DNA from: Halostagnicola kamekurae
GTDB taxonomy: Archaea; Halobacteriota; Halobacteria; Halobacteriales; Natrialbaceae
Direction: 5' to 3'
NCBI RefSeq assembly: GCF_900116205.1
Contig: NZ_FOZS01000001.1
Coordinates: 992,001-1,056,000 of the forward strand
Length of the DNA stretch: 64,000 nucleotides
How positions within the stretch are numbered: position 1 is the stretch's first letter; each line of letters opens with the position of its first letter. The notes under the pieces are model-generated. The model had not been told where the DNA came from. It made no database searches and saw nothing but the letters and a program-made list of their open reading frames with translations. A program made the translations under genes and the position numbers. Of this stretch, positions 1 through 64,000 are shown in pieces.

Positions 1-36
1 AATACCGTGTGGATAGTGGGCTGACTCGACCCGAAC

Positions 37-1536
37 CTATCCCTTGATGTTACACACGGGGAACGTCCGCGCGACTTTGTCGCCGATCCCCAGTTCGTCC
101 GAGACCCGAACGACTTCGTCGACGTCCTTGTAGACCCCCGGCGCTTCCTCGGCGATTGTGGCCCCGGACTGAGCCTTGACGTAGATCTGGTCCTGCTCCT
201 CGAGTTCCTGTTGTACGTCGCCGCCCCAGTAGTCGTTTTTCGCCTGCGTTCGGCTCATCAGCCGCCCCGCGCCGTGGGCCGTCGACCCGAACGTCAGATC
301 CATCGAGGCCTCGCCGCCACGGAGGACGTAGCTGCCGGCACCCATGCTTCCGGGGATAATCACCGGCTGGCCGACGTCACGGTAGGCCGCGGGAACTTCG
401 GGGTGGCCCTTCGGGAACGCTCGAGTCGCGCCCTTTCGGTGGACGAACAGTTCGCGTTCCTCGTTCGCTGTGGCGTCGCTCTCCGCCGCCGGTCGGCCGT
501 CCGGGCCGACGGTGTGGGTCTCTTTTTTCGCGATGTTATGGGCCACGTCGTAGAGTAAGTCCATCTCCATCTCCTCCCAGGATCGATCGAAGACGCGCTC
601 GAAGACCCTCCGCGTGCGGTGCATGATCAACTGGCGGTTGACCCACGCGAAGTTGATCGCGGCGTTCATCGCGCCGTAGTAGTCCTCTGCGAGTTGCGAG
701 CCCGCGGGTGCCGCCGCCAGTTCCTTGTCCGGCAACTGAGAGAGCAGTCCCTGATGTTGTCGTTCGATCTTTCGCAGGTAGTCGTTACACGTCTGGTGAC
801 CGAGCCCTCGAGAACCACAGTGGATCAGAACGACGATCTGGTCCTCCTCGAGGCCGAACGCCGCCCCGACCTCGTCGTCGAACACGTCGGTCACGCGCTG
901 GACCTCGAGGAAGTGATTCCCCGAGCCGAGCGAGCCGATCTGGTTCTTCCCGCGGTCTTTGGCCTTCTGGGAGACCTTCGAGGGGTCTGCTTCCTCCCGC
1001 ATTCCCTCGTCCTCGCAGTGGAGAAGGTCGTCCTCGACGGCGTGTCCGTTCTCGAGCGCCCAGTCGACCCCCCGGGCGAGGATTTCCTCCACGTCGTCGA
1101 TCCCAGTTTCGACGATGCCGCCGCCGCCAAGACCTGACGGAATGTTTGCAAACAGCGAGTCGACGAGCTCTTCTTCGTGCCCTTTGACTTCGCTATAGGT
1201 CAAATTCGTCCGCATCATCCGGACGCCACAGTTAATATCGTATCCGACAGCTCCCGGCGAAATGCAGCCGTCTTCGGCGTCGAGCGCGCCGACGCCGCCG
1301 ACGGGGAAGCCGTAGCCTTGGTGGCCGTCGGGCATACAGATCGCGTAGTTCGTCATCCCCGGCAGGTGCGTGGCGTTCTGCAACTGCTCGAGCGTCTTGT
1401 CCTGGCTGATCTCCTCGAGCAACGCCTCGCTCGCGAGAACCCGCGCCGGCGTTCGCATCTCGCCCTCCTGTGTGATCTCCCAGACGTGCTCCCGAACCCG
1501 CTCGAGAGTGACGCCGTTCGCGTCGAACGTGGTCAT
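37..1536 (-). CDS. rtcB: RNA-splicing ligase RtcB
   Basis: GTP- and Mn-dependent RNA ligase that joins 2',3'-cyclic phosphate and 5'-OH ends, mainly tRNA exon halves after intron removal; cytoplasmic. The 499-residue protein carries the whole RtcB signature: MPDGHQGYGFPVGG at 68-81, the metal-binding YDINCG (D100, C103), GSGNHF (H208), IHCGSRGLGH (H239), DVAHN (H333) and STAHGAGR at 418-425. By family knowledge H421 is the histidine that accepts GMP. No intein interrupts it, although archaeal RtcB genes sometimes carry one. The archease gene lies 106 bases upstream on the same strand, so the two are probably cotranscribed; archease speeds RtcB guanylylation. Confidence 0.97.
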   Translation of the reverse strand: MTTFDANGVTLERVREHVWEITQEGEMRTPARVLASEALLEEISQDKTLEQLQNATHLPGMTNYAICMPDGHQGYGFPVGGVGALDAEDGCISPGAVGYDINCGVRMMRTNLTYSEVKGHEEELVDSLFANIPSGLGGGGIVETGIDDVEEILARGVDWALENGHAVEDDLLHCEDEGMREEADPSKVSQKAKDRGKNQIGSLGSGNHFLEVQRVTDVFDDEVGAAFGLEEDQIVVLIHCGSRGLGHQTCNDYLRKIERQHQGLLSQLPDKELAAAPAGSQLAEDYYGAMNAAINFAWVNRQLIMHRTRRVFERVFDRSWEEMEMDLLYDVAHNIAKKETHTVGPDGRPAAESDATANEERELFVHRKGATRAFPKGHPEVPAAYRDVGQPVIIPGSMGAGSYVLRGGEASMDLTFGSTAHGAGRLMSRTQAKNDYWGGDVQQELEEQDQIYVKAQSGATIAEEAPGVYKDVDEVVRVSDELGIGDKVARTFPVCNIKG

Positions 1537-1642
1537 ACCCGAAAATCGGACGCGGACGGTGAAAGGTGTTCGTCTCTGTACGCCGTGGCGGGTTCGGATT
1601 AGGACATTTACAGGGCCCGGCGGCTCGCCCGGCGTCAGCGGG

Positions 1643-2098
1643 TCACACGTCGAAGACGACGTAGGCCTCCCAGCCGTCGTCGGTCTCCTCGAGTCGCATC
1701 TCCGAGTACGTGACGGCTTTGATCTCGCGAGCGACGACCGCCGATAACGGAATCCCGCGCGCCGTCGCCTCGAGCGAGTAGGCCGCGTCGTCGATCGACT
1801 CGCCGTCGGCCGTCGGCTCGTCGGACCGCGCGACCGCGATATCCTCGACCCGGTGATCGACGGGAAGCTCGAGGCGAACGTCCCGGAGGTAGATCAGTTC
1901 GTCGACGTAATCGAAAAGCAGCGCCTCGAGGTTTTCGGCCGTCACCGAGAGCGAGAATCGCTCCCCTCCCGTCTCCGGAACGCGTTCGCACGAGGCGGCG
2001 GCGAGTCCGTCCGCGACCGATCCGAAGACCGACTCGAGACTCGGTCCGGTCGCGGCGACGGCGACGTCGGCGGTGTGGTCGCGCAGTTCGAACCCCAT
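1643..2098 (-). CDS. archease, RtcB activator
   Basis: Small metal-binding protein that helps RtcB turn over and accept GTP. I start it at the ATG at 2098, because the typical archease opening MGFELRDHTADVAV begins there; a frame-extending start 12 codons further up adds an unconserved tail. That gives 151 residues, normal for the family. The acidic and histidine residues of the opening (D7, H8, D11) and the closing stretch with D-V at the very C-terminus fit the metal site of archease. It is first in order, with rtcB following on the same strand. Confidence 0.93.
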   Translation of the reverse strand: MGFELRDHTADVAVAATGPSLESVFGSVADGLAAASCERVPETGGERFSLSVTAENLEALLFDYVDELIYLRDVRLELPVDHRVEDIAVARSDEPTADGESIDDAAYSLEATARGIPLSAVVAREIKAVTYSEMRLEETDDGWEAYVVFDV

Positions 2099-2308
2099 CG
2101 AGTGCGAGTTACTTGGCGACGAACGTATGACCATCGGTCCGACACGGGTCGCGGTGGGTCAGAACTGCCACGTTGCGGCGAGTCCAGAATCCGCTATGTC
2201 ACCGTGGGATCGACCCGTCTCGTCTTCGCCTCGACCGGAGATGTCGGCTGTCAGATATTCGGGCGAGCGGTTCGCTTGCCGGTGGAATTATATTGGCGAG
2301 ACTGTTAG

Positions 2309-2794
2309 ATGAGTACAGTGAGCGTCAACATCGACAGTCGCGTCGTCACCTCGGGCAGTGACGATTTTGTCGACGAAGCCTGGCAACTCAAAGAGGAGAT
2401 CAACGACAGTGTTGGCGTCCTCAAACAGCGACACAGCTTCTTCACCGACGCCTATCGCCGCTCGACGGTTCAGTTGTTCCTTCAGGAGGACGAACTGATC
2501 GGCTTCGCCGCGGTCCGGCGCGACGGCTACATCCTCTTTCTGGCCGTCTCGCCCGACTATCAGGGAGAGGGGATCGGCAAGCGACTGATCGCCCGCGTCG
2601 CACAGGAACACGATACGATCACGTGTCACGCCCGGACGACTAACGAAGGCGCACTCCAGTTCTACGAGCACCTCGGGTTCGAAATCAAGCGCCGCATCGA
2701 CAACTACTACGAAGACGGCGGCGACGCCTACTACCTCAAACTCGGCTCGAGCGGCGGGATTACCGACAAGATTTCTGATCTGGTCCGCCGATAA
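2309..2794 (+). CDS. GNAT family N-acetyltransferase
   Basis: A 161-residue acetyltransferase of the GNAT fold. The acetyl-CoA pyrophosphate loop is visible as VSPDYQGEGIGKRL at about 80-93 (the Q/R-x-x-G-x-G/A motif), followed by motif B with NEGALQFYEHLGF at 112-124, the pattern shared by RimI-like and small-molecule acetyltransferases. The substrate cannot be told from sequence; RimI-like protein N-terminal acetylation is one possibility. It stands alone between the archease gene (divergent) and priS, with an AT-rich TATA-like stretch (around 2287-2294) about 20 bases before the ATG. Confidence 0.9.
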   Translation: MSTVSVNIDSRVVTSGSDDFVDEAWQLKEEINDSVGVLKQRHSFFTDAYRRSTVQLFLQEDELIGFAAVRRDGYILFLAVSPDYQGEGIGKRLIARVAQEHDTITCHARTTNEGALQFYEHLGFEIKRRIDNYYEDGGDAYYLKLGSSGGITDKISDLVRR

Positions 2795-2848
2795 GTATTC
2801 GATTCACTGACGCGAGTGTGATTCGCCGATAGGCTCGCGTCCGTCTGG

Positions 2849-2888
2849 TCAGCGAACCGCCCATGTAATCAGCGAACCGCCCGTGACC
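2849..2888. repeat. two tandem 20-base repeats upstream of priS
   Basis: TCAGCGAACCGCCCATGTAA is followed directly by a second copy that differs only in the last few bases. It lies in the 225-base gap between the acetyltransferase and priS, about 130 bases before the priS start. No function is known to me. Confidence 0.7.
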
Positions 2889-2979
2889 GAGCAGGCTGCG
2901 ACCTGCACGTCTTCCGTGGGTTTTCGTATCACGGCCGGTGAGCGCCACCGCGACCTGTCTTTCGGCGGTTCGAGACTTT

Positions 2980-3000
2980 CGGGAAGATTATAGTCTCCCG
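2980..3000 (+). promoter_or_regulatory. priS-GINS promoter with palindrome over the TATA box
   Basis: A TATA-like core ATTATAG (about 2987-2993) lies 27-33 bases before the priS ATG at 3020, which predicts a leaderless or nearly leaderless mRNA. The core is flanked by a 5-base inverted repeat, CGGGA at 2980-2984 and TCCCG at 2996-3000. A protein bound to that palindrome would cover the TATA box, so it is a candidate operator; this role is inferred. Confidence 0.5.
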
Positions 3001-3019
3001 TCGCAGAAACCGTAGACGA

Positions 3020-4195
3020 ATGGAGGAGCGAACGAGAGCCTATCTTCGCGGTCGGTTCCGTGATCATTACCGCCGAACGGAGATTACGCTACCGCCCGAG
3101 GCCAACGAGCGCGAGTGGGGGTTTATCCCGTGGACCGAGGGTCCCGGAACGACGATGGTCAGACACCGCTCGCTGCTCGAGTTGGGGGACATCGAGGAGT
3201 TTCTCGTCCGCAAACGACCACAGCACGTTTACTTCTCCGCGGGGCGCTACCGCGATCCCGGCGCGGGGTCGATGACCGACAAGGAGTGGCGGTCGTCGGA
3301 TCTCGTCTTCGATCTGGACGCCGATCACCTGCCGAGCGTGACCCTCGGCGAAGACTCCTACGGAGACATGCTCAGGAAGTGCAAGGACGCACTGATGCGC
3401 CTGCTCGAGTTCCTCGAGAACGACTTCGCCTTCGAGAACGTCGAAATCGCCTTTTCGGGCGGACGGGGCTATCACGTCCACGTTCGAGACGAGAACGTCC
3501 AGCACCTCGATCGGGAACACCGCCGGGAGATCGTCGACTACGTCCGCGGCATCGGCCTCGACTTCGAGAAACTGATCGAAACCGAGACGGTTGCGGGGCT
3601 CGGCCGAAAGACGCCGACGGAGCGACGGACGCTGCGGGTCGACGGCGGCTGGGGTGAGCGAATCCACGAGCACTTCATGGACTTCGTCGAGGACCTCCTC
3701 GAGATGGACGAGGAAGACGCCCTCGAGCGCTTGCAGGCCTTCGACGGCATCGGCGAGGGGAAAGCCGAGGCGACGCTCTCGGCCGCCCAGAACAACCGCG
3801 CTGGCCTCGAGGCCGGAAACATCACCGTCCACACGGCGATCGCCCAGTTGGCCGAGCGCTTCGCCGCGACCGCCGTCGAGCGGGACAACGCGCCGATCGA
3901 CGAGCCGGTGACGACGGACACGAACCGACTCATCCGCCTGCCGGGGAGCCTCCACGGCGGGAGCGCCCTGACGACCTGTCGGCTCGCACCGGACGAACTC
4001 GAGGCGTTCGATCCGCTGGTCGACGCCGTCCCCGAAACGTTCACCGGTCACGAGGTCGCGGTCGACGTCGAGCGCGGCGGCGAGATCGAACTCGGGGGCG
4101 ATATCTTTACAGTCCGGGAGGGTGACCAGTCACTACCAGAGTACGTCGCCATGTTTCTCATGGCGCGTGGTCGCGCCGAAAAGGAGAAAGAATGA
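3020..4195 (+). CDS. priS: DNA primase small (catalytic) subunit PriS
   Basis: Catalytic subunit of the archaeal/eukaryotic-type primase, which makes primers for replication together with PriL (not in this window). The 391-residue protein shows the catalytic aspartates in DLVFDLDADH (D98 and D100), the FSGGRGYHVHV motif at 145-155 that contacts nucleotide, the basic stretch PTERRTLRVDGG at about 200, and a later TNRLIRLPGSLHGG segment (about 300-315) typical of archaeal PriS. Its stop codon overlaps the start of the GINS gene by four bases (ATGA), so the two proteins are translationally coupled. This priS-gins pairing is known in haloarchaea. Confidence 0.97.
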   Translation: MEERTRAYLRGRFRDHYRRTEITLPPEANEREWGFIPWTEGPGTTMVRHRSLLELGDIEEFLVRKRPQHVYFSAGRYRDPGAGSMTDKEWRSSDLVFDLDADHLPSVTLGEDSYGDMLRKCKDALMRLLEFLENDFAFENVEIAFSGGRGYHVHVRDENVQHLDREHRREIVDYVRGIGLDFEKLIETETVAGLGRKTPTERRTLRVDGGWGERIHEHFMDFVEDLLEMDEEDALERLQAFDGIGEGKAEATLSAAQNNRAGLEAGNITVHTAIAQLAERFAATAVERDNAPIDEPVTTDTNRLIRLPGSLHGGSALTTCRLAPDELEAFDPLVDAVPETFTGHEVAVDVERGGEIELGGDIFTVREGDQSLPEYVAMFLMARGRAEKEKE

Positions 4196-5160
4196 ATCTC
4201 GACGAACTACGCTCGGTCCAGAGCAAGGAGCGCCAGAAGGATAGCCTCCAGAACCTGCGCCCCTCGTTCTATCAGGAGGTCGGCGAGTACATTTCAGACC
4301 TCGAGGACAGACGTGACCGCGCGGCCGCCGAGGCGGAGGACCCGTTCTCCTCGCCGGAAGTGAGCCGGCTCACGGACGAGATCGAGACCGCCAAGGACGT
4401 CGTCGAGGCCATCTACGAGCGCCGGATGGGCAAACTCGTCAAGCAGGCGAGTCTCTCCGCGGCCGGCATGGCGGCGAACGACGAGGGCCTTACCGCGGAG
4501 GAAGCGGACCTCTTCGACGACCTCGTCGATCGCATCCAGTCGAACAAGACTCGAGTGCTCGACGTCCTCGAGGGCGTCGACGCACCCGCGGACGAACTCG
4601 ATGAGCAGGGGCCGAACGCGACCGACCGGCCGAACGCGTCAGACCAATCGACCGAGTCGACCGCCCAGTCCGATCGCGAGTCGTCCGACACAGCGCCGCC
4701 GGCACCGCCAGAGACGCCGCCAGCAGACCTCGAGCCGTCGGATTCCGGCCCCGCGAACCGGCCGACGACCGAGGACGATTCGGCGACCGCCGAATCGAGC
4801 GGCGTCAGCGCCGCGGACGTGATGGGCGGCGACCCGCCGGAGCCGGCGACGCGGTCGGACGCTCCGGATTCGTCGGCCGATGACCCGATGCACGAAGATT
4901 CCGCGGCGGACGAGGCGTCCGAAGCTCCGGCGACCGACGGCGGCGCAGCGACCGCCTCGAGCGGCGAACCTGCTGTCGACGACGCGACGACCGACGACCC
5001 CTCGCTCGAGCGCCTCACCGTGAAGATTACCGAGGACGTCGGCTCGATCCTCGGCGTCGACGATCGTGAGTACAGCCTCGCGGCCGACGACGTGGTGACG
5101 CTGCCCGAGCAGAACGCGACACCGCTGGTCGAGCGCGAGGCGGCCGAACAGCTCGACTAA
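4192..5160 (+). CDS. GINS complex protein (replication)
   Basis: Component of the archaeal GINS complex, which binds and activates the MCM helicase and links it to primase. Residues 1 to about 130 form the helical A domain (opening MNLDELRSVQSKERQ, then paired helices around a conserved ERRMGKLVKQAS). Residues about 131-270 are a long low-complexity linker of Asp, Ser, Pro, Ala and Thr, much longer than in non-halophilic homologues. The last 50 residues form the small beta-rich B domain. The A-then-B order matches the Gins51 (Sld5/Psf1-like) type. Start overlaps the priS stop by four bases. Confidence 0.9.
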   Translation: MNLDELRSVQSKERQKDSLQNLRPSFYQEVGEYISDLEDRRDRAAAEAEDPFSSPEVSRLTDEIETAKDVVEAIYERRMGKLVKQASLSAAGMAANDEGLTAEEADLFDDLVDRIQSNKTRVLDVLEGVDAPADELDEQGPNATDRPNASDQSTESTAQSDRESSDTAPPAPPETPPADLEPSDSGPANRPTTEDDSATAESSGVSAADVMGGDPPEPATRSDAPDSSADDPMHEDSAADEASEAPATDGGAATASSGEPAVDDATTDDPSLERLTVKITEDVGSILGVDDREYSLAADDVVTLPEQNATPLVEREAAEQLD

Positions 5161-5584
5161 ATCGCCGCGTCGACGAGTACGGTACGAGCAGACCGTTGCG
5201 AGGGAACTTTTCCGTGTCCCATAATTCGTTCGAGACGCAATCACCTCGAGTTACAGCTTTGGCGCGCATGCGCGGCGTCCGAGCCGCCGTCGGCGAGAAC
5301 GCCGCGCCGATCCGCGAGGGGCGAACGAGCGCAGCGATGCCGTGAGCGGCGCGAGTGAGTCGGTTGGGAAGGGCGAGGCGATAGCCGGCTGATGAGGCTG
5401 GGCCTGCGGGAGAGGCGGTGATGGACTGGCGAGGCCGTCGGCGGCTGGCGAGGCGTTGATCGGTTGGAACGCGACGGGCCCGCCGAGGACGAGCGACGGG
5501 CTCCGCGGAAACGATCGCGGAACCGTCGGCTCGCGGGCCGGGCCGAATCACAATACATACAACCGCGCTCCCCAAGTCGGTTCC
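5161..5584. other. 424-base gap with GC-rich degenerate repeats
   Basis: I see no credible gene. From about 5365 to 5455 the sequence repeats variants of GGCGAGGCG, GGCTGATGAGGCTGG and GGCGGCTGGCGAGGCG. The end of the gap carries the peroxiredoxin promoter: an AATACATACAAC stretch about 25-35 bases before the ATG at 5585. An open frame continues upstream of the peroxiredoxin through this gap, but its composition is not protein-like. Confidence 0.6.
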
Positions 5585-6064
5585 ATGCTCGACGTTGGCG
5601 ACGACGCACCAGAGTTCGAACTCCCCAACCAGCACGGCGAGACCGTCCGGCGATCGGACTTCGACGGCCAGCGGCTCGTCGTCTACTTCTACCCGCGCGC
5701 GAACACCGACGGCTGTACGACCGAAGCCTGCGGCTTCAACGACGCGCTCGAGCGATTCGACGACGCGGACGTCGCCGTCGTCGGGATCAGCGACGACTCC
5801 GTCTCGGACCTCGAGAAATTCGCCGACGAGTACGACCTCGAGTTCGATCTGCTCGCAGACGAGATGGGTGAGGTGGCGACATTGTACGAGTCCTACGGCG
5901 AGAAACGGATGTTTGGCAACACGTTCGACGGCGTCTTTCGCAACACCTACGTCGTCGGCCCTGACGGAACTATCGACGCCGTCTACGAGGACGTGACGCC
6001 CGACGGCCACGCCGAGGAACTGCTCGAGGATCTCGCGGACCGACCGGTCGCGCGGTGCGACTGA
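5585..6064 (+). CDS. bcp: peroxiredoxin, BCP/PrxQ type
   Basis: Thiol peroxidase that reduces hydrogen peroxide and organic hydroperoxides in the cytoplasm. The start is placed at the ATG at 5585, where the usual opening MLDVGDDAPEFELP begins; 159 residues is the normal length. The active-site region YPRANTDGCTTEACGF gives the peroxidatic cysteine C44 and a second cysteine C49 five residues on, the spacing of atypical two-cysteine BCP proteins. The thioredoxin-fold order (VVYFYPR strand, later NTYVVGPDG) is intact. It is convergent with cdc48 and has its own TATA-like element. Confidence 0.95.
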   Translation: MLDVGDDAPEFELPNQHGETVRRSDFDGQRLVVYFYPRANTDGCTTEACGFNDALERFDDADVAVVGISDDSVSDLEKFADEYDLEFDLLADEMGEVATLYESYGEKRMFGNTFDGVFRNTYVVGPDGTIDAVYEDVTPDGHAEELLEDLADRPVARCD

Positions 6065-6163
6065 GCGCCGCCCCGTTTTTCGAACTCGAGTCTCGCGGCG
6101 TTCGTCTCGGAGGATCGATTCCGGCTCGAGGGGCCGTTTCCGTCTCGAGAGATCGTAGGAACG

Positions 6164-6233
6164 GGAAAACGTCCGAACAGCGCAAAAACGCGAACCGCAG
6201 GAAAACGTGAACTGCGGGAAAACGCGAACCGCA
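6164..6233. repeat. four tandem ~17-base repeats between bcp and cdc48
   Basis: Four imperfect units of the form GGAAAACGCGAACCGCA lie head to tail at 6164-6181, 6182-6199, 6200-6216 and 6217-6233. They occupy the convergent intergenic region just beyond the cdc48 stop codon. The A-runs are repeated about every 17-18 bases, so they do not match the DNA helical turn. Confidence 0.75.
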
Positions 6234-6243
6234 CTCGAGCGGC

Positions 6244-8508
6244 TTACTGGAAGGTTCGACCCAGCTGGTCGCTTTCGCCGCTGGGTTCGGCCTGCTGGAA
6301 CTCGTCTTCGAGCTCCTCGTAGCGCTCTCGCGTCTCGGGGGTCACGCTCGGCTGGACCTCCTCGAGGGCATGTTCGAAGTGTTCGCGGCCGATTCGAACG
6401 TTACCGATGCTCTCTGCCATCTCGTCGGGATCGACCGAGTTGATGAACTCGCGGCTGGCGGCCATCGAGGCCTCGCGACAGACGGCCTCGATATCGGCGC
6501 CGACGTAGCCCTCCGTCTCGGCGGCGAGCCACTCGAGGTCGACCGCGTCGGCAAGCGGTTTGTCGCGCGTGTGGACCTCGAAGATCCGTTCGCGGCCCTC
6601 CTCGTCGGGGACGGGGACGTGGACGTGCCTGTCGAGGCGACCCGGTCGGAGCAGGGCGCTGTCGATCAGATCCGGTCGGTTGGTCGTCGCGATGACGACC
6701 ACGTCCTCGAGTTCCTCGAGGCCGTCGAGTTCGGTCAGCAGTTGGCTGACGACGCGCTCGCCGACGCCCGAGTCGGTGGTGTTTCCGCCGCGTTCGCCGG
6801 CGATGGAGTCGATCTCGTCGAAGAAGATCACGGTCGGTGCGTTCGACCGCGCCTTCTCGAAGACCTCTCGGACGCCCTTCTCGGATTCGCCGACGTACTT
6901 GTTGAGCAGTTCGGGCCCCTTGATCGAGATGAAGTTCGACTCTGCCTCGTTGGCGACCGCCTTCGCGAGCAGCGTCTTGCCCGTTCCGGGCGGCCCGAAC
7001 ATCAGGACCCCCTTCGCGGCCTCCATGTCCATCGCCTCGAACACGTCGGGGTAGTCGAGCGGCCACTGGATGGTCTCTCGAAGCCGCTCTTTGGTGTCTC
7101 CCAGCCCGCCGACGTCGTTCCACGTAACGTCGGGAACCTCGACGAAGACCTCTCGAAGCGCCGACGGCTGGATTCCCTTGAGCGCCTCCTTGAAGTCCCG
7201 TTCGGTGACCTGCAGGCTCTCGAGGACGTCCGCGTCGATCTCGTCCGACTCGAGGTCCAGCTCGGGTCGGATCCGGCGAAGCGCGTTCATCGCGCTCTCG
7301 CGGGCGAGGCTCTCGAGGTCCGCGCCGACGAAGCCGTGGGTGTTCGCGGAGTAGTGCTCTAGGTCGACCGAGTCCGAGAGCGGCATCCCGCGCGTGTGGA
7401 CCTGCAGGATCTCCTTGCGGCCCTGCTTGTCCGGGACGCCGATCTCGATCTCGCGGTCGAACCGACCGCCGCGACGGAGCGCGGGGTCGATGTCGTCGAT
7501 GCGGTTGGTCGCCGCGATGACGGTAACCCGTCCGCGCTCCTCGAGACCGTCCATCAGCGAGAGCAGCTGTGCGACGACGCGCCGTTCCACGTCACCGCCG
7601 GCTTCCTCGCGCTTCGCGGCGATCGAGTCGAGTTCGTCGATGAAGATGATCGCCGGCGCGTTCTCCTCTGCCTCCTCGAAGACCTCCCGGAGTTGTTCTT
7701 CTGACTCGCCGTAGTACTTCGACATGATCTCCGGCCCGGAGATCGTCTCGAAGTGGGCGTCGATCTCGTTGGCGACCGCCTTCGCCATCAGCGTCTTCCC
7801 GGTGCCCGGCGGCCCGTGCAGGAGGACGCCTTTCGGCGGCTCGATGCCGAGTTGCTGGAACAGCTCGGGATGGCGCATCGGCAGCTCGATCATCTCGCGC
7901 ACCTGGTCGAGTTCCTCGTCGAGGCCGCCGATGTCCTCGTAGGTGACGTCCGGAACGCCCTCGGACGTCCCGCCCGGTCCCGACGAGATCTGCTCTGCGG
8001 GAGTCTCGGAGATCTCGATTTCGGTCGAGTCGGTGATGACGACCGTGCCCGACGGCGAGGTGCTCGCGATCTTCAGCGGGACCGACTGACCCGAACTGGA
8101 CATCGGTCCGAACGACAGCGAGAACGGCACCGTCTGTCCCTCGGTGACGGCCTGACCGCTCAGTTTGTCCCGGACGAGCGGTCCGATGTCGCCCCGGATG
8201 CGGAGATTCTGCGGGAGCGCGACGGTGACGCCCGTCGCGGGCTTGACGTCCGCCTTCTCGACGGTGACGGTGTCGTCGATCCCGACGTTCGCCTCCTGGC
8301 GTAATCGCCCGTCGATCCGGACGACGTTCCGCCCTTCGTCCTCGGGGTAGCCGGGCCAGACGCGGGCGACCGACTGGCCGTCGCCCTTGCCGTCGATCGT
8401 GATGTAGTCTCCGTTCTCGAGGTCGAGCTCGCTCATCGAGACGCGATCGATCGCTGCGAGCCCGCGGCCTGCGTCTTTTTGCTTGAGGGGTTTGACGGTG
8501 AGCTTCAT
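6244..8508 (-). CDS. cdc48: AAA+ ATPase CDC48/VAT (p97 family)
   Basis: Hexameric double-ring unfoldase that pulls proteins apart and can feed the proteasome. The 754-residue protein has the substrate-binding N domain (1-~185, double-psi barrel then four-stranded beta barrel), then two AAA modules. D1 has Walker A GPPGTGKT at 232-239 and Walker [11 protein letters not shown] at about 287-296; D2 has Walker A GPPGTGKT at about 502-509 and Walker B FFDEIDSI about 60 residues later. Both arginine-finger regions are present ([22 protein letters not shown]). No intein. Its start overlaps the stop of the small upstream gene by four bases, so the pair is coupled. Confidence 0.97.
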
Positions 8509-8747
8509 GCGTTGTCCTCCAGTTCGATAGTGAGCACGCCGTTTTTGATAAACGTGTGCGCATCCGTCTGTTCGACTGGTAGGTCGAACTCGTACTGCTC
8601 GTCGTCGGCGACGACGATGACGGTGCCATCGACGAGGTCGACCGACGGCTCGGGCACGGCGGTGCCGAGGTCGACCGCGATGACCGACCCGTCGTCGTAC
8701 TCGTATTTGCGAGCGAATTGATCGCTCGTTAATTGCGCTGTATCCAT
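8505..8747 (-). CDS. small Hsp20-like protein coupled to cdc48
   Basis: An 80-residue acidic protein of a haloarchaeal family (I believe DUF7127). I choose the ATG at 8747 because it sits just behind a strong TATA element; the longer frame upstream runs through that promoter. The sequence alternates short beta strands ([33 protein letters not shown]) in the manner of the alpha-crystallin/Hsp20 fold, and ends with the typical NGVLTIEL motif. No metal-binding or catalytic residues are visible. The four-base overlap with cdc48 suggests that the protein works with CDC48, perhaps as a holdase or adaptor; that is inference. Confidence 0.8.
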
Positions 8748-8752
8748 TGTAA

Positions 8753-8792
8753 CTAACCCTAAGTTAGGCATGCTAGTATTTATATCTTTCGC
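8753..8792 (-). promoter_or_regulatory. promoter of the Hsp20-like/cdc48 operon with inverted repeat at the start site
   Basis: Read on the minus strand, a BRE-like CGAAAG is followed by ATATAAATA (8776-8792), an excellent haloarchaeal TATA box. It lies 29 or more bases before the ATG at 8747. Between them is a 5-base inverted repeat with 5-base spacer, CTAAC/GTTAG, at 8753-8767, exactly where transcription should begin. This position suits a repressor, for example of heat-shock control. Confidence 0.6.
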
Positions 8793-8932
8793 CGACAAAT
8801 CGCCGGAAGGGATCGAGGTAGCGGAAAAGACATTGCACGCAGTTCCGTCACCCGGTACTGCCACACCAGACGCGTTCTCGCAAGCCGACGCGAACTCGGG
8901 TATTTATGCGGGTCGTTATCCTTTGACACTGT

Positions 8933-9703
8933 ATGGACACGGTCACCCATCACGGACGGGAGACGGCCTTCGTCGCGACCGCCGGTGAGCGCTCCGACGA
9001 AACGATCTGTTTCGTCCACGGCAGCGGAACGTCACACACCGTCTGGGAGTTTCAAAACTCGCTATCGGACCGGTACGACCTCGTCTCGCTCGATCTGAGC
9101 GGCCACGGCGCGTCTGACGACGTTCAGGCCGACGCCGGCTACGCGACGCTGTCTGCCTACAGCGACGATCTGCTCGCCGTCGTCGAGGAGACAGACGCCA
9201 CCGCCGTCGTCGGGAGTTCGCTCGGCGGTGCCGTTACCCTCCACGCGCTGCTCGAGCGATCCTTCGAGCCCAACGCGGCGATCCTGACCGGAACGGGCGC
9301 GCGAATGGGCGTCCTCGAGGATCTGCTGGCCTGGCTCGAGTCGGATTTCGAACGGGCCATCGAGTTCCTCCACGAACCCGATCGACTCTTTCACGATCCG
9401 AACGCGGAACTGCTCGAGGCCTCTCGCGAACGAATGCGCGAGTGCGGGCGACGGACGACGGCGCGGGACTTTCGCACCTGTCACCGCTTCGACGTGCGCG
9501 CTGATCTTGGCGAAATCGACGTCCCCACCCTCGCGGTCTGTGGCGAGTATGACCGGCTCACGCCGCCGTGGTATCACGAGTTCCTCGCGGACGAACTGCC
9601 GGACGGCGAGTACGTGACCATCGACGACGCGGCACACCTGCCGATGCTCGAGCGACCCGACGCGTTCAACGAGGCGCTGGACGACTTCGTAGCGTCCCGA
9701 TAG
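8933..9703 (+). CDS. alpha/beta hydrolase
   Basis: A 256-residue alpha/beta-hydrolase fold enzyme. The oxyanion segment CFVHGSGTSHTVW (27-39), the nucleophile elbow VVGSSLGG (S96 in G-x-S-x-G), the acid loop GEYDRLTPP (about D206) and the histidine in DDAAHLPMLE (about 234) complete the catalytic triad. This is the pattern of soluble esterases, lactonases and C-C hydrolases; the substrate is not predictable. It is transcribed alone, divergent from the cdc48 operon, with a TATA-like GTATTTATGC about 35 bases before the ATG. Confidence 0.92.
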   Translation: MDTVTHHGRETAFVATAGERSDETICFVHGSGTSHTVWEFQNSLSDRYDLVSLDLSGHGASDDVQADAGYATLSAYSDDLLAVVEETDATAVVGSSLGGAVTLHALLERSFEPNAAILTGTGARMGVLEDLLAWLESDFERAIEFLHEPDRLFHDPNAELLEASRERMRECGRRTTARDFRTCHRFDVRADLGEIDVPTLAVCGEYDRLTPPWYHEFLADELPDGEYVTIDDAAHLPMLERPDAFNEALDDFVASR

Positions 9704-9754
9704 GTGGCCACGCGGCGATTCGGCGTCTCGCCCTCGTTCGGTCCCGTCCGAAAA

Positions 9755-10567
9755 CTAGTAGATGTCCCCGAGATCGCCCTCTTGATGGCTGTGCTCTTCG
9801 GCCGGGAACTCGCCGTCCTCGACCGCGGCGACGTACTCGTCGACGGCCGACTCCATCTCCGAGCGAACGTCGCCGAACTGCTTCGAGAACGACGGCGTCC
9901 ACTCGCTCAGACCGACCGCGTCGTGGAAGACCAGTACCTGCCCGTCGCAGTGGGGACCGGCACCGATACCGATCGTCGGAATGTCGATTGCGTCGGTTAT
10001 CGTCTCCGCCAGATTCGAGGGGACGTGCTCTAACACCAGCGAGAACGCGCCCGCATCCGCGTGATCTTCGGCGAGTTCGAGCATCCGATCGGCGGCCGCC
10101 CGGTCCGTCCCCTGACGCGGGTAGCCGCCGTATTGGTTGACGTGCTGCGGGGTCAATCCGAGGTGTGCCATCACGGGGATGCCGAGTTGGACCAGCCGCT
10201 CCGTGATACCGACCGTGTGCGGACCGCTCTCGAGTTTCACCGCGGACGCGCCCTCCTCTTTGAGCATCCGGCCGGCGTTTTCGATCGTGTCGGCCTCGTC
10301 GACACCGAAGGAGAGAAACGGCATGTCGGCGACCACGAGCGCCTCCTCGGTGGCTCGAGTCACGGCACCGACGTGGCTGGCCAGTTGATCGACGTCCACC
10401 GGAACCGTCGTCTCGTAGCCGAGGGCCGTGTTGGCCACGCTGTCGCCGACGAGAATCACGTCGACGCCCGCTTCGTCGACGATTTCGGCCGTCGGTGCGT
10501 CGTATGCGGTCAACATCGTAATGGGCGTCTCGCCCATCTGCTCGCGCAGATCCCGTACGGTTACCAT
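9755..10567 (-). CDS. panB: 3-methyl-2-oxobutanoate hydroxymethyltransferase PanB
   Basis: Transfers a hydroxymethyl group to 2-oxoisovalerate to make ketopantoate, the first committed step of pantothenate and coenzyme A synthesis. The 270-residue TIM barrel is typical in length and shows the family blocks MLTAYDAPTA, the metal-binding VGDSVANTALGYETT, MPFLSFG, the MAHLGLTPQHVNQYGG block, and IGIGAGPHCDGQVLVFHD. The ATG at 10567 gives the usual MVTVRDLREQ opening. Many archaea replace the later steps by pantoate kinase and phosphopantothenate synthetase; CoaD of this pathway is also in the window (near 56 kb). Confidence 0.97.
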   Translation of the reverse strand: MVTVRDLREQMGETPITMLTAYDAPTAEIVDEAGVDVILVGDSVANTALGYETTVPVDVDQLASHVGAVTRATEEALVVADMPFLSFGVDEADTIENAGRMLKEEGASAVKLESGPHTVGITERLVQLGIPVMAHLGLTPQHVNQYGGYPRQGTDRAAADRMLELAEDHADAGAFSLVLEHVPSNLAETITDAIDIPTIGIGAGPHCDGQVLVFHDAVGLSEWTPSFSKQFGDVRSEMESAVDEYVAAVEDGEFPAEEHSHQEGDLGDIY

Positions 10568-10778
10568 ACTCCATTCCTTCGTGGCCGTTCATTAAACCTC
10601 ACCGCTCTGCTGTCGGACAGTCGAACGCTTCCCGTCGAACGACTCTCGTACCATCGAACGGCTCTTGTCCCGCCGAACGGACCGCCACGTGCTCGCGCGG
10701 ACCAGCGCTCTCGCGTTCTATCGGGCGGAACAACCGATTCCCGCGGCACTTATTAGGGCTGCACGGCGATGCTCACTC

Positions 10779-11012
10779 GTGCCAGAACCCGTCGAAACCA
10801 CCTCGCCCGACGGCGTCGACTTCGGTTGGGTGATGCAGGTCACGTTCGTCCTGACCATCGCCGTCGGCGCGCCCATCGTCGCGCTGCTCTCGACCACGGC
10901 GGACCTGACGAGTTGGGGGGCACGCGCCGAGTTCGCGATCCGCGTCGGCGCGCCCATCTGGGTCGTCACCGCGCTGTCGGTGTTCGCGTACGCGAAGCGT
11001 ACTCAGGAGTAA
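10779..11012 (+). CDS. small membrane protein, haloarchaeal DUF5822-like
   Basis: A 78-residue protein with two predicted membrane helices (about VMQVTFVLTIAVGAPIVALL and IRVGAPIWVVTALSVFAY). I start it at the GTG at 10779, where VPEPVETTSPDGVDFGW begins, because a TATA-like ACTTATTAG lies 25-30 bases before it; the open frame further upstream is arginine-rich and unlike protein. I recognise the family only as a conserved haloarchaeal domain, probably DUF5822. No function is known to me. The 211-base gap before it contains loose ~19-base repeats of TCGAACG-C-CT (10619-10660). Confidence 0.75.
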   Translation: MPEPVETTSPDGVDFGWVMQVTFVLTIAVGAPIVALLSTTADLTSWGARAEFAIRVGAPIWVVTALSVFAYAKRTQE

Positions 11013-11095
11013 CGGCGTCAGGAGAGGTCGGTTTCGGTACAACCGGAGGAGACGGCGATCAAGCAGTCGCACAATCAACGCCCCGGAATCTGCGA

Positions 11096-11635
11096 TCAGC
11101 GATCCGGCACCCGCTCGTCGACGTATTCGAAGTCGACGCCCGCGCGCCGGGCCGCCTGCTCGTCTCGTTCCGAGTCGCCGACGAACAACGCCGCCTCCGG
11201 CGTACTCGAGAGCAATCGAATCGACTCGAGCAACGGCTCCGGATCGGGCTTTCTCGCCGGAACCGTATCGCGGCCGACGACCGCGCCGACGGCGGCCTCG
11301 AGGTCGTGTGCCGCGAGCGCGAGCCGACAGGCCGCCTCGCAGTTCAGCGAGCAGACGGCCACGGCGACGTCTCGCTCGAGGAGTTCGTCCGCTCGAGCGA
11401 GTCGCGTGGATCGGCGCGCGCCCTCGCGTTCGTGGTCGGCGATCGCGGTCTCGACCGCCGCGGCGATGCCCGCGCCGTCCGCTCTCTCGAGGAGAGTCCA
11501 GAGGTCCGTCGCCGGCGGTTCGACGCCCTCGGTGTCGTAGACGTCGAGCACGTCGGTCCGGACGGCGTCCCAGTCGACGGCGAGGTCGACGACCGTCCCG
11601 TCTAGATCGTACACGACCGCGTCGTACTCGCTCAC
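11096..11635 (-). CDS. HAD superfamily hydrolase
   Basis: A 179-residue haloacid dehalogenase-like phosphatase. Motif I is YDLDGTVVD near the start (nucleophile Asp and acid/base Asp in DLDGT), motif II lies in AVCSLNCEA, motif III is the lysine of VPARKPDPEPLL and motif IV is FVGDSERDEQAA. The cap is a small helical insert between motifs I and II, as in phosphoglycolate-phosphatase-like members. The substrate cannot be predicted. It is convergent with the DUF5822-like gene. Confidence 0.92.
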   Translation of the reverse strand: MSEYDAVVYDLDGTVVDLAVDWDAVRTDVLDVYDTEGVEPPATDLWTLLERADGAGIAAAVETAIADHEREGARRSTRLARADELLERDVAVAVCSLNCEAACRLALAAHDLEAAVGAVVGRDTVPARKPDPEPLLESIRLLSSTPEAALFVGDSERDEQAARRAGVDFEYVDERVPDR

Positions 11636-11756
11636 GATGGCTAGTATCGACCCGACCCGAATAGCGACTTCGGTTCCGGTCGGGATCGGCGGCGCAGTCC
11701 CGCGGGTAGTGAGGATAGCTCGATTCCCGAAAAAATAGCAGCGGACACCAGTTCGA

Positions 11757-12161
11757 CTAATCGTCGTCGGCCGCCTGTGCCTGCTGTTCGTTGATGTGAT
11801 CGACGATCGATTCGGTTTCGGTTTCGAACTCCTCGTAGTCCATTTCCGCGCCGTGTAACACCGTCGAGAAGTATCGAACGTCGCCGGCGAGCGCGAACGC
11901 TTCCGCTAACTCCGCCTCCGTTACCTCCTCGAGTTTCGCCTCCTCGCGGTGGAAGTGGATGCAGTAGGGACACTGGATCGCAGCGCTCGCGCCGACTCCG
12001 ACGAGCGCCTTCTCCCGTCGGGTAAGGTCGGTTTCTTCGAGCTGGAGATCGCGGACGATGTTCCAGCTGTGATCGGCGGCGGCGTCGGGCAGCGCCTCGA
12101 TCCAGCTTGGAACCACGCCGAGATACTCCTGAATCTCGTCTGCTGTGTCGTTGGATACCAT
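11757..12161 (-). CDS. carboxymuconolactone decarboxylase (AhpD-like) family protein
   Basis: A 134-residue all-helical protein of the CMD/AhpD fold. It keeps the redox signature AIQCPYCIHFH with C64, C67 and H71, the C-x-x-C-x-x-x-H arrangement of AhpD-type peroxidase partners, so an antioxidant or disulfide role is more likely than decarboxylation. The N-terminal helices (VPSWIEALPDAAADHSW) match short haloarchaeal CMD proteins. It is a single gene on the minus strand. Confidence 0.92.
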   Translation of the reverse strand: MVSNDTADEIQEYLGVVPSWIEALPDAAADHSWNIVRDLQLEETDLTRREKALVGVGASAAIQCPYCIHFHREEAKLEEVTEAELAEAFALAGDVRYFSTVLHGAEMDYEEFETETESIVDHINEQQAQAADDD

Positions 12162-12546
12162 TTCGTCTCCTCCTCCGAGACGGATCTCGTCGCGGCCGCG
12201 GTCGCCTGACGACCGATTGCGGGCGGCGGGCCTCGAGATCCGTTCGTCTCTATGTCCGCCAGCGCGAAGTACCTGACACGCTCTTCTCCGCCGCGAACTG
12301 TCGTGATTCTAGCGGCTCTCCGGTCAGAGCCAACGATGGATTCGGCGGGACCCAACGCGAATCCGACCAACCATAACGACGAATCTTATGGGAGACAACG
12401 CCGAAAGCGGACGGATCAACCCCGAAACGGCGGGATATAACCGATGACAGGATCGCGAGCTCGCCGCCTGCCTCGTCGCCGTCCGGAGAGCGGACATCGA
12501 ATGCCCCATCCTTGGGATTTTTGCGCGTCGACGCCCTACGCGGCGT
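12162..12546. other. 385-base gap between the CMD gene and tfs
   Basis: No gene I can support. A 19-codon frame runs from the ATG at 12388 to a stop at 12447 (opening MGDNAESGR), but nothing confirms it. The last 40 bases hold the tfs promoter region, with a T-rich ATTTTTG about 25-30 bases before the start at 12547. Confidence 0.5.
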
Positions 12547-12876
12547 ATGCAGTTCTGCGACGAGTGCGGTTCGATGATGAAAGCCGACGGCGATCAGATG
12601 GTCTGTACGAACGACGAGTGTGGTCGCTCGAACGACCGCGACCGGGAGCGCGAGTCAGCGTTCGTCACGACGGAGGCCCAGACTGACGACGACGTGATCG
12701 AGTCGAGCGAGGAGGCGAACTTCGAGGGCAAACCGATCGCGACGGACATTGTCTGCGACGAGTGTGGCAACCAGGAGGCCTGGTACGAACTCAAACAGAC
12801 CGCCTCGGCCGACGAACCGCCGACCCGCTTTTTCAAGTGTACCGACTGCGGCTACCGCTGGCGCGAGTACAACTGA
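12547..12876 (+). CDS. tfs: transcription factor S (TFS, TFIIS-like cleavage factor)
   Basis: Restarts backtracked RNA polymerase by stimulating RNA cleavage in the active site; archaeal counterpart of TFIIS and of RPB9/RPC11. The 109-residue protein has an N-terminal zinc ribbon (C4, C7, C20, C25), an acidic linker, and a C-terminal zinc ribbon (C70, C73, C98, C101) with the ADEPPT hairpin whose D89-E90 pair is the catalytic acidic tip. Both ribbons are intact, so it is probably active in cleavage. Haloarchaea often have more than one TFS paralogue. Confidence 0.97.
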   Translation: MQFCDECGSMMKADGDQMVCTNDECGRSNDRDRERESAFVTTEAQTDDDVIESSEEANFEGKPIATDIVCDECGNQEAWYELKQTASADEPPTRFFKCTDCGYRWREYN

Positions 12877-12984
12877 CCGGCGACCTACTCGACGCGCGGT
12901 TTGTCGAGGCAGCCGTGGATACCGTCGCCGAGCCGGACCTGCGGCTTCCACCACTGTTATGGCCCAGCGACGACCACTCGAGGT

Positions 12985-14094
12985 ATGAGCGACGAGGAGC
13001 GCCACCGCCAGAGTCGCCTCGTAACGGACGAGGACGGGGCGTTCGACGCCGAACGCGCTCGAGACGAGTCCCTGCCGGTCGAGGACGGCGAGGTCATCGA
13101 CACGGACCAACTCGCCGATCATCAGCGGTATCTCGAGGGACGGGGCATCTACGACGAACGGAACCGGGTCAACGACCTGACCGGTCGGGAGTGGAAGTAC
13201 GCGACGAAATCCGTGATCGCCGAGGGGTACCCGCCGGACGTCCAGCACGACCTCCGCAGCGAACACGGCGGCCAGAAGCCGCCGCGACTCTGTGCGGAGT
13301 TGATCGGACGGTTCAGCAAGGCCGGCGACACAGTCCTCGACCCCTTCGCCGGCGTCGGCGGCACCTTGCTCGGCGCGAGTTTCTGCGAGCACGAGGGAAC
13401 GGGGTCGCGCGACGCCATCGGCTTCGAGCGGAACCAGCGCTGGATCGACGTCTACGAGAACGTCCTCGAGCGAGAGAACGACGAGCGCCGCGACCGGGGC
13501 GAACCGCCCCTCGAGACGCAGGATCTGCGCCACGGAGATTGTGCATCTCTGATCGAGGAGATCCCGGACCGGTCGATCGACCTCCTGCTCACCGACGTTC
13601 CGTACTGGCACATGGACGAACTCGAACAGACCCGAAACGAGCGGGCGACTCGAGCGAGCAAACTGGGATCGTTCGACGCCGAGCGGGCGGGTGACGACGA
13701 CTCTGGCGAGGAGGATACCGATTCGGGCGAGTTCAACCAAGACCGAGCGAACGATGCCGACGGAGTGGTAGACTCCGATGGAGCGCCGGCAGAGCAGACG
13801 AAAGCGGAGTGGCTCGCGGATATGGGCGAGAAGTTCGCCAAGTTCGCGGCGACCGTCAAATCGAATGGCCACCTCGTCGTCTTCATCGGGGATATGTATC
13901 GCGAGCAGTCCTACGAGTTCCTCTCGGCCGACCTCGCGCGCGCCGTCGAATCCGCGGCCCCCGTTCGACTGGTCGCCAACCTGATCTGGTACGATCCCTC
14001 AAAGGACCTCCACGTCTACGGTTACCCGTTCTCGTACGTCCCGTCGATGGTTCACCAGAACGTGCTCGTCTTCAGGCCGGATCGATCGGAGTGA
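12985..14094 (+). CDS. orphan DNA methyltransferase (N4/N6 amino type)
   Basis: A 369-residue S-adenosylmethionine-dependent amino-methyltransferase. The cofactor motifs are clear: QKPPRLCAELIGRF (motif X, 97-110), VLDPFAGVGGTLLG (motif I, 117-130) and GFERN (acidic motif II). The catalytic motif IV reads TDVPYWHM (203-210) instead of DPPY. The order X-I-IV is that of the gamma class. An acidic insert (about 225-265) follows, and the C-terminal VYGYPFSYVPSMVHQNVLVF is probably part of the target region. No restriction gene is nearby. It may be the conserved haloarchaeal CTAG methylase (Zim/HVO_0794 type), but I cannot confirm that. The start at 12985 is the first ATG after the TFS stop with a plausible acidic N-terminus. 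Confidence 0.8.
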   Translation: MSDEERHRQSRLVTDEDGAFDAERARDESLPVEDGEVIDTDQLADHQRYLEGRGIYDERNRVNDLTGREWKYATKSVIAEGYPPDVQHDLRSEHGGQKPPRLCAELIGRFSKAGDTVLDPFAGVGGTLLGASFCEHEGTGSRDAIGFERNQRWIDVYENVLERENDERRDRGEPPLETQDLRHGDCASLIEEIPDRSIDLLLTDVPYWHMDELEQTRNERATRASKLGSFDAERAGDDDSGEEDTDSGEFNQDRANDADGVVDSDGAPAEQTKAEWLADMGEKFAKFAATVKSNGHLVVFIGDMYREQSYEFLSADLARAVESAAPVRLVANLIWYDPSKDLHVYGYPFSYVPSMVHQNVLVFRPDRSE

Positions 14095-14416
14095 GCGGAA
14101 TCGACGGATCGCCGACGGACATTTCCTCGCCGTCTGACGATCGTCACGCAATCGTCTGACGCAGTTTTATCATGTATCGAACCAACGAATCAAACAGGCG
14201 CGCATCGCGTGACGGGTACCAATCTCCCCCCATCCTCCCGTCGGCGCGCCTCCCCCCATTCGCTCCCCACTTTACTCACCTCCACTTTCGGCTCGGATGT
14301 GCGTGTGAACTAACGACTCGAGAGACGAGACATCGACCCATGAGAGACGAGACAGTGACAGCCGAACACTCGACGGGCGGAACCGACGACGCCACCGTTC
14401 GTCGAAGGAGAGAACG
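14095..14416. other. 322-base convergent gap with C-rich runs
   Basis: Lies between two genes that point at each other. An 82-codon frame at 14172-14420 exists, but its sequence is biased, it lacks a usable promoter and it runs into the trkA stop, so I do not call it. At 14224-14267 there are four runs of C (6, 3, 6 and 4 bases), with CTCCCCCCAT occurring twice; on the minus strand these could form a G-quadruplex. Confidence 0.5.
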
Positions 14417-15079
14417 CTAACTCGAGGCGGGCGAGAGGGTCGTTCGGACCTCCTCCGCCGACTCGGTTTCCGTGATGATGGCGACTTCGTCGCCGGACGC
14501 CAGTTCGGTGCCGGGGAGCGGGATGGTCAACGGGTCGGTCGCGCGCCCGTGGGCGTAGATTCGGGCGTTGCCGGGCAACTCGAGTTCGCTGATTCGCTTT
14601 CCGACGGCGTTCGAGCCGTCCGCGATCTCGACGACCGTGAGTTGCAACGATTCCGTGAGGTCCGCGACGACGTTGAAATCGCCGCCGAGCAACGCGGTTT
14701 TCGCGCCGGCCGCTCCGAGACGCTCGGGGTAGACGATCTCATCGACGTCAGCCGCGTACTTCTCGTAGATGTCCTGTCGGTAATCCTCGTCGATGCGCAA
14801 CACGGTTCGACACCCGTGGTGCGCGCCGACCATGCACGCTGCGAAGTTGACGTTCAAGTCGGGCGTGAACGTGCCGATGGCGTCTGCGGTGTCGATTCCC
14901 GCGTCCAGTAGGACCGCTTCGTCCGCGCCGTCGCCGTGGACGGTGTCGAACCCGTCGCCGACGGCTCTGTCGATCCGGTCGGAATCGTTATCGACGACGA
15001 CGACGTCGTGTCCTTCCTCCGAGAGAACGCGCGTCGTCCGCGATCCCACGCGACCGTACCCAACGATAACAAACCTCAT
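14417..15079 (-). CDS. trkA: TrkA-type NAD-binding potassium transport regulator
   Basis: Cytosolic regulator of a potassium transporter or channel. The 220-residue protein starts at the ATG at 15079 with MRFVIVGYGRVGSRTTRVL, a Rossmann fold with GYGRVG nucleotide-binding loop (RCK/TrkA-N), including the acidic end of strand 2 (VVVDND). It continues into a TrkA-C domain (about 140-220) that often binds a small ligand; in related proteins this is c-di-AMP. No membrane segment. A transporter subunit is not adjacent, but a separate K+ channel with its own TrkA-N domain is encoded at 23.7 kb, and the c-di-AMP synthase at 51.5 kb. Confidence 0.92.
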   Translation of the reverse strand: MRFVIVGYGRVGSRTTRVLSEEGHDVVVVDNDSDRIDRAVGDGFDTVHGDGADEAVLLDAGIDTADAIGTFTPDLNVNFAACMVGAHHGCRTVLRIDEDYRQDIYEKYAADVDEIVYPERLGAAGAKTALLGGDFNVVADLTESLQLTVVEIADGSNAVGKRISELELPGNARIYAHGRATDPLTIPLPGTELASGDEVAIITETESAEEVRTTLSPASS

Positions 15080-15110
15080 GGTATGCCGTACGTGGTGGAC
15101 GGTCAAATAC

Positions 15111-15164
15111 GTTGGTCCCAGTGCCGTAGTTGGTCCCAGTACCACGGTTGGTTCCATACCGGAG
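15111..15164. repeat. three tandem 18-base repeats in the trkA/permease promoter region
   Basis: Units GTTGGTCCCAGTGCCGTA (15111-15128), GTTGGTCCCAGTACCACG (15129-15146) and a more diverged GTTGGTTCCATACCGGAG (15147-15164) follow one another with no spacer. They sit 32-85 bases upstream of the trkA start in the divergent region shared with the purine permease, where an activator or repressor array would be expected. Confidence 0.75.
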
Positions 15165-15319
15165 GGTGCTCCCCTACTCGAGGGCGGGCGCTCGAACCGA
15201 CGATCCACCGGTTCCTCGAGCGACCCAGATCTACGGCATATGCACGAACGTGCAATAGTAGTGGCCAGTCGAGACAGGAAGCGTTAACTTACCGGTGTCG
15301 CTATGCTCGTTCATCCAAC

Positions 15320-16801
15320 ATGGGGGCACGTGAGACGATCGCGGAGTTCTTCGGCTTCGACGAGTACGGCACCGATCTCAGAACCGAGTCGATCGCGGGA
15401 CTCACGACGTTTCTGGCGATGGCGTACATCATCGTCGTGAACCCGAGCATCCTCACCGATGCGATCCTCTACAATCACGCTACCGGCGAGATCCAATCGT
15501 CGACGATGATACAGGGGACGGAGTACACCGCGAACGAACTCTTCCAGATGATCGCCGTGGTCACCATCCTGGCCTCGGTCGTGGCGATGGTGGTCATGGC
15601 ACTGTACGCGAACCGGCCGTTCGGACTCGCGCCGGGAATGGGACTGAACGCCTTTTTCACCTACACGGTGGTCCTCATCCTCGGCGTTCCGTGGGAACTC
15701 GCGCTCGCTGCGGTCTTCGTCGAAGGGGTCGTCTTCATCGCACTGACCGCCGTGGGCGCTCGGAAGTACGTCCTCGAGTTGTTCCCCGAACCCGTCAAAT
15801 TCGCCGTCGGCGCGGGGATCGGCGTCTACCTGCTGTTTCTCGGATTGCAGGAGATCGAACTGGTCGTTCCACACGACGATACGTTCATCACGCTCGGAAA
15901 CGTCCTCCAGAGCCCGGTCGCGGCCCTCTCGCTGGTCGGGCTCACTGTCATGCTCTTGCTGTACGCCCGCGGCGTCAAGGGCTCGATCGTCATCGGCATC
16001 GTGTCGACGGCTATCGCCGGCTGGGCGCTGACGCTCGCCGGCGTCGTTCAACCCGACGTGCTCACGCCGGAGGGATCGTACGACAGCGTGACGAACGAGG
16101 GGATCGTTTCGATGCTCGCGTCGGTTCAGTACGACTTCACGCCGCTGTTCTGGGGATTCGTCGACGGGTTGGGCATGATCACCGAGGATCCGCTGGTGTT
16201 CGCCATGGTCGTCTTCACGTTCTTCTTCGTTGATTTCTTCGACACCGCCGGGACGCTCATCGGCGTCTCCCAGATCGGCGGCTTCCTCGACGAGGACGGC
16301 GACCTGCCCGAGGCCGAGAAACCGCTCATGGCCGACGCGGTCGGGACGACCGTCGGCGCGATGATCGGCACCTCCACGGTGACGACGTTCATCGAATCCT
16401 CGACCGGCCTCGAGGAGGGCGGCCGAACCGGGTTCACCACGCTGGTCGTCGCCGGCTTCTTCGCGCTCTCGTTGCTGATCGTTCCGTTGATATCCGCGAT
16501 TCCGCAGTACGCGACCTATCTCGCGCTGGTCGTCGTCGGGATCATCATGCTCCAGGGCGTCGCCGACATCGACTGGAATCACCCGGCGTGGGCGATCTCC
16601 GGCGGCCTGACGATCACGATCATGCCGCTGACGACGTCGATCTCGAACGGCCTCGCGGCGGGAATCATCACCTACCCGCTGGTCAAGTCCGCGGTGGGCG
16701 AGTACCGCGACGTCTCGCTCGGCCAGTGGCTGCTCGCGATCTCGTTCATCGTCTACTTCGTCGCCTACTTCGCGGTGCAGGCCGGAATGGTCGCCTTCTG
16801 A
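15320..16801 (+). CDS. NCS2-family purine/xanthine permease (AzgA-like)
   Basis: Integral membrane symporter for purine bases. I start it at the ATG at 15320 (MGARETIAEFFGFDEYGTDL), which matches AzgA/PbuG proteins; an upstream frame extension is not protein-like. The 493 residues hold about 12-14 membrane helices. Family blocks are clear: ESIAGLTTFLAMAYIIVVNP at the start, GMGLNAFF, VGAGIGVYLLFLGLQ, the FFVDFFDTAGTLIGV block in the middle and TTFIESSTGLEEGGRTG afterwards, where substrate contacts sit. AzgA-like members carry adenine, guanine or hypoxanthine; xanthine is less likely. It is divergent from trkA. Confidence 0.94.
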   Translation: MGARETIAEFFGFDEYGTDLRTESIAGLTTFLAMAYIIVVNPSILTDAILYNHATGEIQSSTMIQGTEYTANELFQMIAVVTILASVVAMVVMALYANRPFGLAPGMGLNAFFTYTVVLILGVPWELALAAVFVEGVVFIALTAVGARKYVLELFPEPVKFAVGAGIGVYLLFLGLQEIELVVPHDDTFITLGNVLQSPVAALSLVGLTVMLLLYARGVKGSIVIGIVSTAIAGWALTLAGVVQPDVLTPEGSYDSVTNEGIVSMLASVQYDFTPLFWGFVDGLGMITEDPLVFAMVVFTFFFVDFFDTAGTLIGVSQIGGFLDEDGDLPEAEKPLMADAVGTTVGAMIGTSTVTTFIESSTGLEEGGRTGFTTLVVAGFFALSLLIVPLISAIPQYATYLALVVVGIIMLQGVADIDWNHPAWAISGGLTITIMPLTTSISNGLAAGIITYPLVKSAVGEYRDVSLGQWLLAISFIVYFVAYFAVQAGMVAF

Positions 16802-16896
16802 GACGCCACCGGTCGGTACCAGTCGGCTATTGTCCTCGTTTTCGACCCGACCTGACAACCAACGTGCTCATACGGCTGGCCCGGCAAGACACTGTC

Positions 16897-17142
16897 ATGG
16901 CAGACATCACGTTTTACGAACTGCCCGGTTGCCCGTTCTGTGCGAAAGTCCGAACGAAACTCGAGGAACTCGACCTCGAATACGACTCGGTCGAAGTGCC
17001 TCAGTCCCACGCCGAACGCACGGAGGTCGAGGAAGTAAGCGGCCAGACCGGCGTTCCCGTCATCGTCGACGAGGCCCACGGCGTCGACGGTATGCACGAG
17101 AGCGACGACATCGTCGCCTACCTCGAGGAGACGTACAACTAG
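16897..17142 (+). CDS. glutaredoxin
   Basis: Small thiol-disulfide oxidoreductase of 81 residues, the normal length. The opening MADITFYELPGCPFCAKVRT shows the C-P-F-C redox pair of the GST-N/glutaredoxin fold, followed by the cis-proline in TGVPVIVD and the GMHESDDIVAYL helix. I start it at the ATG at 16897; the longer frame upstream overlaps the permease gene. Haloarchaea use gamma-glutamylcysteine rather than glutathione, so its partner thiol is probably different. Confidence 0.93.
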   Translation: MADITFYELPGCPFCAKVRTKLEELDLEYDSVEVPQSHAERTEVEEVSGQTGVPVIVDEAHGVDGMHESDDIVAYLEETYN

Positions 17143-17250
17143 CGAAGCGCGACGCGAACTTCGTTCCGAAAACAGCGCCAGGACCAGGATCGACTGCCGC
17201 GATAACCACCCTCGCGTGATCGACTGCGCTCGGGTTCGTGACGGCGGCCG

Positions 17251-17460
17251 CTACGCCGACACGGAGTATCCCGCGCCCTCGATCGCACCGCCGAGCGCGG
17301 CCGCGTCCGCCAGCGCCGGGTCGTGTTCGACGCGGACCTCGTTCGATTCGTGATCGGCGGTCGCCTCGGAGACCCCGTCGAGGCCCTCGAGGGCCTCGAC
17401 GACGGTTTGCTCGCAGCCGTTGCAACTCATTCCAGTTACCTCGAGCGTCGTCTGTTCCAT
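17251..17460 (-). CDS. copZ: copper chaperone, heavy-metal-associated domain
   Basis: A stand-alone 69-residue HMA domain (ferredoxin-like fold) with the metal-binding loop GMSCNGCEQTV, the M-x-C-x-x-C motif that binds Cu(I). Family members hand copper to a P-type ATPase, which is not in this window. The size equals one complete HMA domain and the start at 17460 gives the usual MEQTTLEVTGM opening. It is followed on the minus strand, 77 bases upstream, by the thiamine-binding gene, but I see no functional link. Confidence 0.93.
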   Translation of the reverse strand: MEQTTLEVTGMSCNGCEQTVVEALEGLDGVSEATADHESNEVRVEHDPALADAAALGGAIEGAGYSVSA

Positions 17461-17537
17461 ACCGGACGTACCCGATCCAACGGATTGAACGTTATCCTCT
17501 CGAGTGCGTCTCGGCCCGGTCCGAAGTCGCTCGAGCC

Positions 17538-17852
17538 CTACGTTCCATCGCTTTTCGCTTCGCGTCCCAGGTGTGACTCGACGGCCTTTACTTTGTCCCG
17601 CGCCGTCTGGTCGCTCGTTCGCTTGTCGTCGATTTTGAACACCGTGCTGACTCTATCCGCGTCGATAGCGTCGTGGGCCGCCTGCGCGGCGGCGAACAGT
17701 TCGTCCGTCGATTCGGCTTCGATGGTCGTTCCCATCGGGCCGGTTTCGTACGCGACGTCGTAATCCTCGAGCGCCGCCACGGCGTTCGCGACTTCTTCGG
17801 ACATGCTGTCTTCGACGACTGGTGCCGTACTGAGAAAGCCGATGACTGTCAT
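17538..17852 (-). CDS. MTH1187/YkoF-family thiamine-binding protein
   Basis: A 104-residue protein of the UPF0045 family, a ferredoxin-like fold that forms tetramers and binds thiamine or hydroxymethylpyrimidine. Family features are the opening MTVIGFLSTAPVVEDSMSEEV, the YETGPMGTTIEA block that lines the ligand pocket, and the helix ELFAAAQAAHDAI. Possible roles are thiamine salvage or sensing. No thiamine genes are next to it. Confidence 0.9.
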   Translation of the reverse strand: MTVIGFLSTAPVVEDSMSEEVANAVAALEDYDVAYETGPMGTTIEAESTDELFAAAQAAHDAIDADRVSTVFKIDDKRTSDQTARDKVKAVESHLGREAKSDGT

Positions 17853-17939
17853 TGAGACAGCTATCGGCGTGGAGTATCCTAAAGCTCACCCCTCGGGCTA
17901 TCGAGATCGGACTCGCGCCGGTGAAGCGGGCCGAAGGCG

Positions 17940-18290
17940 TCAGTTCGCGGGGCCGCGGGGCCGAGACTCCGGCGGGAAGACGACGATTTCCCCGTCGGCG
18001 TAGACGTATACTTCGTGCTCGAGGGCGGTGAACGCGACGTGACCGTCGGTTCGGCCGCTCCCGTCAGCTTTCGATGCGAACAGTCGCTCGAGGGCGTCCG
18101 GATCGACGCTGTCGTACAGGGAGAACTCCCCCTGCGAGACGTCGGTGTCCGCGATCGACGCCAGCGCGTGAACGACTGTCGTCGTCAAAGCCGCGCTGCC
18201 GTCGGGATCGTACTCGAAGCGGTATCGATCGTTCGCGTGGTCGTACTGGATGTCACTCGCCCCATCAGTGGTGTGAACTTTCGTTTGCAT
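17940..18290 (-). CDS. HalOD1 output-domain protein
   Basis: A 116-residue single-domain protein of the haloarchaeal HalOD1 output domain, normally found behind receiver or PAS sensor domains, here alone. The diagnostic features are a Y-R-F-E-Y-D strand near residue 25, the long helix STTVVHALASIADTDV-like region, a paired SLYDSVDPDALERLF segment and a C-terminal beta hairpin that ends in EIVVFPP. It probably acts as a signalling output or regulator; the partner is unknown. A TATA-like CTTTTATACTA lies about 50-60 bases before the start (18339-18349). Confidence 0.85.
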   Translation of the reverse strand: MQTKVHTTDGASDIQYDHANDRYRFEYDPDGSAALTTTVVHALASIADTDVSQGEFSLYDSVDPDALERLFASKADGSGRTDGHVAFTALEHEVYVYADGEIVVFPPESRPRGPAN

Positions 18291-18466
18291 TTCGACACTC
18301 GGTGTTCAATCGTCCAATTGTGGATACCTGTTCATAGTATAAAAGACGATCGGACTCCATAAATATAGACGATTGTGACTATAGCGGCGGTTTGAAGATC
18401 GACACGATTGAGTATCGAAATTGCGACGGGACGGGATTTTTGTTCATACCCGTTCTAACCTATTGT

Positions 18467-18698
18467 CTGTCGTACGTTTCGCTGGACGACCGCGGTCGTC
18501 TCGCACTTCCGCCGGCCGTTCGAGAACGGTACGGCTATCGGTATTCCGCCGTTCCGCTTCCGGGGAATCAAACTCGTACCACTAGTAGACGGCCGCTCGA
18601 GGGGCTCAGAGACAGATTTTCGGATGTCGAGATCGACCGACGAACTTCGTGACGAGGTTCTCGAAGCCGCCGTAAACAACTCTGGGTCGGGTGGCTGA
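18467..18698 (+). pseudogene. decayed AbrB/SpoVT antitoxin, copy of the gene at 18960
   Basis: Aligns codon by codon with the intact antitoxin downstream (shared LDDRGRL-LP--VRERYG and PLE-LRD-F-DVE). The start codon position is CTG instead of ATG, there is a compensated frameshift at about 18562-18594 (one base gained, later lost) and a second uncompensated shift at about 18629, which brings an early stop. In the shifted frame the tail continues to a TGA at 18696-18698. The operator palindrome before it (ACGGG/CCCGT, 18431-18453) is still visible. The toxin that should follow is gone except for possible scraps in 18697-18745. Confidence 0.8.
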
Positions 18699-18745
18699 TG
18701 ACACGTGTCTCTTCGTAGATTCGGAGGCAGTCGGCGAAGCGTACT

Positions 18746-18808
18746 GCTCCGGAACCACTAAACGCGACTCGCGCCTAGGGCGAGTAATAAGCGATTGTAC
18801 GGAGAAGT
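18746..18808 (+). repeat. 63-base direct repeat, displaced copy of the rfcL 5' end
   Basis: Matches 19573-19635 with only three mismatches. The true copy covers the last 41 bases before rfcL and its first 22 coding bases. In this copy the rfcL start codon ATG is ATA, and the following codons drift away after about eight codons, so it cannot encode the clamp loader. It marks the end of the decayed unit. Confidence 0.9.
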
Positions 18809-18920
18809 CGAGCAAATACGATGTGAATTCGATGTACTGAGAACGTCGAATATGTGTCGCCGGTCGTGAATGCGGAGACAAACTCCAACAAGTGGACGCC
18901 GAATGGGTAATTCCTCATAT

Positions 18921-18955
18921 CGGGGAACGTTTTTATTTTTGCCCACCGTACCCCG
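18921..18955 (+). promoter_or_regulatory. promoter and operator of the AbrB/VapC pair
   Basis: A T-rich TATA element (TTTTTATTTTTG, about 18930-18941) lies 20-30 bases before the antitoxin ATG and is bracketed by a 9-base inverted repeat with one mismatch: CGGGGAACG at 18921-18929 and CGTACCCCG at 18947-18955. Antitoxins of this type usually repress their own operon by binding such a palindrome. The decayed upstream copy retains a shorter version. Confidence 0.65.
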
Positions 18956-18959
18956 AGGT

Positions 18960-19190
18960 ATGTCAGACGTAGCGCTTGACGACCGCGGTCGCCTCACGCT
19001 CCCAAAGGAGGTCCGAGAGCGATATGGAGATCGATATCACGTCGTTCAGCTCCCCGACGGGGTCAAATTGGTACCGGTCGCCGATAATCCGCTCGAGGCA
19101 CTCAGGGACGAATTCGCGGATGTCGAAAAATCAGCCGACGAACTCCGTGAAGAAGCACGTAATGTAGCGCTCGACGAGGCCGGACGATAG
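18960..19190 (+). CDS. AbrB/SpoVT-type antitoxin (VapB-like)
   Basis: A 76-residue antitoxin and autorepressor. The N-terminal swapped-hairpin DNA-binding domain reads MSDVALDDRGRLTLPKEVRERYG, followed by YHVVQLPDGVKLVP; the C-terminal helix from about residue 45 (DNPLEALRDEF...ADELREEAR) should wrap the toxin. I start it at the ATG at 18960, which follows the promoter; the frame upstream is not conserved. Its stop TAG (19188-19190) is followed at once by the toxin ATG at 19191, so the pair is coupled. Composition is AT-richer than rfcL. Confidence 0.9.
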   Translation: MSDVALDDRGRLTLPKEVRERYGDRYHVVQLPDGVKLVPVADNPLEALRDEFADVEKSADELREEARNVALDEAGR

Positions 19191-19571
19191 ATGTATGCAG
19201 AAACCGATTTTCTTCTCGCGCTGATTAAAGACGATGACTGGCTCGGCGAGGCCGCCGAGTCGGTGTACCGGGAACACCGTGACGAATTGTGGACATCGCA
19301 GTTCACACTCATCGAACTCCTGATGGTCGCCTACCGGGAAGATCGTGATACTGAACACGTCATTTCGAACGCCGCCAACCTCGTCGAGGTGCGCGGTGAC
19401 GTAGAGACGGTCGTTACAGCTGCGACGTACGTGCAAGACCACGGATTCACACCGTTCGATGCACTTCATCTCGTCGAATCGAATGGTGATACCATCGTCT
19501 CGAGCGACGAGACATATGCGGACGTTACGTCCCGTCTCGACCTGAAGTCGGTCGAAGAGCACGAGGAGTGA
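19191..19571 (+). CDS. vapC: PIN-domain toxin VapC
   Basis: A 126-residue ribonuclease of the PIN fold; VapC toxins cut tRNA or rRNA and stop translation when the antitoxin is lost. The four acidic residues of the active site are in place: D6 (ETDFLLALI), E42 (TLIELLMVAY), D90 (TPFDALHL) and D106 (SSDETYADV). It starts immediately after the antitoxin stop, and its own stop (19571) lies 42 bases before the rfcL ATG, so the rfcL promoter must sit at its 3' end. Confidence 0.92.
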   Translation: MYAETDFLLALIKDDDWLGEAAESVYREHRDELWTSQFTLIELLMVAYREDRDTEHVISNAANLVEVRGDVETVVTAATYVQDHGFTPFDALHLVESNGDTIVSSDETYADVTSRLDLKSVEEHEE

Positions 19572-19572
19572 C

Positions 19573-19635
19573 GCTCCGCAACCACTAAACGCGACTCGCG
19601 CCTAGGGCGAGTAATGAGCGATTGGACGGAGAAGT
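19573..19635 (+). repeat. 63-base direct repeat, genuine rfcL 5' end
   Basis: Second member of the pair with 18746-18808. It spans the toxin-rfcL intergenic sequence and the first codons of rfcL. It includes the palindrome CTCGCGCCTAGGGCGAG at 19595-19611, whose arms CTCGC/GCGAG end two bases before the rfcL ATG, and this palindrome is unchanged in the displaced copy. Confidence 0.9.
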
Positions 19636-21191
19636 ACCGGCCGACGACGCTGTCGGAGGTACGCGGGAACAACAAGGCTCGAGACAAACTCGAGGAGTGG
19701 GCGCGGTCGTGGGACGACCACCGCGAAGCCGTCATCGTCCACGGCAGTCCCGGCGTCGGGAAGACCTCCGCGGCGCACGCGCTGGCCTCGGACATGGGCT
19801 GGCCGGTGATGGAACTCAACGCGAGCGACGACAGGCAGGCCGACGTCATTGAGCGGATCGCCGGCGAGGCGGCCAAAAGCGGGACGTTGACCGGCGGGGA
19901 GACGGGTCGCCGACTCGTCGTGTTAGACGAGGCCGACAACTTCCACGGCAACGCGGATTATGGCGGCTCTCGAGAGGTCACTCGAGTGGTCAAAGAGGCC
20001 GAGCAGCCGATCGTCCTCGTCGCCAACGAGTTCTACGAGATGAGCCAGTCGCTTCGCAACTCCTGTGAGACCATCGAGTTTCGCGACGTCTCCTCGCGGT
20101 CGATCGTCCCCGTGCTCCGGGATATTTGTCGCCGGGAAGGGGTCGAGTTCGACGAGGAGGCCCTGAAGGCTATCGCCGACTCGACCAGCGGCGACCTGCG
20201 TTCGGCGGTCAACGACCTGCAGGCCGTCGCCGAGGAGGCGGACCGACTCACCGTCGAGGACGTCGTCACTGGCGAACGCGACACGACCGAGGGGATCTTC
20301 GACTACCTCGACGCGCTCATCAAAGAGGAGGACGCTGAGGGGGCGCTCCGGGCGTCTTACGACGTCGACGAGAACCCGGACGACCTGCTCAACTGGATCG
20401 AGGACAACGTCCCTAAAGATTACGAGGGCGACGAACTGGCGGACGCCTACGAGTATCTCGCGAACGCGGATCGCTGGCTCGGGCGCGTCCGCGCGACGCA
20501 GGACTACTCCTATTGGCGCTACGCCTCGGACAACATGACCGCCGGCGTCGCGGCCGCTCGGCGGGACGAGAAGGGCGGGTGGACCCGCTACGGCCCGCCG
20601 AGTTACTGGTCGAAACTCGGACGGACCCGCGGCGCTCGAGACACCCGCGATTCGATCGCCGAGCGCATCGCAGAGCGCGAGGGAACGAGCGTCGGGACCG
20701 CGCGCCGGGAGATCGTCCCGTACCTCGAGTCGATGACCCACCACTGCAAGAACCGCGACCTGACCGTGACGATGGCCGCCGCCTACGACTTAGACGCCGA
20801 GGAAGTCTCGTTTATCACCGGCAGCGGCGCGGACACCAACAAGGTCGAGTCGATCGTCGAGGACGCTCAGGAGCGAACGGAGGCGGTCGCCGTCGAGCAC
20901 TCAGGAACCGCGTTTGAGAACGCGATCCGCTCGTCGGAGGGAGACGACGACCCTAACGCTGACGGCGACGACGTGGCTGGCCCTGACGACGCTGGCACGC
21001 AATCGAGCGGTTCCGACAGCCAATCGGACGACGCCGGCGGTTCGGACGGACAAGCGACGCTCACCGGCTCGAGTGGCGGCTCGAACTCTGCGCCATCGAG
21101 CGCCGCCGAGTCCGACGAAGCGGGAGACAGCGAGCGAACCGAGGAGAGCGAAACCGACGACGACCAGTCGGGGCTAAGCGAGTTTCTCTAG
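19614..21191 (+). CDS. rfcL: replication factor C large subunit (clamp loader)
   Basis: ATPase of the clamp loader that opens the PCNA ring and places it on primed DNA; works with RfcS (not here). The 525-residue protein has Walker A GSPGVGKT at 44-51, Walker B LVVLDEADN with DEAD at 105-108, the sensor 2 region around SGDLRSAVNDLQA, then the collar. Residues about 440-515 are an acidic Ser/Asp/Glu-rich tail, and the last eight residues QSGLSEFL form a PCNA-interacting (PIP) box. No intein. It is preceded by the toxin gene and probably uses a promoter inside that gene's end, or shares the toxin-antitoxin transcript. Confidence 0.97.
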   Translation: MSDWTEKYRPTTLSEVRGNNKARDKLEEWARSWDDHREAVIVHGSPGVGKTSAAHALASDMGWPVMELNASDDRQADVIERIAGEAAKSGTLTGGETGRRLVVLDEADNFHGNADYGGSREVTRVVKEAEQPIVLVANEFYEMSQSLRNSCETIEFRDVSSRSIVPVLRDICRREGVEFDEEALKAIADSTSGDLRSAVNDLQAVAEEADRLTVEDVVTGERDTTEGIFDYLDALIKEEDAEGALRASYDVDENPDDLLNWIEDNVPKDYEGDELADAYEYLANADRWLGRVRATQDYSYWRYASDNMTAGVAAARRDEKGGWTRYGPPSYWSKLGRTRGARDTRDSIAERIAEREGTSVGTARREIVPYLESMTHHCKNRDLTVTMAAAYDLDAEEVSFITGSGADTNKVESIVEDAQERTEAVAVEHSGTAFENAIRSSEGDDDPNADGDDVAGPDDAGTQSSGSDSQSDDAGGSDGQATLTGSSGGSNSAPSSAAESDEAGDSERTEESETDDDQSGLSEFL

Positions 21192-21244
21192 GAAAGCGAC
21201 CGATCCGTACAATTACGGTCCCGCCTCGCGTGAGTTCGTGTCGA

Positions 21245-21478
21245 ATGGCTCCCACGAACTGCACCTGTCCGATCTGTCGCGTCTCATTCGAGGAAGAAAC
21301 GCGGCTGACGGTCCACCTCGAGGTCGAGCACCGGAAATCCGAACTCGCCACGAAGCTCGTCGCGGAACAGGGCGACTCGTCGGTTCCGGTTGCCGACCCG
21401 GAGACAGAGGACGACGACTCTGAGGCGGGGGACGACGACGAATCGCGCTCGGATACTCGGCTTACGCCGCCGATGTAG
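21245..21478 (+). CDS. small C2H2 zinc-finger protein
   Basis: A 77-residue protein whose first half is a single zinc finger: CTCPICRVSFEEETRLTVHLEVEH, with C9/C12-type cysteines and two histidines spaced H-x4-H, and the hydrophobic F and L of the classical fold. The second half is a disordered Asp/Glu/Ser-rich tail. I start it at the ATG at 21245; five further upstream codons contain no start of better context. It lies 53 bases after rfcL on the same strand and may be cotranscribed. Such one-finger micro-proteins are frequent in haloarchaea; target unknown. Confidence 0.85.
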   Translation: MAPTNCTCPICRVSFEEETRLTVHLEVEHRKSELATKLVAEQGDSSVPVADPETEDDDSEAGDDDESRSDTRLTPPM

Positions 21479-21556
21479 GCCGCTCGATACGGCGATCTAT
21501 CTCTGCGAATCGTATCCCGCCGCTCGGGTGTCTGCGCGCTTCAGCGCGGGAGGATA

Positions 21557-22279
21557 TCAATCGCCGTCGGTCGCCGAACCCGACTCGATAGGAATCGACA
21601 GCGCCCGACCGACACCGAGCGCGAGTTCTCGAGGCGTTTCGGCAGAGAGCTGTGGTACCGTCTCGACGGTGTGTCCCGTCATCCGCTCGAGTTCCGCCAC
21701 GTTCGTCCGTTCGGCGGCCGTTTCCCCGCGGTACCCGTTACAGACGATCGAGCGGACGTCGACGCCGCGGCGCTCGAGCGTCTCGACGGTGAGCGCGGTG
21801 TGATTGAGCGTTCCGAGTCCCGAGCGGGCGACGACGACGGCCGGGCACGCGAGGTCCGCCACCAAGTCGATGACGTTTCGGTCCCCCGCCAGCGGCACGT
21901 ACAGCCCGCCGATTCCCTCGAGCACGCCGATCTCGGCCGCCTCGAGGGCGTCCTCACAGCGGTCGCGCAGTTCGTCGTAGGATAGGTCGACGCCCGCGCG
22001 CTCGGCGGCGACTCGCGGCGCGAGGGGTTCCTCGAGGTATTCGAAACAGGTCGCAGCGTCTGGACCCCCGCCCGCGGCCGCTGCTGTGTCCTCGCAGGCC
22101 GCCTCGACGAACCCGGCGTCGTCGTCCGGCGGATGACCCGTCTGGGCGGGTTTGACAGCTCGAGCGTCGATCCCGTCGGTCCGAAGCGCGCGAACGACGG
22201 CCGCCGTGACGACCGTTTTGCCGACGCCCGTGTCCGTGCCGACGACCGCGAGTCGGTCGTCGTCGCGTTCGAGGATCAT
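21557..22279 (-). CDS. bioD: ATP-dependent dethiobiotin synthetase BioD
   Basis: Closes the ureido ring of dethiobiotin from 7,8-diaminopelargonate, CO2 and ATP. The 240-residue P-loop protein opens with LAVVGTDTGVGKTVVTAAV (Walker A at 14-22), then has the substrate-binding VKPAQTGHPP (K, Q, T, G motif), and the EGIGGLYVPL block. It is downstream of bioF with a gap of 45 bases, so the two form one operon. BioA and BioB are not in the window. Confidence 0.95.
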   Translation of the reverse strand: MILERDDDRLAVVGTDTGVGKTVVTAAVVRALRTDGIDARAVKPAQTGHPPDDDAGFVEAACEDTAAAAGGGPDAATCFEYLEEPLAPRVAAERAGVDLSYDELRDRCEDALEAAEIGVLEGIGGLYVPLAGDRNVIDLVADLACPAVVVARSGLGTLNHTALTVETLERRGVDVRSIVCNGYRGETAAERTNVAELERMTGHTVETVPQLSAETPRELALGVGRALSIPIESGSATDGD

Positions 22280-22324
22280 ATCTGTTCGAGAATCATTTGT
22301 GAGCGTGTTTGTATTCGAACGTTG

Positions 22325-23551
22325 TCACAGCAATCCGACCTTCTCGCCGACGATCTGGAACGACTCGAGACAGTCGACGATGTCCGCTTCGTCGTGTGAC
22401 GCGCTCGGGGCGATGCGAATCCGACTGGTTCCCTCGGGGACGGTCGGCGGCCTGATCGCGGGCGCGACGATGCCGCGCTCGCGCAACCCCGCCGCCAAGT
22501 CGAGCGCGTCCCGGCGGTCGCCGATGATGACGGGGAGGACCTGCGACTCGCCCAGCACCTCGAGGTCGAGGGCCTCGAGGCCGTCTCGGAGGTGGGCGAC
22601 GTTCTCCCAGAGTCGCTCCCGGACGTCGCCGTAGCGGGCGATGTGAAGCGCTTCGCTCGCTGACGCGGCCGCGGGCGGGGAGAGCCCCGTCGAGTACACG
22701 AACGGTCGCGCCTCGTTGATCAGGAGTTCGATCAGCGCGTCGCTGCCGGCGACGTACCCGCCCTGACTCGCCAGCGCCTTCGAGAGCGTCCCCATCTGGA
22801 CGTGGACGCGGTCCTCGAGCGACTCCGACTGGACGATGCCGCCGCCGTCGGCGTACAGCCCCGTCGCGTGGGCCTCGTCGACCATCACCCACGCGCCGAC
22901 TTCCTCGGCGGCCCGACAGATCGCCTCGAGCGGCGCGACGGTGCCGTCCATGCTGAAGACCGAATCGGTCACGACAAGCCAGGACTCGTCGGCGGGGTCG
23001 TCCGAACCGTTCGGCTCCGCAGGTTCGGCGCGTTCGGTCATCTTGGCCCGCAAATCGTCCGCGTCACAGTGGTCGTAGATCACGACCTCGGCGTCGGTGA
23101 GGCGGACCGCGTCGACGATGCTGGCGTGGTTCAACTCGTCGGAGAAGATCACGTCCGGATCGAGCGCGGTGATCGTCCCCACGTTCGCGGCGTACCCCGA
23201 CGAGAAGGTGAGCGCGCGATCCGTGCGTTTCGTCTCCGCGAGTAAGCGCTCGAGATCGTGGTGGACGAGCGTGTCGCCGGTCACCAGTCGGCTGGCAGCC
23301 GAGCCGGTACCGACGGTCGCCGCGGCCTGTCTCGCCGCGTCCTGGACGCGCTGGTCGTCCGTGAGCCCGAGGTAGTTGTTCGAGGCGAACACCAGCGCCT
23401 CCTCGGACTCGAGAACCGGCAGGTCGCCGCCCGACGTCTCGGCGAAGTAGCCCCGCTCGGAAACGCTATCGACGGGCGAAAGCGTCCGTTTCAAGTCGTT
23501 TGCCTCGCGTTGGTGGAGGCGAGATTCCAACGCGAACCCACGGTCTACCAT
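22325..23551 (-). CDS. bioF: 8-amino-7-oxononanoate synthase BioF
   Basis: PLP enzyme that condenses pimeloyl thioester with L-alanine in biotin synthesis. The 408-residue alpha-oxoamine synthase has the substrate region FASNNYLGLTDD (56-65), GTGSAASRLVTGD (81-93), the cofactor-contacting VMVDEAHATG (D225, H228) and the PLP lysine in GTLSKALASQGG (K258). A related enzyme, 2-amino-3-oxobutyrate ligase, is excluded mainly by the adjoining bioD. First gene of the bioF-bioD operon; divergent from the K+ channel gene. Confidence 0.92.
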   Translation of the reverse strand: MVDRGFALESRLHQREANDLKRTLSPVDSVSERGYFAETSGGDLPVLESEEALVFASNNYLGLTDDQRVQDAARQAAATVGTGSAASRLVTGDTLVHHDLERLLAETKRTDRALTFSSGYAANVGTITALDPDVIFSDELNHASIVDAVRLTDAEVVIYDHCDADDLRAKMTERAEPAEPNGSDDPADESWLVVTDSVFSMDGTVAPLEAICRAAEEVGAWVMVDEAHATGLYADGGGIVQSESLEDRVHVQMGTLSKALASQGGYVAGSDALIELLINEARPFVYSTGLSPPAAASASEALHIARYGDVRERLWENVAHLRDGLEALDLEVLGESQVLPVIIGDRRDALDLAAGLRERGIVAPAIRPPTVPEGTSRIRIAPSASHDEADIVDCLESFQIVGEKVGLL

Positions 23552-23726
23552 CTACGTGGAAGGTGACCGTCCCCCGGTTTTACTTTCACGGTTCGAAGCC
23601 GCCGAACCAGCAATGGTTGGGCCGACGGTCGCGTCGACTCGCATACGATCCGCTGTCGGTCGTCCGAGCGGTGGAGACCGGCTCGGAACGGCGATCGTTT
23701 ATCGGCGTCGGCGTGGTCGAACGCCC

Positions 23727-24875
23727 ATGCTCGAGCGTGTTCGTTCCCGTCATCCGAGGGGTCGAGTCGCGGTCTGGATCGTCACGGCGATCGCCCTGGT
23801 TTCGATCGCGACCGGCGTCGTCGCCATCGTCACCGAACCGGCCGTTCAGGCGGGCGGGCTCTGGGGCGACCTGCAGGCGATTTCGGAGTTCAGCGGGACC
23901 GTTCTCGGGTTCGCATTGCTCGTCAGCGCCTGGGGGATGTATCGCGGCTTTCGGCTCGCGTACGTCGTTTCTGCCGCGCTCGTCCTTCTCTCCGGAATCC
24001 ACGGGGTCGCCCAGTCGCGGCTGCTCTCGATTCCCCTCGTCGTCCTCTCGCTGGGCGGGCTGATCGTCCTCGTGCTCACCAGCGACAGGTTCACCAGATC
24101 GACGTCGCTCACCGCGACCCAGATCGGCTCGATGATCGCGATCATCGGCGTCTTCTCCTACGGCACCGCTGGCGCCTACGCGCTCCGGACGGGATTCGCC
24201 GAACTCGAGACCGTCCTCGACGCCGTCTACTTCACGTTCGTCACCGCCAGCACGGTCGGCTACGGCGACGTTCATCCGCTCACGCAGGGTGCGCGACTGT
24301 TCGCGGTCTCGCTCATCGTGCTCGGGCCGACGACTGTCGGGCTAACCGTGGGCTCGCTTATCGGACCCGAAATCGAGAGCCGCCTCTCCCGAACCGGTCG
24401 ACGAGCGAAAGATCTGGACCGGGAGGACGAACGCGAACGAATCGCCGTGCTCGGATACGACGATCTGACCGAATCGCTCGTCGACGGCCTCGAGAAGCAC
24501 GCCCACGTGAGCGTGGTCAGCGACGACAAGACGGTAACCAGTCAACTCGAGAGTCGAGCCATCGACGTCGTCGCGGGCGATCCGGCCGACGAGGAGACGC
24601 TCCGGCAGGCGCAGATAGACGCGGCAACGGCCGTCCTCGTCGCGACGACCGACGACGCGCGGAACACCTACGCCGTGCTCGCCGCGCGGGAACTGACGGA
24701 CGCCCGGATCGTCGTGTGTACGGAAACGGGAAATCCGGACGCCATCGAGAAAGCCGGCGCCGACGTCGTTGTCGATCCCGGAAAATTGCTGACGAACGCT
24801 ATCGTCGGAACCGCGGCCTCCTCGGGCGAGCGGGGCTCTCACTCCGCCGCGTCGACCGCCGACCAGAGCGGGTAG
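23727..24875 (+). CDS. potassium channel with TrkA-N (RCK) domain
   Basis: Gated K+ channel subunit. I start at the ATG at 23727 (MLERVRSRHPRGR); the frame further upstream overlaps the divergent bioF promoter. Of 382 residues, 1-~210 hold about six hydrophobic segments; the selectivity filter TVGYGD is at 176-181 between the last two. A cytosolic Rossmann RCK domain follows (IAVLGYDDLTESLV), but its GxGxxG loop is degenerate and the usual TrkA-C domain is missing: the protein ends in a Ser/Gly tail. Its last 37 bases overlap the end of the gene on the other strand. Confidence 0.9.
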   Translation: MLERVRSRHPRGRVAVWIVTAIALVSIATGVVAIVTEPAVQAGGLWGDLQAISEFSGTVLGFALLVSAWGMYRGFRLAYVVSAALVLLSGIHGVAQSRLLSIPLVVLSLGGLIVLVLTSDRFTRSTSLTATQIGSMIAIIGVFSYGTAGAYALRTGFAELETVLDAVYFTFVTASTVGYGDVHPLTQGARLFAVSLIVLGPTTVGLTVGSLIGPEIESRLSRTGRRAKDLDREDERERIAVLGYDDLTESLVDGLEKHAHVSVVSDDKTVTSQLESRAIDVVAGDPADEETLRQAQIDAATAVLVATTDDARNTYAVLAARELTDARIVVCTETGNPDAIEKAGADVVVDPGKLLTNAIVGTAASSGERGSHSAASTADQSG

Positions 24876-25816
24876 AGGTCGTCTTCGACCGGGTCGGTGA
24901 TCGTCTCGTCGCCGAGTCGGAGTTCGGGGCCGGTGGCGGCGTCGCGGACGGTTCCGATCGCCGTCGCCTCGATCCCGTTCGCGGCCGCCGACTCGAGCGC
25001 GGGCTCGAGGCTGTCCTCGGGTATCGTCGCGAGAAGCGCCCCCGACCCGAAGATGCACAGCGGGTCGACGCCCGCGGCTTCACAGAGCGCGGCCGTCTCC
25101 TCGCGAACCGGGACGGCGTCGCGATCGATCTCGAGCCGGCAACCCGACGCTCTGGCGATCTCGAGCAGTCCGGCGGCGACGCCGCCCTCGGTCGGATCGT
25201 GCATCGCCGTCGCGTACTCCCGAACGAGACGCGCCGCAGGGACGACGCTGATCTCCTCGAGGAACGTCTCGGCTCGCTCGCAGATCGTCGGATCCACGTC
25301 GAGGTCGCCACCGAAGTCAGCCGCGAGGATCGCGGTTCCCTCGAGGCCCGCCGCGCCGGTCAGGACCACCCTATCGCCGGGGTTCGCCCCGCCTGTCGGG
25401 ACGAACGACTCGGTCGCCCCCATCGCCGTCAGCGAGACGAGCGGGCGCTCGAGCGCGTCGACGTACTCCGAGTGGCCGCCGACGATCGACGCGCCCACCT
25501 CTCGTGCGGCGGCGTCGAGGTCGGCGCTGATCGGCTCGAGGTCGGTCCCCTCGGGAAGCAGTACGACCGCCGTGAGCCACCGCGGATCGGCTCCCGAAGC
25601 CGCGACGTCGTTGCACGCGACGTGAACGCCGAGGGTCCCGACCTTCGAGGCCGCGAGCGAGATCGGATCGGAACTCACGACGAGCTGGCCGCCCGGCCAG
25701 TCGATCGCGGCAGCGTCCTCGCCGTCCGCCGGCCCCTGCTGGACGGTCTCGTCGGCTGCTCCCGTCCGTCCGAACACGTGCTCGAGCAGATCGGCCGGCC
25801 CCACTTTCCCGGGCAT
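24839..25816 (-). CDS. AIR synthase-related protein (PurM/HypE/SelD superfamily)
   Basis: An ATP-dependent enzyme of the PurM fold. I take the ATG at 25816 (MPGKVGPADLLEHVFG, 325 residues), which matches related archaeal proteins; an in-frame ATG 22 codons upstream is possible. Visible motifs are the acidic DGEDAAAID and VVSSDPIS phosphate region, the GVHVACNDVAASGADPRWL block, and GGHSEY and HDPTEGGVAAGLLEIA, which match the HypE-like/AIR synthase core. It is not the PurM, PurL, ThiL or SelD type, so the reaction is unknown. It converges on and overlaps the K+ channel gene by 37 bases. Confidence 0.85.
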   Translation of the reverse strand: MPGKVGPADLLEHVFGRTGAADETVQQGPADGEDAAAIDWPGGQLVVSSDPISLAASKVGTLGVHVACNDVAASGADPRWLTAVVLLPEGTDLEPISADLDAAAREVGASIVGGHSEYVDALERPLVSLTAMGATESFVPTGGANPGDRVVLTGAAGLEGTAILAADFGGDLDVDPTICERAETFLEEISVVPAARLVREYATAMHDPTEGGVAAGLLEIARASGCRLEIDRDAVPVREETAALCEAAGVDPLCIFGSGALLATIPEDSLEPALESAAANGIEATAIGTVRDAATGPELRLGDETITDPVEDDLYPLWSAVDAAE

Positions 25817-26100
25817 ACCAAATCCTGGGACGATCGTCGGTTTGTAGCTGTCGGCTCCGGACGACGGATACTGTGGGCTCACTCTCGCCGATTGATCACT
25901 CCTCCTGAGCAGGGAATCGACCAGTCGCTCGAAGCGTACGACGAACCGACCGCTGGCACCGATGCCTCGAATTGGTCATGCCGGTGCTTCGTTCGGAATG
26001 CGTATCGCGTTCTTTCGTTATCGAACTGAAACAGTTGTCCTACGCACAAGTTCATCATAGCAAGTGGGTAGTAATACTCGTCTCCTGTCTTGGTACCGAT

Positions 26101-27885
26101 ATGTCGAATTGGAATCGCCGTTCGGTGCTTGTATCTGGTATCTCGCTTTCGGTTGGGAGTGGGATCGCGTCGATCAGCGCGGGTTCGTCCGAGTCGACTG
26201 TCGACGACCTTCCGGACCCGGCATTAGAACCCAATCCGGAGAGAGACGAAGATTGGGCGTCCTACCGGGGCGACGCCGGCCACGCGAGATATATTGCCAA
26301 CGGTCACGAGTTCGACGGTGAGTCGCTCGAGGTCGCGTGGACGGTCGATCCCAACGGTTCTGTCGCCGTCGCTGACGGAACGGTGTATACGACCGATGAA
26401 GACGGCGTTGTCGCGCTCGACGCGGCGGATGGCACTATTGTCTGGGAGAACCAGACCGTCGATGCGAACGCTCCGGCGGTCGTGGGTGATACCGTCTACC
26501 TTACCGGTTCTGAAGTGGTAGCGCTCGACCGGGCGGACGGGAGGGTCCGCTGGGCATCCGACTTCGACCCCCAGGAATCGATCAGCAAGCAGACAGTGGC
26601 GTACGAGATGGTCTACGTGGTCGTTGACGGCACACTGTACGCGCTCGATGCCGACGACGGGTCAGTGGTATGGGAGAACGAATCGGTTACAGACGAAGCG
26701 TCCAGCGAAGCGTACGCATTTACCGAGTCAACTGCCGCAGCCAACGGCGTGGTGTACGCCGTAACGGAGGAAATCGTGAACGAGGTGTACACTCTCGCCC
26801 TCGAGCCCGATACTGGAGACGAAGTCTGGCGAGCTCGCGGCTTCGGAAGCGGCGCCCAGCCCATCGCGACATCGGCTGCAGTCGCCCTCGACAATATGGG
26901 GTACTACCAACGGACGATTCAAGATCCACAGACGGGCGAGGAAATCCAGCAGGCGGCGACGGAATACACGGGTCTGTCGCTCGGAACCGAGATCTTCATC
27001 GGTGGAGATGCAGACGCTATCCACGCCCGTTTACTTGGCGAATCCGAAGACAGGTGGGAGAAATCGGTTTTCTATGGCCATATCGGCGATGGCGTTATCA
27101 GCGGAGAGACAGTATACATCTACTTTCGCAAAGACCCCTCGATTTCCGTCAGCGGTGGTGACGGTACTGCGGACTATAGTCAAACACTCGTCGCCCTCGA
27201 CAAGTACGACGGGACCGAGAAGTGGGCGATCTCGATCGACGAGATGCCAGTCGGAGAGATTCGTGCGATCAGTGGCGCGACCGTCTACGTCGATCACGAC
27301 GGCGAACTCGTCGCGCTCCGAGACCAAACTGCCGACGAAGACTCGGATGGTACGGATGACACTGACGGGGATACCGACGACACCGACGACAGTGATAAAG
27401 AGTCGGATAATAGCAACGACAGCGGTGGGGAAACCGACAACGCCGATGACGAGTCAGATGATACCGACGAAGACACTGAGAAGGCCGATGAGTCAGGGGA
27501 CACCGGCAACACCGACGAAGAATCAAGCGATACCGGCGGAGATGCCGACGATACAGGTGAGGACCAGAACGAGACTGACGAGGCCGGATCCGACTGTCCA
27601 GACGAGGGAACCGGCTCCACGTGCGGGAAGGATAACACTGAACCTAGCACCGACAATAGCGAATCCAGTATTGACAGCAATGAAACCAGTGCTGACAGAG
27701 ACGGCGGCAACACTAGTAACGGAGACGAGACGGACACCACTGATAACGAGACGGCCGATACCGACGGCGAGACGGACGACGCCGATGGGGCGCCCGGGTT
27801 CACTACCGGTACAGGACTGCTCGGCGGTGCGCTCGGTCTCGAATGGCTTCGTCGACGGGCGGGCGTAGACGACCCGGACGAGTAA
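26101..27885 (+). CDS. exported PQQ-propeller protein with PGF-CTERM-like anchor
   Basis: A 594-residue surface protein. The start at 26101 gives MSNWNRRSVLVSGISLSVGSG, a Tat-type twin-arginine signal. Residues about 60-410 hold PQQ-like beta-propeller blades: repeats such as VYTTDEDGVVALDAADGTIVWE, VYLTGSEVVALDRADGRVRW and VALDKYDGTEKW. Residues about 415-560 are a long Asp/Ser/Thr/Asn/Glu-rich stalk. The end reads PGFTTGTGLLGGALGLEWLRRRA: PGF, a hydrophobic helix, then three arginines, the pattern of PGF-CTERM signals cut by archaeosortase ArtA and lipid-anchored. Its role, perhaps extracellular adhesion or quinoprotein-like binding, is open. Composition is slightly AT-rich for the window. 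Confidence 0.85.
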   Translation: MSNWNRRSVLVSGISLSVGSGIASISAGSSESTVDDLPDPALEPNPERDEDWASYRGDAGHARYIANGHEFDGESLEVAWTVDPNGSVAVADGTVYTTDEDGVVALDAADGTIVWENQTVDANAPAVVGDTVYLTGSEVVALDRADGRVRWASDFDPQESISKQTVAYEMVYVVVDGTLYALDADDGSVVWENESVTDEASSEAYAFTESTAAANGVVYAVTEEIVNEVYTLALEPDTGDEVWRARGFGSGAQPIATSAAVALDNMGYYQRTIQDPQTGEEIQQAATEYTGLSLGTEIFIGGDADAIHARLLGESEDRWEKSVFYGHIGDGVISGETVYIYFRKDPSISVSGGDGTADYSQTLVALDKYDGTEKWAISIDEMPVGEIRAISGATVYVDHDGELVALRDQTADEDSDGTDDTDGDTDDTDDSDKESDNSNDSGGETDNADDESDDTDEDTEKADESGDTGNTDEESSDTGGDADDTGEDQNETDEAGSDCPDEGTGSTCGKDNTEPSTDNSESSIDSNETSADRDGGNTSNGDETDTTDNETADTDGETDDADGAPGFTTGTGLLGGALGLEWLRRRAGVDDPDE

Positions 27886-28092
27886 CGAGGACGCTCATCT
27901 CGAGGTGTTGTACGACCGTCGTTTCTCGAGCGAGTCGTCCGGTGAGTTGCGTTTCAGTCCGAATAAATGGCGGTATTTATGGAGATAGTGCTTACGGCGT
28001 ATCGAAACGAGCGCCGTTTTTCGTTCGAAACGTGTTCGGGCGGTAAGGACAGCAACAATTGTCTGGCCCCTCGATGGGACCTTCACCCACCA

Positions 28093-28269
28093 TCACGGCC
28101 TGACGATGTAGCCCTTCGACTCGAGCGATTCGATCACGCCCTCGGGCGCGGCCGCGGCGGCGTCGCCGGTCGCCGCGAACTCGAGTTCGTTCTCGCCGAT
28201 CACGTCGAATCGGTAGTCGGTGCCCTCGTGATCGACGACGACCTGCTCGCCTTCGACGGTGATGTCCAT
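28093..28269 (-). CDS. small acidic haloarchaeal protein, 58 residues
   Basis: An open frame of 58 codons from ATG at 28269 to TGA at 28093. It reads MDITVEGEQVVVDHEGTDYR at the start and ends in SLESKGYIVRP, with well-behaved beta-strand alternation, acidic residues and CTCGAG codon use typical of real haloarchaeal genes. No metal-binding residues or membrane segments. It is shorter than the usual cut-off for gene calling. It sits between the PQQ gene (convergent) and the LLM oxidoreductase gene (same strand, 109 bases upstream). Function unknown. Confidence 0.7.
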   Translation of the reverse strand: MDITVEGEQVVVDHEGTDYRFDVIGENELEFAATGDAAAAAPEGVIESLESKGYIVRP

Positions 28270-28378
28270 AGTGGATCGAACGCAACCTACAGCGATGCGG
28301 GTGTTAAAAGTGGTCGCTCGAGCCGAGTCCGTCGGAGCGGTGGCCGGACTCGCGTAGGTTAGGCTCCATCGGACGCCG

Positions 28379-29440
28379 TCACGACGAGTCGTCCGCGGGA
28401 GCCAGCGCCGATAGCGTCTCTCGGATCTCGTCCTCGTTCGCGCCGCGGGGGAAACTCACCGCGACGGCGTCGACGCCCTCGAGCGACTCGAATGCCGCCA
28501 GCGAATCGCGGGCCGTCTCGGGACGGCCCGCGGCACAGAGCTCGTCCAGAAGGTCGTCGTCGAGAGCGGCCGTCGCCTGCTCGCGGTCGCCGTCCTGCCA
28601 GGCGTCGTGGATCTCGTGGGCCTGCTCGTAGCCCTGCCGAGCGATCGAATCCCGGTAGTACGTCCCCATGCCGCCGATGTAGAAGGCGGCGTGCTGGCGG
28701 GCGAGTTCCCGCGCTCGCTCGGCGTCTGCGAGCGCACAACAGGTCACGCCGACCGTCACGCGAACGTCCTCGGGCGACCGATCGCCGAGTTCGACGCCCC
28801 GGCGGAGATCCTCGAGTCTGTCTTCCATTCCATCGGCAGTGAACATGATCGCGTGCCACCCGTCGGCGAAGCGGCCGGCGAGTTCGACGGCCTTCGGTCC
28901 CATGCCGGTCACGTCGATCGGCGGCGTCCGCGCCGGCGGTTCGCTCCGGAGTTTAAACCCTGAGAGCGAGAACTGGTCGCCGTCGTACTCGACGGGATCG
29001 CCCGAGAGTACCCGCCGAATCACCTCGACGTACTCGCGGGTCCGTCGGAGCGGGTCGTCGAAGTCGACGCCGTGCCAGTTCTCGATCACGATGGGGCCGC
29101 TCGGCCCGATTCCGAGGCGAAAGCGCCCGTCCGCGACCTCCTGTAGCGTGGCCGCGGTCTGTCCGAGCAGGGCGGGCGAGCGCGAGTAGGTGTTGACGAT
29201 GCTCGAGCCGACACCGATCGTCTCGGTTCGCTCGGCGATGGCGGTAAGCACCGTCACCGCGTCCCGGCCCCACGTTTCGGGCAGCCACGCGAGGTCGTAG
29301 CCGGCGGCTTCGGCCACCCGCGCGTACTCGACGAGCGCGTCGACGCTGGGCTGGGCGGCGACCGGCAGGTGGACGTCTCGAGCGGTCGTCGTCCGGAGTT
29401 CGCGATGATCCGTCGTTCCACCTCCGCCTCGAGAACTCAT
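28379..29440 (-). CDS. LLM-class (F420-dependent) oxidoreductase
   Basis: A TIM-barrel flavin or F420 enzyme of the luciferase-like monooxygenase family, 353 residues. The coenzyme F420 features are the DLAWLPETWGRDA block near the start, the TETIGVGSSIVNTYSRSPALL strand, the FRLGIGPSGPIV loop and the GMGPKAVELAGRFADGWHA motif. Haloarchaea make F420, so F420 is the likely cofactor. I choose the ATG at 29440, which overlaps the stop of the SDR gene by four bases (ATGA). The two enzymes probably act on one substrate; its identity is unknown. Confidence 0.92.
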   Translation of the reverse strand: MSSRGGGGTTDHRELRTTTARDVHLPVAAQPSVDALVEYARVAEAAGYDLAWLPETWGRDAVTVLTAIAERTETIGVGSSIVNTYSRSPALLGQTAATLQEVADGRFRLGIGPSGPIVIENWHGVDFDDPLRRTREYVEVIRRVLSGDPVEYDGDQFSLSGFKLRSEPPARTPPIDVTGMGPKAVELAGRFADGWHAIMFTADGMEDRLEDLRRGVELGDRSPEDVRVTVGVTCCALADAERARELARQHAAFYIGGMGTYYRDSIARQGYEQAHEIHDAWQDGDREQATAALDDDLLDELCAAGRPETARDSLAAFESLEGVDAVAVSFPRGANEDEIRETLSALAPADDSS

Positions 29441-30213
29441 ACGTCCGGCGTCTCCTCGACTCGAGGGACGCCCTTGGCGGCGATCGTTTCCCCGACCATG
29501 TATGACGAGGCAGGACTCGCGAGGAACTGCGCGATGTCCGCGATCTCCTCGACGGTTCCGATCTGTCGGTCCACGTCCGAGCGGTCGATCGAGTCCGCGG
29601 AGACGCCCATCTGACTCTCGACGCCGGGCGTGGCGACGAACCCGGGGGCGATGCAGTTCACCCGAACATCGTCGCTCGCCCACTCGGCGGCCAGCGACGT
29701 GGTTAGGTTGATGACGGCCGCCTTCGCCGCGCCGTAGTGGCTCATATAGGCCGATCCCTGCTGACCGGCGACGCTCGCGAGGTTGATGACCGCTCCGCCG
29801 CCCTCTTTGAGGTGGGCGGCGGCGGCGTGGGTGCAGTGGTAGGTCCCGTTGACGTTGATGTCGACGATGGTCTCCCAGCCGTTCGGGCTGATGTCGTCGA
29901 AGCCGGCCATGAACGACGCCCCGGCGTTGTTCACCAGCACGTCGAGGCCGCCGAACTCCTCGACGGTCGTCTCCACGAGCGCGTCGACGGCGTCGCGGTC
30001 GGTCACGTCGCACTCGACGGCGACGGCGGCTCCCGGCCGGTCGCTCTCGCGGATGCCCGCAGCGACGGGATCGACGTTGTCCTGTTCGCGCGAACAGACG
30101 ACGACGTCGACGCCGTCGGCCGCGAACGACTCCGCGATCGCCTTCCCGATCCCGCTCGAGGCGCCCGTGACGACGGCCGTATCGCCGTCGACGCTGAACT
30201 GACCGGTACTCAT
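29437..30213 (-). CDS. short-chain dehydrogenase/reductase (SDR)
   Basis: NAD(P)-dependent oxidoreductase of 258 residues. The cofactor loop is TGASSGIGKAIAESFA (near 16-31), the N-N-A-G motif is VNNAGASF, and the catalytic set is the serine of NLASVAGQQGSA and the Y-x-x-x-K of SHYGAAKAAV. Substrate not predictable; the fold suits 3-ketoacyl or sugar-alcohol substrates. It is the first gene of a two-gene operon with the LLM oxidoreductase, the start and stop codons overlapping. Divergent from the HAD gene across a 272-base gap. Confidence 0.95.
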   Translation of the reverse strand: MSTGQFSVDGDTAVVTGASSGIGKAIAESFAADGVDVVVCSREQDNVDPVAAGIRESDRPGAAVAVECDVTDRDAVDALVETTVEEFGGLDVLVNNAGASFMAGFDDISPNGWETIVDINVNGTYHCTHAAAAHLKEGGGAVINLASVAGQQGSAYMSHYGAAKAAVINLTTSLAAEWASDDVRVNCIAPGFVATPGVESQMGVSADSIDRSDVDRQIGTVEEIADIAQFLASPASSYMVGETIAAKGVPRVEETPDV

Positions 30214-30485
30214 CTGTCCTCACCGACGGAGATCGACGACGTGTTCGCTGATTCTCTTACCATTGTTAGACACAGTTCAGAATACGGAGACACTGGTAAT
30301 AAAGATGGGTATGAGAAGCGTATCGTTAAGTGTCTCGTCGCCATTGACAGCCGTAGACAGACGCGGACGAGTAGACGGATGCGGGCGAGGCTACCGAGGC
30401 GGGCACGCGTGTACGGCGCTCGAAGCTGCATCGTCGATGCTCGTCGACGAAACCGGCCCGCAAACGGTCGTCCGCGAAATAACGA

Positions 30486-31259
30486 ATGAGAGACACACGA
30501 ACGGCACAATCCGAGGGCGCTGCCGGGGCCGAGCGCGGTTCGACGAGCGAGGGCTCGTGCGACCGAAGCCGGTGGGAAGCCGTCTTCTGGGACATCGGCG
30601 GCGTCATCCTCGACCTCGAGTCGGTTCGGGCAGCCCACGCCGCGTTCGTCGACGAACTCGTCGACCGCTACGACCTCGAGACGAGTCGGGAGCGGGCGCT
30701 CGAGACGTGGCGCTCCGCTCTCGGCGAGTACTTCCGGGAGCGCGACGGCACGGAGTTTCGCCCGGCTCGAACGGGCTACGCGATTGCCGTCGAAACGCTC
30801 GTCGGGACGGACGTTCCCCGCGAAGACTGGCACCGCGTTTTCGAAGCGGCCGCAGACGACGCCACCGAACCCGTTCCCGGTGCGCCGGAAACCATCCGTC
30901 GACTCGCGGCGCGCGACGTTCACGTCGGCGTCATCAGCGATGTCGACGACGCGGAGGGGAAACGAATGCTCGAACGCTTCGGGGTGCGATCGGCGTTCGA
31001 CTCGATCACGACCTCCGAGGAGGTCGGGCGGACCAAACCCGATCCGGCGATGTTCGAGACCGCACTCGAGAAAGCGGGGACGGCTCCGGACCGGTCGCTC
31101 ATGGTCGGCGACAGATACGAACACGACGTGAAAGGGGCCGCCGAAGCGGGCCTGCACGGCGTGGCCTTCGGCGCGGAGGACGGACCGGCCGTCTCCTACC
31201 GGATCGAGGACCCTCGCGAGGTGCTCGAGATCGTCGACGGCGACTCGAGAACATTGTAA
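30486..31259 (+). CDS. HAD superfamily hydrolase, group I
   Basis: A 257-residue HAD phosphatase. Motif I reads AVFWDIGGVILDLES (nucleophile D36, with the D-x-G-G-V variant common in this subgroup); motif II is in HVGVISDVDD, motif III is the lysine of GRTKPDPAMFE and motif IV is MVGDRYEHDVKGA. The helical cap domain (about 60-120) makes it a subfamily IA enzyme. The first 28 residues are Ser/Gly-rich and probably disordered; a later start is possible but no ATG is well placed. Substrate unknown. Confidence 0.9.
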   Translation: MRDTRTAQSEGAAGAERGSTSEGSCDRSRWEAVFWDIGGVILDLESVRAAHAAFVDELVDRYDLETSRERALETWRSALGEYFRERDGTEFRPARTGYAIAVETLVGTDVPREDWHRVFEAAADDATEPVPGAPETIRRLAARDVHVGVISDVDDAEGKRMLERFGVRSAFDSITTSEEVGRTKPDPAMFETALEKAGTAPDRSLMVGDRYEHDVKGAAEAGLHGVAFGAEDGPAVSYRIEDPREVLEIVDGDSRTL

Positions 31260-31390
31260 AACGCAGCATTCGTCGAAACTATTTTCGTTAAGCACCGTGA
31301 GACTGGTAGACACAACAATGCCGAACCGTATCGACGCGACCAGCGGGTGCTTTCGACCACCGACCTCTCTAGATCTACCCCGTGGAAGCC

Positions 31391-32452
31391 ATGAGTGACG
31401 AGTACCGCGAGCGCCTCGTCGACGAGGACGCGCTGGCGTCGTTTCTAACCGACCACCTCGGACAGGTCGAGACGTACGACGTTCGTCGACACCTCGAGGG
31501 CCACTCCAACGAGACCCTGTTCGTCACCTGGGGCGATCGAGAACTGGTCGTCCGACGACCGCCTCCGGGCGATGTCGCGGAGACGGCCCACGACGTGCTT
31601 CGGGAGTACCGGGTGACCAACGCCGTCGCCTATACTGACATTCCCGTCCCGGAGCCGCTCTTCGCGTGCGAAGACCACGATGTCATCGGGAGCGACTTCT
31701 ACGTGATGGAGCGCCTCGAGGGCGACGTTCTCCGGGAGGACGAGCCGGAGCGCTTCGCGGCTCCCGACGCTCGAGCGCGGATCGGCGAGGAACTGGTCGA
31801 CACGCTGGCGACGATCCACGAGTTGGACTACAAATCGGTCGGGCTCGGCGAGTTCGGTCGCCCGACCGGCTACACCCAGCGCCAGGTCGACCGCTGGGGC
31901 CAACAACTCATGTGGGCGTTCGAGGTAACCGCGGAGGAACGCGAGGTTCCGGACCTGTACGACGTCGGGGAGTGGCTGCAGGAGAACGTTCCCGACGACC
32001 ACCCGCACACGCTCGTCCACGGCGACTACAAACTCGACAACGTGATGTTCGGCCCGGGCGAGACCCCGGAGTTGATCGGCGTCTTCGACTGGGAGATGGC
32101 CACCCTCGGCGATCCGCGCGCCGATCTGGGCTGGATGCTGTCATACTGGCGCGATTCGAAAGATCCGGAGCCGGCGATTCCGGAGCTGACGACCCGATTT
32201 ATGGAGCGAGAGGGGTACTCGAGTCGACGCGAACTGGTCGATCGATGGGAGTCACAGACGGGCTATACGTTCGAACACGAGCGGTTCTACCGCGCGCTCG
32301 CGGTGTACAAACTCGCGGGCCTCGGTGAGATGTTCTTCCGGCGCTACCTCGAGGGCAACAGCGACGATCCGATGTACCCGAAGATGGAGGCTCGAGTGCC
32401 CGCGCTGGCCGCTCGAGCGAAGCGGATCGTCGACGGCGAGGAGCCGCTCTAG
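31391..32452 (+). CDS. aminoglycoside phosphotransferase-like kinase (APH/ACAD10 type)
   Basis: A 353-residue protein of the aminoglycoside phosphotransferase fold. The active-site catalytic loop HGDYKLDNVMF and the metal-binding FDWEMATLGDPRADLGW (D-x-D region) are intact, as is the lysine-strand near the N-terminus (ELVVRRPP). These ACAD10/11-like proteins are linked to acyl-CoA metabolism and phosphorylate hydroxyacyl-CoA. An alternative GTG start three codons earlier is possible. A 26-codon frame (31318-31398) overlaps its start and could be a leader, but this is unproven. Confidence 0.9.
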   Translation: MSDEYRERLVDEDALASFLTDHLGQVETYDVRRHLEGHSNETLFVTWGDRELVVRRPPPGDVAETAHDVLREYRVTNAVAYTDIPVPEPLFACEDHDVIGSDFYVMERLEGDVLREDEPERFAAPDARARIGEELVDTLATIHELDYKSVGLGEFGRPTGYTQRQVDRWGQQLMWAFEVTAEEREVPDLYDVGEWLQENVPDDHPHTLVHGDYKLDNVMFGPGETPELIGVFDWEMATLGDPRADLGWMLSYWRDSKDPEPAIPELTTRFMEREGYSSRRELVDRWESQTGYTFEHERFYRALAVYKLAGLGEMFFRRYLEGNSDDPMYPKMEARVPALAARAKRIVDGEEPL

Positions 32453-32502
32453 GGACTTCGAGAAACCTGACGATAGCCGACTGGGGCCGCGCCGTACTAC
32501 CG

Positions 32503-32549
32503 TGTCGATTTCCACCGAACGAGAGTGTCGAATTTCCCACGAACGAGAC
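32503..32549. repeat. two tandem ~23-base repeats after the winged-helix gene
   Basis: TGTCGATTTCCACCGAACGAGAG is followed by a near copy TGTCGAATTTCCCACGAACGAGAC, with a one-base insertion. They lie between the phosphotransferase stop and the end of the minus-strand regulator gene. Confidence 0.7.
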
Positions 32550-32553
32550 GCGT

Positions 32554-33075
32554 TTAGTCCGACGTCTCCTCGAGATCCTCGTAGATTCGCGGGTCGGTCT
32601 GGAACTTGAGGACGTTGTGGACCGCCGAGTTGCGGATGTTGGCGATGACACCGCCGTACTCCTTGTAACACTCGTGGATCCACCGGGAGACCTCCTGGCG
32701 ATCGCGAAACATCATCACGGTCTTCCACTGGTACTCGCCGTCCGAGAGGAAGAAAAACAGCGTGTGTTTGTCCTCGCGGATGTGCTCCATCGCCGCCTGC
32801 CACCTCTCGGCGAAGTGTTCGGTGTTGAACTTGAACTCGAATAGCGCGAAGATGTAGTACTCCTCGTTGGGGATGATCGCTTCTCGGAAGACCCCCTCGT
32901 CGCGCATTCGCCGAATCGATTCGCTGACGGTGACGTGTGAGACCTCGATGTCGTACTCCGACTCGAGCACGTCCGTGAGTTCTCGCGAGGAGAGCTGCGG
33001 GTCGTCGGCGAGTTCGCAGAGAATCGCGATGTCGCGGTCTTTGAAGTCCCAGTCGGGCGGATCGTCTTCGGTCAT
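32554..33075 (-). CDS. winged helix-turn-helix transcriptional regulator
   Basis: A 173-residue regulator. Residues about 8-65 form an AsnC-like winged helix: DRDIAILCELADDPQLSSRELTDVLE, then the recognition helix VSHVTVSESIRRMRDEG. The rest is a beta-rich domain (YYIFALFEFKF, HTLFFFLSDGEYQWKTVMMF) that may bind a ligand or dimerise; the repeated aromatic strands resemble haloarchaeal bacterio-opsin-activator or Lrp-like ligand domains, but I do not match it to one family. It converges on the phosphotransferase. Possible target: the neighbouring genes. Confidence 0.85.
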   Translation of the reverse strand: MTEDDPPDWDFKDRDIAILCELADDPQLSSRELTDVLESEYDIEVSHVTVSESIRRMRDEGVFREAIIPNEEYYIFALFEFKFNTEHFAERWQAAMEHIREDKHTLFFFLSDGEYQWKTVMMFRDRQEVSRWIHECYKEYGGVIANIRNSAVHNVLKFQTDPRIYEDLEETSD

Positions 33076-33151
33076 ACGAAGCCTGTTTCGGGCCGTTTTA
33101 CGTGTGCGTTTCGATCGCTTCGGCCCCTCTCACGAACCGCTGGCCCGCGTA

Positions 33152-34228
33152 TCACTCCGGCGCGATCCCGCCCTCGTCTCTCGTCAGGAAGTAGAGTACG
33201 AACGAGGAAAGCCAGTGTGATCCAGCGTAGGTGTCGGTAAACGCCTGAGATAGCCCGCGCTCGGCGTGTCTTTTCGCGCTTCGCTCGAGGATGGGCGCGT
33301 ACTGGTGCCCGGGAAGGGCATCTGCGATTCCAGCCAGCGACCACGCTTTCGAGACGTTCAATCCGACGAAATGGAGGGCGATTTCCTCGTCGGGGTCCGA
33401 CTCCGTGTCGATAGGATCGAGGAGCGTTCGCCCGGGCGCGGCGGTGAGATTAGGGAGAAACCGTTCGACCCAGTCGACAAACGCCGGGCGGTCGTACACG
33501 CGCCGCATGAGATCCGCTTCGGTAAGCGATGGGGAGAGAAAATCCCAGCCGAGCGGCTCGTATTCGACGGGATACTCGCGGTCTTCGGCGAAGAATTCGG
33601 TCGCAGTAGCTACGACCGCAGTTTCCAGCGAGTCGTTCGAAACCGTTCTCGCATAATCGAGTATACAGTGGAGGGCGAACGCGGAATTCTGGTGCGTTCC
33701 GACTCTGAACGGACGGTCCTGAGTGAGAAACTCGGATTCGACGAGGGAGACGATTTTCTGTTCGAGCGGTTCGATGACTTCCCGCCAGGCAGCCGCCTGG
33801 CCGCTATTCCACAGATGCAGTTCCGCCGCAAGATGCAGCAACCACGCCCAGCCGTACGGTTTTTCGAAGGATTCGTTCGCCTCGAAATAGTCGACCTCTC
33901 GAGCGACGTTCTCGGCGGTAACTCGAGCGTCGATACTCTCCGTAATTTCGGCGGCTACGGGATGATCGTCGAACAGTCGAAGTTGACGGATCAGCGCCCA
34001 GTGGCTATGGACCGACGAGTGCCAGTCGTAGCAGCCGTAAAACACGGGATGGCGCTGTCTCGGTCGCTCGGGTCCTTCCGGGGACTCCATCGAGTGAGCG
34101 AAGTGAGGGAACTCCGTTTTGATCGAAGCGAGCGGATGCTGTGAGAGCGTTTCTGCAAACTCCGGCCCGATCCAATCGCTTTTTCCCGAAAGAATCCGCT
34201 TCATCTCGATATCTGTAATCGAGTCCAT
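33152..34228 (-). CDS. DUF2891 family protein
   Basis: A 358-residue protein of the DUF2891 family. The typical sequence is visible: HPLASIKTEFPHF, then HPVFYGCYDWHSSVHSHW with its conserved histidines, EKPYGWAWLLHLAAEL, RVGTHQNSAFAL, and the C-terminal GLNVSKAWSLAGIA and YAGSHWLSSFVLYFLT. These blocks suggest an all-helical alpha/alpha toroid, the fold of glycoside hydrolases and epimerases. No reaction is established to my knowledge. The gene and its upstream gap are AT-richer than neighbours, which hints at transfer. Confidence 0.9.
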   Translation of the reverse strand: MDSITDIEMKRILSGKSDWIGPEFAETLSQHPLASIKTEFPHFAHSMESPEGPERPRQRHPVFYGCYDWHSSVHSHWALIRQLRLFDDHPVAAEITESIDARVTAENVAREVDYFEANESFEKPYGWAWLLHLAAELHLWNSGQAAAWREVIEPLEQKIVSLVESEFLTQDRPFRVGTHQNSAFALHCILDYARTVSNDSLETAVVATATEFFAEDREYPVEYEPLGWDFLSPSLTEADLMRRVYDRPAFVDWVERFLPNLTAAPGRTLLDPIDTESDPDEEIALHFVGLNVSKAWSLAGIADALPGHQYAPILERSAKRHAERGLSQAFTDTYAGSHWLSSFVLYFLTRDEGGIAPE

Positions 34229-34351
34229 TTTCCAACATGTTCTGGCCTTTTTGCAATAAATCAGAGTGTGGTATGTTACCTTTTGATGGACTGTTCTGCG
34301 GTAACTCGGGAGCGTCGCCGTTCCAATGTAACTGCCAAACGCGGCAGTTAG

Positions 34352-37240
34352 TCAGTCGTCCGTCGGAAGCCCGCGAACCGACTCCTCGCCGATTTCCTCG
34401 AGGACGTGCTCGTGGAAGCTCTGTAAGGCGGCGCTCTCGTCTTCGGCGAGGACGACGTCGCTCGCAGAGAGCGTCGCGAGGCCGAACGCTCGAGGGGTGG
34501 GCGAGTCCAGCAGTTGGCGTTCGATCGCCAGTTCGCCGTCGTCGATGCGCGCGATGATGTCCTCGATTTCGGCGACGTTCAGTTTGTCTTCGAGGATCTC
34601 CCGGTAGGTCTCCTCGATCACGGCGAACTCCTCGAGATCCTCCGCGAAGCCCAGCAGCATCTCGCTCGAGACCTGCTGTTCGCTGGCCGATTTCTCGTAG
34701 CCCTTGTAGCGCTTGAGGATCATCAGGGCTCGCGTCGCGTTGATCCGGAAGTACCGCTGGAGCAGGTCGGTTCCGGAGATGGCGTTCCGGAGGTCATCCC
34801 GGACCTGTTCGGCCTCGAGGTCCGAGACGATTCCCTCGAGGTCGATCTTCCGGTTGAGCGGCATCGAGAGGACGAACCCGTTGTCGGCGACGGCGACGCG
34901 GACGTTCGCGGTCGCCTCCTGTGCACAGCGGTAGGCGAACAGCCGGGAGAGCCCGTCGTTCACCTTTCGGCCGTAGTTCGAATGGACGTAGTAGTGGCGT
35001 TCGTACTCCTCTCGGTCGCGTTCGACCTCGATAGTGAGTCGGTTCTCGGTGCTCACGCTCTCGGGGCCGGCGTACCGAAGCTGGTGGTCGAACAGCCGCG
35101 CGACGGCGCGAACGCAGTCGTCGCCCAGCGGAAACTCCCGGAGCCACGCCCGGACCCGCGGCGAGCCGCCCTCGGCGTGGTGGGCGAGCAGTTCCCGCTG
35201 GAACGCGAGGATCTCACAGCCGAGATCGTAGGATAGCGGCAGGCGCTCGGAGTACCACGAGGGGACGGTCGGGCGGGCGCTCGTCCGATCGGCGTAGACC
35301 TTCGAGCCGCGTCGGTACTGGTACTCGAAGTGGTCGCCCCCGAGGACGAACACGTCGCCCTTCTCCAAGGTGTCGAGGTAGTTCTCGTCGAGTTGGCCGA
35401 CCCACTCGTCGCTCGCTCTGGTGTGGACGTCGCAGGTGAAGGAGTCGGGAATCGTCCCGATGTTGGTCATGTAGATGACGCGAGCGAGCCGGCCCCGCTT
35501 GCCGATCAGGGGCTCGCCGACGGGGAACTCCTCGTGGTGGTGCTCGCCGTCGGGCGGGTCGTTCTCGTCCCGCCAGATCTTCGCGTAGACGTTTCGGTCC
35601 TCCATCCCGGCGTAGTCGGCCGTCAGGTAGCTCATCAGGGACTCGTACTCGCGCTCGGAGTAGTTCCGGTACGGGTAGGCTCGCTCGAGAATCGTTCGAA
35701 TCTCGCGCTCGGGCCGAATTTCGGCGATCGCCATCCCATACACCTGCTGGGCGGCGACGTCCTGGGCGTTCTCCGGAATCGAAACGGAGTCGACGAAGCC
35801 GTCTTCGGCCTTTTTCAACATCACCGTACACTCGAGGAGTTCGTCCCGATCCAGCGCGATGACGCGACCGGTCACCGTCTGACCGACGCGGTGACCCGCC
35901 CGGCCGACCCGCTGGAGCAGCGCAGCGACGGATTTGGGCGACCCGACCTGCACCACGAGGTCGACGTGGGGCATGTCGATCCCCAGCTCGAGGCTGGTCG
36001 AGGAGGTGACCACGTCTAGTTCGCCGTCCTTGAGCTTCCCTTCGACCTCCTGTCGGACCCCTTTCGAGAGACTGCCGTGGTGGCAGCCGGAGTTTTCCTC
36101 GCCGTACTCGTCGAAGCGCTCGCGCAGGTTGTGGAGCACGCGCTCCGCGCCGGATCGCGTGTTCGTGAACACGAGTGTGTTGGTGTGCTCTTGGATGTGT
36201 TCGTGAAGCTGCTCGTAGAACCGGTCCTGTACGACGTCTCGAGACGTGTTGATCAGGTCATCGGTCGGACACTCGAGGCGGAGATCGAACTCGCGAGCGA
36301 ATCTGGCGTCGACGATTTCGTAGGGTCGCGGCGTTCGCTCATCGCCGGATGCTGATCCTAACTCACCAGTCGATCCAGACTCGCCGTCGGATGCCGATTC
36401 GCTATCGGTCTTGGCTGGATCAGAACCATCCGCATCCTCGTAGCCGACCAGAAACTCCGCGACGCGAGACAGCGGCTCGATGGTCGCCGAACAGCCGATC
36501 CGTGTGATCTCCGTCTTGCTCATCGCCTCGAGTCGCTCTAGGCTCACCGAGAGGTGCGTGCCGCGCTTGCTCCCCGCGAGCGAGTGGATCTCGTCGACGA
36601 TGACGTACTCGACGGTTCGAAGCCTCTCGCGGAATTTCGGGGAGTTGAGCAAGATAGCGAGCGTCTCGGGTGTCGTATTCAGAATGTGGGGCGTCTCCTC
36701 GAGCATCTTCTGTCGATCGCTCGAGGACGTGTCGCCATGGCGGATCGCGTGGCGAATCTCGCCCATCGACTCGCCGCGGTCTTCGACGATCTCCTCTATC
36801 CCCTCGAGTGGAACCTCGAGGTTCCGGTGGATGTCGTTGGCGAGGGACTTCAGCGGCGAGACGTACAGGCAGTAGACGGAATTGGCTAACCCGTCTTCTT
36901 CCTCTCGGTCGCGCTCGAAGAGTTCGTTGATGATCGCGGTAAACGAGGCGAGCGTCTTGCCCGACCCGGTGGGCGCACAGATCAGCGTGTTCGTCCCCTC
37001 GTGTATCTTCGGGATCGCGCCCACCTGCGGCGGCGTGAAGAAGCCGTCGTTCTCGGGAACGTACTCGCCGAACGCCTCGAGCCACCACTCCTGAACGGCC
37101 GGCTCGAGCAGGCCGAACACCTCCCGGTCGTCGATCTCGACGCTCGAGGGATCGAACGGCAGGTGCTCGTCGTCGACGGGCAGCGCGCTCCCATCCATCG
37201 TCCGCGTCTGGGGTCCGTGCGGGTAAGAGGGTTTGGCCAC
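34352..37240 (-). CDS. lhr: Lhr-family DNA/RNA helicase
   Basis: A large superfamily 2 helicase of 962 residues that unwinds branched or hybrid nucleic acids in repair and replication. Walker A is APTGSGKT at 89-96, the Walker B box DEIH at 216-219, and the second RecA domain has LVFTNTRSGAERV and the Q-x-G-R-x-G-R motif in VGRAGHRVGQ. An acidic Ser/Asp insert (about 275-310) lies between. The C-terminal half is the Lhr-core winged-helix and DUF4145-like scaffold region. Start is the ATG at 37240; the minus-strand reading is convergent with nothing and divergent from the protease. Confidence 0.95.
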   Translation of the reverse strand: MAKPSYPHGPQTRTMDGSALPVDDEHLPFDPSSVEIDDREVFGLLEPAVQEWWLEAFGEYVPENDGFFTPPQVGAIPKIHEGTNTLICAPTGSGKTLASFTAIINELFERDREEEDGLANSVYCLYVSPLKSLANDIHRNLEVPLEGIEEIVEDRGESMGEIRHAIRHGDTSSSDRQKMLEETPHILNTTPETLAILLNSPKFRERLRTVEYVIVDEIHSLAGSKRGTHLSVSLERLEAMSKTEITRIGCSATIEPLSRVAEFLVGYEDADGSDPAKTDSESASDGESGSTGELGSASGDERTPRPYEIVDARFAREFDLRLECPTDDLINTSRDVVQDRFYEQLHEHIQEHTNTLVFTNTRSGAERVLHNLRERFDEYGEENSGCHHGSLSKGVRQEVEGKLKDGELDVVTSSTSLELGIDMPHVDLVVQVGSPKSVAALLQRVGRAGHRVGQTVTGRVIALDRDELLECTVMLKKAEDGFVDSVSIPENAQDVAAQQVYGMAIAEIRPEREIRTILERAYPYRNYSEREYESLMSYLTADYAGMEDRNVYAKIWRDENDPPDGEHHHEEFPVGEPLIGKRGRLARVIYMTNIGTIPDSFTCDVHTRASDEWVGQLDENYLDTLEKGDVFVLGGDHFEYQYRRGSKVYADRTSARPTVPSWYSERLPLSYDLGCEILAFQRELLAHHAEGGSPRVRAWLREFPLGDDCVRAVARLFDHQLRYAGPESVSTENRLTIEVERDREEYERHYYVHSNYGRKVNDGLSRLFAYRCAQEATANVRVAVADNGFVLSMPLNRKIDLEGIVSDLEAEQVRDDLRNAISGTDLLQRYFRINATRALMILKRYKGYEKSASEQQVSSEMLLGFAEDLEEFAVIEETYREILEDKLNVAEIEDIIARIDDGELAIERQLLDSPTPRAFGLATLSASDVVLAEDESAALQSFHEHVLEEIGEESVRGLPTDD

Positions 37241-37308
37241 CGGACCGGAAGTGAACGCTCATCACGCCGTAGACTAAAATTTTTGAACACCGCGAAGCAC
37301 CGTTACGT

Positions 37309-38274
37309 GTGCGACTCACTCAACCCGCCGGCCTCGCAACGCGCGCAGTAATCGCGGTGGGTATCAGTGGGATAGCCCTCACCGGCAGTCTCGCCGTCGT
37401 TTTGGTTCTAGTTCTCACCCTTACGATTGCTATCTCTGCCTCTCTATCAGACTTCCTCGAGTTCGCTCATATTCTTCCGCCGCGAGTGATATGGCCACTC
37501 ATCTGGTTGGCCGCAGCTGTCGGTGGAGTCGTCTGGCTCGCTCGAGTTATTAAACAGGCGATTCGGAACGAACGCACTGAGCTGTTTGAAAGGACGACGC
37601 CCATCTCGGACGCACCGGTAGATGACCGGTCGGCCATCCAGTCTGCAGTCGGTCGATTTTCGAGACAGGTCGATATCCCCGAGCCAGCGGTTCGTATCGA
37701 TCCAACAGAGACGCCGCTCGCATTTACAATGTATCGTCCGGTCGACCCGCTCAGTAGAGCTGACCACGGTGAGATGCCGACGATCATCATCTCGAGAGGT
37801 CTTATCGACACACTCTCCCAGAGGGAGGTTTCAGCCGTTCTCGCACACGAAACCGCACATATTGGTAACGATGATTTGAGATTAGTAACTGCCGCGCTCG
37901 TCCCACTCATCGCTGCCGAGACGCTCACAGAAGACATCGGATACACATCAAACATCTTCGAAGTCTGCGGTCATCTCCTCAGCTTCGTCGCACTGGTGGG
38001 TATCGGTGTGTTTTCTCGCGGCAGAGAGATGGCCGCTGACCGCGGCGCTGTTGCAATAACTGGCGATCCGGCTGCACTCGCAACAGCACTCGAGAAAATA
38101 GACGATTCATCGCCAGCCAAACCGGTTTCGGACCTTCGAGAGCACGTTCGATCGACGAATGCGATAAATATAGTGCCGACGCTCGGGACCGAGTCAGTAA
38201 AATCAGGCCTTCGTTCAACGCACCCATCGCTCGAGGCCCGTATTGAACAACTCCGGTCGCTGGCAGCCGACTAA
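37309..38274 (+). CDS. htpX: membrane M48 metalloprotease, HtpX-like
   Basis: Zinc protease that removes damaged membrane proteins. The 321-residue protein starts at a GTG (37309), has two hydrophobic segments at 14-45 and 60-79, then the peptidase domain with HETAH (180-184) and the third ligand glutamate E240 in REMAADRGA. The canonical motif is HExxH; here the sequence HETAH fits exactly. A further pair of hydrophobic segments (about 195-235) is weaker. The gene is noticeably AT-richer than its neighbours and lies alone between two divergent genes. Confidence 0.88.
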   Translation: MRLTQPAGLATRAVIAVGISGIALTGSLAVVLVLVLTLTIAISASLSDFLEFAHILPPRVIWPLIWLAAAVGGVVWLARVIKQAIRNERTELFERTTPISDAPVDDRSAIQSAVGRFSRQVDIPEPAVRIDPTETPLAFTMYRPVDPLSRADHGEMPTIIISRGLIDTLSQREVSAVLAHETAHIGNDDLRLVTAALVPLIAAETLTEDIGYTSNIFEVCGHLLSFVALVGIGVFSRGREMAADRGAVAITGDPAALATALEKIDDSSPAKPVSDLREHVRSTNAINIVPTLGTESVKSGLRSTHPSLEARIEQLRSLAAD

Positions 38275-38428
38275 TCCTACTTCTGCCAGCACGCTCTACC
38301 TTCACGCCAGATCGTTCGTTGATATCGGTGGTCTCGAAACCCCTGCAGCATTTCAACCGGATACGAATCGAGAGTGAGGAGATCCGACAGAACGCAATCT
38401 TCAACGGACCGCCCGTCGAAGACCGACC

Positions 38429-39883
38429 ATGATCACAGGCGAGCGAATGGCCGCCGTCGACGAGAACGCGGCGGCGCTTGGCGTCACCCAGAAACAGCTG
38501 ATGGAGTCGAGCGGCAACGCCGTCGCGAGGGCGGTCCGGAACGCCGCGGAACCGGACTCGAGCGTCGCGATCGTCGCCGGGCGCGGGAACAACGGCGGCG
38601 ACGCGTTCGTCGCCGCCCGGTTTCTCGAGGCCTACGACTGCACGACGATCCTCCTCGGCCGGCCGTCGGCGATCGGGACGGAAATCGCCAGAGAGAACTG
38701 GGACGCGCTCGAGAACGCGGACGTGCGAACGGTGACGGATTCGAGTTCGTTCGAACTCCCGGAGTGTGACGTTGTCGTCGACGCGATGCTCGGAACCGGA
38801 ATCAGCGGCGAGCTTCGGGAACCGGCGGCGACCGCCGCGCGGGCGATCAACGACAGCGACGCGACCGTGATCGCGGTCGACGTTCCGTCCGGATTCGACG
38901 CCGATGCGGCGGTCGACGGCGACGGCGGAGTCACCGCTGCGCACGCCGAAAACGGCGTCGAAGCCGATCGCGTCGTCACCTTCCACGACGAAAAGCCCGG
39001 CCTCGAGGAGCTCTCGGCCGACGTTACCGTCGCGGACATCGGCATTCCGGCGGCCGCCGAACGCTACGTCGGGCCGGGCGACCTCCGCGCCGCGCGACCC
39101 GACGGGCGAACGGGTCGGGCGTTCGTCATCGGCGGCGGCCCCTACACCGGGGCTCCGGCGCTGGCCGCCCAGGCCGCCCTCCGGAGCGGGATGGAACTCT
39201 CGTTCGTCTCGGCACCGGATGCGGTCGCGGGCGAAATCCAATCCTATGCAGAGGACCTGATCGTCCAGCCCTACGACGGCGACCGGCTGGTTCCCGAGCA
39301 GGTCGACGGCCTCGTCGAGACCGCAGAGCGTCACGACGACGTGGTGATCCTCGGACCCGGGCTCGGAACCGCAGACGAGACGCTCGAGGCCGCACGCCAG
39401 TTTCTCGAGTCCTACACCGGCCCGGCGGTGATCGACGCGGACGCGCTCGGAGTCGTGCCCGACCTCGAGACCGAGGCGACGCTGGTCTGTACACCGAACC
39501 GGCGGGAACTGGCGCGAATGGGCGGCCCTGACACGGACGACCTCGCGGCCGCGGCGGACGAACTCGAGGAATTCGCGGCGGACCTCGGCCACGTCGTCCT
39601 CGCGAAGGGCGTCGACGACGTGGCGACCGACGGCGAGCGAACCAGGATTTGCCGTGCGGGGACGCCCGGCATGGCCGTCGGCGGAACGGGCGACCTCCTC
39701 GCGGGGATCGTCGCCGGCCTGCTCGAGCACGCGGGGCCGCTCGAGGCCGCGACGGCCGGCGCGTACGTCAACGGGCGAGCCGGCGAACGAGGGGCCGAGC
39801 GGATGGGACAGGGATTTCTCGCCTCCGACCTGCTCGAGGAGGTTCCAGCAGTGCTTTGGGGCGAGGCCGACGAGGACGAGTAA
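38429..39883 (+). CDS. nnr: bifunctional NAD(P)H-hydrate repair enzyme Nnr
   Basis: Repairs hydrated NAD(P)H: residues 1-~205 are the epimerase domain (YjeF_N; GRGNNGGDAFVAARFLE and DAMLGTGISGELREP), residues ~215-484 the ADP-dependent dehydratase of the carbohydrate-kinase fold (NRRELARMGG, VLAKGVDDV, then GGTGDLLAGIVAGLL with catalytic D422). Two activities in one chain are usual for prokaryotes. The next gene, moaC, begins three bases after the stop, so the two are one operon. Confidence 0.95.
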   Translation: MITGERMAAVDENAAALGVTQKQLMESSGNAVARAVRNAAEPDSSVAIVAGRGNNGGDAFVAARFLEAYDCTTILLGRPSAIGTEIARENWDALENADVRTVTDSSSFELPECDVVVDAMLGTGISGELREPAATAARAINDSDATVIAVDVPSGFDADAAVDGDGGVTAAHAENGVEADRVVTFHDEKPGLEELSADVTVADIGIPAAAERYVGPGDLRAARPDGRTGRAFVIGGGPYTGAPALAAQAALRSGMELSFVSAPDAVAGEIQSYAEDLIVQPYDGDRLVPEQVDGLVETAERHDDVVILGPGLGTADETLEAARQFLESYTGPAVIDADALGVVPDLETEATLVCTPNRRELARMGGPDTDDLAAAADELEEFAADLGHVVLAKGVDDVATDGERTRICRAGTPGMAVGGTGDLLAGIVAGLLEHAGPLEAATAGAYVNGRAGERGAERMGQGFLASDLLEEVPAVLWGEADEDE

Positions 39884-39886
39884 CGA

Positions 39887-40435
39887 ATGAGCGACGATCA
39901 CCCGACGACCACGCCGGACGAGAACGGCGGGTCGAATACCGATTCCAGCGGCGACGCCGGCCAGCTCACCCACACGACCGACGACGGCGATGTCCAGATG
40001 GTCGACGTCGGCGACAAACCCGATACCAGCCGCCGCGCGGTCGCCGCGGGCGAGATTCGCCTCCAATCCTCGACGCTTGAGGCGATCCGCGACGATCGGG
40101 TCGACAAGGGCGACGTGCTCGCGACGGCTCGAATCGGCGCGATTCAGGCGGTCAAACACACCTGGGAGACGATCCCGATGTGCCACCAGATCCCGATCAC
40201 GAACGTCGACACCGACTTTTCGCTCGAGAACGACCGCGTGGCGCTCGAGGTCGCCGTCGAGACGACGGGCAAGACCGGCTGCGAGATGGAAGCGCTCGAG
40301 GGCGTCACGACAGGACTCAACGTCGTCTGGGATATGGTCAAAGCCGTCGAGAAAGACGAGGACGGCCAGTATCCGGCGACTGGCATCGAGAACGTGCGAG
40401 TGCTCGAGAAGGAAAAGCGACTAGCGTCGGAATAG
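39887..40435 (+). CDS. moaC: cyclic pyranopterin monophosphate synthase MoaC
   Basis: Acts with MoaA to make cyclic pyranopterin monophosphate, the first intermediate of molybdenum cofactor. The 182-residue protein has an N-terminal Asp/Thr/Asn-rich extension (about 1-28), then the family blocks MVDVGDKP, the conserved KHTWETIPMCHQIPIT active-site region, and the TGCEMEALEGVTTGLNVVWDMVKAVEK motif with the catalytic lysines. Cofactor-dependent oxidoreductases are not in this window. It directly follows nnr (gap 3 bases). Confidence 0.96.
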   Translation: MSDDHPTTTPDENGGSNTDSSGDAGQLTHTTDDGDVQMVDVGDKPDTSRRAVAAGEIRLQSSTLEAIRDDRVDKGDVLATARIGAIQAVKHTWETIPMCHQIPITNVDTDFSLENDRVALEVAVETTGKTGCEMEALEGVTTGLNVVWDMVKAVEKDEDGQYPATGIENVRVLEKEKRLASE

Positions 40436-40457
40436 CACGGAGAAACGAAGGGAACAG

Positions 40458-41477
40458 ATGACGCTTCAAACGCCGCTCTGTGACGCGCTCGGAATCGAAC
40501 GACCGATCGTTCAGGCCCCGATCGGGAGTGCGACGAATCCCCAACTGGCTGCCGCCGTTTCGAACGCCGGCGGACTCGGCCACCTTGCGGTCACCTGGCG
40601 GGACCTCGAGGAGACGAGACGGGTGATCCGCCGAACTCGCGAGCGGACCGACAACCCGTTCGCAGTCAACCTCGCGCTCGATGACGCGACGACGATTCTC
40701 GAGACTGACGACCATCTCGAAGTCATTCTCGACGAGGGCGTCGATGCCGTCTCCTTCTCGTTCGGCAGTGCTCGAGAGTACGTCGATCGGGTTCACGAGG
40801 CAGGCGCGATCGTTTTCCAGACTGTGGGGAGCGCAACGGCCGCACGGGAGGCGGTAACCGCCGGCGTCGATATCGTCGTCACACAGGGTATCGAAGCCGG
40901 GGGACACGTCCAGAGCGAGGTCGCAACGACGGTGCTCGTGCCTCGAGTCGCGGATGCGGTCGGGGACGAAGTGCCGATCGTTGCCGCAGGTGGGATCGGC
41001 GACGGGCGGGCTATCGCGGCCGTCCTCGGGCTCGGCGCTGACGGCGCGTGGCTCGGAACTCGATTCGTTGCGACCGAGGAGGCGGCGGTTCACGACGACT
41101 ACCAGCGGTTGCTCTGTGAGAGCGACGAAACCGATACCGCTCTGACGACGCTATTCGATAAGGGCTGGCCCGGAATGCCACATCGCGTTTTGGAAAACGA
41201 AACGACCGAACGATGGAAGCGAGCAGGAGAGCCCCCGACCGGCGAGCGGCCCGGAGAGTCCGAGGTCGTCGCGACCACCGACGCGGGCGAACCGATCGAG
41301 CGATACGACGAAGCGCTTGCAACATCGGATGTGGACGGAGACATCGAGGAGATGGCGCTTTTCGCCGGCCAGAGTGTGGGTCTTACCGACGACGTGCAAC
41401 CTGCCGAAGCGGTCCTCGAGGAACTCGTCGCCGAAGCACGGGAAGCGATGTCACAGCTCCCGAAGTGGAGAGAATAG
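40458..41477 (+). CDS. nitronate monooxygenase (2-nitropropane dioxygenase family)
   Basis: FMN enzyme of 339 residues that oxidises alkyl nitronates. The TIM-barrel is recognised by PIVQAPIGSATNPQLAAAVSNAGGLGHLA at the start, VTQGIEAGGHVQSEV (His of the active site), IVAAGGIGDGRAIAAVLGLGADGAWLGTRF and the ATEEAAVHDDY block. Class I and class II members cannot be separated by eye. It follows moaC by 22 bases on the same strand, so it may be cotranscribed. Confidence 0.93.
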   Translation: MTLQTPLCDALGIERPIVQAPIGSATNPQLAAAVSNAGGLGHLAVTWRDLEETRRVIRRTRERTDNPFAVNLALDDATTILETDDHLEVILDEGVDAVSFSFGSAREYVDRVHEAGAIVFQTVGSATAAREAVTAGVDIVVTQGIEAGGHVQSEVATTVLVPRVADAVGDEVPIVAAGGIGDGRAIAAVLGLGADGAWLGTRFVATEEAAVHDDYQRLLCESDETDTALTTLFDKGWPGMPHRVLENETTERWKRAGEPPTGERPGESEVVATTDAGEPIERYDEALATSDVDGDIEEMALFAGQSVGLTDDVQPAEAVLEELVAEAREAMSQLPKWRE

Positions 41478-41527
41478 CGGTACCGTTCAAAACTGATCGA
41501 CAATTCGAACCAGGACGGCCATCGGGC

Positions 41528-42271
41528 TCAGAGATCCATTCCGCCGTTGACGTCGATCACTTCGCCCGTCACGTACGAGGAGTCTTCGCTCGCGAGGAAT
41601 CGGACGACGGCGGCGATGTCCTCGACTTCGGCGAGTCGTTCCAAGGGAACGCTCGAGATGATCCGCTCGAGGACGTGCTCGGGAACGGTCTCGACCATGT
41701 CCGTCGCGGTAAAGCCCGGTGCGACGCAGTTCGCGGTTGAACCGCCTTGTGCGAGTTCGAGCGCGATGGTCCGGGTGAAACCGAACATACCGCTCTTGGC
41801 TGCCGCGTAGTTCGCCTGCCCGAAGTTGCCCTGCTTGCCGACGACGCTCGAGATGTTGATCAGCCGGCCCTCCTCGGCGTTCCAGATGTCGTCGTAGAAC
41901 GTCTGCGTGCAGTTGAACATTCCACCGAGGTTGACGTCCATCACGCGGTCCCAGTCCTCTCGAGACATTTCGGTGAACTGTTGATCCGCGGTGATGCCGG
42001 CGTTGTTCACCAGCACGTCCGCCGGGCCGAAGGCCTCGAGACAGACCTCACGCATGTGTTCGACGGCTTCGCGGTCGGAGACATCGGCCTGGGCGGTGAC
42101 CGCCGAACCGCCAGCGTCTTCGATCGCGTCGACCGCGTCGTGAGCGTCCCCCTCCGACGAGCGATAGTTGATGACGACGTTCGCACCCTCGGCTCCAAGG
42201 TACTCGGCGATTCCTCGACCGATGCCTCGAGCCGAGCCGGTGATGACGCAGGTTCGCCCATCCATTGACAT
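41528..42271 (-). CDS. phaB: acetoacetyl-CoA reductase PhaB (FabG-type SDR)
   Basis: NADPH-dependent reduction of acetoacetyl-CoA to (R)-3-hydroxybutyryl-CoA, the monomer for PHA. The 247-residue SDR has the TGSARGIGRGIAEYLG cofactor loop, the VNNAGITADQQF motif, and catalytic S-Y-K in NISSVVGKQG...YAAAKSGMFGF; the C-terminal end SSYVTGEVIDVNGGMDL is a hallmark of FabG/PhaB. FabG of fatty acid synthesis is the alternative, but haloarchaea lack that pathway and phaC lies next to it on the same strand. It has its own promoter. Confidence 0.93.
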   Translation of the reverse strand: MSMDGRTCVITGSARGIGRGIAEYLGAEGANVVINYRSSEGDAHDAVDAIEDAGGSAVTAQADVSDREAVEHMREVCLEAFGPADVLVNNAGITADQQFTEMSREDWDRVMDVNLGGMFNCTQTFYDDIWNAEEGRLINISSVVGKQGNFGQANYAAAKSGMFGFTRTIALELAQGGSTANCVAPGFTATDMVETVPEHVLERIISSVPLERLAEVEDIAAVVRFLASEDSSYVTGEVIDVNGGMDL

Positions 42272-42297
42272 AGATACCTAGACAATGAACCTCATGC

Positions 42298-42309
42298 CCT
42301 ATATAATAA
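42298..42309 (-). promoter_or_regulatory. phaB promoter TATA box
   Basis: The minus strand reads TTATTATATAGG at 42298-42309, 27-38 bases before the phaB ATG at 42271, so the transcript is expected to be leaderless. Such a box in the 169-base gap after phaC shows that phaB need not depend on the phaR-P-E-C transcript. Confidence 0.6.
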
Positions 42310-42440
42310 CGTACGGGCTTTCAGTTTTCCAGACGAACGCGATCCTTAATAAGAAGCTAGCACTGACCGAACAAAAGCAGTTGTGAAGGCGGAACCGTCC
42401 GATGGTACTCCGCGGAGGTTTCTCCACACTCGCTACGGAA

Positions 42441-43874
42441 TTATCTCGATCGGGCCTGCTCGATCCAGTCCTCGAGTCGTGCCGGTGAGATGCCGGTCTC
42501 CGTCGCCAGATCCGCGGCGGATGCCGCGGCCAGGTCGTCGATCGTCTCGACTCCCGCCTCTCGGAGGTCTTCGGCGTAGGCGTCGCCGACGCCGGAAAGG
42601 CCGGTGAGGTCCCCGCTGGCATCGGTTCCATCGATCTCGATTTCGACGCCGTCATCGCCGACGCCAGGGCCGGAACCGGCGTCGACGCCGGTCTCGTCAC
42701 CGTCGACATCCGTAGCGAGTGCAGCATCCGATTCGTCTGTATCCGCAGGCTCGCCACCGGCATCGGGCCCCGTCTCCGACTCGAGGTCGCTCTCTGCCCG
42801 CTGTTCGAACCACTCACAGACCTTCGGCCAGAGTTCGTCGTGGCTCCGCGAGGAGACCGACATGCCGATGTGGCCGGTGGGGAACTCGAGGATCTCGGTG
42901 TCCTCGGAGGCGATCGCGTCGTTGAACGGCTTCGAAGCGTTCGGCGGGATGAGGTGGTCGTACTCGGCGACGATCTGGAGGACCGGCATCTCGATGTTCT
43001 CGAGGTCGACGCGCCGGTCGCCGAGGACGAGTTCGTTCTCCATCAGCTTGTTCTCCTGGTAGATGTCGGTGATGAACTCCTCGTAGGTGGCCCCGGCGAC
43101 GTCGATCCCCTCCGAGAGCCAGCGTTCCATCCGCGCGAAGTTCTCGACGAAGTCCTCGTCTTCCATGTTGTCGTAAAAGCGGACGTACTTCGTCACGTTG
43201 TTCGCGACGGGATCCATCAGTGCGAAGCCGACATCGAGGAACTCGGCGGGGACGTTGCCGTAGGCGTCGGTGACCCGATCCGGGTCGTAGTAGTCTTCGT
43301 CGCCCCACAGTTCGAGGACGCCGCCGTCGCCGGCGAAGCAGAGCCCCGACGCCATCAGTGCGAGGTTCTTGACCTTCTCCGGGTAGAGGGAGGCGTACAT
43401 GGCCGATTTCGTGCCGCCCATGCAGTAGCCAAGGATGTTGATCTCGTCCTCGCCAGATCGGTCGCGGACGACGTCGACGCAGTTGTCGATGTACCGGTCG
43501 ACGTAGTCCTCGAGCGTGAGCGAGCGATCCAGCGCCGAAGGCTCGCCCCAGTCGATGAGGTACACGTCGAATCCGGCCTCGAGCAGCGTTTGAACGACCG
43601 ATCGGTCGGGCTGTAAGTCGAGGATATACGGTTTGTTGATCAGCGCGTAGACGATCAGGATCGGCACGTCGCGTTGCTCTTCGGTCTTCGGCTCGTAGTG
43701 TAACAACTCGAGTTTGTTCTCCTCGTAGACGACCTCGCTCGGCGTCTGGCCGACTTCGACGTTCTCGAGCGTTTCCGTCCGTTCGGGCGCCACGCGGGTC
43801 TTTTCGGCGAGCTCGGCGGCCCCTTCCCAGGCCTGCCGTTGCATGTCCATCGCGAGTGTGTATGGGTTTTTCAT
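42441..43874 (-). CDS. phaC: class III PHA synthase PhaC with C-terminal helix-hairpin-helix domain
   Basis: Polymerises (R)-3-hydroxyacyl-CoA into polyhydroxyalkanoate, with PhaE. The 477-residue protein has an alpha/beta hydrolase core: lipase-like box LGYCMGGT with nucleophile C151, the DWGEPS segment, the catalytic Asp in [10 protein letters not shown], and His in GHIGMSVS. Residues about 367-422 form an acidic linker. Residues 423-477 ([19 protein letters not shown]...LEDWIEQA) form a helix-hairpin-helix domain of the GLSGVG type, as seen in DNA-binding proteins. Haloarchaeal PhaC is known to carry a longer C-terminus; the HhH reading is mine from the sequence. Downstream of phaE with a 25-base gap. 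Confidence 0.95.
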
Positions 43875-43899
43875 TGGTGGCTGAGTTCCGGTCGCTCGA

Positions 43900-44454
43900 T
43901 CAGTCCCCGGATTCGTCTTCGAGGTGCTCGAGGACTCGATCGAGCTTCCGCTCGACGGCGTGTTGGCGTCGCTCGAGTTCGACGAGGCGGTCGCCGACTT
44001 CGACCACGTCGCTCTCGGTCGCGAACCCGAGCGTTCGTAGCGTCGTTTCGGCGGCTTCGTCGGCCTGCTGTTGGGCCTCGAGCACGTCGCCGACGGTTTC
44101 GCCGGTCATCTTGGCGAACGCCGTCGTGGACATCACGTCCTTGAACGCGTCGTTGGCCGTGTTGAGCCAGATGTCGCGGAACTCCTCGATGTCGACGTCC
44201 TCGCCCTCGAACTGGTCGTTCATCCGCTCGACCATCTGCTGGGAGGCGTCCATCCACGTCTCGTAGGCTCGAGCGTAGCCCTCGACGCCCTCGGAGATGT
44301 CGTTCTCCTCGGTGGCTTCGCCGACCGTCTCCGACCAACTCTCGACGAACTGGGCCTGGGCTTCCATGTTCTGCTCGAGCGCCTCGAGAAACTGTTCGTT
44401 CCACTGCTCGGCCGCGGCGTTCCAGTCGTGCATCTGGGATGCTGGGTCTGTCAT
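43900..44454 (-). CDS. phaE: PHA synthase subunit PhaE
   Basis: Non-catalytic partner of the class III synthase. The 184-residue protein is helical and acidic, with two long coiled-coil-like parts (about 20-110 and 130-180, ending [27 protein letters not shown]). Its size matches haloarchaeal PhaE, which is about half of the bacterial protein. It activates PhaC and helps attach it to the granule. Conserved aromatic residues W10-W18 ([13 protein letters not shown]) are typical of the family. Middle gene of phaR-P-E-C. Confidence 0.92.
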
Positions 44455-44493
44455 GAATAAAATTGATCGTTGGAGCGTGAAAGCGTTTCGGGA

Positions 44494-44979
44494 CTACGCG
44501 CCGGCGTCGAACTTCTCGGCGGCATCTTCGACGTTCTCGGCGACGGCCGTGACGTTGGCTTCGGCCTGCTCGTGGGCGTCGAGGAACGCGTCGAAGGAGC
44601 TATCGACGGCGTCGGTGTAGCTGTCTGCGAACTCGTCGTAGGCTTCGGCGGAGTCCTCGATGGCGTCCTGGAAGGTCTCGAGGGTCTCTGTCTGCGCTTC
44701 GGTCGCGTTCTCGAAGCCTTCGTCGACGAGCGCGCGGAGTTCGTCGACGTCGGCGGCGTCCTCCGGAAGTGACGCCTCGACGGCGTCGAGCCACGCGTGG
44801 ATCGCACCGCTCGTCACGTCGGCGTTTCGCTCGAGCGCGGAACTCGAGGTGTCGACGACGGTGGCGAAGGCTTCGATCGACTGTTTCTGGGCTTCGACGG
44901 CGTCGTGGGTGAGCGTCTGGCTCTGTTTCACTGCGGTGCGCTGTGCGTCGAACAGGTGAGTGAGTGGGTTCTGTGTCAT
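44494..44979 (-). CDS. phaP: phasin PhaP
   Basis: Granule-surface protein. Start at the ATG at 44979, giving 161 residues with MTQNPLTHLFDAQRTAVKQS; an upstream frame overlaps phaR. The sequence is strongly helical and amphipathic, acidic, poor in Cys and aromatic residues, and repeats QAN/EA-rich stretches typical of phasins that coat PHA granules and keep them small. It lies one base behind phaR, so the two are tightly coupled in translation. Confidence 0.9.
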   Translation of the reverse strand: MTQNPLTHLFDAQRTAVKQSQTLTHDAVEAQKQSIEAFATVVDTSSSALERNADVTSGAIHAWLDAVEASLPEDAADVDELRALVDEGFENATEAQTETLETFQDAIEDSAEAYDEFADSYTDAVDSSFDAFLDAHEQAEANVTAVAENVEDAAEKFDAGA

Positions 44980-44980
44980 G

Positions 44981-45301
44981 TTATTCGTCCTCTCGGTCGC
45001 GTTTGACGGGGACGACGATCGTCTGCACGATGTCTCCTTCTTCGATATCAAGGGCGTCGCGTTCGGGGCCGGGAATGCTGACTCGGCCGCCGCTCTGGAC
45101 ACGGGCCTTGAACGTCGCCGTGCCCATGTTCATCGGACCGAGCGACGACATTCCCTCGAGCGGGTTCGCCGTACCGGCCTGCATCATCTGTTTCAGCATC
45201 TCCTGCTGGGATTGTGCGACCTGCTCACCGGCTTCCTGCATCTGCTCTGTAAACATCGCGGGCGGGAACCACGGTGATCGGTCGGAGTCGTCCGTCATCA
45301 T
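44981..45301 (-). CDS. phaR: PHA-locus regulator PhaR (AbrB/SpoVT domain)
   Basis: A 106-residue protein with two parts: an N-terminal helical, Gln/Met-rich region (1-~55, likely granule- or phasin-binding) and a C-terminal AbrB/SpoVT swapped-hairpin domain (FKARVQSGGRVSIPGPERDALDIEEGDIVQTIVVPV). By family knowledge a protein of this type, PhaR, represses the phaRP promoter in Haloferax mediterranei and binds granules. It begins with two ATGs; the TATA element CTTATTAGG lies about 20-30 bases before the first. First gene of the phaR-P-E-C operon, divergent from maoC. Confidence 0.88.
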   Translation of the reverse strand: MMTDDSDRSPWFPPAMFTEQMQEAGEQVAQSQQEMLKQMMQAGTANPLEGMSSLGPMNMGTATFKARVQSGGRVSIPGPERDALDIEEGDIVQTIVVPVKRDREDE

Positions 45302-45320
45302 CCGTACGAACGATCCGACT

Positions 45321-45331
45321 CCTAATAAGGG
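45321..45331 (-). promoter_or_regulatory. phaR promoter TATA box
   Basis: The minus strand reads CCTTATTAGG at 45321-45330, 20-30 bases before the phaR start at 45301, giving a nearly leaderless transcript for the phaR-P-E-C operon. Confidence 0.55.
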
Positions 45332-45371
45332 TTTCCGCTAGTCACCATCTGATACCATTAGAATACATCTA

Positions 45372-45387
45372 CTACCTTTTAGGGTAG
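45372..45387. promoter_or_regulatory. inverted repeat between phaR and maoC
   Basis: CTACC at 45372-45376 and GGTAG at 45383-45387 are separated by 6 bases, within the 267-base divergent region. It lies upstream of the phaR TATA box and about 180 bases before maoC; its position suits a PhaR-binding or activator site but the arms are short. Confidence 0.35.
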
Positions 45388-45568
45388 CTAGTTGTTCATA
45401 TACGGTCCGGAAATTCACAATTCGACATCGATATCGACGCGTCCGAAATCCTAAATGCGACACAGATGTTCTGAAATGCGCCGTGATTCCGATTCTCGAG
45501 TTGTTAAAACGATTCCGGCTGGAGCCAAAGGAGACTTAACCGCGACGCACGTACGGAAATCGTATCAA

Positions 45569-46273
45569 ATGTCCCAACAGAATTCGGGGAAATCGGACTT
45601 TTCCGCCATGACCGACGCCTGGTCGGCGATGACCCAGAGCATCATTCGGACCACGGCTGCGGCCAACCGCGCTGCGGTCTCCGCGATGGTTCCGGCGATG
45701 GAAGCGACCGAGTCCAACGACGACTCGAGTCGGACGCCGGCAGCCGACCGGCACTCGGACGGTTCGGAGTCCGCCGGCGCGTCCACAGACATCATCCCAG
45801 CGACGATCCCGTCCGTCGACTACTCGGACCTCGACTGGGAGTTCGAACGCACCGTCGACGACCCGTCCCACATCACCGTCGGCGACACCGTCACGTTCGA
45901 GAAAACGCTCACGGACGAAGACGTGCGAGCGTTCGCCCACAGCAGCGGCGATACGAACCGCCTCCACCTCGACGACGAGTTCGCAGCCGAGACGCGCTTC
46001 GGGAACCGCATCGTCCACGGAACCCTCGTCTCCGGACTCATCAGCGCCGCGCTCGCCCGACTCCCCGGGCTCACGATCTACCTCTCACAGGACCTCGAGT
46101 TCCGGGGACCGGTCGAGATCGGCGACCGCGTCTCCGCGCGCGTCGAAATCGTCGATGCCCTCGGCGACGACCAGTATCGACTCGAGACGCTCGTTCGCGA
46201 CGAGGACGCTGACGAGACCGTCGTCGAGGGGGAAGCCGTCGTCCTCATCGACGAGTTCCCCCCGGCGGAGTGA
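45569..46273 (+). CDS. MaoC-family hydratase with phasin-like N-terminal region
   Basis: A 234-residue protein. Residues about 95-234 are a hot-dog-fold MaoC dehydratase: the catalytic motif GDTNRLHLDDEFAAETRFGNRIVHGTLVSG contains the D-x-x-x-x-H pair of (R)-specific enoyl-CoA hydratases (PhaJ), which supply PHA monomer from fatty acid oxidation. Residues 1-~50 form amphipathic helix of Ala, Met, Thr and Asn (TDAWSAMTQSIIRTTAAANRAA) and a Ser/Asp-rich linker follows; this resembles phasins. Start at 45569, 30 bases after a CTTAACC TATA element. Divergent from phaR, as in other haloarchaeal PHA loci. Confidence 0.9.
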   Translation: MSQQNSGKSDFSAMTDAWSAMTQSIIRTTAAANRAAVSAMVPAMEATESNDDSSRTPAADRHSDGSESAGASTDIIPATIPSVDYSDLDWEFERTVDDPSHITVGDTVTFEKTLTDEDVRAFAHSSGDTNRLHLDDEFAAETRFGNRIVHGTLVSGLISAALARLPGLTIYLSQDLEFRGPVEIGDRVSARVEIVDALGDDQYRLETLVRDEDADETVVEGEAVVLIDEFPPAE

Positions 46274-46509
46274 CGGGTCGACTAGTCAACCGGCGATCCG
46301 GGCCGAAACCCGACTGTAAGCGCAATGGCGTCGCCAGTTGCGACGCAACTAACCCGAAACGACGGTGTCTTTTCTCCGACGACGCGACCTCCGACGAGAC
46401 AGTCCGGAGACATCGGGCCCGGCCCCACGTCTGATCGGATCGGGACGGTGACTCGGTCCGCGGTGTCGAGCTATCAATACATAAGTATCTGCTCGCGAAA
46501 CGGTCGGCC

Positions 46510-47913
46510 ATGACGCTGTTCGGGACGGCGGGGATACGCGGGCCGGTCGAGGACGCCGTCCGACCGGCGCTGGCGCTGTCGGTGGGACAGGCCGCCGGCG
46601 AACCGGGCGAGACGTTCGTCGTCGGACGCGACGGGCGCGAAACGGGCCCCGCGCTCGCCGCCGCGATGGAAGCTGGCCTCGAGAGCGCGGGCGCCGACGT
46701 ACTGCGTCTCGGGCAGGTCCCGACGCCGGCGCTCGCGTTCGCCTCGCGGGGACGCCGCGGTGTAATGTTGACGGCGAGTCACAACCCCCCGGAAGACAAC
46801 GGAATCAAACTGTTCGCAGACGGCGTCGAGTACGACCGCGACGCCGAACTGGCGATCGAAGCGGCCGTCGACGCGTCCGAATTGGCACAGTGGGACGAGT
46901 GGGGCAAATCGGCGTCCCTCGAGATACTCGAGGTGTACCGAGACGCGGTCGTGGCCTACGTCGGCGAGCAGTTCCCGACCCTGTCGGACGCCGACAGCGC
47001 TGAAGCCTCCCCAGCAGAATCACGGCCACTCGAGGGACTTTCGATCGCCGTCGACTGCGGCGGCGGCGTCGGGGCGCTCGCGACGCCCCAGATCCTCGAG
47101 CGCCTCGGCGCTCGCGTCGCCGCGATAAACGCCACCGTCGACGGCCACTTCTCGGCTCGAGAGAGCAAACCCACGCCCGAGACGCTCACCGACCTCTCGG
47201 CGTTTCTCGAGTCCGGGTCGTTCGACCTCGGAATCGCGCAGGACGGTGACGCCGACCGGTTCGTCGTCTTGGGCCCAGATGGCGAGGTGATCCACGAGGA
47301 TACGATTCTGGCGGTCGCCGCGGCCCACTACACACGGCGGGCGGACAGTCCGGACCCCGTCGTGGTGACGACGCCGAACGCCTCCGCGCGGATCGACGAG
47401 CGGGTTCGCGCCGTGGGCGGCCGCGTCGAACGCGTTCGGCTGGGCTCGCTCCACGAAGGGATCGCCTGCGAACGCGAGGAGGGTGACACAGACACGGAGG
47501 TCGTCTTCGCGGCCGAGCCGTGGAAACACATCCACACCCGCTTTGGCGGCTGGATCGACGGCGTCGCGAGCGCCGGCATCATCGCTGCGCTGACCCGCGA
47601 AGCGGGCGGCACCGACGCACTTCGCGACCCCGTTACCGAACGACCCTACCAGAAGGTGAGCGTCGACTGTCCCGAGGCGGTAAAAGAGTCGGCGATGGAC
47701 GCCCTCGAGACCGCGCTGCCGGACGCGTTCCCGGACGCCGAGGTCGACACGGACTACGGCGTTCGCCTCGAGTTCTCCGACGCCTCGTGGGTGCTCGTTC
47801 GCCCGAGCGGCACCGAACCGTACGTTCGAATCTACGCCGAAAGCGAGACGGTCGATCGGCTGGTCGAAGAGACGCGCGAAGTCGTCGAGACGGCGATCGC
47901 GAACGCGGACTGA
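46510..47913 (+). CDS. glmM: phosphoglucosamine mutase/phosphomannomutase family enzyme
   Basis: A 467-residue alpha-D-phosphohexomutase. The phosphoserine loop is TASHNPP with S90, the Mg-binding loop is DGDADR at 245-250, the sugar loop is EPWKHIHTRFGGWID, and the C-terminal phosphate loop RPSGTEPYVRIYAE is complete. Which hexose is used (glucosamine, mannose or glucose) is not clear from the sequence; the GTAGIRG opening fits GlmM-like archaeal members. A TATA element AATACATAAGTA lies about 25-35 bases before the ATG. Single gene. Confidence 0.93.
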   Translation: MTLFGTAGIRGPVEDAVRPALALSVGQAAGEPGETFVVGRDGRETGPALAAAMEAGLESAGADVLRLGQVPTPALAFASRGRRGVMLTASHNPPEDNGIKLFADGVEYDRDAELAIEAAVDASELAQWDEWGKSASLEILEVYRDAVVAYVGEQFPTLSDADSAEASPAESRPLEGLSIAVDCGGGVGALATPQILERLGARVAAINATVDGHFSARESKPTPETLTDLSAFLESGSFDLGIAQDGDADRFVVLGPDGEVIHEDTILAVAAAHYTRRADSPDPVVVTTPNASARIDERVRAVGGRVERVRLGSLHEGIACEREEGDTDTEVVFAAEPWKHIHTRFGGWIDGVASAGIIAALTREAGGTDALRDPVTERPYQKVSVDCPEAVKESAMDALETALPDAFPDAEVDTDYGVRLEFSDASWVLVRPSGTEPYVRIYAESETVDRLVEETREVVETAIANAD

Positions 47914-47976
47914 GATCGTCGAGGAGCGGTTGCTTTCACCAGCCTGTCGCTCACACGGTGTACGATAACGCCGGTT

Positions 47977-48453
47977 TCACTGCGGAGAGACCGAGAGTTC
48001 CGAAAAATAGCTCCGATAGAAACCGGTATCGAAACTGAGCAGGGTATCGGCATCGATGGTCGCGTGCCCGCCGATGAGGAAATCAGCGGCGATGTGCTGA
48101 CGGGACGCGAGACGTTCGTCACATTGCTCGCATCGGACGGTCCGTTTCTCTCCACAGGATGGACACTGGAGACCGTTCGGCCGTCGATCCGTGTACCGTT
48201 CGAACTGCTGTCCCGCCTCGAGGAGTGCCTCTTGAGAAGGTTCGACGAGCCGGATACTCAAGTCCTCGAGGAAATGATTCAGTTCGGCTGCGGTCTCGAA
48301 ATGACCATCGGCTGCGAGTTCGGCGTAGACGATCGACGTAATGACGACTCGCCCCTCCCGATATGCGCGTCGAAGTTCCGCTTCGGCGGTATCGGTGTGC
48401 GCGTCGTCGTACAAAAGCGCGAGGAGGACGTTCGTATCGACCGCCGTTATCAC
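47977..48453 (-). CDS. vapC: PIN-domain toxin VapC with zinc-ribbon insert
   Basis: A 158-residue PIN ribonuclease. The four acidic active-site residues are D6 (AVDTNVLL), E45 (YAELAAD), D124 (AADFLIGGHA) and D142 (SFDTGFY). Unlike ordinary VapC toxins (about 125-135 residues) it has an insert of about 20 residues carrying C97-x2-C100...C108-x2-C111, a zinc-ribbon pattern (CPSCGEKRTVRCEQC). Such inserts occur in some archaeal PIN proteins and could bind RNA. Its start overlaps the stop of the antitoxin by four bases. Confidence 0.92.
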   Translation of the reverse strand: MITAVDTNVLLALLYDDAHTDTAEAELRRAYREGRVVITSIVYAELAADGHFETAAELNHFLEDLSIRLVEPSQEALLEAGQQFERYTDRRPNGLQCPSCGEKRTVRCEQCDERLASRQHIAADFLIGGHATIDADTLLSFDTGFYRSYFSELSVSPQ

Positions 48454-48758
48454 GGCTCCCTCGTCGTGGTTTCGTCGTCGTTCGAATCGGAACGATTCCC
48501 ATCCGCCGCCTCGCTGCTCTCGCGCGGGTATTCGCCGCGGAGTCGGCGCATCCGTTCGGGCATGGACTCGTCGCTCTCGGCGGCGCCACGGTATTTTTTG
48601 AAGGGGTCCGTCCCCTCCGTCGTAGTCGGCTCTTCTTTCCGAATCTCGTATCCGGAGCCGGTCTGCTCGAAGGACACTTCGTCACCCGGCCTGATTCCCA
48701 GGCGATCCCGAATCTCCTTCGGGATGGTGACCTGCCCTTTGGTGGTGACGCGAGGCAT
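48450..48758 (-). CDS. vapB: AbrB/SpoVT-type antitoxin VapB
   Basis: A 102-residue antitoxin. Residues 1-~40 form the swapped-hairpin DNA-binding domain: MPRVTTKGQVTIPKEIRDRLGIRPGDEVSF. Residues ~45-102 are hydrophilic, Arg/Glu/Ser-rich, and probably fold on the toxin. It is first in the operon and ends in a four-base ATGA overlap with vapC. Autoregulation by the palindromes in its promoter is expected. Confidence 0.92.
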   Translation of the reverse strand: MPRVTTKGQVTIPKEIRDRLGIRPGDEVSFEQTGSGYEIRKEEPTTTEGTDPFKKYRGAAESDESMPERMRRLRGEYPRESSEAADGNRSDSNDDETTTREP

Positions 48759-48777
48759 ATCCGTGTATACCTATACG

Positions 48778-48798
48778 GTAATACCTAATTAGTATTAC
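48778..48798 (-). promoter_or_regulatory. vapBC operator: perfect 7-7-7 palindrome
   Basis: GTAATAC (48778-48784), a 7-base spacer CTAATTA, then GTATTAC (48792-48798): a perfect inverted repeat about 20-40 bases before the vapB ATG at 48758. A TATA-like TAATTAG lies inside the spacer. A second, weaker palindrome (CCGTGTATACCTATACGG at 48761-48778) covers the start site. Double operators of this kind are typical for toxin-antitoxin autorepression. Confidence 0.7.
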
Positions 48799-48973
48799 TC
48801 CGCTCCTACTAGGACTACTCTCTCCGGGCGGGGCGATTCGATCTCACCCGAACTGCCTCTGGACCGTACGCAATCCAGCGTCTCGCCGACCTCTGTGCCG
48901 AGCGCAGGTATCGACCTGATCGACGATTCGGCCGGTCGGTGCTTTCTTGCCGACAGTCGCGGTATCTGTCGCT

Positions 48974-49366
48974 ATGGACGAGGAAACACTTGTCGAGATG
49001 GCACGCGACATCCAGTCGGCGTCGCACGTCCCCTACTCCGAGTATCGGGTCGGTGCGGCCCTCGAGACCGCGACGGGAGACATCTACGTCGGCTGTAACA
49101 TCGAGAACGCGAACTACAGCAACAGCCTCCACGCCGAGGAGGTCGCTATCGCCGAGGCGATCAAAAACGGCGCGACCGAGTTCGAACGCATCGCCGTCAG
49201 CTCGAGCCGGCGCGACGGCGTTACCCCCTGTGGAATGTGCCGACAGACGCTCGCCGAGTTCTGTGGAGACGACCTTCGCGTGATCTGTGACGAGGGCGAG
49301 TCGACGACCGAGTACACCTTAGGCGAGTTGCTCCCCGACACGATCACCGAAGAGACGCTCGAGTGA
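48974..49366 (+). CDS. cdd: cytidine deaminase
   Basis: Zinc enzyme that converts cytidine and deoxycytidine to uridine forms, for pyrimidine salvage. The 130-residue protein has the homotetramer-type motifs: CNIENANYSNSLHAEEVAIAEA with the H-A-E zinc/catalytic residues, and the P-C-G-M-C zinc ligands in VTPCGMCRQTLAEF. Start at the ATG at 48974 gives MDEETLVEMARDIQ; a longer frame upstream is less conserved. Uridine phosphorylase lies 500 bases downstream on the same strand. Confidence 0.96.
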   Translation: MDEETLVEMARDIQSASHVPYSEYRVGAALETATGDIYVGCNIENANYSNSLHAEEVAIAEAIKNGATEFERIAVSSSRRDGVTPCGMCRQTLAEFCGDDLRVICDEGESTTEYTLGELLPDTITEETLE

Positions 49367-49401
49367 CAGGCCGGAGAGTGACATGAACCGGACTGGTCTC
49401 G

Positions 49402-49830
49402 TCATGGGTCCTCGAGGTACTCCCGCAGAATCGTCCGGTGACACCGTTTTTTCGCCGTGTTCTCGAAGCAGACGAGCGCGAGTGACTCGCCGCCCTCGAG
49501 TCGTTCCTCGAGGCTCTCGAGTGCGTCCTGTGCGCTCGCCGATTCCTCGAGATGCGAGCGATAGGTCTCCTCGAAGCCGACCTCTTCCCAGGCGGCGTTG
49601 TGTGCGCCCTCCCCGCAAAAGCCGCGCATCTTCAGCGCCTCCTCGGCGGATTTGGCCGACTCGAGCAGCGGTTCAGGCGGCCCGAGTTCGGGGACGTTCT
49701 CGTCGACGGCGGCGTGAAACCAGCCCGTGGGGTTTCTGACCACGCCGACGCGCGTCGTTTCGGGGTCGAGTTCCTCGAGGTCGTGTTGCAACGCGGCGAC
49801 GTACGTGTCCGCGAGGTGACCGCTGGCCAT
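49402..49830 (-). CDS. DUF488-like protein
   Basis: A 142-residue protein. Near its C-terminus the stretch ALVCFENTAKKRCHRTIL matches the DUF488 signature (C-x-x-E...C-H-R), with two cysteines and an H-R pair that suggest a phosphatase-like active site. It starts at the ATG at 49830 (MASGHLADTYVAAL), about 24 bases from a TATA box that is shared with the divergent udp gene. No function is known to me. Confidence 0.75.
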   Translation of the reverse strand: MASGHLADTYVAALQHDLEELDPETTRVGVVRNPTGWFHAAVDENVPELGPPEPLLESAKSAEEALKMRGFCGEGAHNAAWEEVGFEETYRSHLEESASAQDALESLEERLEGGESLALVCFENTAKKRCHRTILREYLEDP

Positions 49831-49853
49831 ACGCCCGATTGGGCCTCCCGGCA

Positions 49854-49861
49854 TTTATATA
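49854..49861. promoter_or_regulatory. shared bidirectional TATA box of udp and the DUF488-like gene
   Basis: TTTATATA at 49854-49861 is the only TATA element in the 59-base divergent region. It is 29-36 bases before the udp ATG (49890) and 24-31 bases before the DUF488-like ATG (49830) on the other strand. The nearly palindromic core would let TBP bind in both directions. Confidence 0.55.
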
Positions 49862-49889
49862 CGCCGCCAGATCGAACCACACGAACCTC

Positions 49890-50711
49890 ATGGCAGGTCA
49901 CAGCGAGGATCCGAACGCGGACCGACAGTACCACCTCGAGGTCGGACCAGCGGACGTCGCCGACACCGTTTTACTCCCGGGAAATCCAGAGCGGATCGAC
50001 AAGATCGTCGCCCACTGGGACGAGTACGAGGAGCAGGCGTCCCACCGGGAGTACCGGACCGCGACCGGCACCTACGAGGAGACGCCGATTTCGGTGACCT
50101 CGACGGGGATCGGCGGGCCGTCGGCGGCGATCGCGGTCGAGGAACTCGCCCGCGTCGGCGCGGAGACGTTCATTCGCGTCGGTTCCTGCGGCGCGTTACA
50201 GGAAGAGATGGCGGTCGGCGACTTGGTAATCACGACGGGTGGCGTTCGCCAGGAGGGCACCAGCGACGAGTACGTCCGCGAGGACTATCCCGCGAGCGCC
50301 GACTACGAGGTCGTCTGCGCGCTCGTCGCCGCCGCGGAGCGACTCGGCTACGACTACCACACCGGCGTCACGATGAGCGCCGACGCCTTCTACCCGGGAC
50401 AGGGCCGGCCGGGGTTCGAGGGCTTCGAAGCCGCCGGCTCGACGGAGTTAGTCGACGAACTCCGGGAAGCGAACGTGAAAAACATCGAGATGGAAGCCAG
50501 CGCGATCATGACGATCGCCTCGATTTACGGGCTCCGCGCCGGAGCCGTCTGTTCGGTCTACGCCAACCGGGAGACCGGCGAGTTCCGAACCGAAGGCGAG
50601 TCCAGATCCGCCGAGACAGCCTCGCTGGCGACGCATCTGCTGGCGAAAATGGACGCGGTGAAACGCGAGGCCGGTGCGGATCGGTGGCACGCGGGGCTCA
50701 GCCTCGAGTGA
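49890..50711 (+). CDS. udp: uridine phosphorylase
   Basis: Cleaves uridine with phosphate to uracil and ribose 1-phosphate. The 273-residue protein has the nucleoside phosphorylase fold: VLLPGNPERIDKIV, VTSTGIGGPSAAIAVEELARVGA (phosphate and ribose site) with FIRVGSCGALQEEM, and the DAFYPGQGRPGFEG and EMEASAIMTIASIYGLRAGAVC blocks. Start at 49890 follows the shared TATA box. It complements cytidine deaminase upstream. Confidence 0.95.
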   Translation: MAGHSEDPNADRQYHLEVGPADVADTVLLPGNPERIDKIVAHWDEYEEQASHREYRTATGTYEETPISVTSTGIGGPSAAIAVEELARVGAETFIRVGSCGALQEEMAVGDLVITTGGVRQEGTSDEYVREDYPASADYEVVCALVAAAERLGYDYHTGVTMSADAFYPGQGRPGFEGFEAAGSTELVDELREANVKNIEMEASAIMTIASIYGLRAGAVCSVYANRETGEFRTEGESRSAETASLATHLLAKMDAVKREAGADRWHAGLSLE

Positions 50712-50764
50712 TCTCGGATCCGAGTGATCTCGAGTGCGGAAAAGTAGCGTTCTTCTCGGCGGGC

Positions 50765-51529
50765 TCAGCCCCGGATTCGGACGACGCCTTCCTCGAACAC
50801 GCGCCTGTTCGGCACGATGAACTCCTCGGAGTCGTCTTCGATCTTCGTGACGAACAGATCGACCTCCTGGACGATACCGGACTGGTCGCCGATCCGCACC
50901 CGGTCGCCGATGCTGTAGGGTTGGTTCAACAGGAGGTAGATACCCGCGGCGCTCGAGACGAGGAAATCTTTGAACGCGTACCCGCCGACGATGACGATTC
51001 CGACGGTGTAGACGGCGAGCAGGATGAGCAGGGCGAAGACGTGCACGCCGATCTGGTCCAGCGCGATGATGAAGGCGATGTACAGCACTGAGTACTTCAC
51101 GACCTTCGGAATGATGGAAACCTCCGGGAGTTTGACGCCGCGGAGGTATTCGCTGACGACCAACTCGGCCTTGTCGGCGACGATGAATCCGAGAATCAGC
51201 ACGAAGACGGCGATAAAGACCTGCGGAATGAATCGAATGATGCTCGCCCAGAACGCGTCGGTCGAGAGCAGTTCGGCGATGTGGATCGCGGTGAGGACCG
51301 AGATGCCGTAGATAAACCACGAACTGATCCGCGCGACGATCTCGACCGTCGACGTGCCGAGGCTCTGTGCCGTCCGCTCGAACGGGGTTCCTTCGACGGC
51401 GTCGGTGACGCCCGCCGCCCCGAGCAGTTCCTTGTTGAGTTTGCCGACGAGGTAGCCGACGACGAGACCGAGCGCGAGCACTGCGACGGCGATGATCGCC
51501 GGCTCGTCGACGAACGTCTGCAACTCCAT
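50765..51529 (-). CDS. mscS: small-conductance mechanosensitive channel, MscS family
   Basis: A 254-residue membrane protein with about four hydrophobic segments; the pore helix and following beta domain read GYAFKDFLVSSAAGIYLLLNQPYSIGDRVRIGDQSGIVQEV, as in MscS. Short C-terminal domain. It opens when the membrane is stretched to release solutes after osmotic downshift. It follows dacZ on the same strand with one base between, so its expression is linked to that of the c-di-AMP synthase. Confidence 0.93.
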   Translation of the reverse strand: MELQTFVDEPAIIAVAVLALGLVVGYLVGKLNKELLGAAGVTDAVEGTPFERTAQSLGTSTVEIVARISSWFIYGISVLTAIHIAELLSTDAFWASIIRFIPQVFIAVFVLILGFIVADKAELVVSEYLRGVKLPEVSIIPKVVKYSVLYIAFIIALDQIGVHVFALLILLAVYTVGIVIVGGYAFKDFLVSSAAGIYLLLNQPYSIGDRVRIGDQSGIVQEVDLFVTKIEDDSEEFIVPNRRVFEEGVVRIRG

Positions 51530-51530
51530 A

Positions 51531-52343
51531 TCAGTACGCCTCCGGATCGACCTCGATCAGCAACTCGCCACCTTTGAACGCCCGTACCATGCCGTCGCTT
51601 TCGGAAAGCGCGATCGCGATCGCGTTCGTGTCCCTGGTGATCGCCCCGCCCGCCATGTGTCTGGCTCCGAGTCCTTTCGGGATGTCGACGCCCTCCGCCG
51701 ACGGCTCGAGGTACCGGTAGGCCGAGACGATCTTGCCCGAATCGGAGATGACGAACGCGCCGTCGAGACGGGAGAACTCCTTTAGCATCACGCTCACGAT
51801 CGGGTCGCCGACGTGGACGTGGGACTTCTCGAAGGGGTTGTACGAGAGCGGCCGGGACTTGTTCATCACCTTACCGGCGTCGCCGACGACGAACAACGCG
51901 CCGACGGGTTTGCCCTTCTGGCCTTTCTTGCCGAGTTCGACCGCCAGCTCGAGCACCGCTTTGATCACTTCCGGATCCGCGCGCGACCGCGAAAACAGGT
52001 CGTAGATACCCATCTTCGAGTCCGCGTCCGCTCGGACGCGCGAGACGGTGTCGATACCGTCGCTGAAGACGCTCGTCGCACACGCGAGGACGTCGCCGTC
52101 CTCGATGATTCCCTGTTCTAACGCGCCCTCGAGACCGAAGGCGATCCGCTCCGTGACGTCTTCGAACTCGAGTGGCAGTTCGACGAACGTCTCCGCACTC
52201 ACGACGTTTTCCGTGCCGACGACGATGACGTCCACGTCATCGATCGACGAAAAGCGCTCGTAGTACGACCCGCTCGGCCCGAAGAGCACGACGGCATCGA
52301 CACCCGAGAAGATGTCCCCGAACACGTCGTCAAGTCCGTCCAT
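51531..52343 (-). CDS. dacZ: diadenylate cyclase DacZ (c-di-AMP synthase)
   Basis: Makes cyclic di-AMP from two ATP. The 270-residue protein has an N-terminal alpha/beta domain (1-~120), then the DAC domain with DGAF (D194-G-A196) and GLGARHM (R228-H229), which correspond to the DGA and RHR active-site motifs; the third residue of RHR is Met here. I start it at the ATG at 52343 (MDGLDDVFGD), because the longer frame upstream lacks support and its size then equals the known haloarchaeal DacZ. Essential in Haloferax volcanii by published work. One base separates it from mscS. Confidence 0.95.
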   Translation of the reverse strand: MDGLDDVFGDIFSGVDAVVLFGPSGSYYERFSSIDDVDVIVVGTENVVSAETFVELPLEFEDVTERIAFGLEGALEQGIIEDGDVLACATSVFSDGIDTVSRVRADADSKMGIYDLFSRSRADPEVIKAVLELAVELGKKGQKGKPVGALFVVGDAGKVMNKSRPLSYNPFEKSHVHVGDPIVSVMLKEFSRLDGAFVISDSGKIVSAYRYLEPSAEGVDIPKGLGARHMAGGAITRDTNAIAIALSESDGMVRAFKGGELLIEVDPEAY

Positions 52344-52480
52344 TACTCCTAGAAGTCGTTCGTGATCGAATAAACGTTGTGGGCTTGAACGGGTGAGAAT
52401 AGTCGACATACGTTCCGGGCGGAGTTGCGTATCGAGAAACCGCGGAAAACACTTATGATGGACATCCAACAGTATTCCGT

Positions 52481-52732
52481 ATGGTCCACACGTATCGATC
52501 GGAGCGGCTCGTGCCGCCGTCGACTTGGTCGACGATTCGCGATCGATCCCTCGAGTTGCTGCTCGCGATCTCGCTCGCCCTCGGAGCGGCGTCACTGATC
52601 GTGCTTTCGACAGGCAATCCGGAAGCCATCGCGATGATCGCCGGAGCGAGCTTTTGTCTCATCGCTGGCGGGCTCGCGACGGTTCGACTCCTCGAGTCCC
52701 TCGAGGCCGACGGCGTTCCAGGCTTGGAGTGA
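52481..52732 (+). CDS. small membrane protein
   Basis: An 83-residue protein with two predicted membrane helices (about ELLLAISLALGAASLIVL and AIAMIAGASFCLIAGGLATV) and a short charged N-terminus. I recognise no family. It is probably haloarchaea-specific; neighbours on both sides are a divergent dacZ and another membrane protein on the same strand 110 bases on. No function can be inferred. Confidence 0.7.
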   Translation: MVHTYRSERLVPPSTWSTIRDRSLELLLAISLALGAASLIVLSTGNPEAIAMIAGASFCLIAGGLATVRLLESLEADGVPGLE

Positions 52733-52842
52733 TCGGTAGTGGATGCGGACAGCAGCCCAAACTAGCCGATTTCGAGACGGGGTCGGCGCTCGAGCGAACC
52801 GATCTCAGAACCCTTTTTCCCGGCCGCACGCAATCGTTTTGT

Positions 52843-53322
52843 ATGATCGATCTCATCATCGCGGCGCTCGGTCCCGTCGTGATCGGTGCCCTCTCGGTGC
52901 TCGTCTACTGGGACGCGAGACGGGTTGGCGTCGCCTGGCCGCCGGTCTGGGCCGTGGTCATGTTCCTGACGGGAATGACGGGCCTCGGACTCTTCATGTT
53001 CGTGCCGTCGGTGCCGATTCCCGGACTGCTCGTCATCCTCCTCCTGGGACCGATCCTCTACGCGTTCGAGCGGGACGACACCAGACACAGCGACGAACCG
53101 GCGGACCCGCACACGCTCGCTGGCGCAGGGACGGCTGGCGATGATCGTAGGTCGGACGAGGGCGATTCGATCTCCAACGGCGGTGACCGCGACGGCGGTG
53201 ATCGCGGCGATGACAGGCGTTCCTCGAGCGACGACGGCTCGAACGGCGCGAGTGGTACCGGAATATCCGACGAGATAGGCCAGGAGCCGGTCGATTCCGA
53301 CGAGTACGCCGAGAGACGATAA
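52843..53322 (+). CDS. three-helix membrane protein with acidic tail
   Basis: A 159-residue protein. The start is the ATG at 52843 (MIDLIIAALGPVVIGALSVLVY); the longer upstream frame has non-protein-like sequence. Three hydrophobic segments fill residues 4-~80, after which an 80-residue Asp/Ser/Gly-rich tail follows, a layout common among haloarchaeal membrane proteins. The fold and role are unknown. It follows the small membrane protein and may form a unit with it. Confidence 0.75.
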   Translation: MIDLIIAALGPVVIGALSVLVYWDARRVGVAWPPVWAVVMFLTGMTGLGLFMFVPSVPIPGLLVILLLGPILYAFERDDTRHSDEPADPHTLAGAGTAGDDRRSDEGDSISNGGDRDGGDRGDDRRSSSDDGSNGASGTGISDEIGQEPVDSDEYAERR

Positions 53323-53362
53323 CCGATTTCGGTCGCGTTTCACTCGATTCTGCGGTCCCGAG

Positions 53363-54352
53363 TTACCACTGCTGGTGGACGTGCTCGTAGACCGTCCGTT
53401 CGTAGACGTCGCGAACGGCGCCGTGCGTCTGGTTCGAAAGCGAGTCGAGCGACGACACCGCGACGTTGTCCCGAATGTGCTCGGGCGAACTCGAGCCGGG
53501 AATCACCGTCGAGACGGCGTCGTGGTCGAGGATCCAGCGCAGGGAAAACTGCGCGGTCGTCATTCCGGCCGGCACGTGGTCTTCGATCCGATCGACGGCC
53601 TCGAGCCCTCGCTCGAACGGAAGCCCGCTGAAGGTCTCGCCGCGGTCGAACGCCTCGCCCTCGCGGTTGAAGTTTCGGTGATCGCTCTCGTCGAACTCCG
53701 TCTCCGCCGAGAGCGCGCCGGTCAACAGTCCGGACGCCAGCGGCACGCGGACGATAACCCCGATATCGCGCCGTTTGGCCTCCTCGAAGAACAGCTCCGC
53801 GGGGCGCTGTCGGAGCGGGTTGAAGATGATCTGGATCGTCTCGACGCAGGGGTACTCGATCGCTTTCAGCGCCTCCTCGACCTTCTCGACGCTCACGCCG
53901 ACGTAGTCGATTTTCCCGTCCTCGACGAGCGCCTCCATCGCGTCGAACACGCGCGGCTGATAGTACGCCGGCGTCGGCGGGCAGTGTAGCTGGACCAGAT
54001 CGAGCGTGTCCGCACCCAGATTTTCCCGCGACCGGTCGACGTGTTCCTCGAGGGTCTCGGCGGTGTAGCCCGCGGCCTCGTGGGGATCGATCCGACGGCC
54101 GACTTTGGTCGCTACGGTCACGTCCTCGGAGTCGTCCCACTCCTCGAGTACGTCGGCGATATACTGCTCGCTCGCGCCATCGCCGTAGACGTCCGCGGTA
54201 TCGAGGAAGGTCACGCCCTCCTCGAGGGCCGTCCGGACTGCCGTTCGGGCCTCCTCGCTCGAGACTTCGCCCCAGTCGGAGCCGATGTTCCACGTGCCGA
54301 GGCCGACTTCCGTTACGTCCAGATCCGTCGAACCGAGTCGTCGCTGCTCCAT
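53363..54352 (-). CDS. aldo/keto reductase
   Basis: A 329-residue TIM-barrel oxidoreductase with NADPH. The catalytic tetrad appears as the Asp/Tyr in FLDTADVYGDG, the Lys in VTVATKVGRR and the His in LVQLHCPP; the cofactor loop at the end is VSTVIPGSSSPEHIRDN. The closest recognisable group is the oxidoreductase AKR type (YajO/L-glyceraldehyde-3-phosphate-reductase-like). Substrate not predictable. ATG at 54352; the open frame upstream of it is a poor match to the family. Confidence 0.93.
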   Translation of the reverse strand: MEQRRLGSTDLDVTEVGLGTWNIGSDWGEVSSEEARTAVRTALEEGVTFLDTADVYGDGASEQYIADVLEEWDDSEDVTVATKVGRRIDPHEAAGYTAETLEEHVDRSRENLGADTLDLVQLHCPPTPAYYQPRVFDAMEALVEDGKIDYVGVSVEKVEEALKAIEYPCVETIQIIFNPLRQRPAELFFEEAKRRDIGVIVRVPLASGLLTGALSAETEFDESDHRNFNREGEAFDRGETFSGLPFERGLEAVDRIEDHVPAGMTTAQFSLRWILDHDAVSTVIPGSSSPEHIRDNVAVSSLDSLSNQTHGAVRDVYERTVYEHVHQQW

Positions 54353-54554
54353 ACGCTATCGTTGGCGAGGAGGTATTTGACTCTGTTTGACTCGCCGACA
54401 GCGTGACGGGACCTACTCGAACCAGCAGACGACGGTTCACTCGCCTCACCGTCTGTCCGTCCGTGAAACTCTCGAGTTTGAGACTACCCGAGGGCACTGG
54501 CTGTGTTTGCCACCGGTGTGATGGCTCTGGCGATGCGTATCGCTCGAGAATGTG

Positions 54555-54576
54555 GCGCGGGGACCGGATTCAAATC
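54555..54576 (-). repeat. degenerate tRNA-Leu 3'-end copy
   Basis: GCGCGGGGACCGGATTCAAATC resembles the reverse complement of the tRNA-Leu T-arm and acceptor end with several changes. It is the fourth and most diverged rung of the ladder, counted from the tRNA. Confidence 0.7.
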
Positions 54577-54691
54577 TCGCCGAGACGGTCCGGGCTTGTG
54601 GCCTCGCTTCGCTCGGCCATTCCGGGCTGTGACCCGTCTGTCTCGAACCGGTCATTCGATTGCTGCCGCTCGCGGATTTGTTCGCGGACAA

Positions 54692-54713
54692 TGCGCGGGA
54701 CCGGATTCGAACC
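54692..54713 (-). repeat. exact tRNA-Leu 3'-end copy
   Basis: TGCGCGGGACCGGATTCGAACC is identical to the 22 bases at the 3' end of the tRNA-Leu gene (54917-54938) as read on the plus strand. It includes the T-loop, part of the T-stem, the acceptor strand and the discriminator base, which is the usual attB core of tRNA-targeting integrases. Confidence 0.9.
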
Positions 54714-54805
54714 ACGCGAAGACGTGCTCGCTACGCTGCGCGCGACTTCTCTACTTCGAATCCGTATTGGCGATGCTTCTCCTCGCGAAATTGCTCGGAG
54801 AAGCA

Positions 54806-54827
54806 TGCGCGGGACCGGATTCGAACC
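54806..54827 (-). repeat. exact tRNA-Leu 3'-end copy
   Basis: Second identical copy of the same 22 bases, 114 bases from the previous one and 111 bases from the tRNA gene itself. A perfect inverted repeat (ATGCTTCTC/GAGAAGCAT) ends inside its first bases. Confidence 0.9.
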
Positions 54828-54916
54828 GCGAGGACTTCGCTTCGCTCGTCCTCTGGGCCGCGAATCCGCTCCTGCTCCTTCACTCGTTTTCTCGCTGCGC
54901 TCGAAAACTCGTTCAG

Positions 54917-55001
54917 TGCGCGGGACCGGATTCGAACCGGCGGACCCCTACGGGACAGCGTCCTAAGCGCTGCGCCGTTGGCCTAGCTTGGCTACCCGCG
55001 C
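54917..55001 (-). tRNA. tRNA-Leu (anticodon UAG)
   Basis: An 85-base gene. Acceptor stem GCGCGGG/CCCGCGC, discriminator A; D-arm with GCC/GGC stem; anticodon stem CAGCG/CGCTG around the loop CTTAGGA with anticodon TAG (UAG), which reads CUA and other CUN codons; long class II variable arm (TCCCGTAGGGGTCC) as expected for leucine; T-arm GCCGG-TTCGAAT-CCGGT. No CCA encoded and no intron. Three copies of its 3' end lie downstream on the same strand. Confidence 0.95.
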
Positions 55002-55071
55002 GCAGGCTACCGTTCCCACGATTCGAGTAAGAACCTGTCGATCCCATCGAGTCTCCGGTTGCCGATCCCGA

Positions 55072-55248
55072 TCAGTCGTGAATCAGCGGCTCTTCGGGAG
55101 ACCAATCCGGTGGAACGATGAAGGTCACGTGCTCCGAATCCCGCAACTGGTGTAGCTCCGCCGCCTGTTCGGCCAGCGATCGGTCTCGGTAGGGCATCTC
55201 GAGGCCGCAGCCGGTACAGACGAGTTTGCAAGTTGGTTCGGTACTCAT
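55072..55248 (-). CDS. small CxxC protein, 58 residues
   Basis: Open frame from ATG at 55248 to TGA at 55072, opening MSTEPTCKLVCTGCGLEMPY and ending PEEPLIHD. Cysteines C7, C11 and C14 (C-x3-C-x2-C) suggest a metal or iron-sulfur-type knuckle. Codon use is typical of haloarchaeal genes, with CTCGAG. It is too short for common gene-calling cut-offs, but the pattern is haloarchaeal micro-protein-like. It sits between the tRNA and the TFB-like gene. Confidence 0.7.
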   Translation of the reverse strand: MSTEPTCKLVCTGCGLEMPYRDRSLAEQAAELHQLRDSEHVTFIVPPDWSPEEPLIHD

Positions 55249-55532
55249 GGTGAGACGCGGGTCGCGGGAGAGCGACGGGCGTCGATTGTACCTTGCCGTG
55301 TATCCGGCTTTAGTAATCGTGACCTATACGATCGCACCCAAACGGCCAGTTTTACTAGTCGTTCGTAGCTGAACGTTGCCCGATACAGCCACCTATTGCG
55401 GTGAGTATCCATTCCCAGAGACCCTTCACGGCGTCCGTAACTTCGAGTAGGCGACACCCGGGCGAGTTTACGAGCGGCGGCGGAGCGGACGCCGTCCGTG
55501 GATTTATCCCTGTTCCGGCGAACAGATGACGT

Positions 55533-55841
55533 ATGCACAGCGCTCGCGACCGCATCGAACACGAGCCCTGGCTCGAGGAACTCGAGATCGTCGCGGATCG
55601 GCTCGACCTCTCGAGTGACGCTCGCTCGTACGCCAGCGACCTCTTTCTCACTGACGTTCCGGAATCGGACCGGTCGAAGCGCGCCGTCCTGGCTGCGAGC
55701 GTCTACGCCGGCTCGTTGGTCGCCGGCGACGGTCGCACGCAGGGGACGGTCGCCGACGCCGCCGACGTCTCGCGGTTATCGATTCAACAGCGCTGGAAGG
55801 ACCTCCTCGAGACGGCTGGACTCGAGCCGCCTCGGTGGTAA
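55533..55841 (+). CDS. single-cyclin TFB-like transcription factor
   Basis: A 102-residue protein that corresponds to one cyclin repeat of transcription factor B. The family-typical helices are LEELEIVADRLDLSSDARSYASDLF and, in the second part, AASVYAGSLVAGDGRTQGTVADAADVSRLSIQQRWKDLLE, which mirrors the C-terminal cyclin repeat where TFB contacts BRE and TBP. The zinc ribbon, B-finger and first cyclin repeat are absent, so it cannot start transcription alone and may act as a dominant modulator. A PIN or other partner is not next to it. Confidence 0.75.
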   Translation: MHSARDRIEHEPWLEELEIVADRLDLSSDARSYASDLFLTDVPESDRSKRAVLAASVYAGSLVAGDGRTQGTVADAADVSRLSIQQRWKDLLETAGLEPPRW

Positions 55842-55985
55842 GGTCGCGCAATAATTGCCATCGATCGATTTCTTCGCGTCTACGCCTCGTAAGTGCCAGC
55901 TACGGTGATGAAACGGTATCCAGCGGTAAGAACCGGTACGAACGCCTCGAAGACGGTGAGTGAAACAGCGTCTCACGCCCGAGGG

Positions 55986-56459
55986 CTATTGGCCGCCTTC
56001 GTCGAGCACGTTCCCGTGCTCGTCGATCTCGTCGTTGACGATCCGCGTACTCGAGATGATGTCCCCGTCTTCGGCTCGCAGGTGCGGGACGACGACCACC
56101 TCGAGCGGGTCGAGGTCTCGATCTCGCCGAATTTCGTTTATTTTCTCGCCCCCATCGACGGTTTCCGGCGAAACGACGAGGTAATCGAACGGTGGCTCGG
56201 TGGCGATGCCGGTCGGCTCCGTGAGCGGGCGGACTTCGAACGATCGATCGTGCTCCTCGGCGAACGGCTCGAGTTCGTCCTCGAGTCGATCTTTCCGTCG
56301 ATCGAACGATCGGACGGGTCGATCCTCGTGGCGGGTCTTCGGCGCGAGGTCGTCACTCGTCAGCCCGACGGTCACGTCGCCGAGTTCGAACGCCCGTTCG
56401 AACAGCCGTCGGTGGCCGTCGTGAACGGGGTCGAACGTCCCACCAAGCGCGACATCCAT
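55986..56459 (-). CDS. coaD: phosphopantetheine adenylyltransferase CoaD (archaeal)
   Basis: Transfers AMP to 4'-phosphopantetheine to give dephospho-CoA, the penultimate step of CoA synthesis. The 157-residue nucleotidyltransferase has GGTFDPVHDGHRRL with the T/H-x-G-H motif (T8, H13, H16), and the ISSTRI motif in DIISSTRIVND near the C-terminus. Archaeal PPAT is not homologous in detail to bacterial CoaD but shares the fold. ATG at 56459. Divergent from the malic enzyme gene. Confidence 0.95.
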   Translation of the reverse strand: MDVALGGTFDPVHDGHRRLFERAFELGDVTVGLTSDDLAPKTRHEDRPVRSFDRRKDRLEDELEPFAEEHDRSFEVRPLTEPTGIATEPPFDYLVVSPETVDGGEKINEIRRDRDLDPLEVVVVPHLRAEDGDIISSTRIVNDEIDEHGNVLDEGGQ

Positions 56460-56600
56460 ATCCGATTGGACTGTCGCGGGCCGTATAAAAGGGTCGAATC
56501 GTCGAACCGGGTCGTGTCGGGCGCGAACGGACAGATAATTCGTCGATAGTCGAACTGCGCCTTCGCATTGTTTTTAGTGGTCCACGTTAGTGATCCACCT

Positions 56601-58856
56601 ATGGGACTAGACGAGGACGCACTGGAGTACCATCGCATCGATCCGCCGGGAAAACTCGAGATTTCGACGACGAAACCGACGAATACGCAGCGGGATCTCT
56701 CGCTCGCGTACTCGCCCGGCGTCGCCGCCCCGTGTCTCGAGATCGACGAGGACGAGTCCGAGGCCTTCCAGTACACCGCGAAGGGGAACCTCGTCGGCGT
56801 CCTCTCGAACGGTTCCGCGGTGCTCGGACTCGGTGATATCGGTGCGCAGGCGTCGAAGCCGGTCATGGAAGGAAAGGGCGTTCTCTTCAAGCGGTTCGCG
56901 GACATCGACGTTTTCGACATCGAACTCGACGACGCGGACCCCGAGAAGATAATCGAGGCCGCGAAGATGATGGAGCCGACTTTCGGCGGGATCAACCTAG
57001 AGGACATCAAAGCCCCCGGCTGTTTCGTCATCGAAGAGCGCCTGCGCGAGGAGATGGACATTCCCGTCTTCCACGACGACCAGCACGGCACGGCGATCAT
57101 CTCCGGGGCCGCATTGCTCAATGCGGCCGACATCGCCGACAAGGAGATCGAGGACATGAAGATCGTCTTCTCGGGGGCCGGCGCGAGCGCGCTCGCGACC
57201 GCAAAGTTTTACGTCTCGCTCGGGGCGAAACCGGAGAACATCGTCATGTGTGATTCCTCGGGAATCATCACGGAGGCCCGCGCGACGGCCGACGACATCA
57301 ACGAGTACAAACGTGAGTTCGCGCGCGACGTGCCCGAGGGCGACCTCTCGGACGCGATGGAGGGCGCAGACGCCTTCGTCGGGCTCTCGGTCGCCGACAT
57401 CGTCTCCCAGGATATGGTTCGCTCGATGGCCGAGGATCCGATCATCTTCGCGATGGCCAACCCCGACCCCGAAATCGGCTACGCCGAGGCCAAGGAGGCT
57501 CGAGACGACACCGTCATCATGGCCACGGGTCGCTCGGACTACCCAAATCAGGTCAACAACGTCCTCGGGTTCCCGTTCATCTTCCGGGGCGCACTCGACG
57601 TCCGCGCGACCGAGATCAACGAGGACATGAAAGTCGCCGCCGCCGAGGCGCTGGCGGATCTGGCTCGCCAGGACGTCCCCGACGCGGTCGTCAAAGCCTA
57701 CGGCGACGACCCGATCCAGTACGGCTCCGAGTACATCATCCCCAAACCGGTCGATCCGCGCGTGCTGTTCCGGATCGCCCCCGCCGTCGCGGAGGCCGCG
57801 ATCGAGTCCGGAGCCGCCCGCACGGAGATCGATATCGACGAGTACGAAGAGCAACTCGAGGCCAGACTCGGCAAGTCTCGCGAGATGATGCGCGTCGTCC
57901 TCAACAAGGCAAAGACCGACCCGAAGACGGTCGCGCTCGCCGAGGGCGAAAACGAGAAGATGATCCGGGCGGCCTACCAGCTCCAGGAACAGGGCATCGC
58001 CCTGCCGATCCTCATCGGCGACGAGACCGAGATCAAATCGACCGCGGCGAACCTCGGGTTGGACTTCGAACCGCAGGTTGCCGACCCGGACGCGGGCGAT
58101 TACGAACGGTACGCCGAACGGCTGCACGAGCTCCGAAAACGCAAGGGGATCACCCGAACGGAAGCGGGCGAACTCGTCCGCCGCGACACGAACTACTTCG
58201 GGAGCGTGATGGTCGAAGAAGGCGACGCGGACGCCTTCCTCACGGGGCTCTCGCATCACTATCCCTCGGCGCTTCGCCCGCCGCTGCAGGTCATCGGCAC
58301 CGCCGAGGACGTCGAGTACGCCGCCGGCGTCTACATGCTCACGTTCAAGAACCGCGTGATCTTCATCGCCGACGCGACGGTCAATCAGTCGCCCGACGAG
58401 GACGTTCTCGCCGAGGTGACCAGACAGACCGGCAAACTCGCGCGACGGTTCAACGTCGAGCCCCGCGCCGCACTGCTCTCGTACTCGAACTTCGGCAGCG
58501 TCACGAACGAAGGCACCGTCAAACCGCGCAAAGCGGCCCAGAAACTGCAGGACGATCCCGAAGTCGACTTCCCAGTCGACGGCGAGATGCAGGCCGACAC
58601 GGCCGTCGTCGAGGACATCCTCGAGGGAACGTACGGGTTCTCGGAGCTCGAGGAACCGGCGAACGTGCTCGTCTTCCCGAACCTCGAGTCGGGTAACATC
58701 GGCTACAAACTGCTCCAGCGCCTCGGCGGTGCCGACGCCATCGGCCCGATGCTGACCGGGATGGACAAACCGGTTCACGTCCTCCAGCGGGGCGACGAGG
58801 TCAAAGACATCGTCAATCTGGCCGGCGTGGCCGTCGTCGACGCCCAGCAGGAGTAG
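56601..58856 (+). CDS. maeB: NADP-dependent malic enzyme with phosphotransacetylase-like domain
   Basis: Decarboxylates malate to pyruvate with NADP. The 751-residue chain has two parts: residues 1-~430 are the malic enzyme ([39 protein letters not shown] and the NAD-binding [15 protein letters not shown]), and residues ~440-751 form a phosphate acetyltransferase-like domain ([40 protein letters not shown]), which in bacteria senses acetyl-CoA. Start at 56601 ([17 protein letters not shown]). It is a single gene, divergent from coaD. Confidence 0.96.
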
Positions 58857-58880
58857 TCGACGACCGACGAGCGCGATTTT

Positions 58881-59021
58881 TCACTCGAGTGAGTCCGCTG
58901 ACTCGAAGGGTTCGACGCGGGCGAACTCTCGCCAGTGGCGAAAGCCCCAGCTGCCGATTCCCGTACAGATGATCGCCGCGGAGAGGAGGTAGACGAGCGT
59001 ATTCGTCGTGAAGACGGCCAC
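58881..59021 (-). pseudogene. possible small membrane protein, 5' end unclear
   Basis: On the minus strand the frame ending at TGA 58881 reads TTNTLVYLLSAAIICTGIGS and then FRHWREFARVEPFE, one membrane helix plus a charged tail. The frame is open further up to about 59126 and looks coding (RSSVAHAIADPVAVF), but there is no ATG, GTG or TTG in it except an internal GTG at 59021, which would give 46 residues. Either the start codon is unusual, or the gene is decaying. Confidence 0.35.
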
Positions 59022-59138
59022 CGGATCCGCGATGGCGTGGGCGACGCTCGAACGGAGAAACCGCCACTCCGGCCCGCCGGATCGAACCTGCCGGGCGAAA
59101 AGGTTGCATTCAAGTATCCGCCCGGAGTTTCAACGGGT

Positions 59139-59510
59139 ATGCAAGATCAGGGCCGTTCTACTCGCAAGCGAACCGGCGGACGACTCAAGCACATCCGAAA
59201 CCGACGAAAGCACGAACTCGGTCGCCTGCCGACCGAGACCGAGGTCGGCGAGCCGCGTTACCGAACCATCGACGTCCGAGGGAACGGCGAGAAGACCCGC
59301 GCACTCGCGACGAACGTCGCGAACGTCAACGACGGCGGCGAAACGGTCACGACCGAGATCAACGACGTCGTCGAAAACGACGCGAACCCCAACTACGTCC
59401 GACGGAACATCATCACGAAGGGCGCGGTCATCGACACCGACGAAGGCACCGCTCGAGTCACCTCCCGTCCGGGACAGACCGGCCAGGTCAACGCCGTTCT
59501 TCTCGACTAA
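59139..59510 (+). CDS. rps8e: 30S ribosomal protein S8e
   Basis: Ribosomal small-subunit protein of archaea and eukaryotes. The 123-residue protein starts at the ATG at 59139 (MQDQGRSTRKRTGGRLKHIRNRRKHELGR, the classic S8e opening) and contains RYRTIDVRGNGEKTRAL, NVNDGG and the ending YVRRNIITKGAVIDTDEG. The basic N-terminus contrasts with most proteins here. Single gene; the last 25 bases of its upstream region lack a clear TATA, but a TATA-like stretch AAGTATCCG lies near 59112. Confidence 0.96.
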   Translation: MQDQGRSTRKRTGGRLKHIRNRRKHELGRLPTETEVGEPRYRTIDVRGNGEKTRALATNVANVNDGGETVTTEINDVVENDANPNYVRRNIITKGAVIDTDEGTARVTSRPGQTGQVNAVLLD

Positions 59511-59804
59511 CGCCGATTTCGTTTCTTTCGGACGACCGCGTGCGACGACCGGGAGCGATCGCTCTGTAGCTTCGAAAGCCGAACCGGTGTAGCGACGGTC
59601 GAACTAGTGCTGTCAAAACGCGAATCGAAATCCTCCGAGCGCTCGAGCGGACTGATAACTTGCTAGTATCGATGTGTAACTCCGGGTGCTTCTACGAAAT
59701 CGAGCGTCTCACACGAATTAAACGGCGAAAACAGCGTCTCAGTATCGACGATAAATCGAGCGATTCAAATCGGTCAGGTTCCATAGCCCTCGAGCCGAAC
59801 GCCG

Positions 59805-59963
59805 TTACTCGGCCGCTTCCGCCTCCCGCCCGGTGACGAGCTCGCGGAGTCGATCGGAGTACACCCCGACGCCGATACCGAGCATAAACGTCAGGTAGCT
59901 CGGAACGAGTATCCACAGGAGGTTGACGTGTCCTTGCCCAGCGTGCAGTAGTGTTTCGACCAT
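59805..59963 (-). CDS. small single-pass membrane protein, 52 residues
   Basis: Open frame from ATG at 59963 to TAA at 59805. It opens MVETLLHAGQGHVNLLWILV, has one membrane helix of about 23 residues (LLWILVPSYLTFMLGIGVGVYS), then a charged tail ending REAEAAE. A haloarchaeal TATA/BRE (GGGAAATAAATG at about 60008-60019, minus strand) lies about 45 bases before it. The frame is below common length cut-offs. It follows phoU on the same strand. Confidence 0.65.
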   Translation of the reverse strand: MVETLLHAGQGHVNLLWILVPSYLTFMLGIGVGVYSDRLRELVTGREAEAAE

Positions 59964-60173
59964 AGCTCGGCTAACTCAACACACGGAAATGAATCTGCCG
60001 GTGTTCACATTTATTTCCCGACAACCGACCGGATCGAGCGTAAGTTCGCGGAATTGGCGAGCAGATCGGCGCGTGAGCGCGTCTTTTCACGGCATCTGTC
60101 AAGCGAAAGAGAACGGTTCGAGGTCTCCGAGGGAGGACCAAACAAACCACACTGGAAGCCAACGTCGGCGGGA

Positions 60174-61169
60174 TCAGGGACTCGGTGCTGCCTTCTGTAG
60201 CGCCGTCTCCGCGATGTTGCCGCCGTAGTCGGCGCTTCTCGAGAGCGAGTCGACGATCAGCCCGAGCGACTGGGCCTGCATGGGCTCTAGGTCCCGAAGC
60301 ATGTCGTCGATCGTTCGTGTGTGTTCGTCGATCTCGAGAATCCGTTCGCGGGCGGCGTGTCCGAGCCGGTTCGCCTCGTCGCTGTCGTCGGCGAACAGCG
60401 CGTCGAGGGACTTCTCGAGCACGTCGAAGGCGTCTTCGCGAAGCGCGACGAGCGCGTCCGCGACCTCCTCCGGGATCTCCTCGAGTTTGAGTGCGAGCTG
60501 ACTGATTTTGACCGCGTGGTCCGCGACCCGCTCGAGTTGGCGGGCGCTCGAGTGGTAGTCGAAACAATCCTCTCGGGGGACGCCGAGTTCCTCGGCCGAT
60601 CGAGGCGAGCGCAGTGTCGCGCGGAAAATTCGGGAGACGACGAGCCACAGCCGGTCGACATCGTCGTCGCGCTCGATCACGTCCCGTGCGATGTCGTCGT
60701 CGTTCTCGACGAGCGCGGTGATAGCGTCCTCGAGCATCGACGAGGCGATCAGGCGCATGCGAGTCACGGCGTTGACGATCGAAAGCTCCGAAGAATCGAG
60801 CAGGTCCTGTATCACGACGCTGTCGGTCGTCTCCTCGAGGACCTCGACGCCGACGAGGCTCTGGGTCGCGTTCCGAATCGCGCGGCGCTGGTCGGTCGTG
60901 ATCCGGTTCGCCTCGAGGCGGATCAGGTCGAAGCCGCTGACGTACATCGTCATGACGGCTCGGGTCAGTCGGTCGTCCTCGAGACTCGAGACGTCGAGGG
61001 TCCCCTCCTGTCTATCGACGTCGCTTTGGGGCGTCAAAAGCAGCGAATCGTCCTCGGGGTAGAACTCGACGGTCGTCCCGGCGCTGACCTGGTTGTCGGT
61101 CGCCCAGGATTTCGGCAGCGATACCGTGTACGTCGATCCGCCCGTGACCTGGACTTTTCGCGTCTCCAT
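60174..61169 (-). CDS. phoU: PhoU family phosphate regulator with N-terminal AbrB domain
   Basis: A 331-residue protein. Residues 1-~50 form an AbrB/SpoVT hairpin (METRKVQVTGGSTYTVSLPKSWATDN), and residues ~75-325 form two PhoU helical bundles with the conserved E/D-x-x-x-D repeats, for example FDYHSSARQLERVADHAVKISQLAL and LSRSADYGGNIAETAL. This layout is common in archaea for phosphate-signalling regulators; whether it binds DNA or a transporter is open. Start at 61169; an upstream in-frame ATG at 61196 would put the promoter inside the gene. A repeat-rich promoter precedes it. Confidence 0.93.
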   Translation of the reverse strand: METRKVQVTGGSTYTVSLPKSWATDNQVSAGTTVEFYPEDDSLLLTPQSDVDRQEGTLDVSSLEDDRLTRAVMTMYVSGFDLIRLEANRITTDQRRAIRNATQSLVGVEVLEETTDSVVIQDLLDSSELSIVNAVTRMRLIASSMLEDAITALVENDDDIARDVIERDDDVDRLWLVVSRIFRATLRSPRSAEELGVPREDCFDYHSSARQLERVADHAVKISQLALKLEEIPEEVADALVALREDAFDVLEKSLDALFADDSDEANRLGHAARERILEIDEHTRTIDDMLRDLEPMQAQSLGLIVDSLSRSADYGGNIAETALQKAAPSP

Positions 61170-61197
61170 GTGCAGAGGTTGCGGACATGAGACCATA

Positions 61198-61232
61198 AAT
61201 CTATTCTAATCTATAAATCTAATTTCAATCTA
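61198..61232 (-). promoter_or_regulatory. phoU promoter with four AATCTA repeats
   Basis: AATCTA occurs on the plus strand at 61198, 61208, 61216 and 61227, spaced 8-11 bases, the first overlapping the TATA box GATTTATGG of phoU (minus strand, about 61193-61201). The transcript would start close to the ATG at 61169, and repeats two to four lie just upstream of the TATA box, where an activator would bind. A phosphate-response site is the obvious guess, untested. Confidence 0.5.
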
Positions 61233-61389
61233 TAGAGGGCGCCACTATTCGGAGATAGAGCCCTACTCCCGACCGTATTCGGATCGTTCAGATCGGTTTT
61301 CGAGAGTAATAAGTAGCTACTCAGTTACGAACGACGATCTATATATCTCTGGCCTAACGGAAACTCCTCTCTACCCAGTGAAGACGAGT

Positions 61390-61878
61390 TCACTCCGTCA
61401 GCGTGACGCCGTCGTCGGCCGCGTTTCGGAGTGCATCCGAGCGCCCGTGGCTTCCGGGAGCGAGTGCGACCGTCCGAATGCCGGCCGTCCCAGCGTACTC
61501 GAGCACCGGTTTGAAGTCCGTATCGCGCGAGGCGATGACGAGGACGTCGACCGGGTCGCCAGCGACGAACGCGGTCGCATCGACGGCCAGTTTGACGTCG
61601 ACGTCGCCGCTGGTGACCACGACCTCGTACCCTCGAGCCTCTGCGGCCTGGATCAACCCAGGCGTCGCGTGTTCGTCGAGGTAGAGCCGGGTGATCCCGA
61701 CGCGTCCGTACTCGAGCGCCGCGTCGCGAACGTCGTCGAGGTCGACATCGAACTCATCTCGCAGCACGTTCGGGCCGTCGACGAAGAGCCCGACGGTCGG
61801 CGACGATTCGTTCGCAGATTCAGGCGCGGGCTCCGACGAAGACTCGAGACGAGACCGAACGCGGTCGAAGACGGACAT
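61390..61878 (-). CDS. NYN-domain (PIN-like) putative ribonuclease
   Basis: A 162-residue protein. Residues about 25-160 form the NYN/LabA fold: VGLFVDGPNVLRDEF with D-G-x-N, the VKLAVDA strand, and VLVIASRDTDFKPVL with S-R-D-x-D, the acidic set that binds Mg2+ in this RNase family. The first 25 residues are a charged, Ser/Glu-rich region. Start is the ATG at 61878. Related haloarchaeal members are called TIGR00288; their RNA target is unknown. Convergent with phoU is not the case: both lie on the minus strand with phoU upstream-ended. Confidence 0.85.
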   Translation of the reverse strand: MSVFDRVRSRLESSSEPAPESANESSPTVGLFVDGPNVLRDEFDVDLDDVRDAALEYGRVGITRLYLDEHATPGLIQAAEARGYEVVVTSGDVDVKLAVDATAFVAGDPVDVLVIASRDTDFKPVLEYAGTAGIRTVALAPGSHGRSDALRNAADDGVTLTE

Positions 61879-62025
61879 AGATACTGCCTCGTAGTGGGGG
61901 TCTCGAAATAGGTGTGACGAAAGGGCCGCCGCCGGCACTAGGTCGGGTTCGTACCCGCAGCGGGCGGTGTATTCGCACGCGCGGCGACGAAAAGACATTA
62001 CTATCCCGGGGGTGTCCACACGACT

Positions 62026-63126
62026 ATGCCGCTACAGACGCCGCCACTGCGCGGGCTCCACGACGATACTGGAGCGAAGTTTACAGCGTTCGGCGGCTGG
62101 GACATGCCGGTCGAGTTCTCCTCGATCCGCGACGAACACGTCGCCGTCCGGACCGACGCCGGGAAGTTCGACGTCTCGCACATGGGCGAGATTCACGTCA
62201 CCGGCCCCGACTCGACCCGGCTCCTGCAGCGACTCACAACGAACGACGTGGCGGCGCTCGAAGTCGGAGACGCCCAGTACGCGGCCATCACCGACACCGA
62301 GGGGACGATCATCGACGATACGGTTATCTACCGGCTGCCCGACGAGGACGAAACGGCGACGTACCTGTTCGTTCCGAACGCGGGCACCGACGAGGCGATC
62401 CACGAGCGATGGATCACCCACCGAAACGAGTGGGACCTCGAGGCGACCGTGGACAACATGACCGACGAGTACGCGATGTTCGCGGTGCAGGGTCCGAACT
62501 CGGCCGAACTCGTCGACGCCGCCGCAGACGAGTCGATCGATGCTCTCTCGCGGTTCGATGCCAAGACGGTCACGATCGAGGGCGTCGAGTGCTGGGCGGG
62601 CCGAACGGGGTACACCGGCGAGGACGGGTTCGAGTTCGTCGTCCCGTGGAACGACGCCGAGTCGGTCTGGTCGGCGATCGACTGCCAGCCCTGCGGGCTG
62701 GGTGCACGCGACACGCTCCGGATCGAGGCCGGCTACCTCCTCGCGGGCCAGGAGTTCGACCGGGAGTCCAACCCGCGGACGCCATACGAGGCCGGCATCG
62801 GATTCGCCGTCGCGCTCGAGACCGAGTTCGTCGGCCGGGACGCCCTCGCGCAGGTCAACGAAACGGGCGTCGAGGAGACGCTGGTCGGCCTCAAGTTGAT
62901 GGACCGGGGCGTTCCGAGAAACGGCTACGATATCACGAACACCGACAGCCGCGTCGTCGGCGCGGTCACCAGCGGGACGATGAGCCCGACCCTCGAGTCT
63001 CCGATCGGACTCGGATACGTTCCGGTCGAGTACGCGGACCCGGGGACGACGCTGCGAGTGATGGTCCGCGGACAGTCAAAGAAAGCGCGGGTCGAAACGA
63101 CACCCTTCATCGAGACAGTACAATGA
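62026..63126 (+). CDS. gcvT: glycine cleavage system T protein (aminomethyltransferase)
   Basis: Transfers the methylene group from lipoyl-bound aminomethyl to tetrahydrofolate and frees ammonia. The 366-residue protein has the GcvT-type features: [44 protein letters not shown] and the [17 protein letters not shown] folate-binding block, and ends in the C-terminal barrel [17 protein letters not shown]. Its stop overlaps the gcvH start by four bases, so T and H proteins are coupled; the P protein is outside the window. Confidence 0.96.
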
Positions 63127-63506
63127 ACTTCGACATTCCAGCGGACAGACGGTACCAGGAATCACACGAATGGGCTCACGAGACGGACGGCCTCGTCCGA
63201 GTCGGTATCACCGACTTCGCGCAGGACGAGCTCGGCGACGTCGTCTTCGTCGAGCTTCCCGACGAGGGCGACGACGTCAGCCAGGACGAGGAGTTCGGCG
63301 TCGTCGAATCGATAAAAGCGGTTTCGGACCTGTATGCGCCGGTCAGCGGTGAGGTAGTCGCGGTCAACGACGACCTGTTCGACGCGCCGGAACTCGTCAA
63401 CGACGACCCGTTCGGCGACGGCTGGATGCTCGAGATCGAGCCCACGGACGCGGACGAACTCGAGTCGCTGCTCGCTGCCGACGAGTACGAAGACCAGATC
63501 GCGTGA
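63123..63506 (+). CDS. gcvH: glycine cleavage system H protein
   Basis: Lipoyl carrier of the glycine cleavage system; shuttles aminomethyl between P, T and L proteins. The 127-residue protein has the lipoylation loop [18 protein letters not shown], where the lysine of IKAVS takes the lipoyl group (about K62), followed by EVVAVNDDL and the [13 protein letters not shown] block. Start at 63123 gives [17 protein letters not shown], a complete H protein. Second gene of gcvT-gcvH. Confidence 0.96.
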
Positions 63507-63641
63507 GCGTCTCAACCGACGCGGGCGACTCGAGAACGGCTAGGTCGCCCAGAGCTGGCGATATTCGTCCATCACGGACGTGTTATACTGTGAGAAAGTA
63601 AGGAAAATTTACTTATACCCCTAACAACAATCGGGAGTCGT

Positions 63642-64000
63642 ATGCAACAGTGTCCCCGCCGTACGATTCTTGGTGGCATCGGTGCGACTATGGCCGCTAC
63701 CCTCACCGGATCGACGGTCGCCGCGCCGGACGGCGACCGCCCGAAGGCATCGACGACGACCGAATCCTCGTTCGACGACGTGCTCGCATACCTCCCAGCG
63801 TCCGTCGCCGAGGACTCGATGGGCGTGGCCGTCACGAACTACGAACGGATGCGCGAGGCCGACCAGCCGTACGGTCCGTCGCCGCCGATCAACACGGCAG
63901 AAATGGACGCCAGCAACGTGTCGAAAAGCGCCTTCGTCACGTCGTACACCGACGAGTACTCTCAACCGCTTACGGTTCTGTCCGGTGACATCGAACTGCC
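63642..64000 (+). CDS. exported protein, truncated by the window edge
   Basis: The frame opens at the ATG at 63642 with MQQCPRRTILGGIGATMAAT, a twin-arginine (Tat) signal with R-R-T-I-L and a hydrophobic core, ending near a VAAPDG cleavage area. About 119 codons lie in the window; the rest is missing. The visible mature part (SSFDDVLAYLPASVAEDSMG, then YGPSPPINTAEMD) matches no family I recognise. A TATA box ACTTATA lies about 25-30 bases before the start, which suggests a strong near-leaderless transcript. Confidence 0.7.
   Translation, partial: MQQCPRRTILGGIGATMAATLTGSTVAAPDGDRPKASTTTESSFDDVLAYLPASVAEDSMGVAVTNYERMREADQPYGPSPPINTAEMDASNVSKSAFVTSYTDEYSQPLTVLSGDIEL

Follow-up and report, generated by a model that had tools for sequence, protein, structure and literature searches.

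We found that the class III polyhydroxyalkanoate (PHA) synthase PhaC encoded in the window, the 64,000-nucleotide stretch of DNA analysed here, ends in a genuine helix-hairpin-helix (HhH) domain, as judged from its sequence and predicted structure. The domain is predicted to fold on its own at the end of a flexible linker, is conserved and under purifying selection at the sequence level, and is restricted to haloarchaea in the samples read. We tentatively propose, in part by analogy with bacterial systems, that haloarchaeal PhaC is a self-anchoring synthase whose HhH domain docks to a partner, with nucleoid DNA as the leading candidate, and that this would spread the granules. That the target is DNA, and that the domain plays any part in granule partition, we infer from the features described below.

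The minus strand carries, in order, phaR, a putative phaP, phaE, phaC and an SDR reductase gene, with a MaoC-like gene lying divergently. The order maoC-phaRPEC is known from haloarchaea (PMC7137286), and phaR was identified by its position within a cluster of this type. PhaC scores 431.8 bits against TIGR01836, above the curated cut-off of 365.3, which makes it a class III PHA synthase; as expected for this class, phaE adjoins phaC, with a PF09712 match in 43900-44454. The features are:

41528-42271, minus strand: SDR reductase, probable phaB, downstream of phaC (adh_short_C2, 211 bits).
42441-43874, minus strand: phaC, class III PHA synthase catalytic subunit, 477 aa (TIGR01836, Abhydrolase_1, PhaC_N).
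42444-42611, minus strand: C-terminal HhH domain of PhaC, residues 422-477 (HHH_5, AlphaFold, retention across the order).
42612-42794, minus strand: acidic, largely disordered linker of PhaC, residues 361-421 (composition and pLDDT).
43900-44454, minus strand: phaE, small class III synthase subunit, 184 aa (PF09712, 34.8 bits, residues 90-166 only).
44494-44988, minus strand: putative phaP phasin, 164 aa if translated from an ATG start inside the open reading frame 44494-45102 (cluster position; weak, sub-cut-off Phasin_2 match).
44981-45301, minus strand: phaR, AbrB-like regulator, 106 aa (TIGR01439, 20.9 bits, sub-cut-off; cluster position).
45455-46273, plus strand: MaoC-like hydratase of the phaJ type, divergent (MaoC_dehydratas, 75.9 bits).

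The Pfam family HHH_5 (PF14520) matches residues 422-475 of PhaC at 51.6 bits (E 1.3e-13, cut-off 27), well beyond what chance would give. A preliminary description of this DNA had quoted an HhH sequence from residue 423, and its letters agree exactly with the translated open reading frame; LEDWIEQA, given there as the end of the protein, is present, but three further residues follow. An AlphaFold model of the domain, run on a 52-sequence alignment, consists of four helices (pLDDT 95.6) and has a dual-HhH fold, shared with the N-terminal domain of RadA/Rad51 and with NusA AR2. Both were also among the top Foldseek matches in the PDB (best E 0.011, probability 1.00, TM mostly 0.7-0.85), and modest E-values are to be expected for a query of 59 residues. 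A profile search with the domain ranked archaeal Rad51 (1pzn, 2.4e-10) first, followed by ribosomal protein L32e (5e-10). By profile and fold together, the nearest relative is the RadA/Rad51 N-terminal HhH (45% identity to 1pzn), which is part of a DNA-filament-forming ATPase and differs in its hairpin, with Thr in place of the Tyr of PhaC. Family match, model and fold comparison support the HhH fold originally claimed.

The PhaC C-terminus runs 117 residues past residue 360 and is, as previously stated, longer than that of bacterial class III enzymes. In the full-length AlphaFold model the core and the HhH domain are confident, with a low-confidence stretch between them (pLDDT below 50 at residues 371-375 and 380-419). 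This linker spans 61 residues (361-421) with 21 Asp/Glu and no Lys/Arg, so that the earlier figure of a 55-residue acidic linker was approximately right. Two short motifs common to other genera lie within the window's linker (42612-42794), each shared by some lineages only: one of the DAALAEDVAGDET type in 18 genes (the window and 17 others), and one of the EIEI type, VEIEID in the window, in 25 genes (the window and 24 others). They are possible candidates for short binding motifs. On plasmid pHME505 of Haloferax mediterranei, a PhaC3-type gene (L133:2977-4677) carries an extra segment of ~100 residues without a Pfam match between core and HhH, and the arrangement in Salinirubellus (L134) resembles it. 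A small open reading frame overlapping the 3′ end of the Salinirubellus phaC (L134:4566-4814) encodes a second HhH (82 aa, HHH_5 34.4 bits), possibly a tandem HhH or a frameshifted repeat.

We assessed how widely the domain is kept. Matches to TIGR01836 occur in 102 of 195 genomes of the order, and 103 of the 110 PhaC loci read there have the HhH at or near the C-terminus. The linker preceding it has a median length of 55 residues (range 4-142), and the domain persists even where only 4-10 linker residues are left. Seven loci lack it. One (L110) ends at a contig end; another (L083, G057 C16) is a paralog with a stop codon within the linker, beyond which the HhH is still readable in frame; that genome's intact PhaC (L044) has the domain. 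The other five (L122, L123, L127-L129) are divergent or shortened paralogs; in two of these, L122 and L123, the protein stops after a short basic tail, which in L122 reads SKPRQNHRGRFSTDSLHRKPAH. In a second sample, drawn from a class III search and comprising 80 named loci, the HhH was present in 13/13 haloarchaeal PhaCs and in 0/67 others (bacterial, Methanoperedens, Thaumarchaeota and Thermoplasmata). Judged by open-frame length alone, PhaC is short in other families of the window's phylum. A tblastn search of plasmids with the HhH as the only query gave no match, possibly owing to the low-complexity filter. Retention in every haloarchaeal PhaC, a point raised in the preliminary description, is thus near-universal but not complete, given the five paralogs, and within the samples read the HhH tail is confined to haloarchaea by sequence.

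Selection was estimated from four gene pairs; the sequences in one of these were too similar for useful values. The window gene and L024, from the same genus, give a dN/dS of ~0.08 for the core; the HhH has 0.12-0.18 and the linker 0.32-0.49, varying with where the boundaries are placed, and the ranking is the same in two further pairs. These segment values indicate that the HhH is under purifying selection and the linker far less constrained. Such constraint, together with retention in 103/110 genes and persistence where the linker is almost gone, argues against a generic, mobile haloarchaeal tail that aids solubility or stability in high salt and has no dedicated partner. This explanation does account for an unrelated acidic protein (L131) encoded in the window's genome, whose terminal HhH matches that of PhaC at 33/52 residues, a closeness also seen between different PhaC copies, and for the HhH of L32e, also in this genome; we nevertheless consider it improbable. 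The acidic protein starts about MGLLQKLKSVLGLG; its gene (L131:2027-3865, G000 C2) is flanked by aroE-like and trpE-like genes and has its HhH in the 3′ part.

The residues around the hairpin bear on whether the domain could bind DNA. All 102 PhaC HhH copies have a GhG hairpin. At position +4 from its first Gly there is Lys in 0/102 and Arg in 1/102, with Thr, Ala or Ser instead, and position +5 is Tyr or Phe throughout (102/102). The residues after the PhaC hairpin therefore typically read P-T/A-Y, as against x-K-T in the GxGxKT type of PolX, TopA, EndoIII and other DNA enzymes of the same genome; Lys/Arg followed by Thr/Ser, as in its PolX, LigA and TopA, is absent. RadA of this genome has A-T at these positions, so the basic pair is not an absolute requirement for a DNA-binding HhH. 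Lys is nearly missing altogether (19 in 102 domains), and Arg14 of the hairpin helix is found in 0/22 copies from the window's family compared to 72/80 elsewhere; net charge over positions 9-19 is -2.1 in that family and -0.4 elsewhere. Net charge of the whole domain was discarded as a test, since bona fide DNA enzymes of this genome have HhH domains of similar acidity (RadA -7, TopA -9, LigA -11, PhaC -9); for the same reason, overall acidity is no objection to DNA binding. Taken together, RadA and the acidic DNA enzymes suggest that the missing Lys/Arg makes DNA binding by the PhaC HhH less probable but still plausible. A literature search found no reports of DNA binding by a haloarchaeal PhaC HhH.

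The same residues would also suit a protein-docking or oligomerisation module similar to NusA AR2, one that binds a granule partner such as PhaE, PhaP, PhaR or another PhaC and supports activity in high salt without touching DNA. NusA AR2 is an acidic dual HhH that ends a multi-domain protein, is among the nearest folds (TM 0.81, 37% identity) and is known to dock a protein, SuhB (PMC6614801). The profile search also matched HhH tails of the PhaC type to complex I and reaction-centre subunits. Basic residues in the PhaC domain are few, and its aromatic positions are nearly invariant (Tyr11 in 99/102 copies, with Tyr or Phe in all, and Trp48 in 100/102). Compared with its bacterial counterpart, PhaE of haloarchaea is a much smaller protein, and its match to the PhaE model covers the end of that model only; the PhaC tail could stand in for the missing part. 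According to later papers, the long C-terminus of haloarchaeal PhaC is needed for full activity, and its truncation lowers or eliminates activity and impairs PHA synthesis; their accounts of Han et al. 2010 range from 'indispensable' to 'less accumulation', and as cited there the truncations lump linker and HhH together. The GhG hairpin in every copy speaks against docking to protein, as does a PhaC3-type protein of H. mediterranei that retains the HhH without an adjoining phaE, and no partner protein is known. On balance, we regard protein docking as nearly as probable as a DNA tether.

DNA tethering remains our preferred reading, by a tentative judgement. Haloarchaeal PhaC would consist of an alpha/beta-hydrolase core, a flexible acidic tether and an independently folded dual-HhH docking domain. 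The likeliest partner of this domain would be nucleoid DNA, contacted weakly and without sequence preference, and the many PhaC copies on a granule could sum to a salt-resistant attachment. Attachment of this kind would distribute granules over the chromosome, as PhaM, PhaF and PhaH do in bacteria. In favour are the fold with its RadA/Rad51 relatives, the GhG hairpin in all copies, the retention and the purifying selection, together with the analogy to PhaH and the Lys-rich tails found at the same place in several non-halophilic lineages. Against it weigh the lack of Lys and near-lack of Arg after the hairpin, the near-invariant Tyr, the loss of Arg14 in the window's family and the protein-binding look-alike NusA AR2. 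A pure tether, moreover, does not predict the impaired PHA synthesis that later papers report for C-terminal truncation.

Both the PhaC HhH and the nucleoid idea are already in print for H. mediterranei: a 2025 study described a C-terminal region that is disordered and contains an HhH DNA-binding domain, called of unknown function there and absent from bacterial PhaC, likened it to Caulobacter PhaH and pointed to nucleoid contact (PMC12028471). It was the sole match in a full-text search for HhH and polyhydroxyalkanoate synthase. In its AlphaFold model the H. mediterranei enzyme has, like the window's, a core and a long C-terminal extension ending in HhH; the window PhaC comes from a different lineage and has a linker of its own and a hairpin that is more acidic. 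In Caulobacter crescentus, PhaH (Salinas et al. 2023) is an HhH protein on the granule, described second-hand as DNA-binding and as positioning and spreading granules along the nucleoid (PMC13052382; PMC12028471). It is a phasin whereas PhaC is the synthase, and we draw the likeness from these published descriptions. PhaM and PhaF, reviewed with PhaH as granule-nucleoid tethers (PMC13052382), have the function proposed here for the PhaC HhH; unlike PhaC, they are separate proteins with histone-like basic tails and no HhH.

Tails of a different kind occur on other PhaCs. Among the 67 non-haloarchaeal proteins, 20 have a tail of at least 10 residues past the core, mostly rich in Lys/Arg; nine of these come from Methanoperedens or Methanosarcinales relatives. 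Examples range from KGAKSKPAGKKTSTKKKK in Rhizobiaceae to a PAKKA-like repeat in Nitrospirota, and L140, L150, L177, L194 and others carry such Lys/Arg-rich, partly PAKKA-like ends. Some recall the PAKKA/histone-like tails of PhaM and PhaF. Among tails of at least 15 residues (n = 19), 63% have a net charge of at least +5 in their last 20 residues, compared to 16% of 232 neighbouring open reading frames (Fisher p 2e-5); as the tails are partly akin and the control frames were not matched for disorder, we treat this pattern as a lead and not as a result. It fits a PhaC end that serves as an anchor. A more general and rather doubtful extension is that anchors recur at the far C-terminal end of class III PhaC, with Lys-rich PAKKA-like tails in several non-halophilic lineages and a folded HhH on an acidic tether in haloarchaea, the synthase itself placing granules on the chromosome. 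Binding by charge alone should fail in molar salt, which would explain a folded domain in place of a basic tail.

What is new here is the survey of the HhH, the analysis of selection and hairpin residues, and the comparison of tails. Our literature search found no explanation of how archaeal granules are shared between daughter cells. If the domain docks to protein, it may account for the lost activity of truncated haloarchaeal PhaC. If instead the synthase bears its own nucleoid anchor, a domain of 55 residues might offer a way to tune how large and how numerous the granules of a bioplastic producer are.
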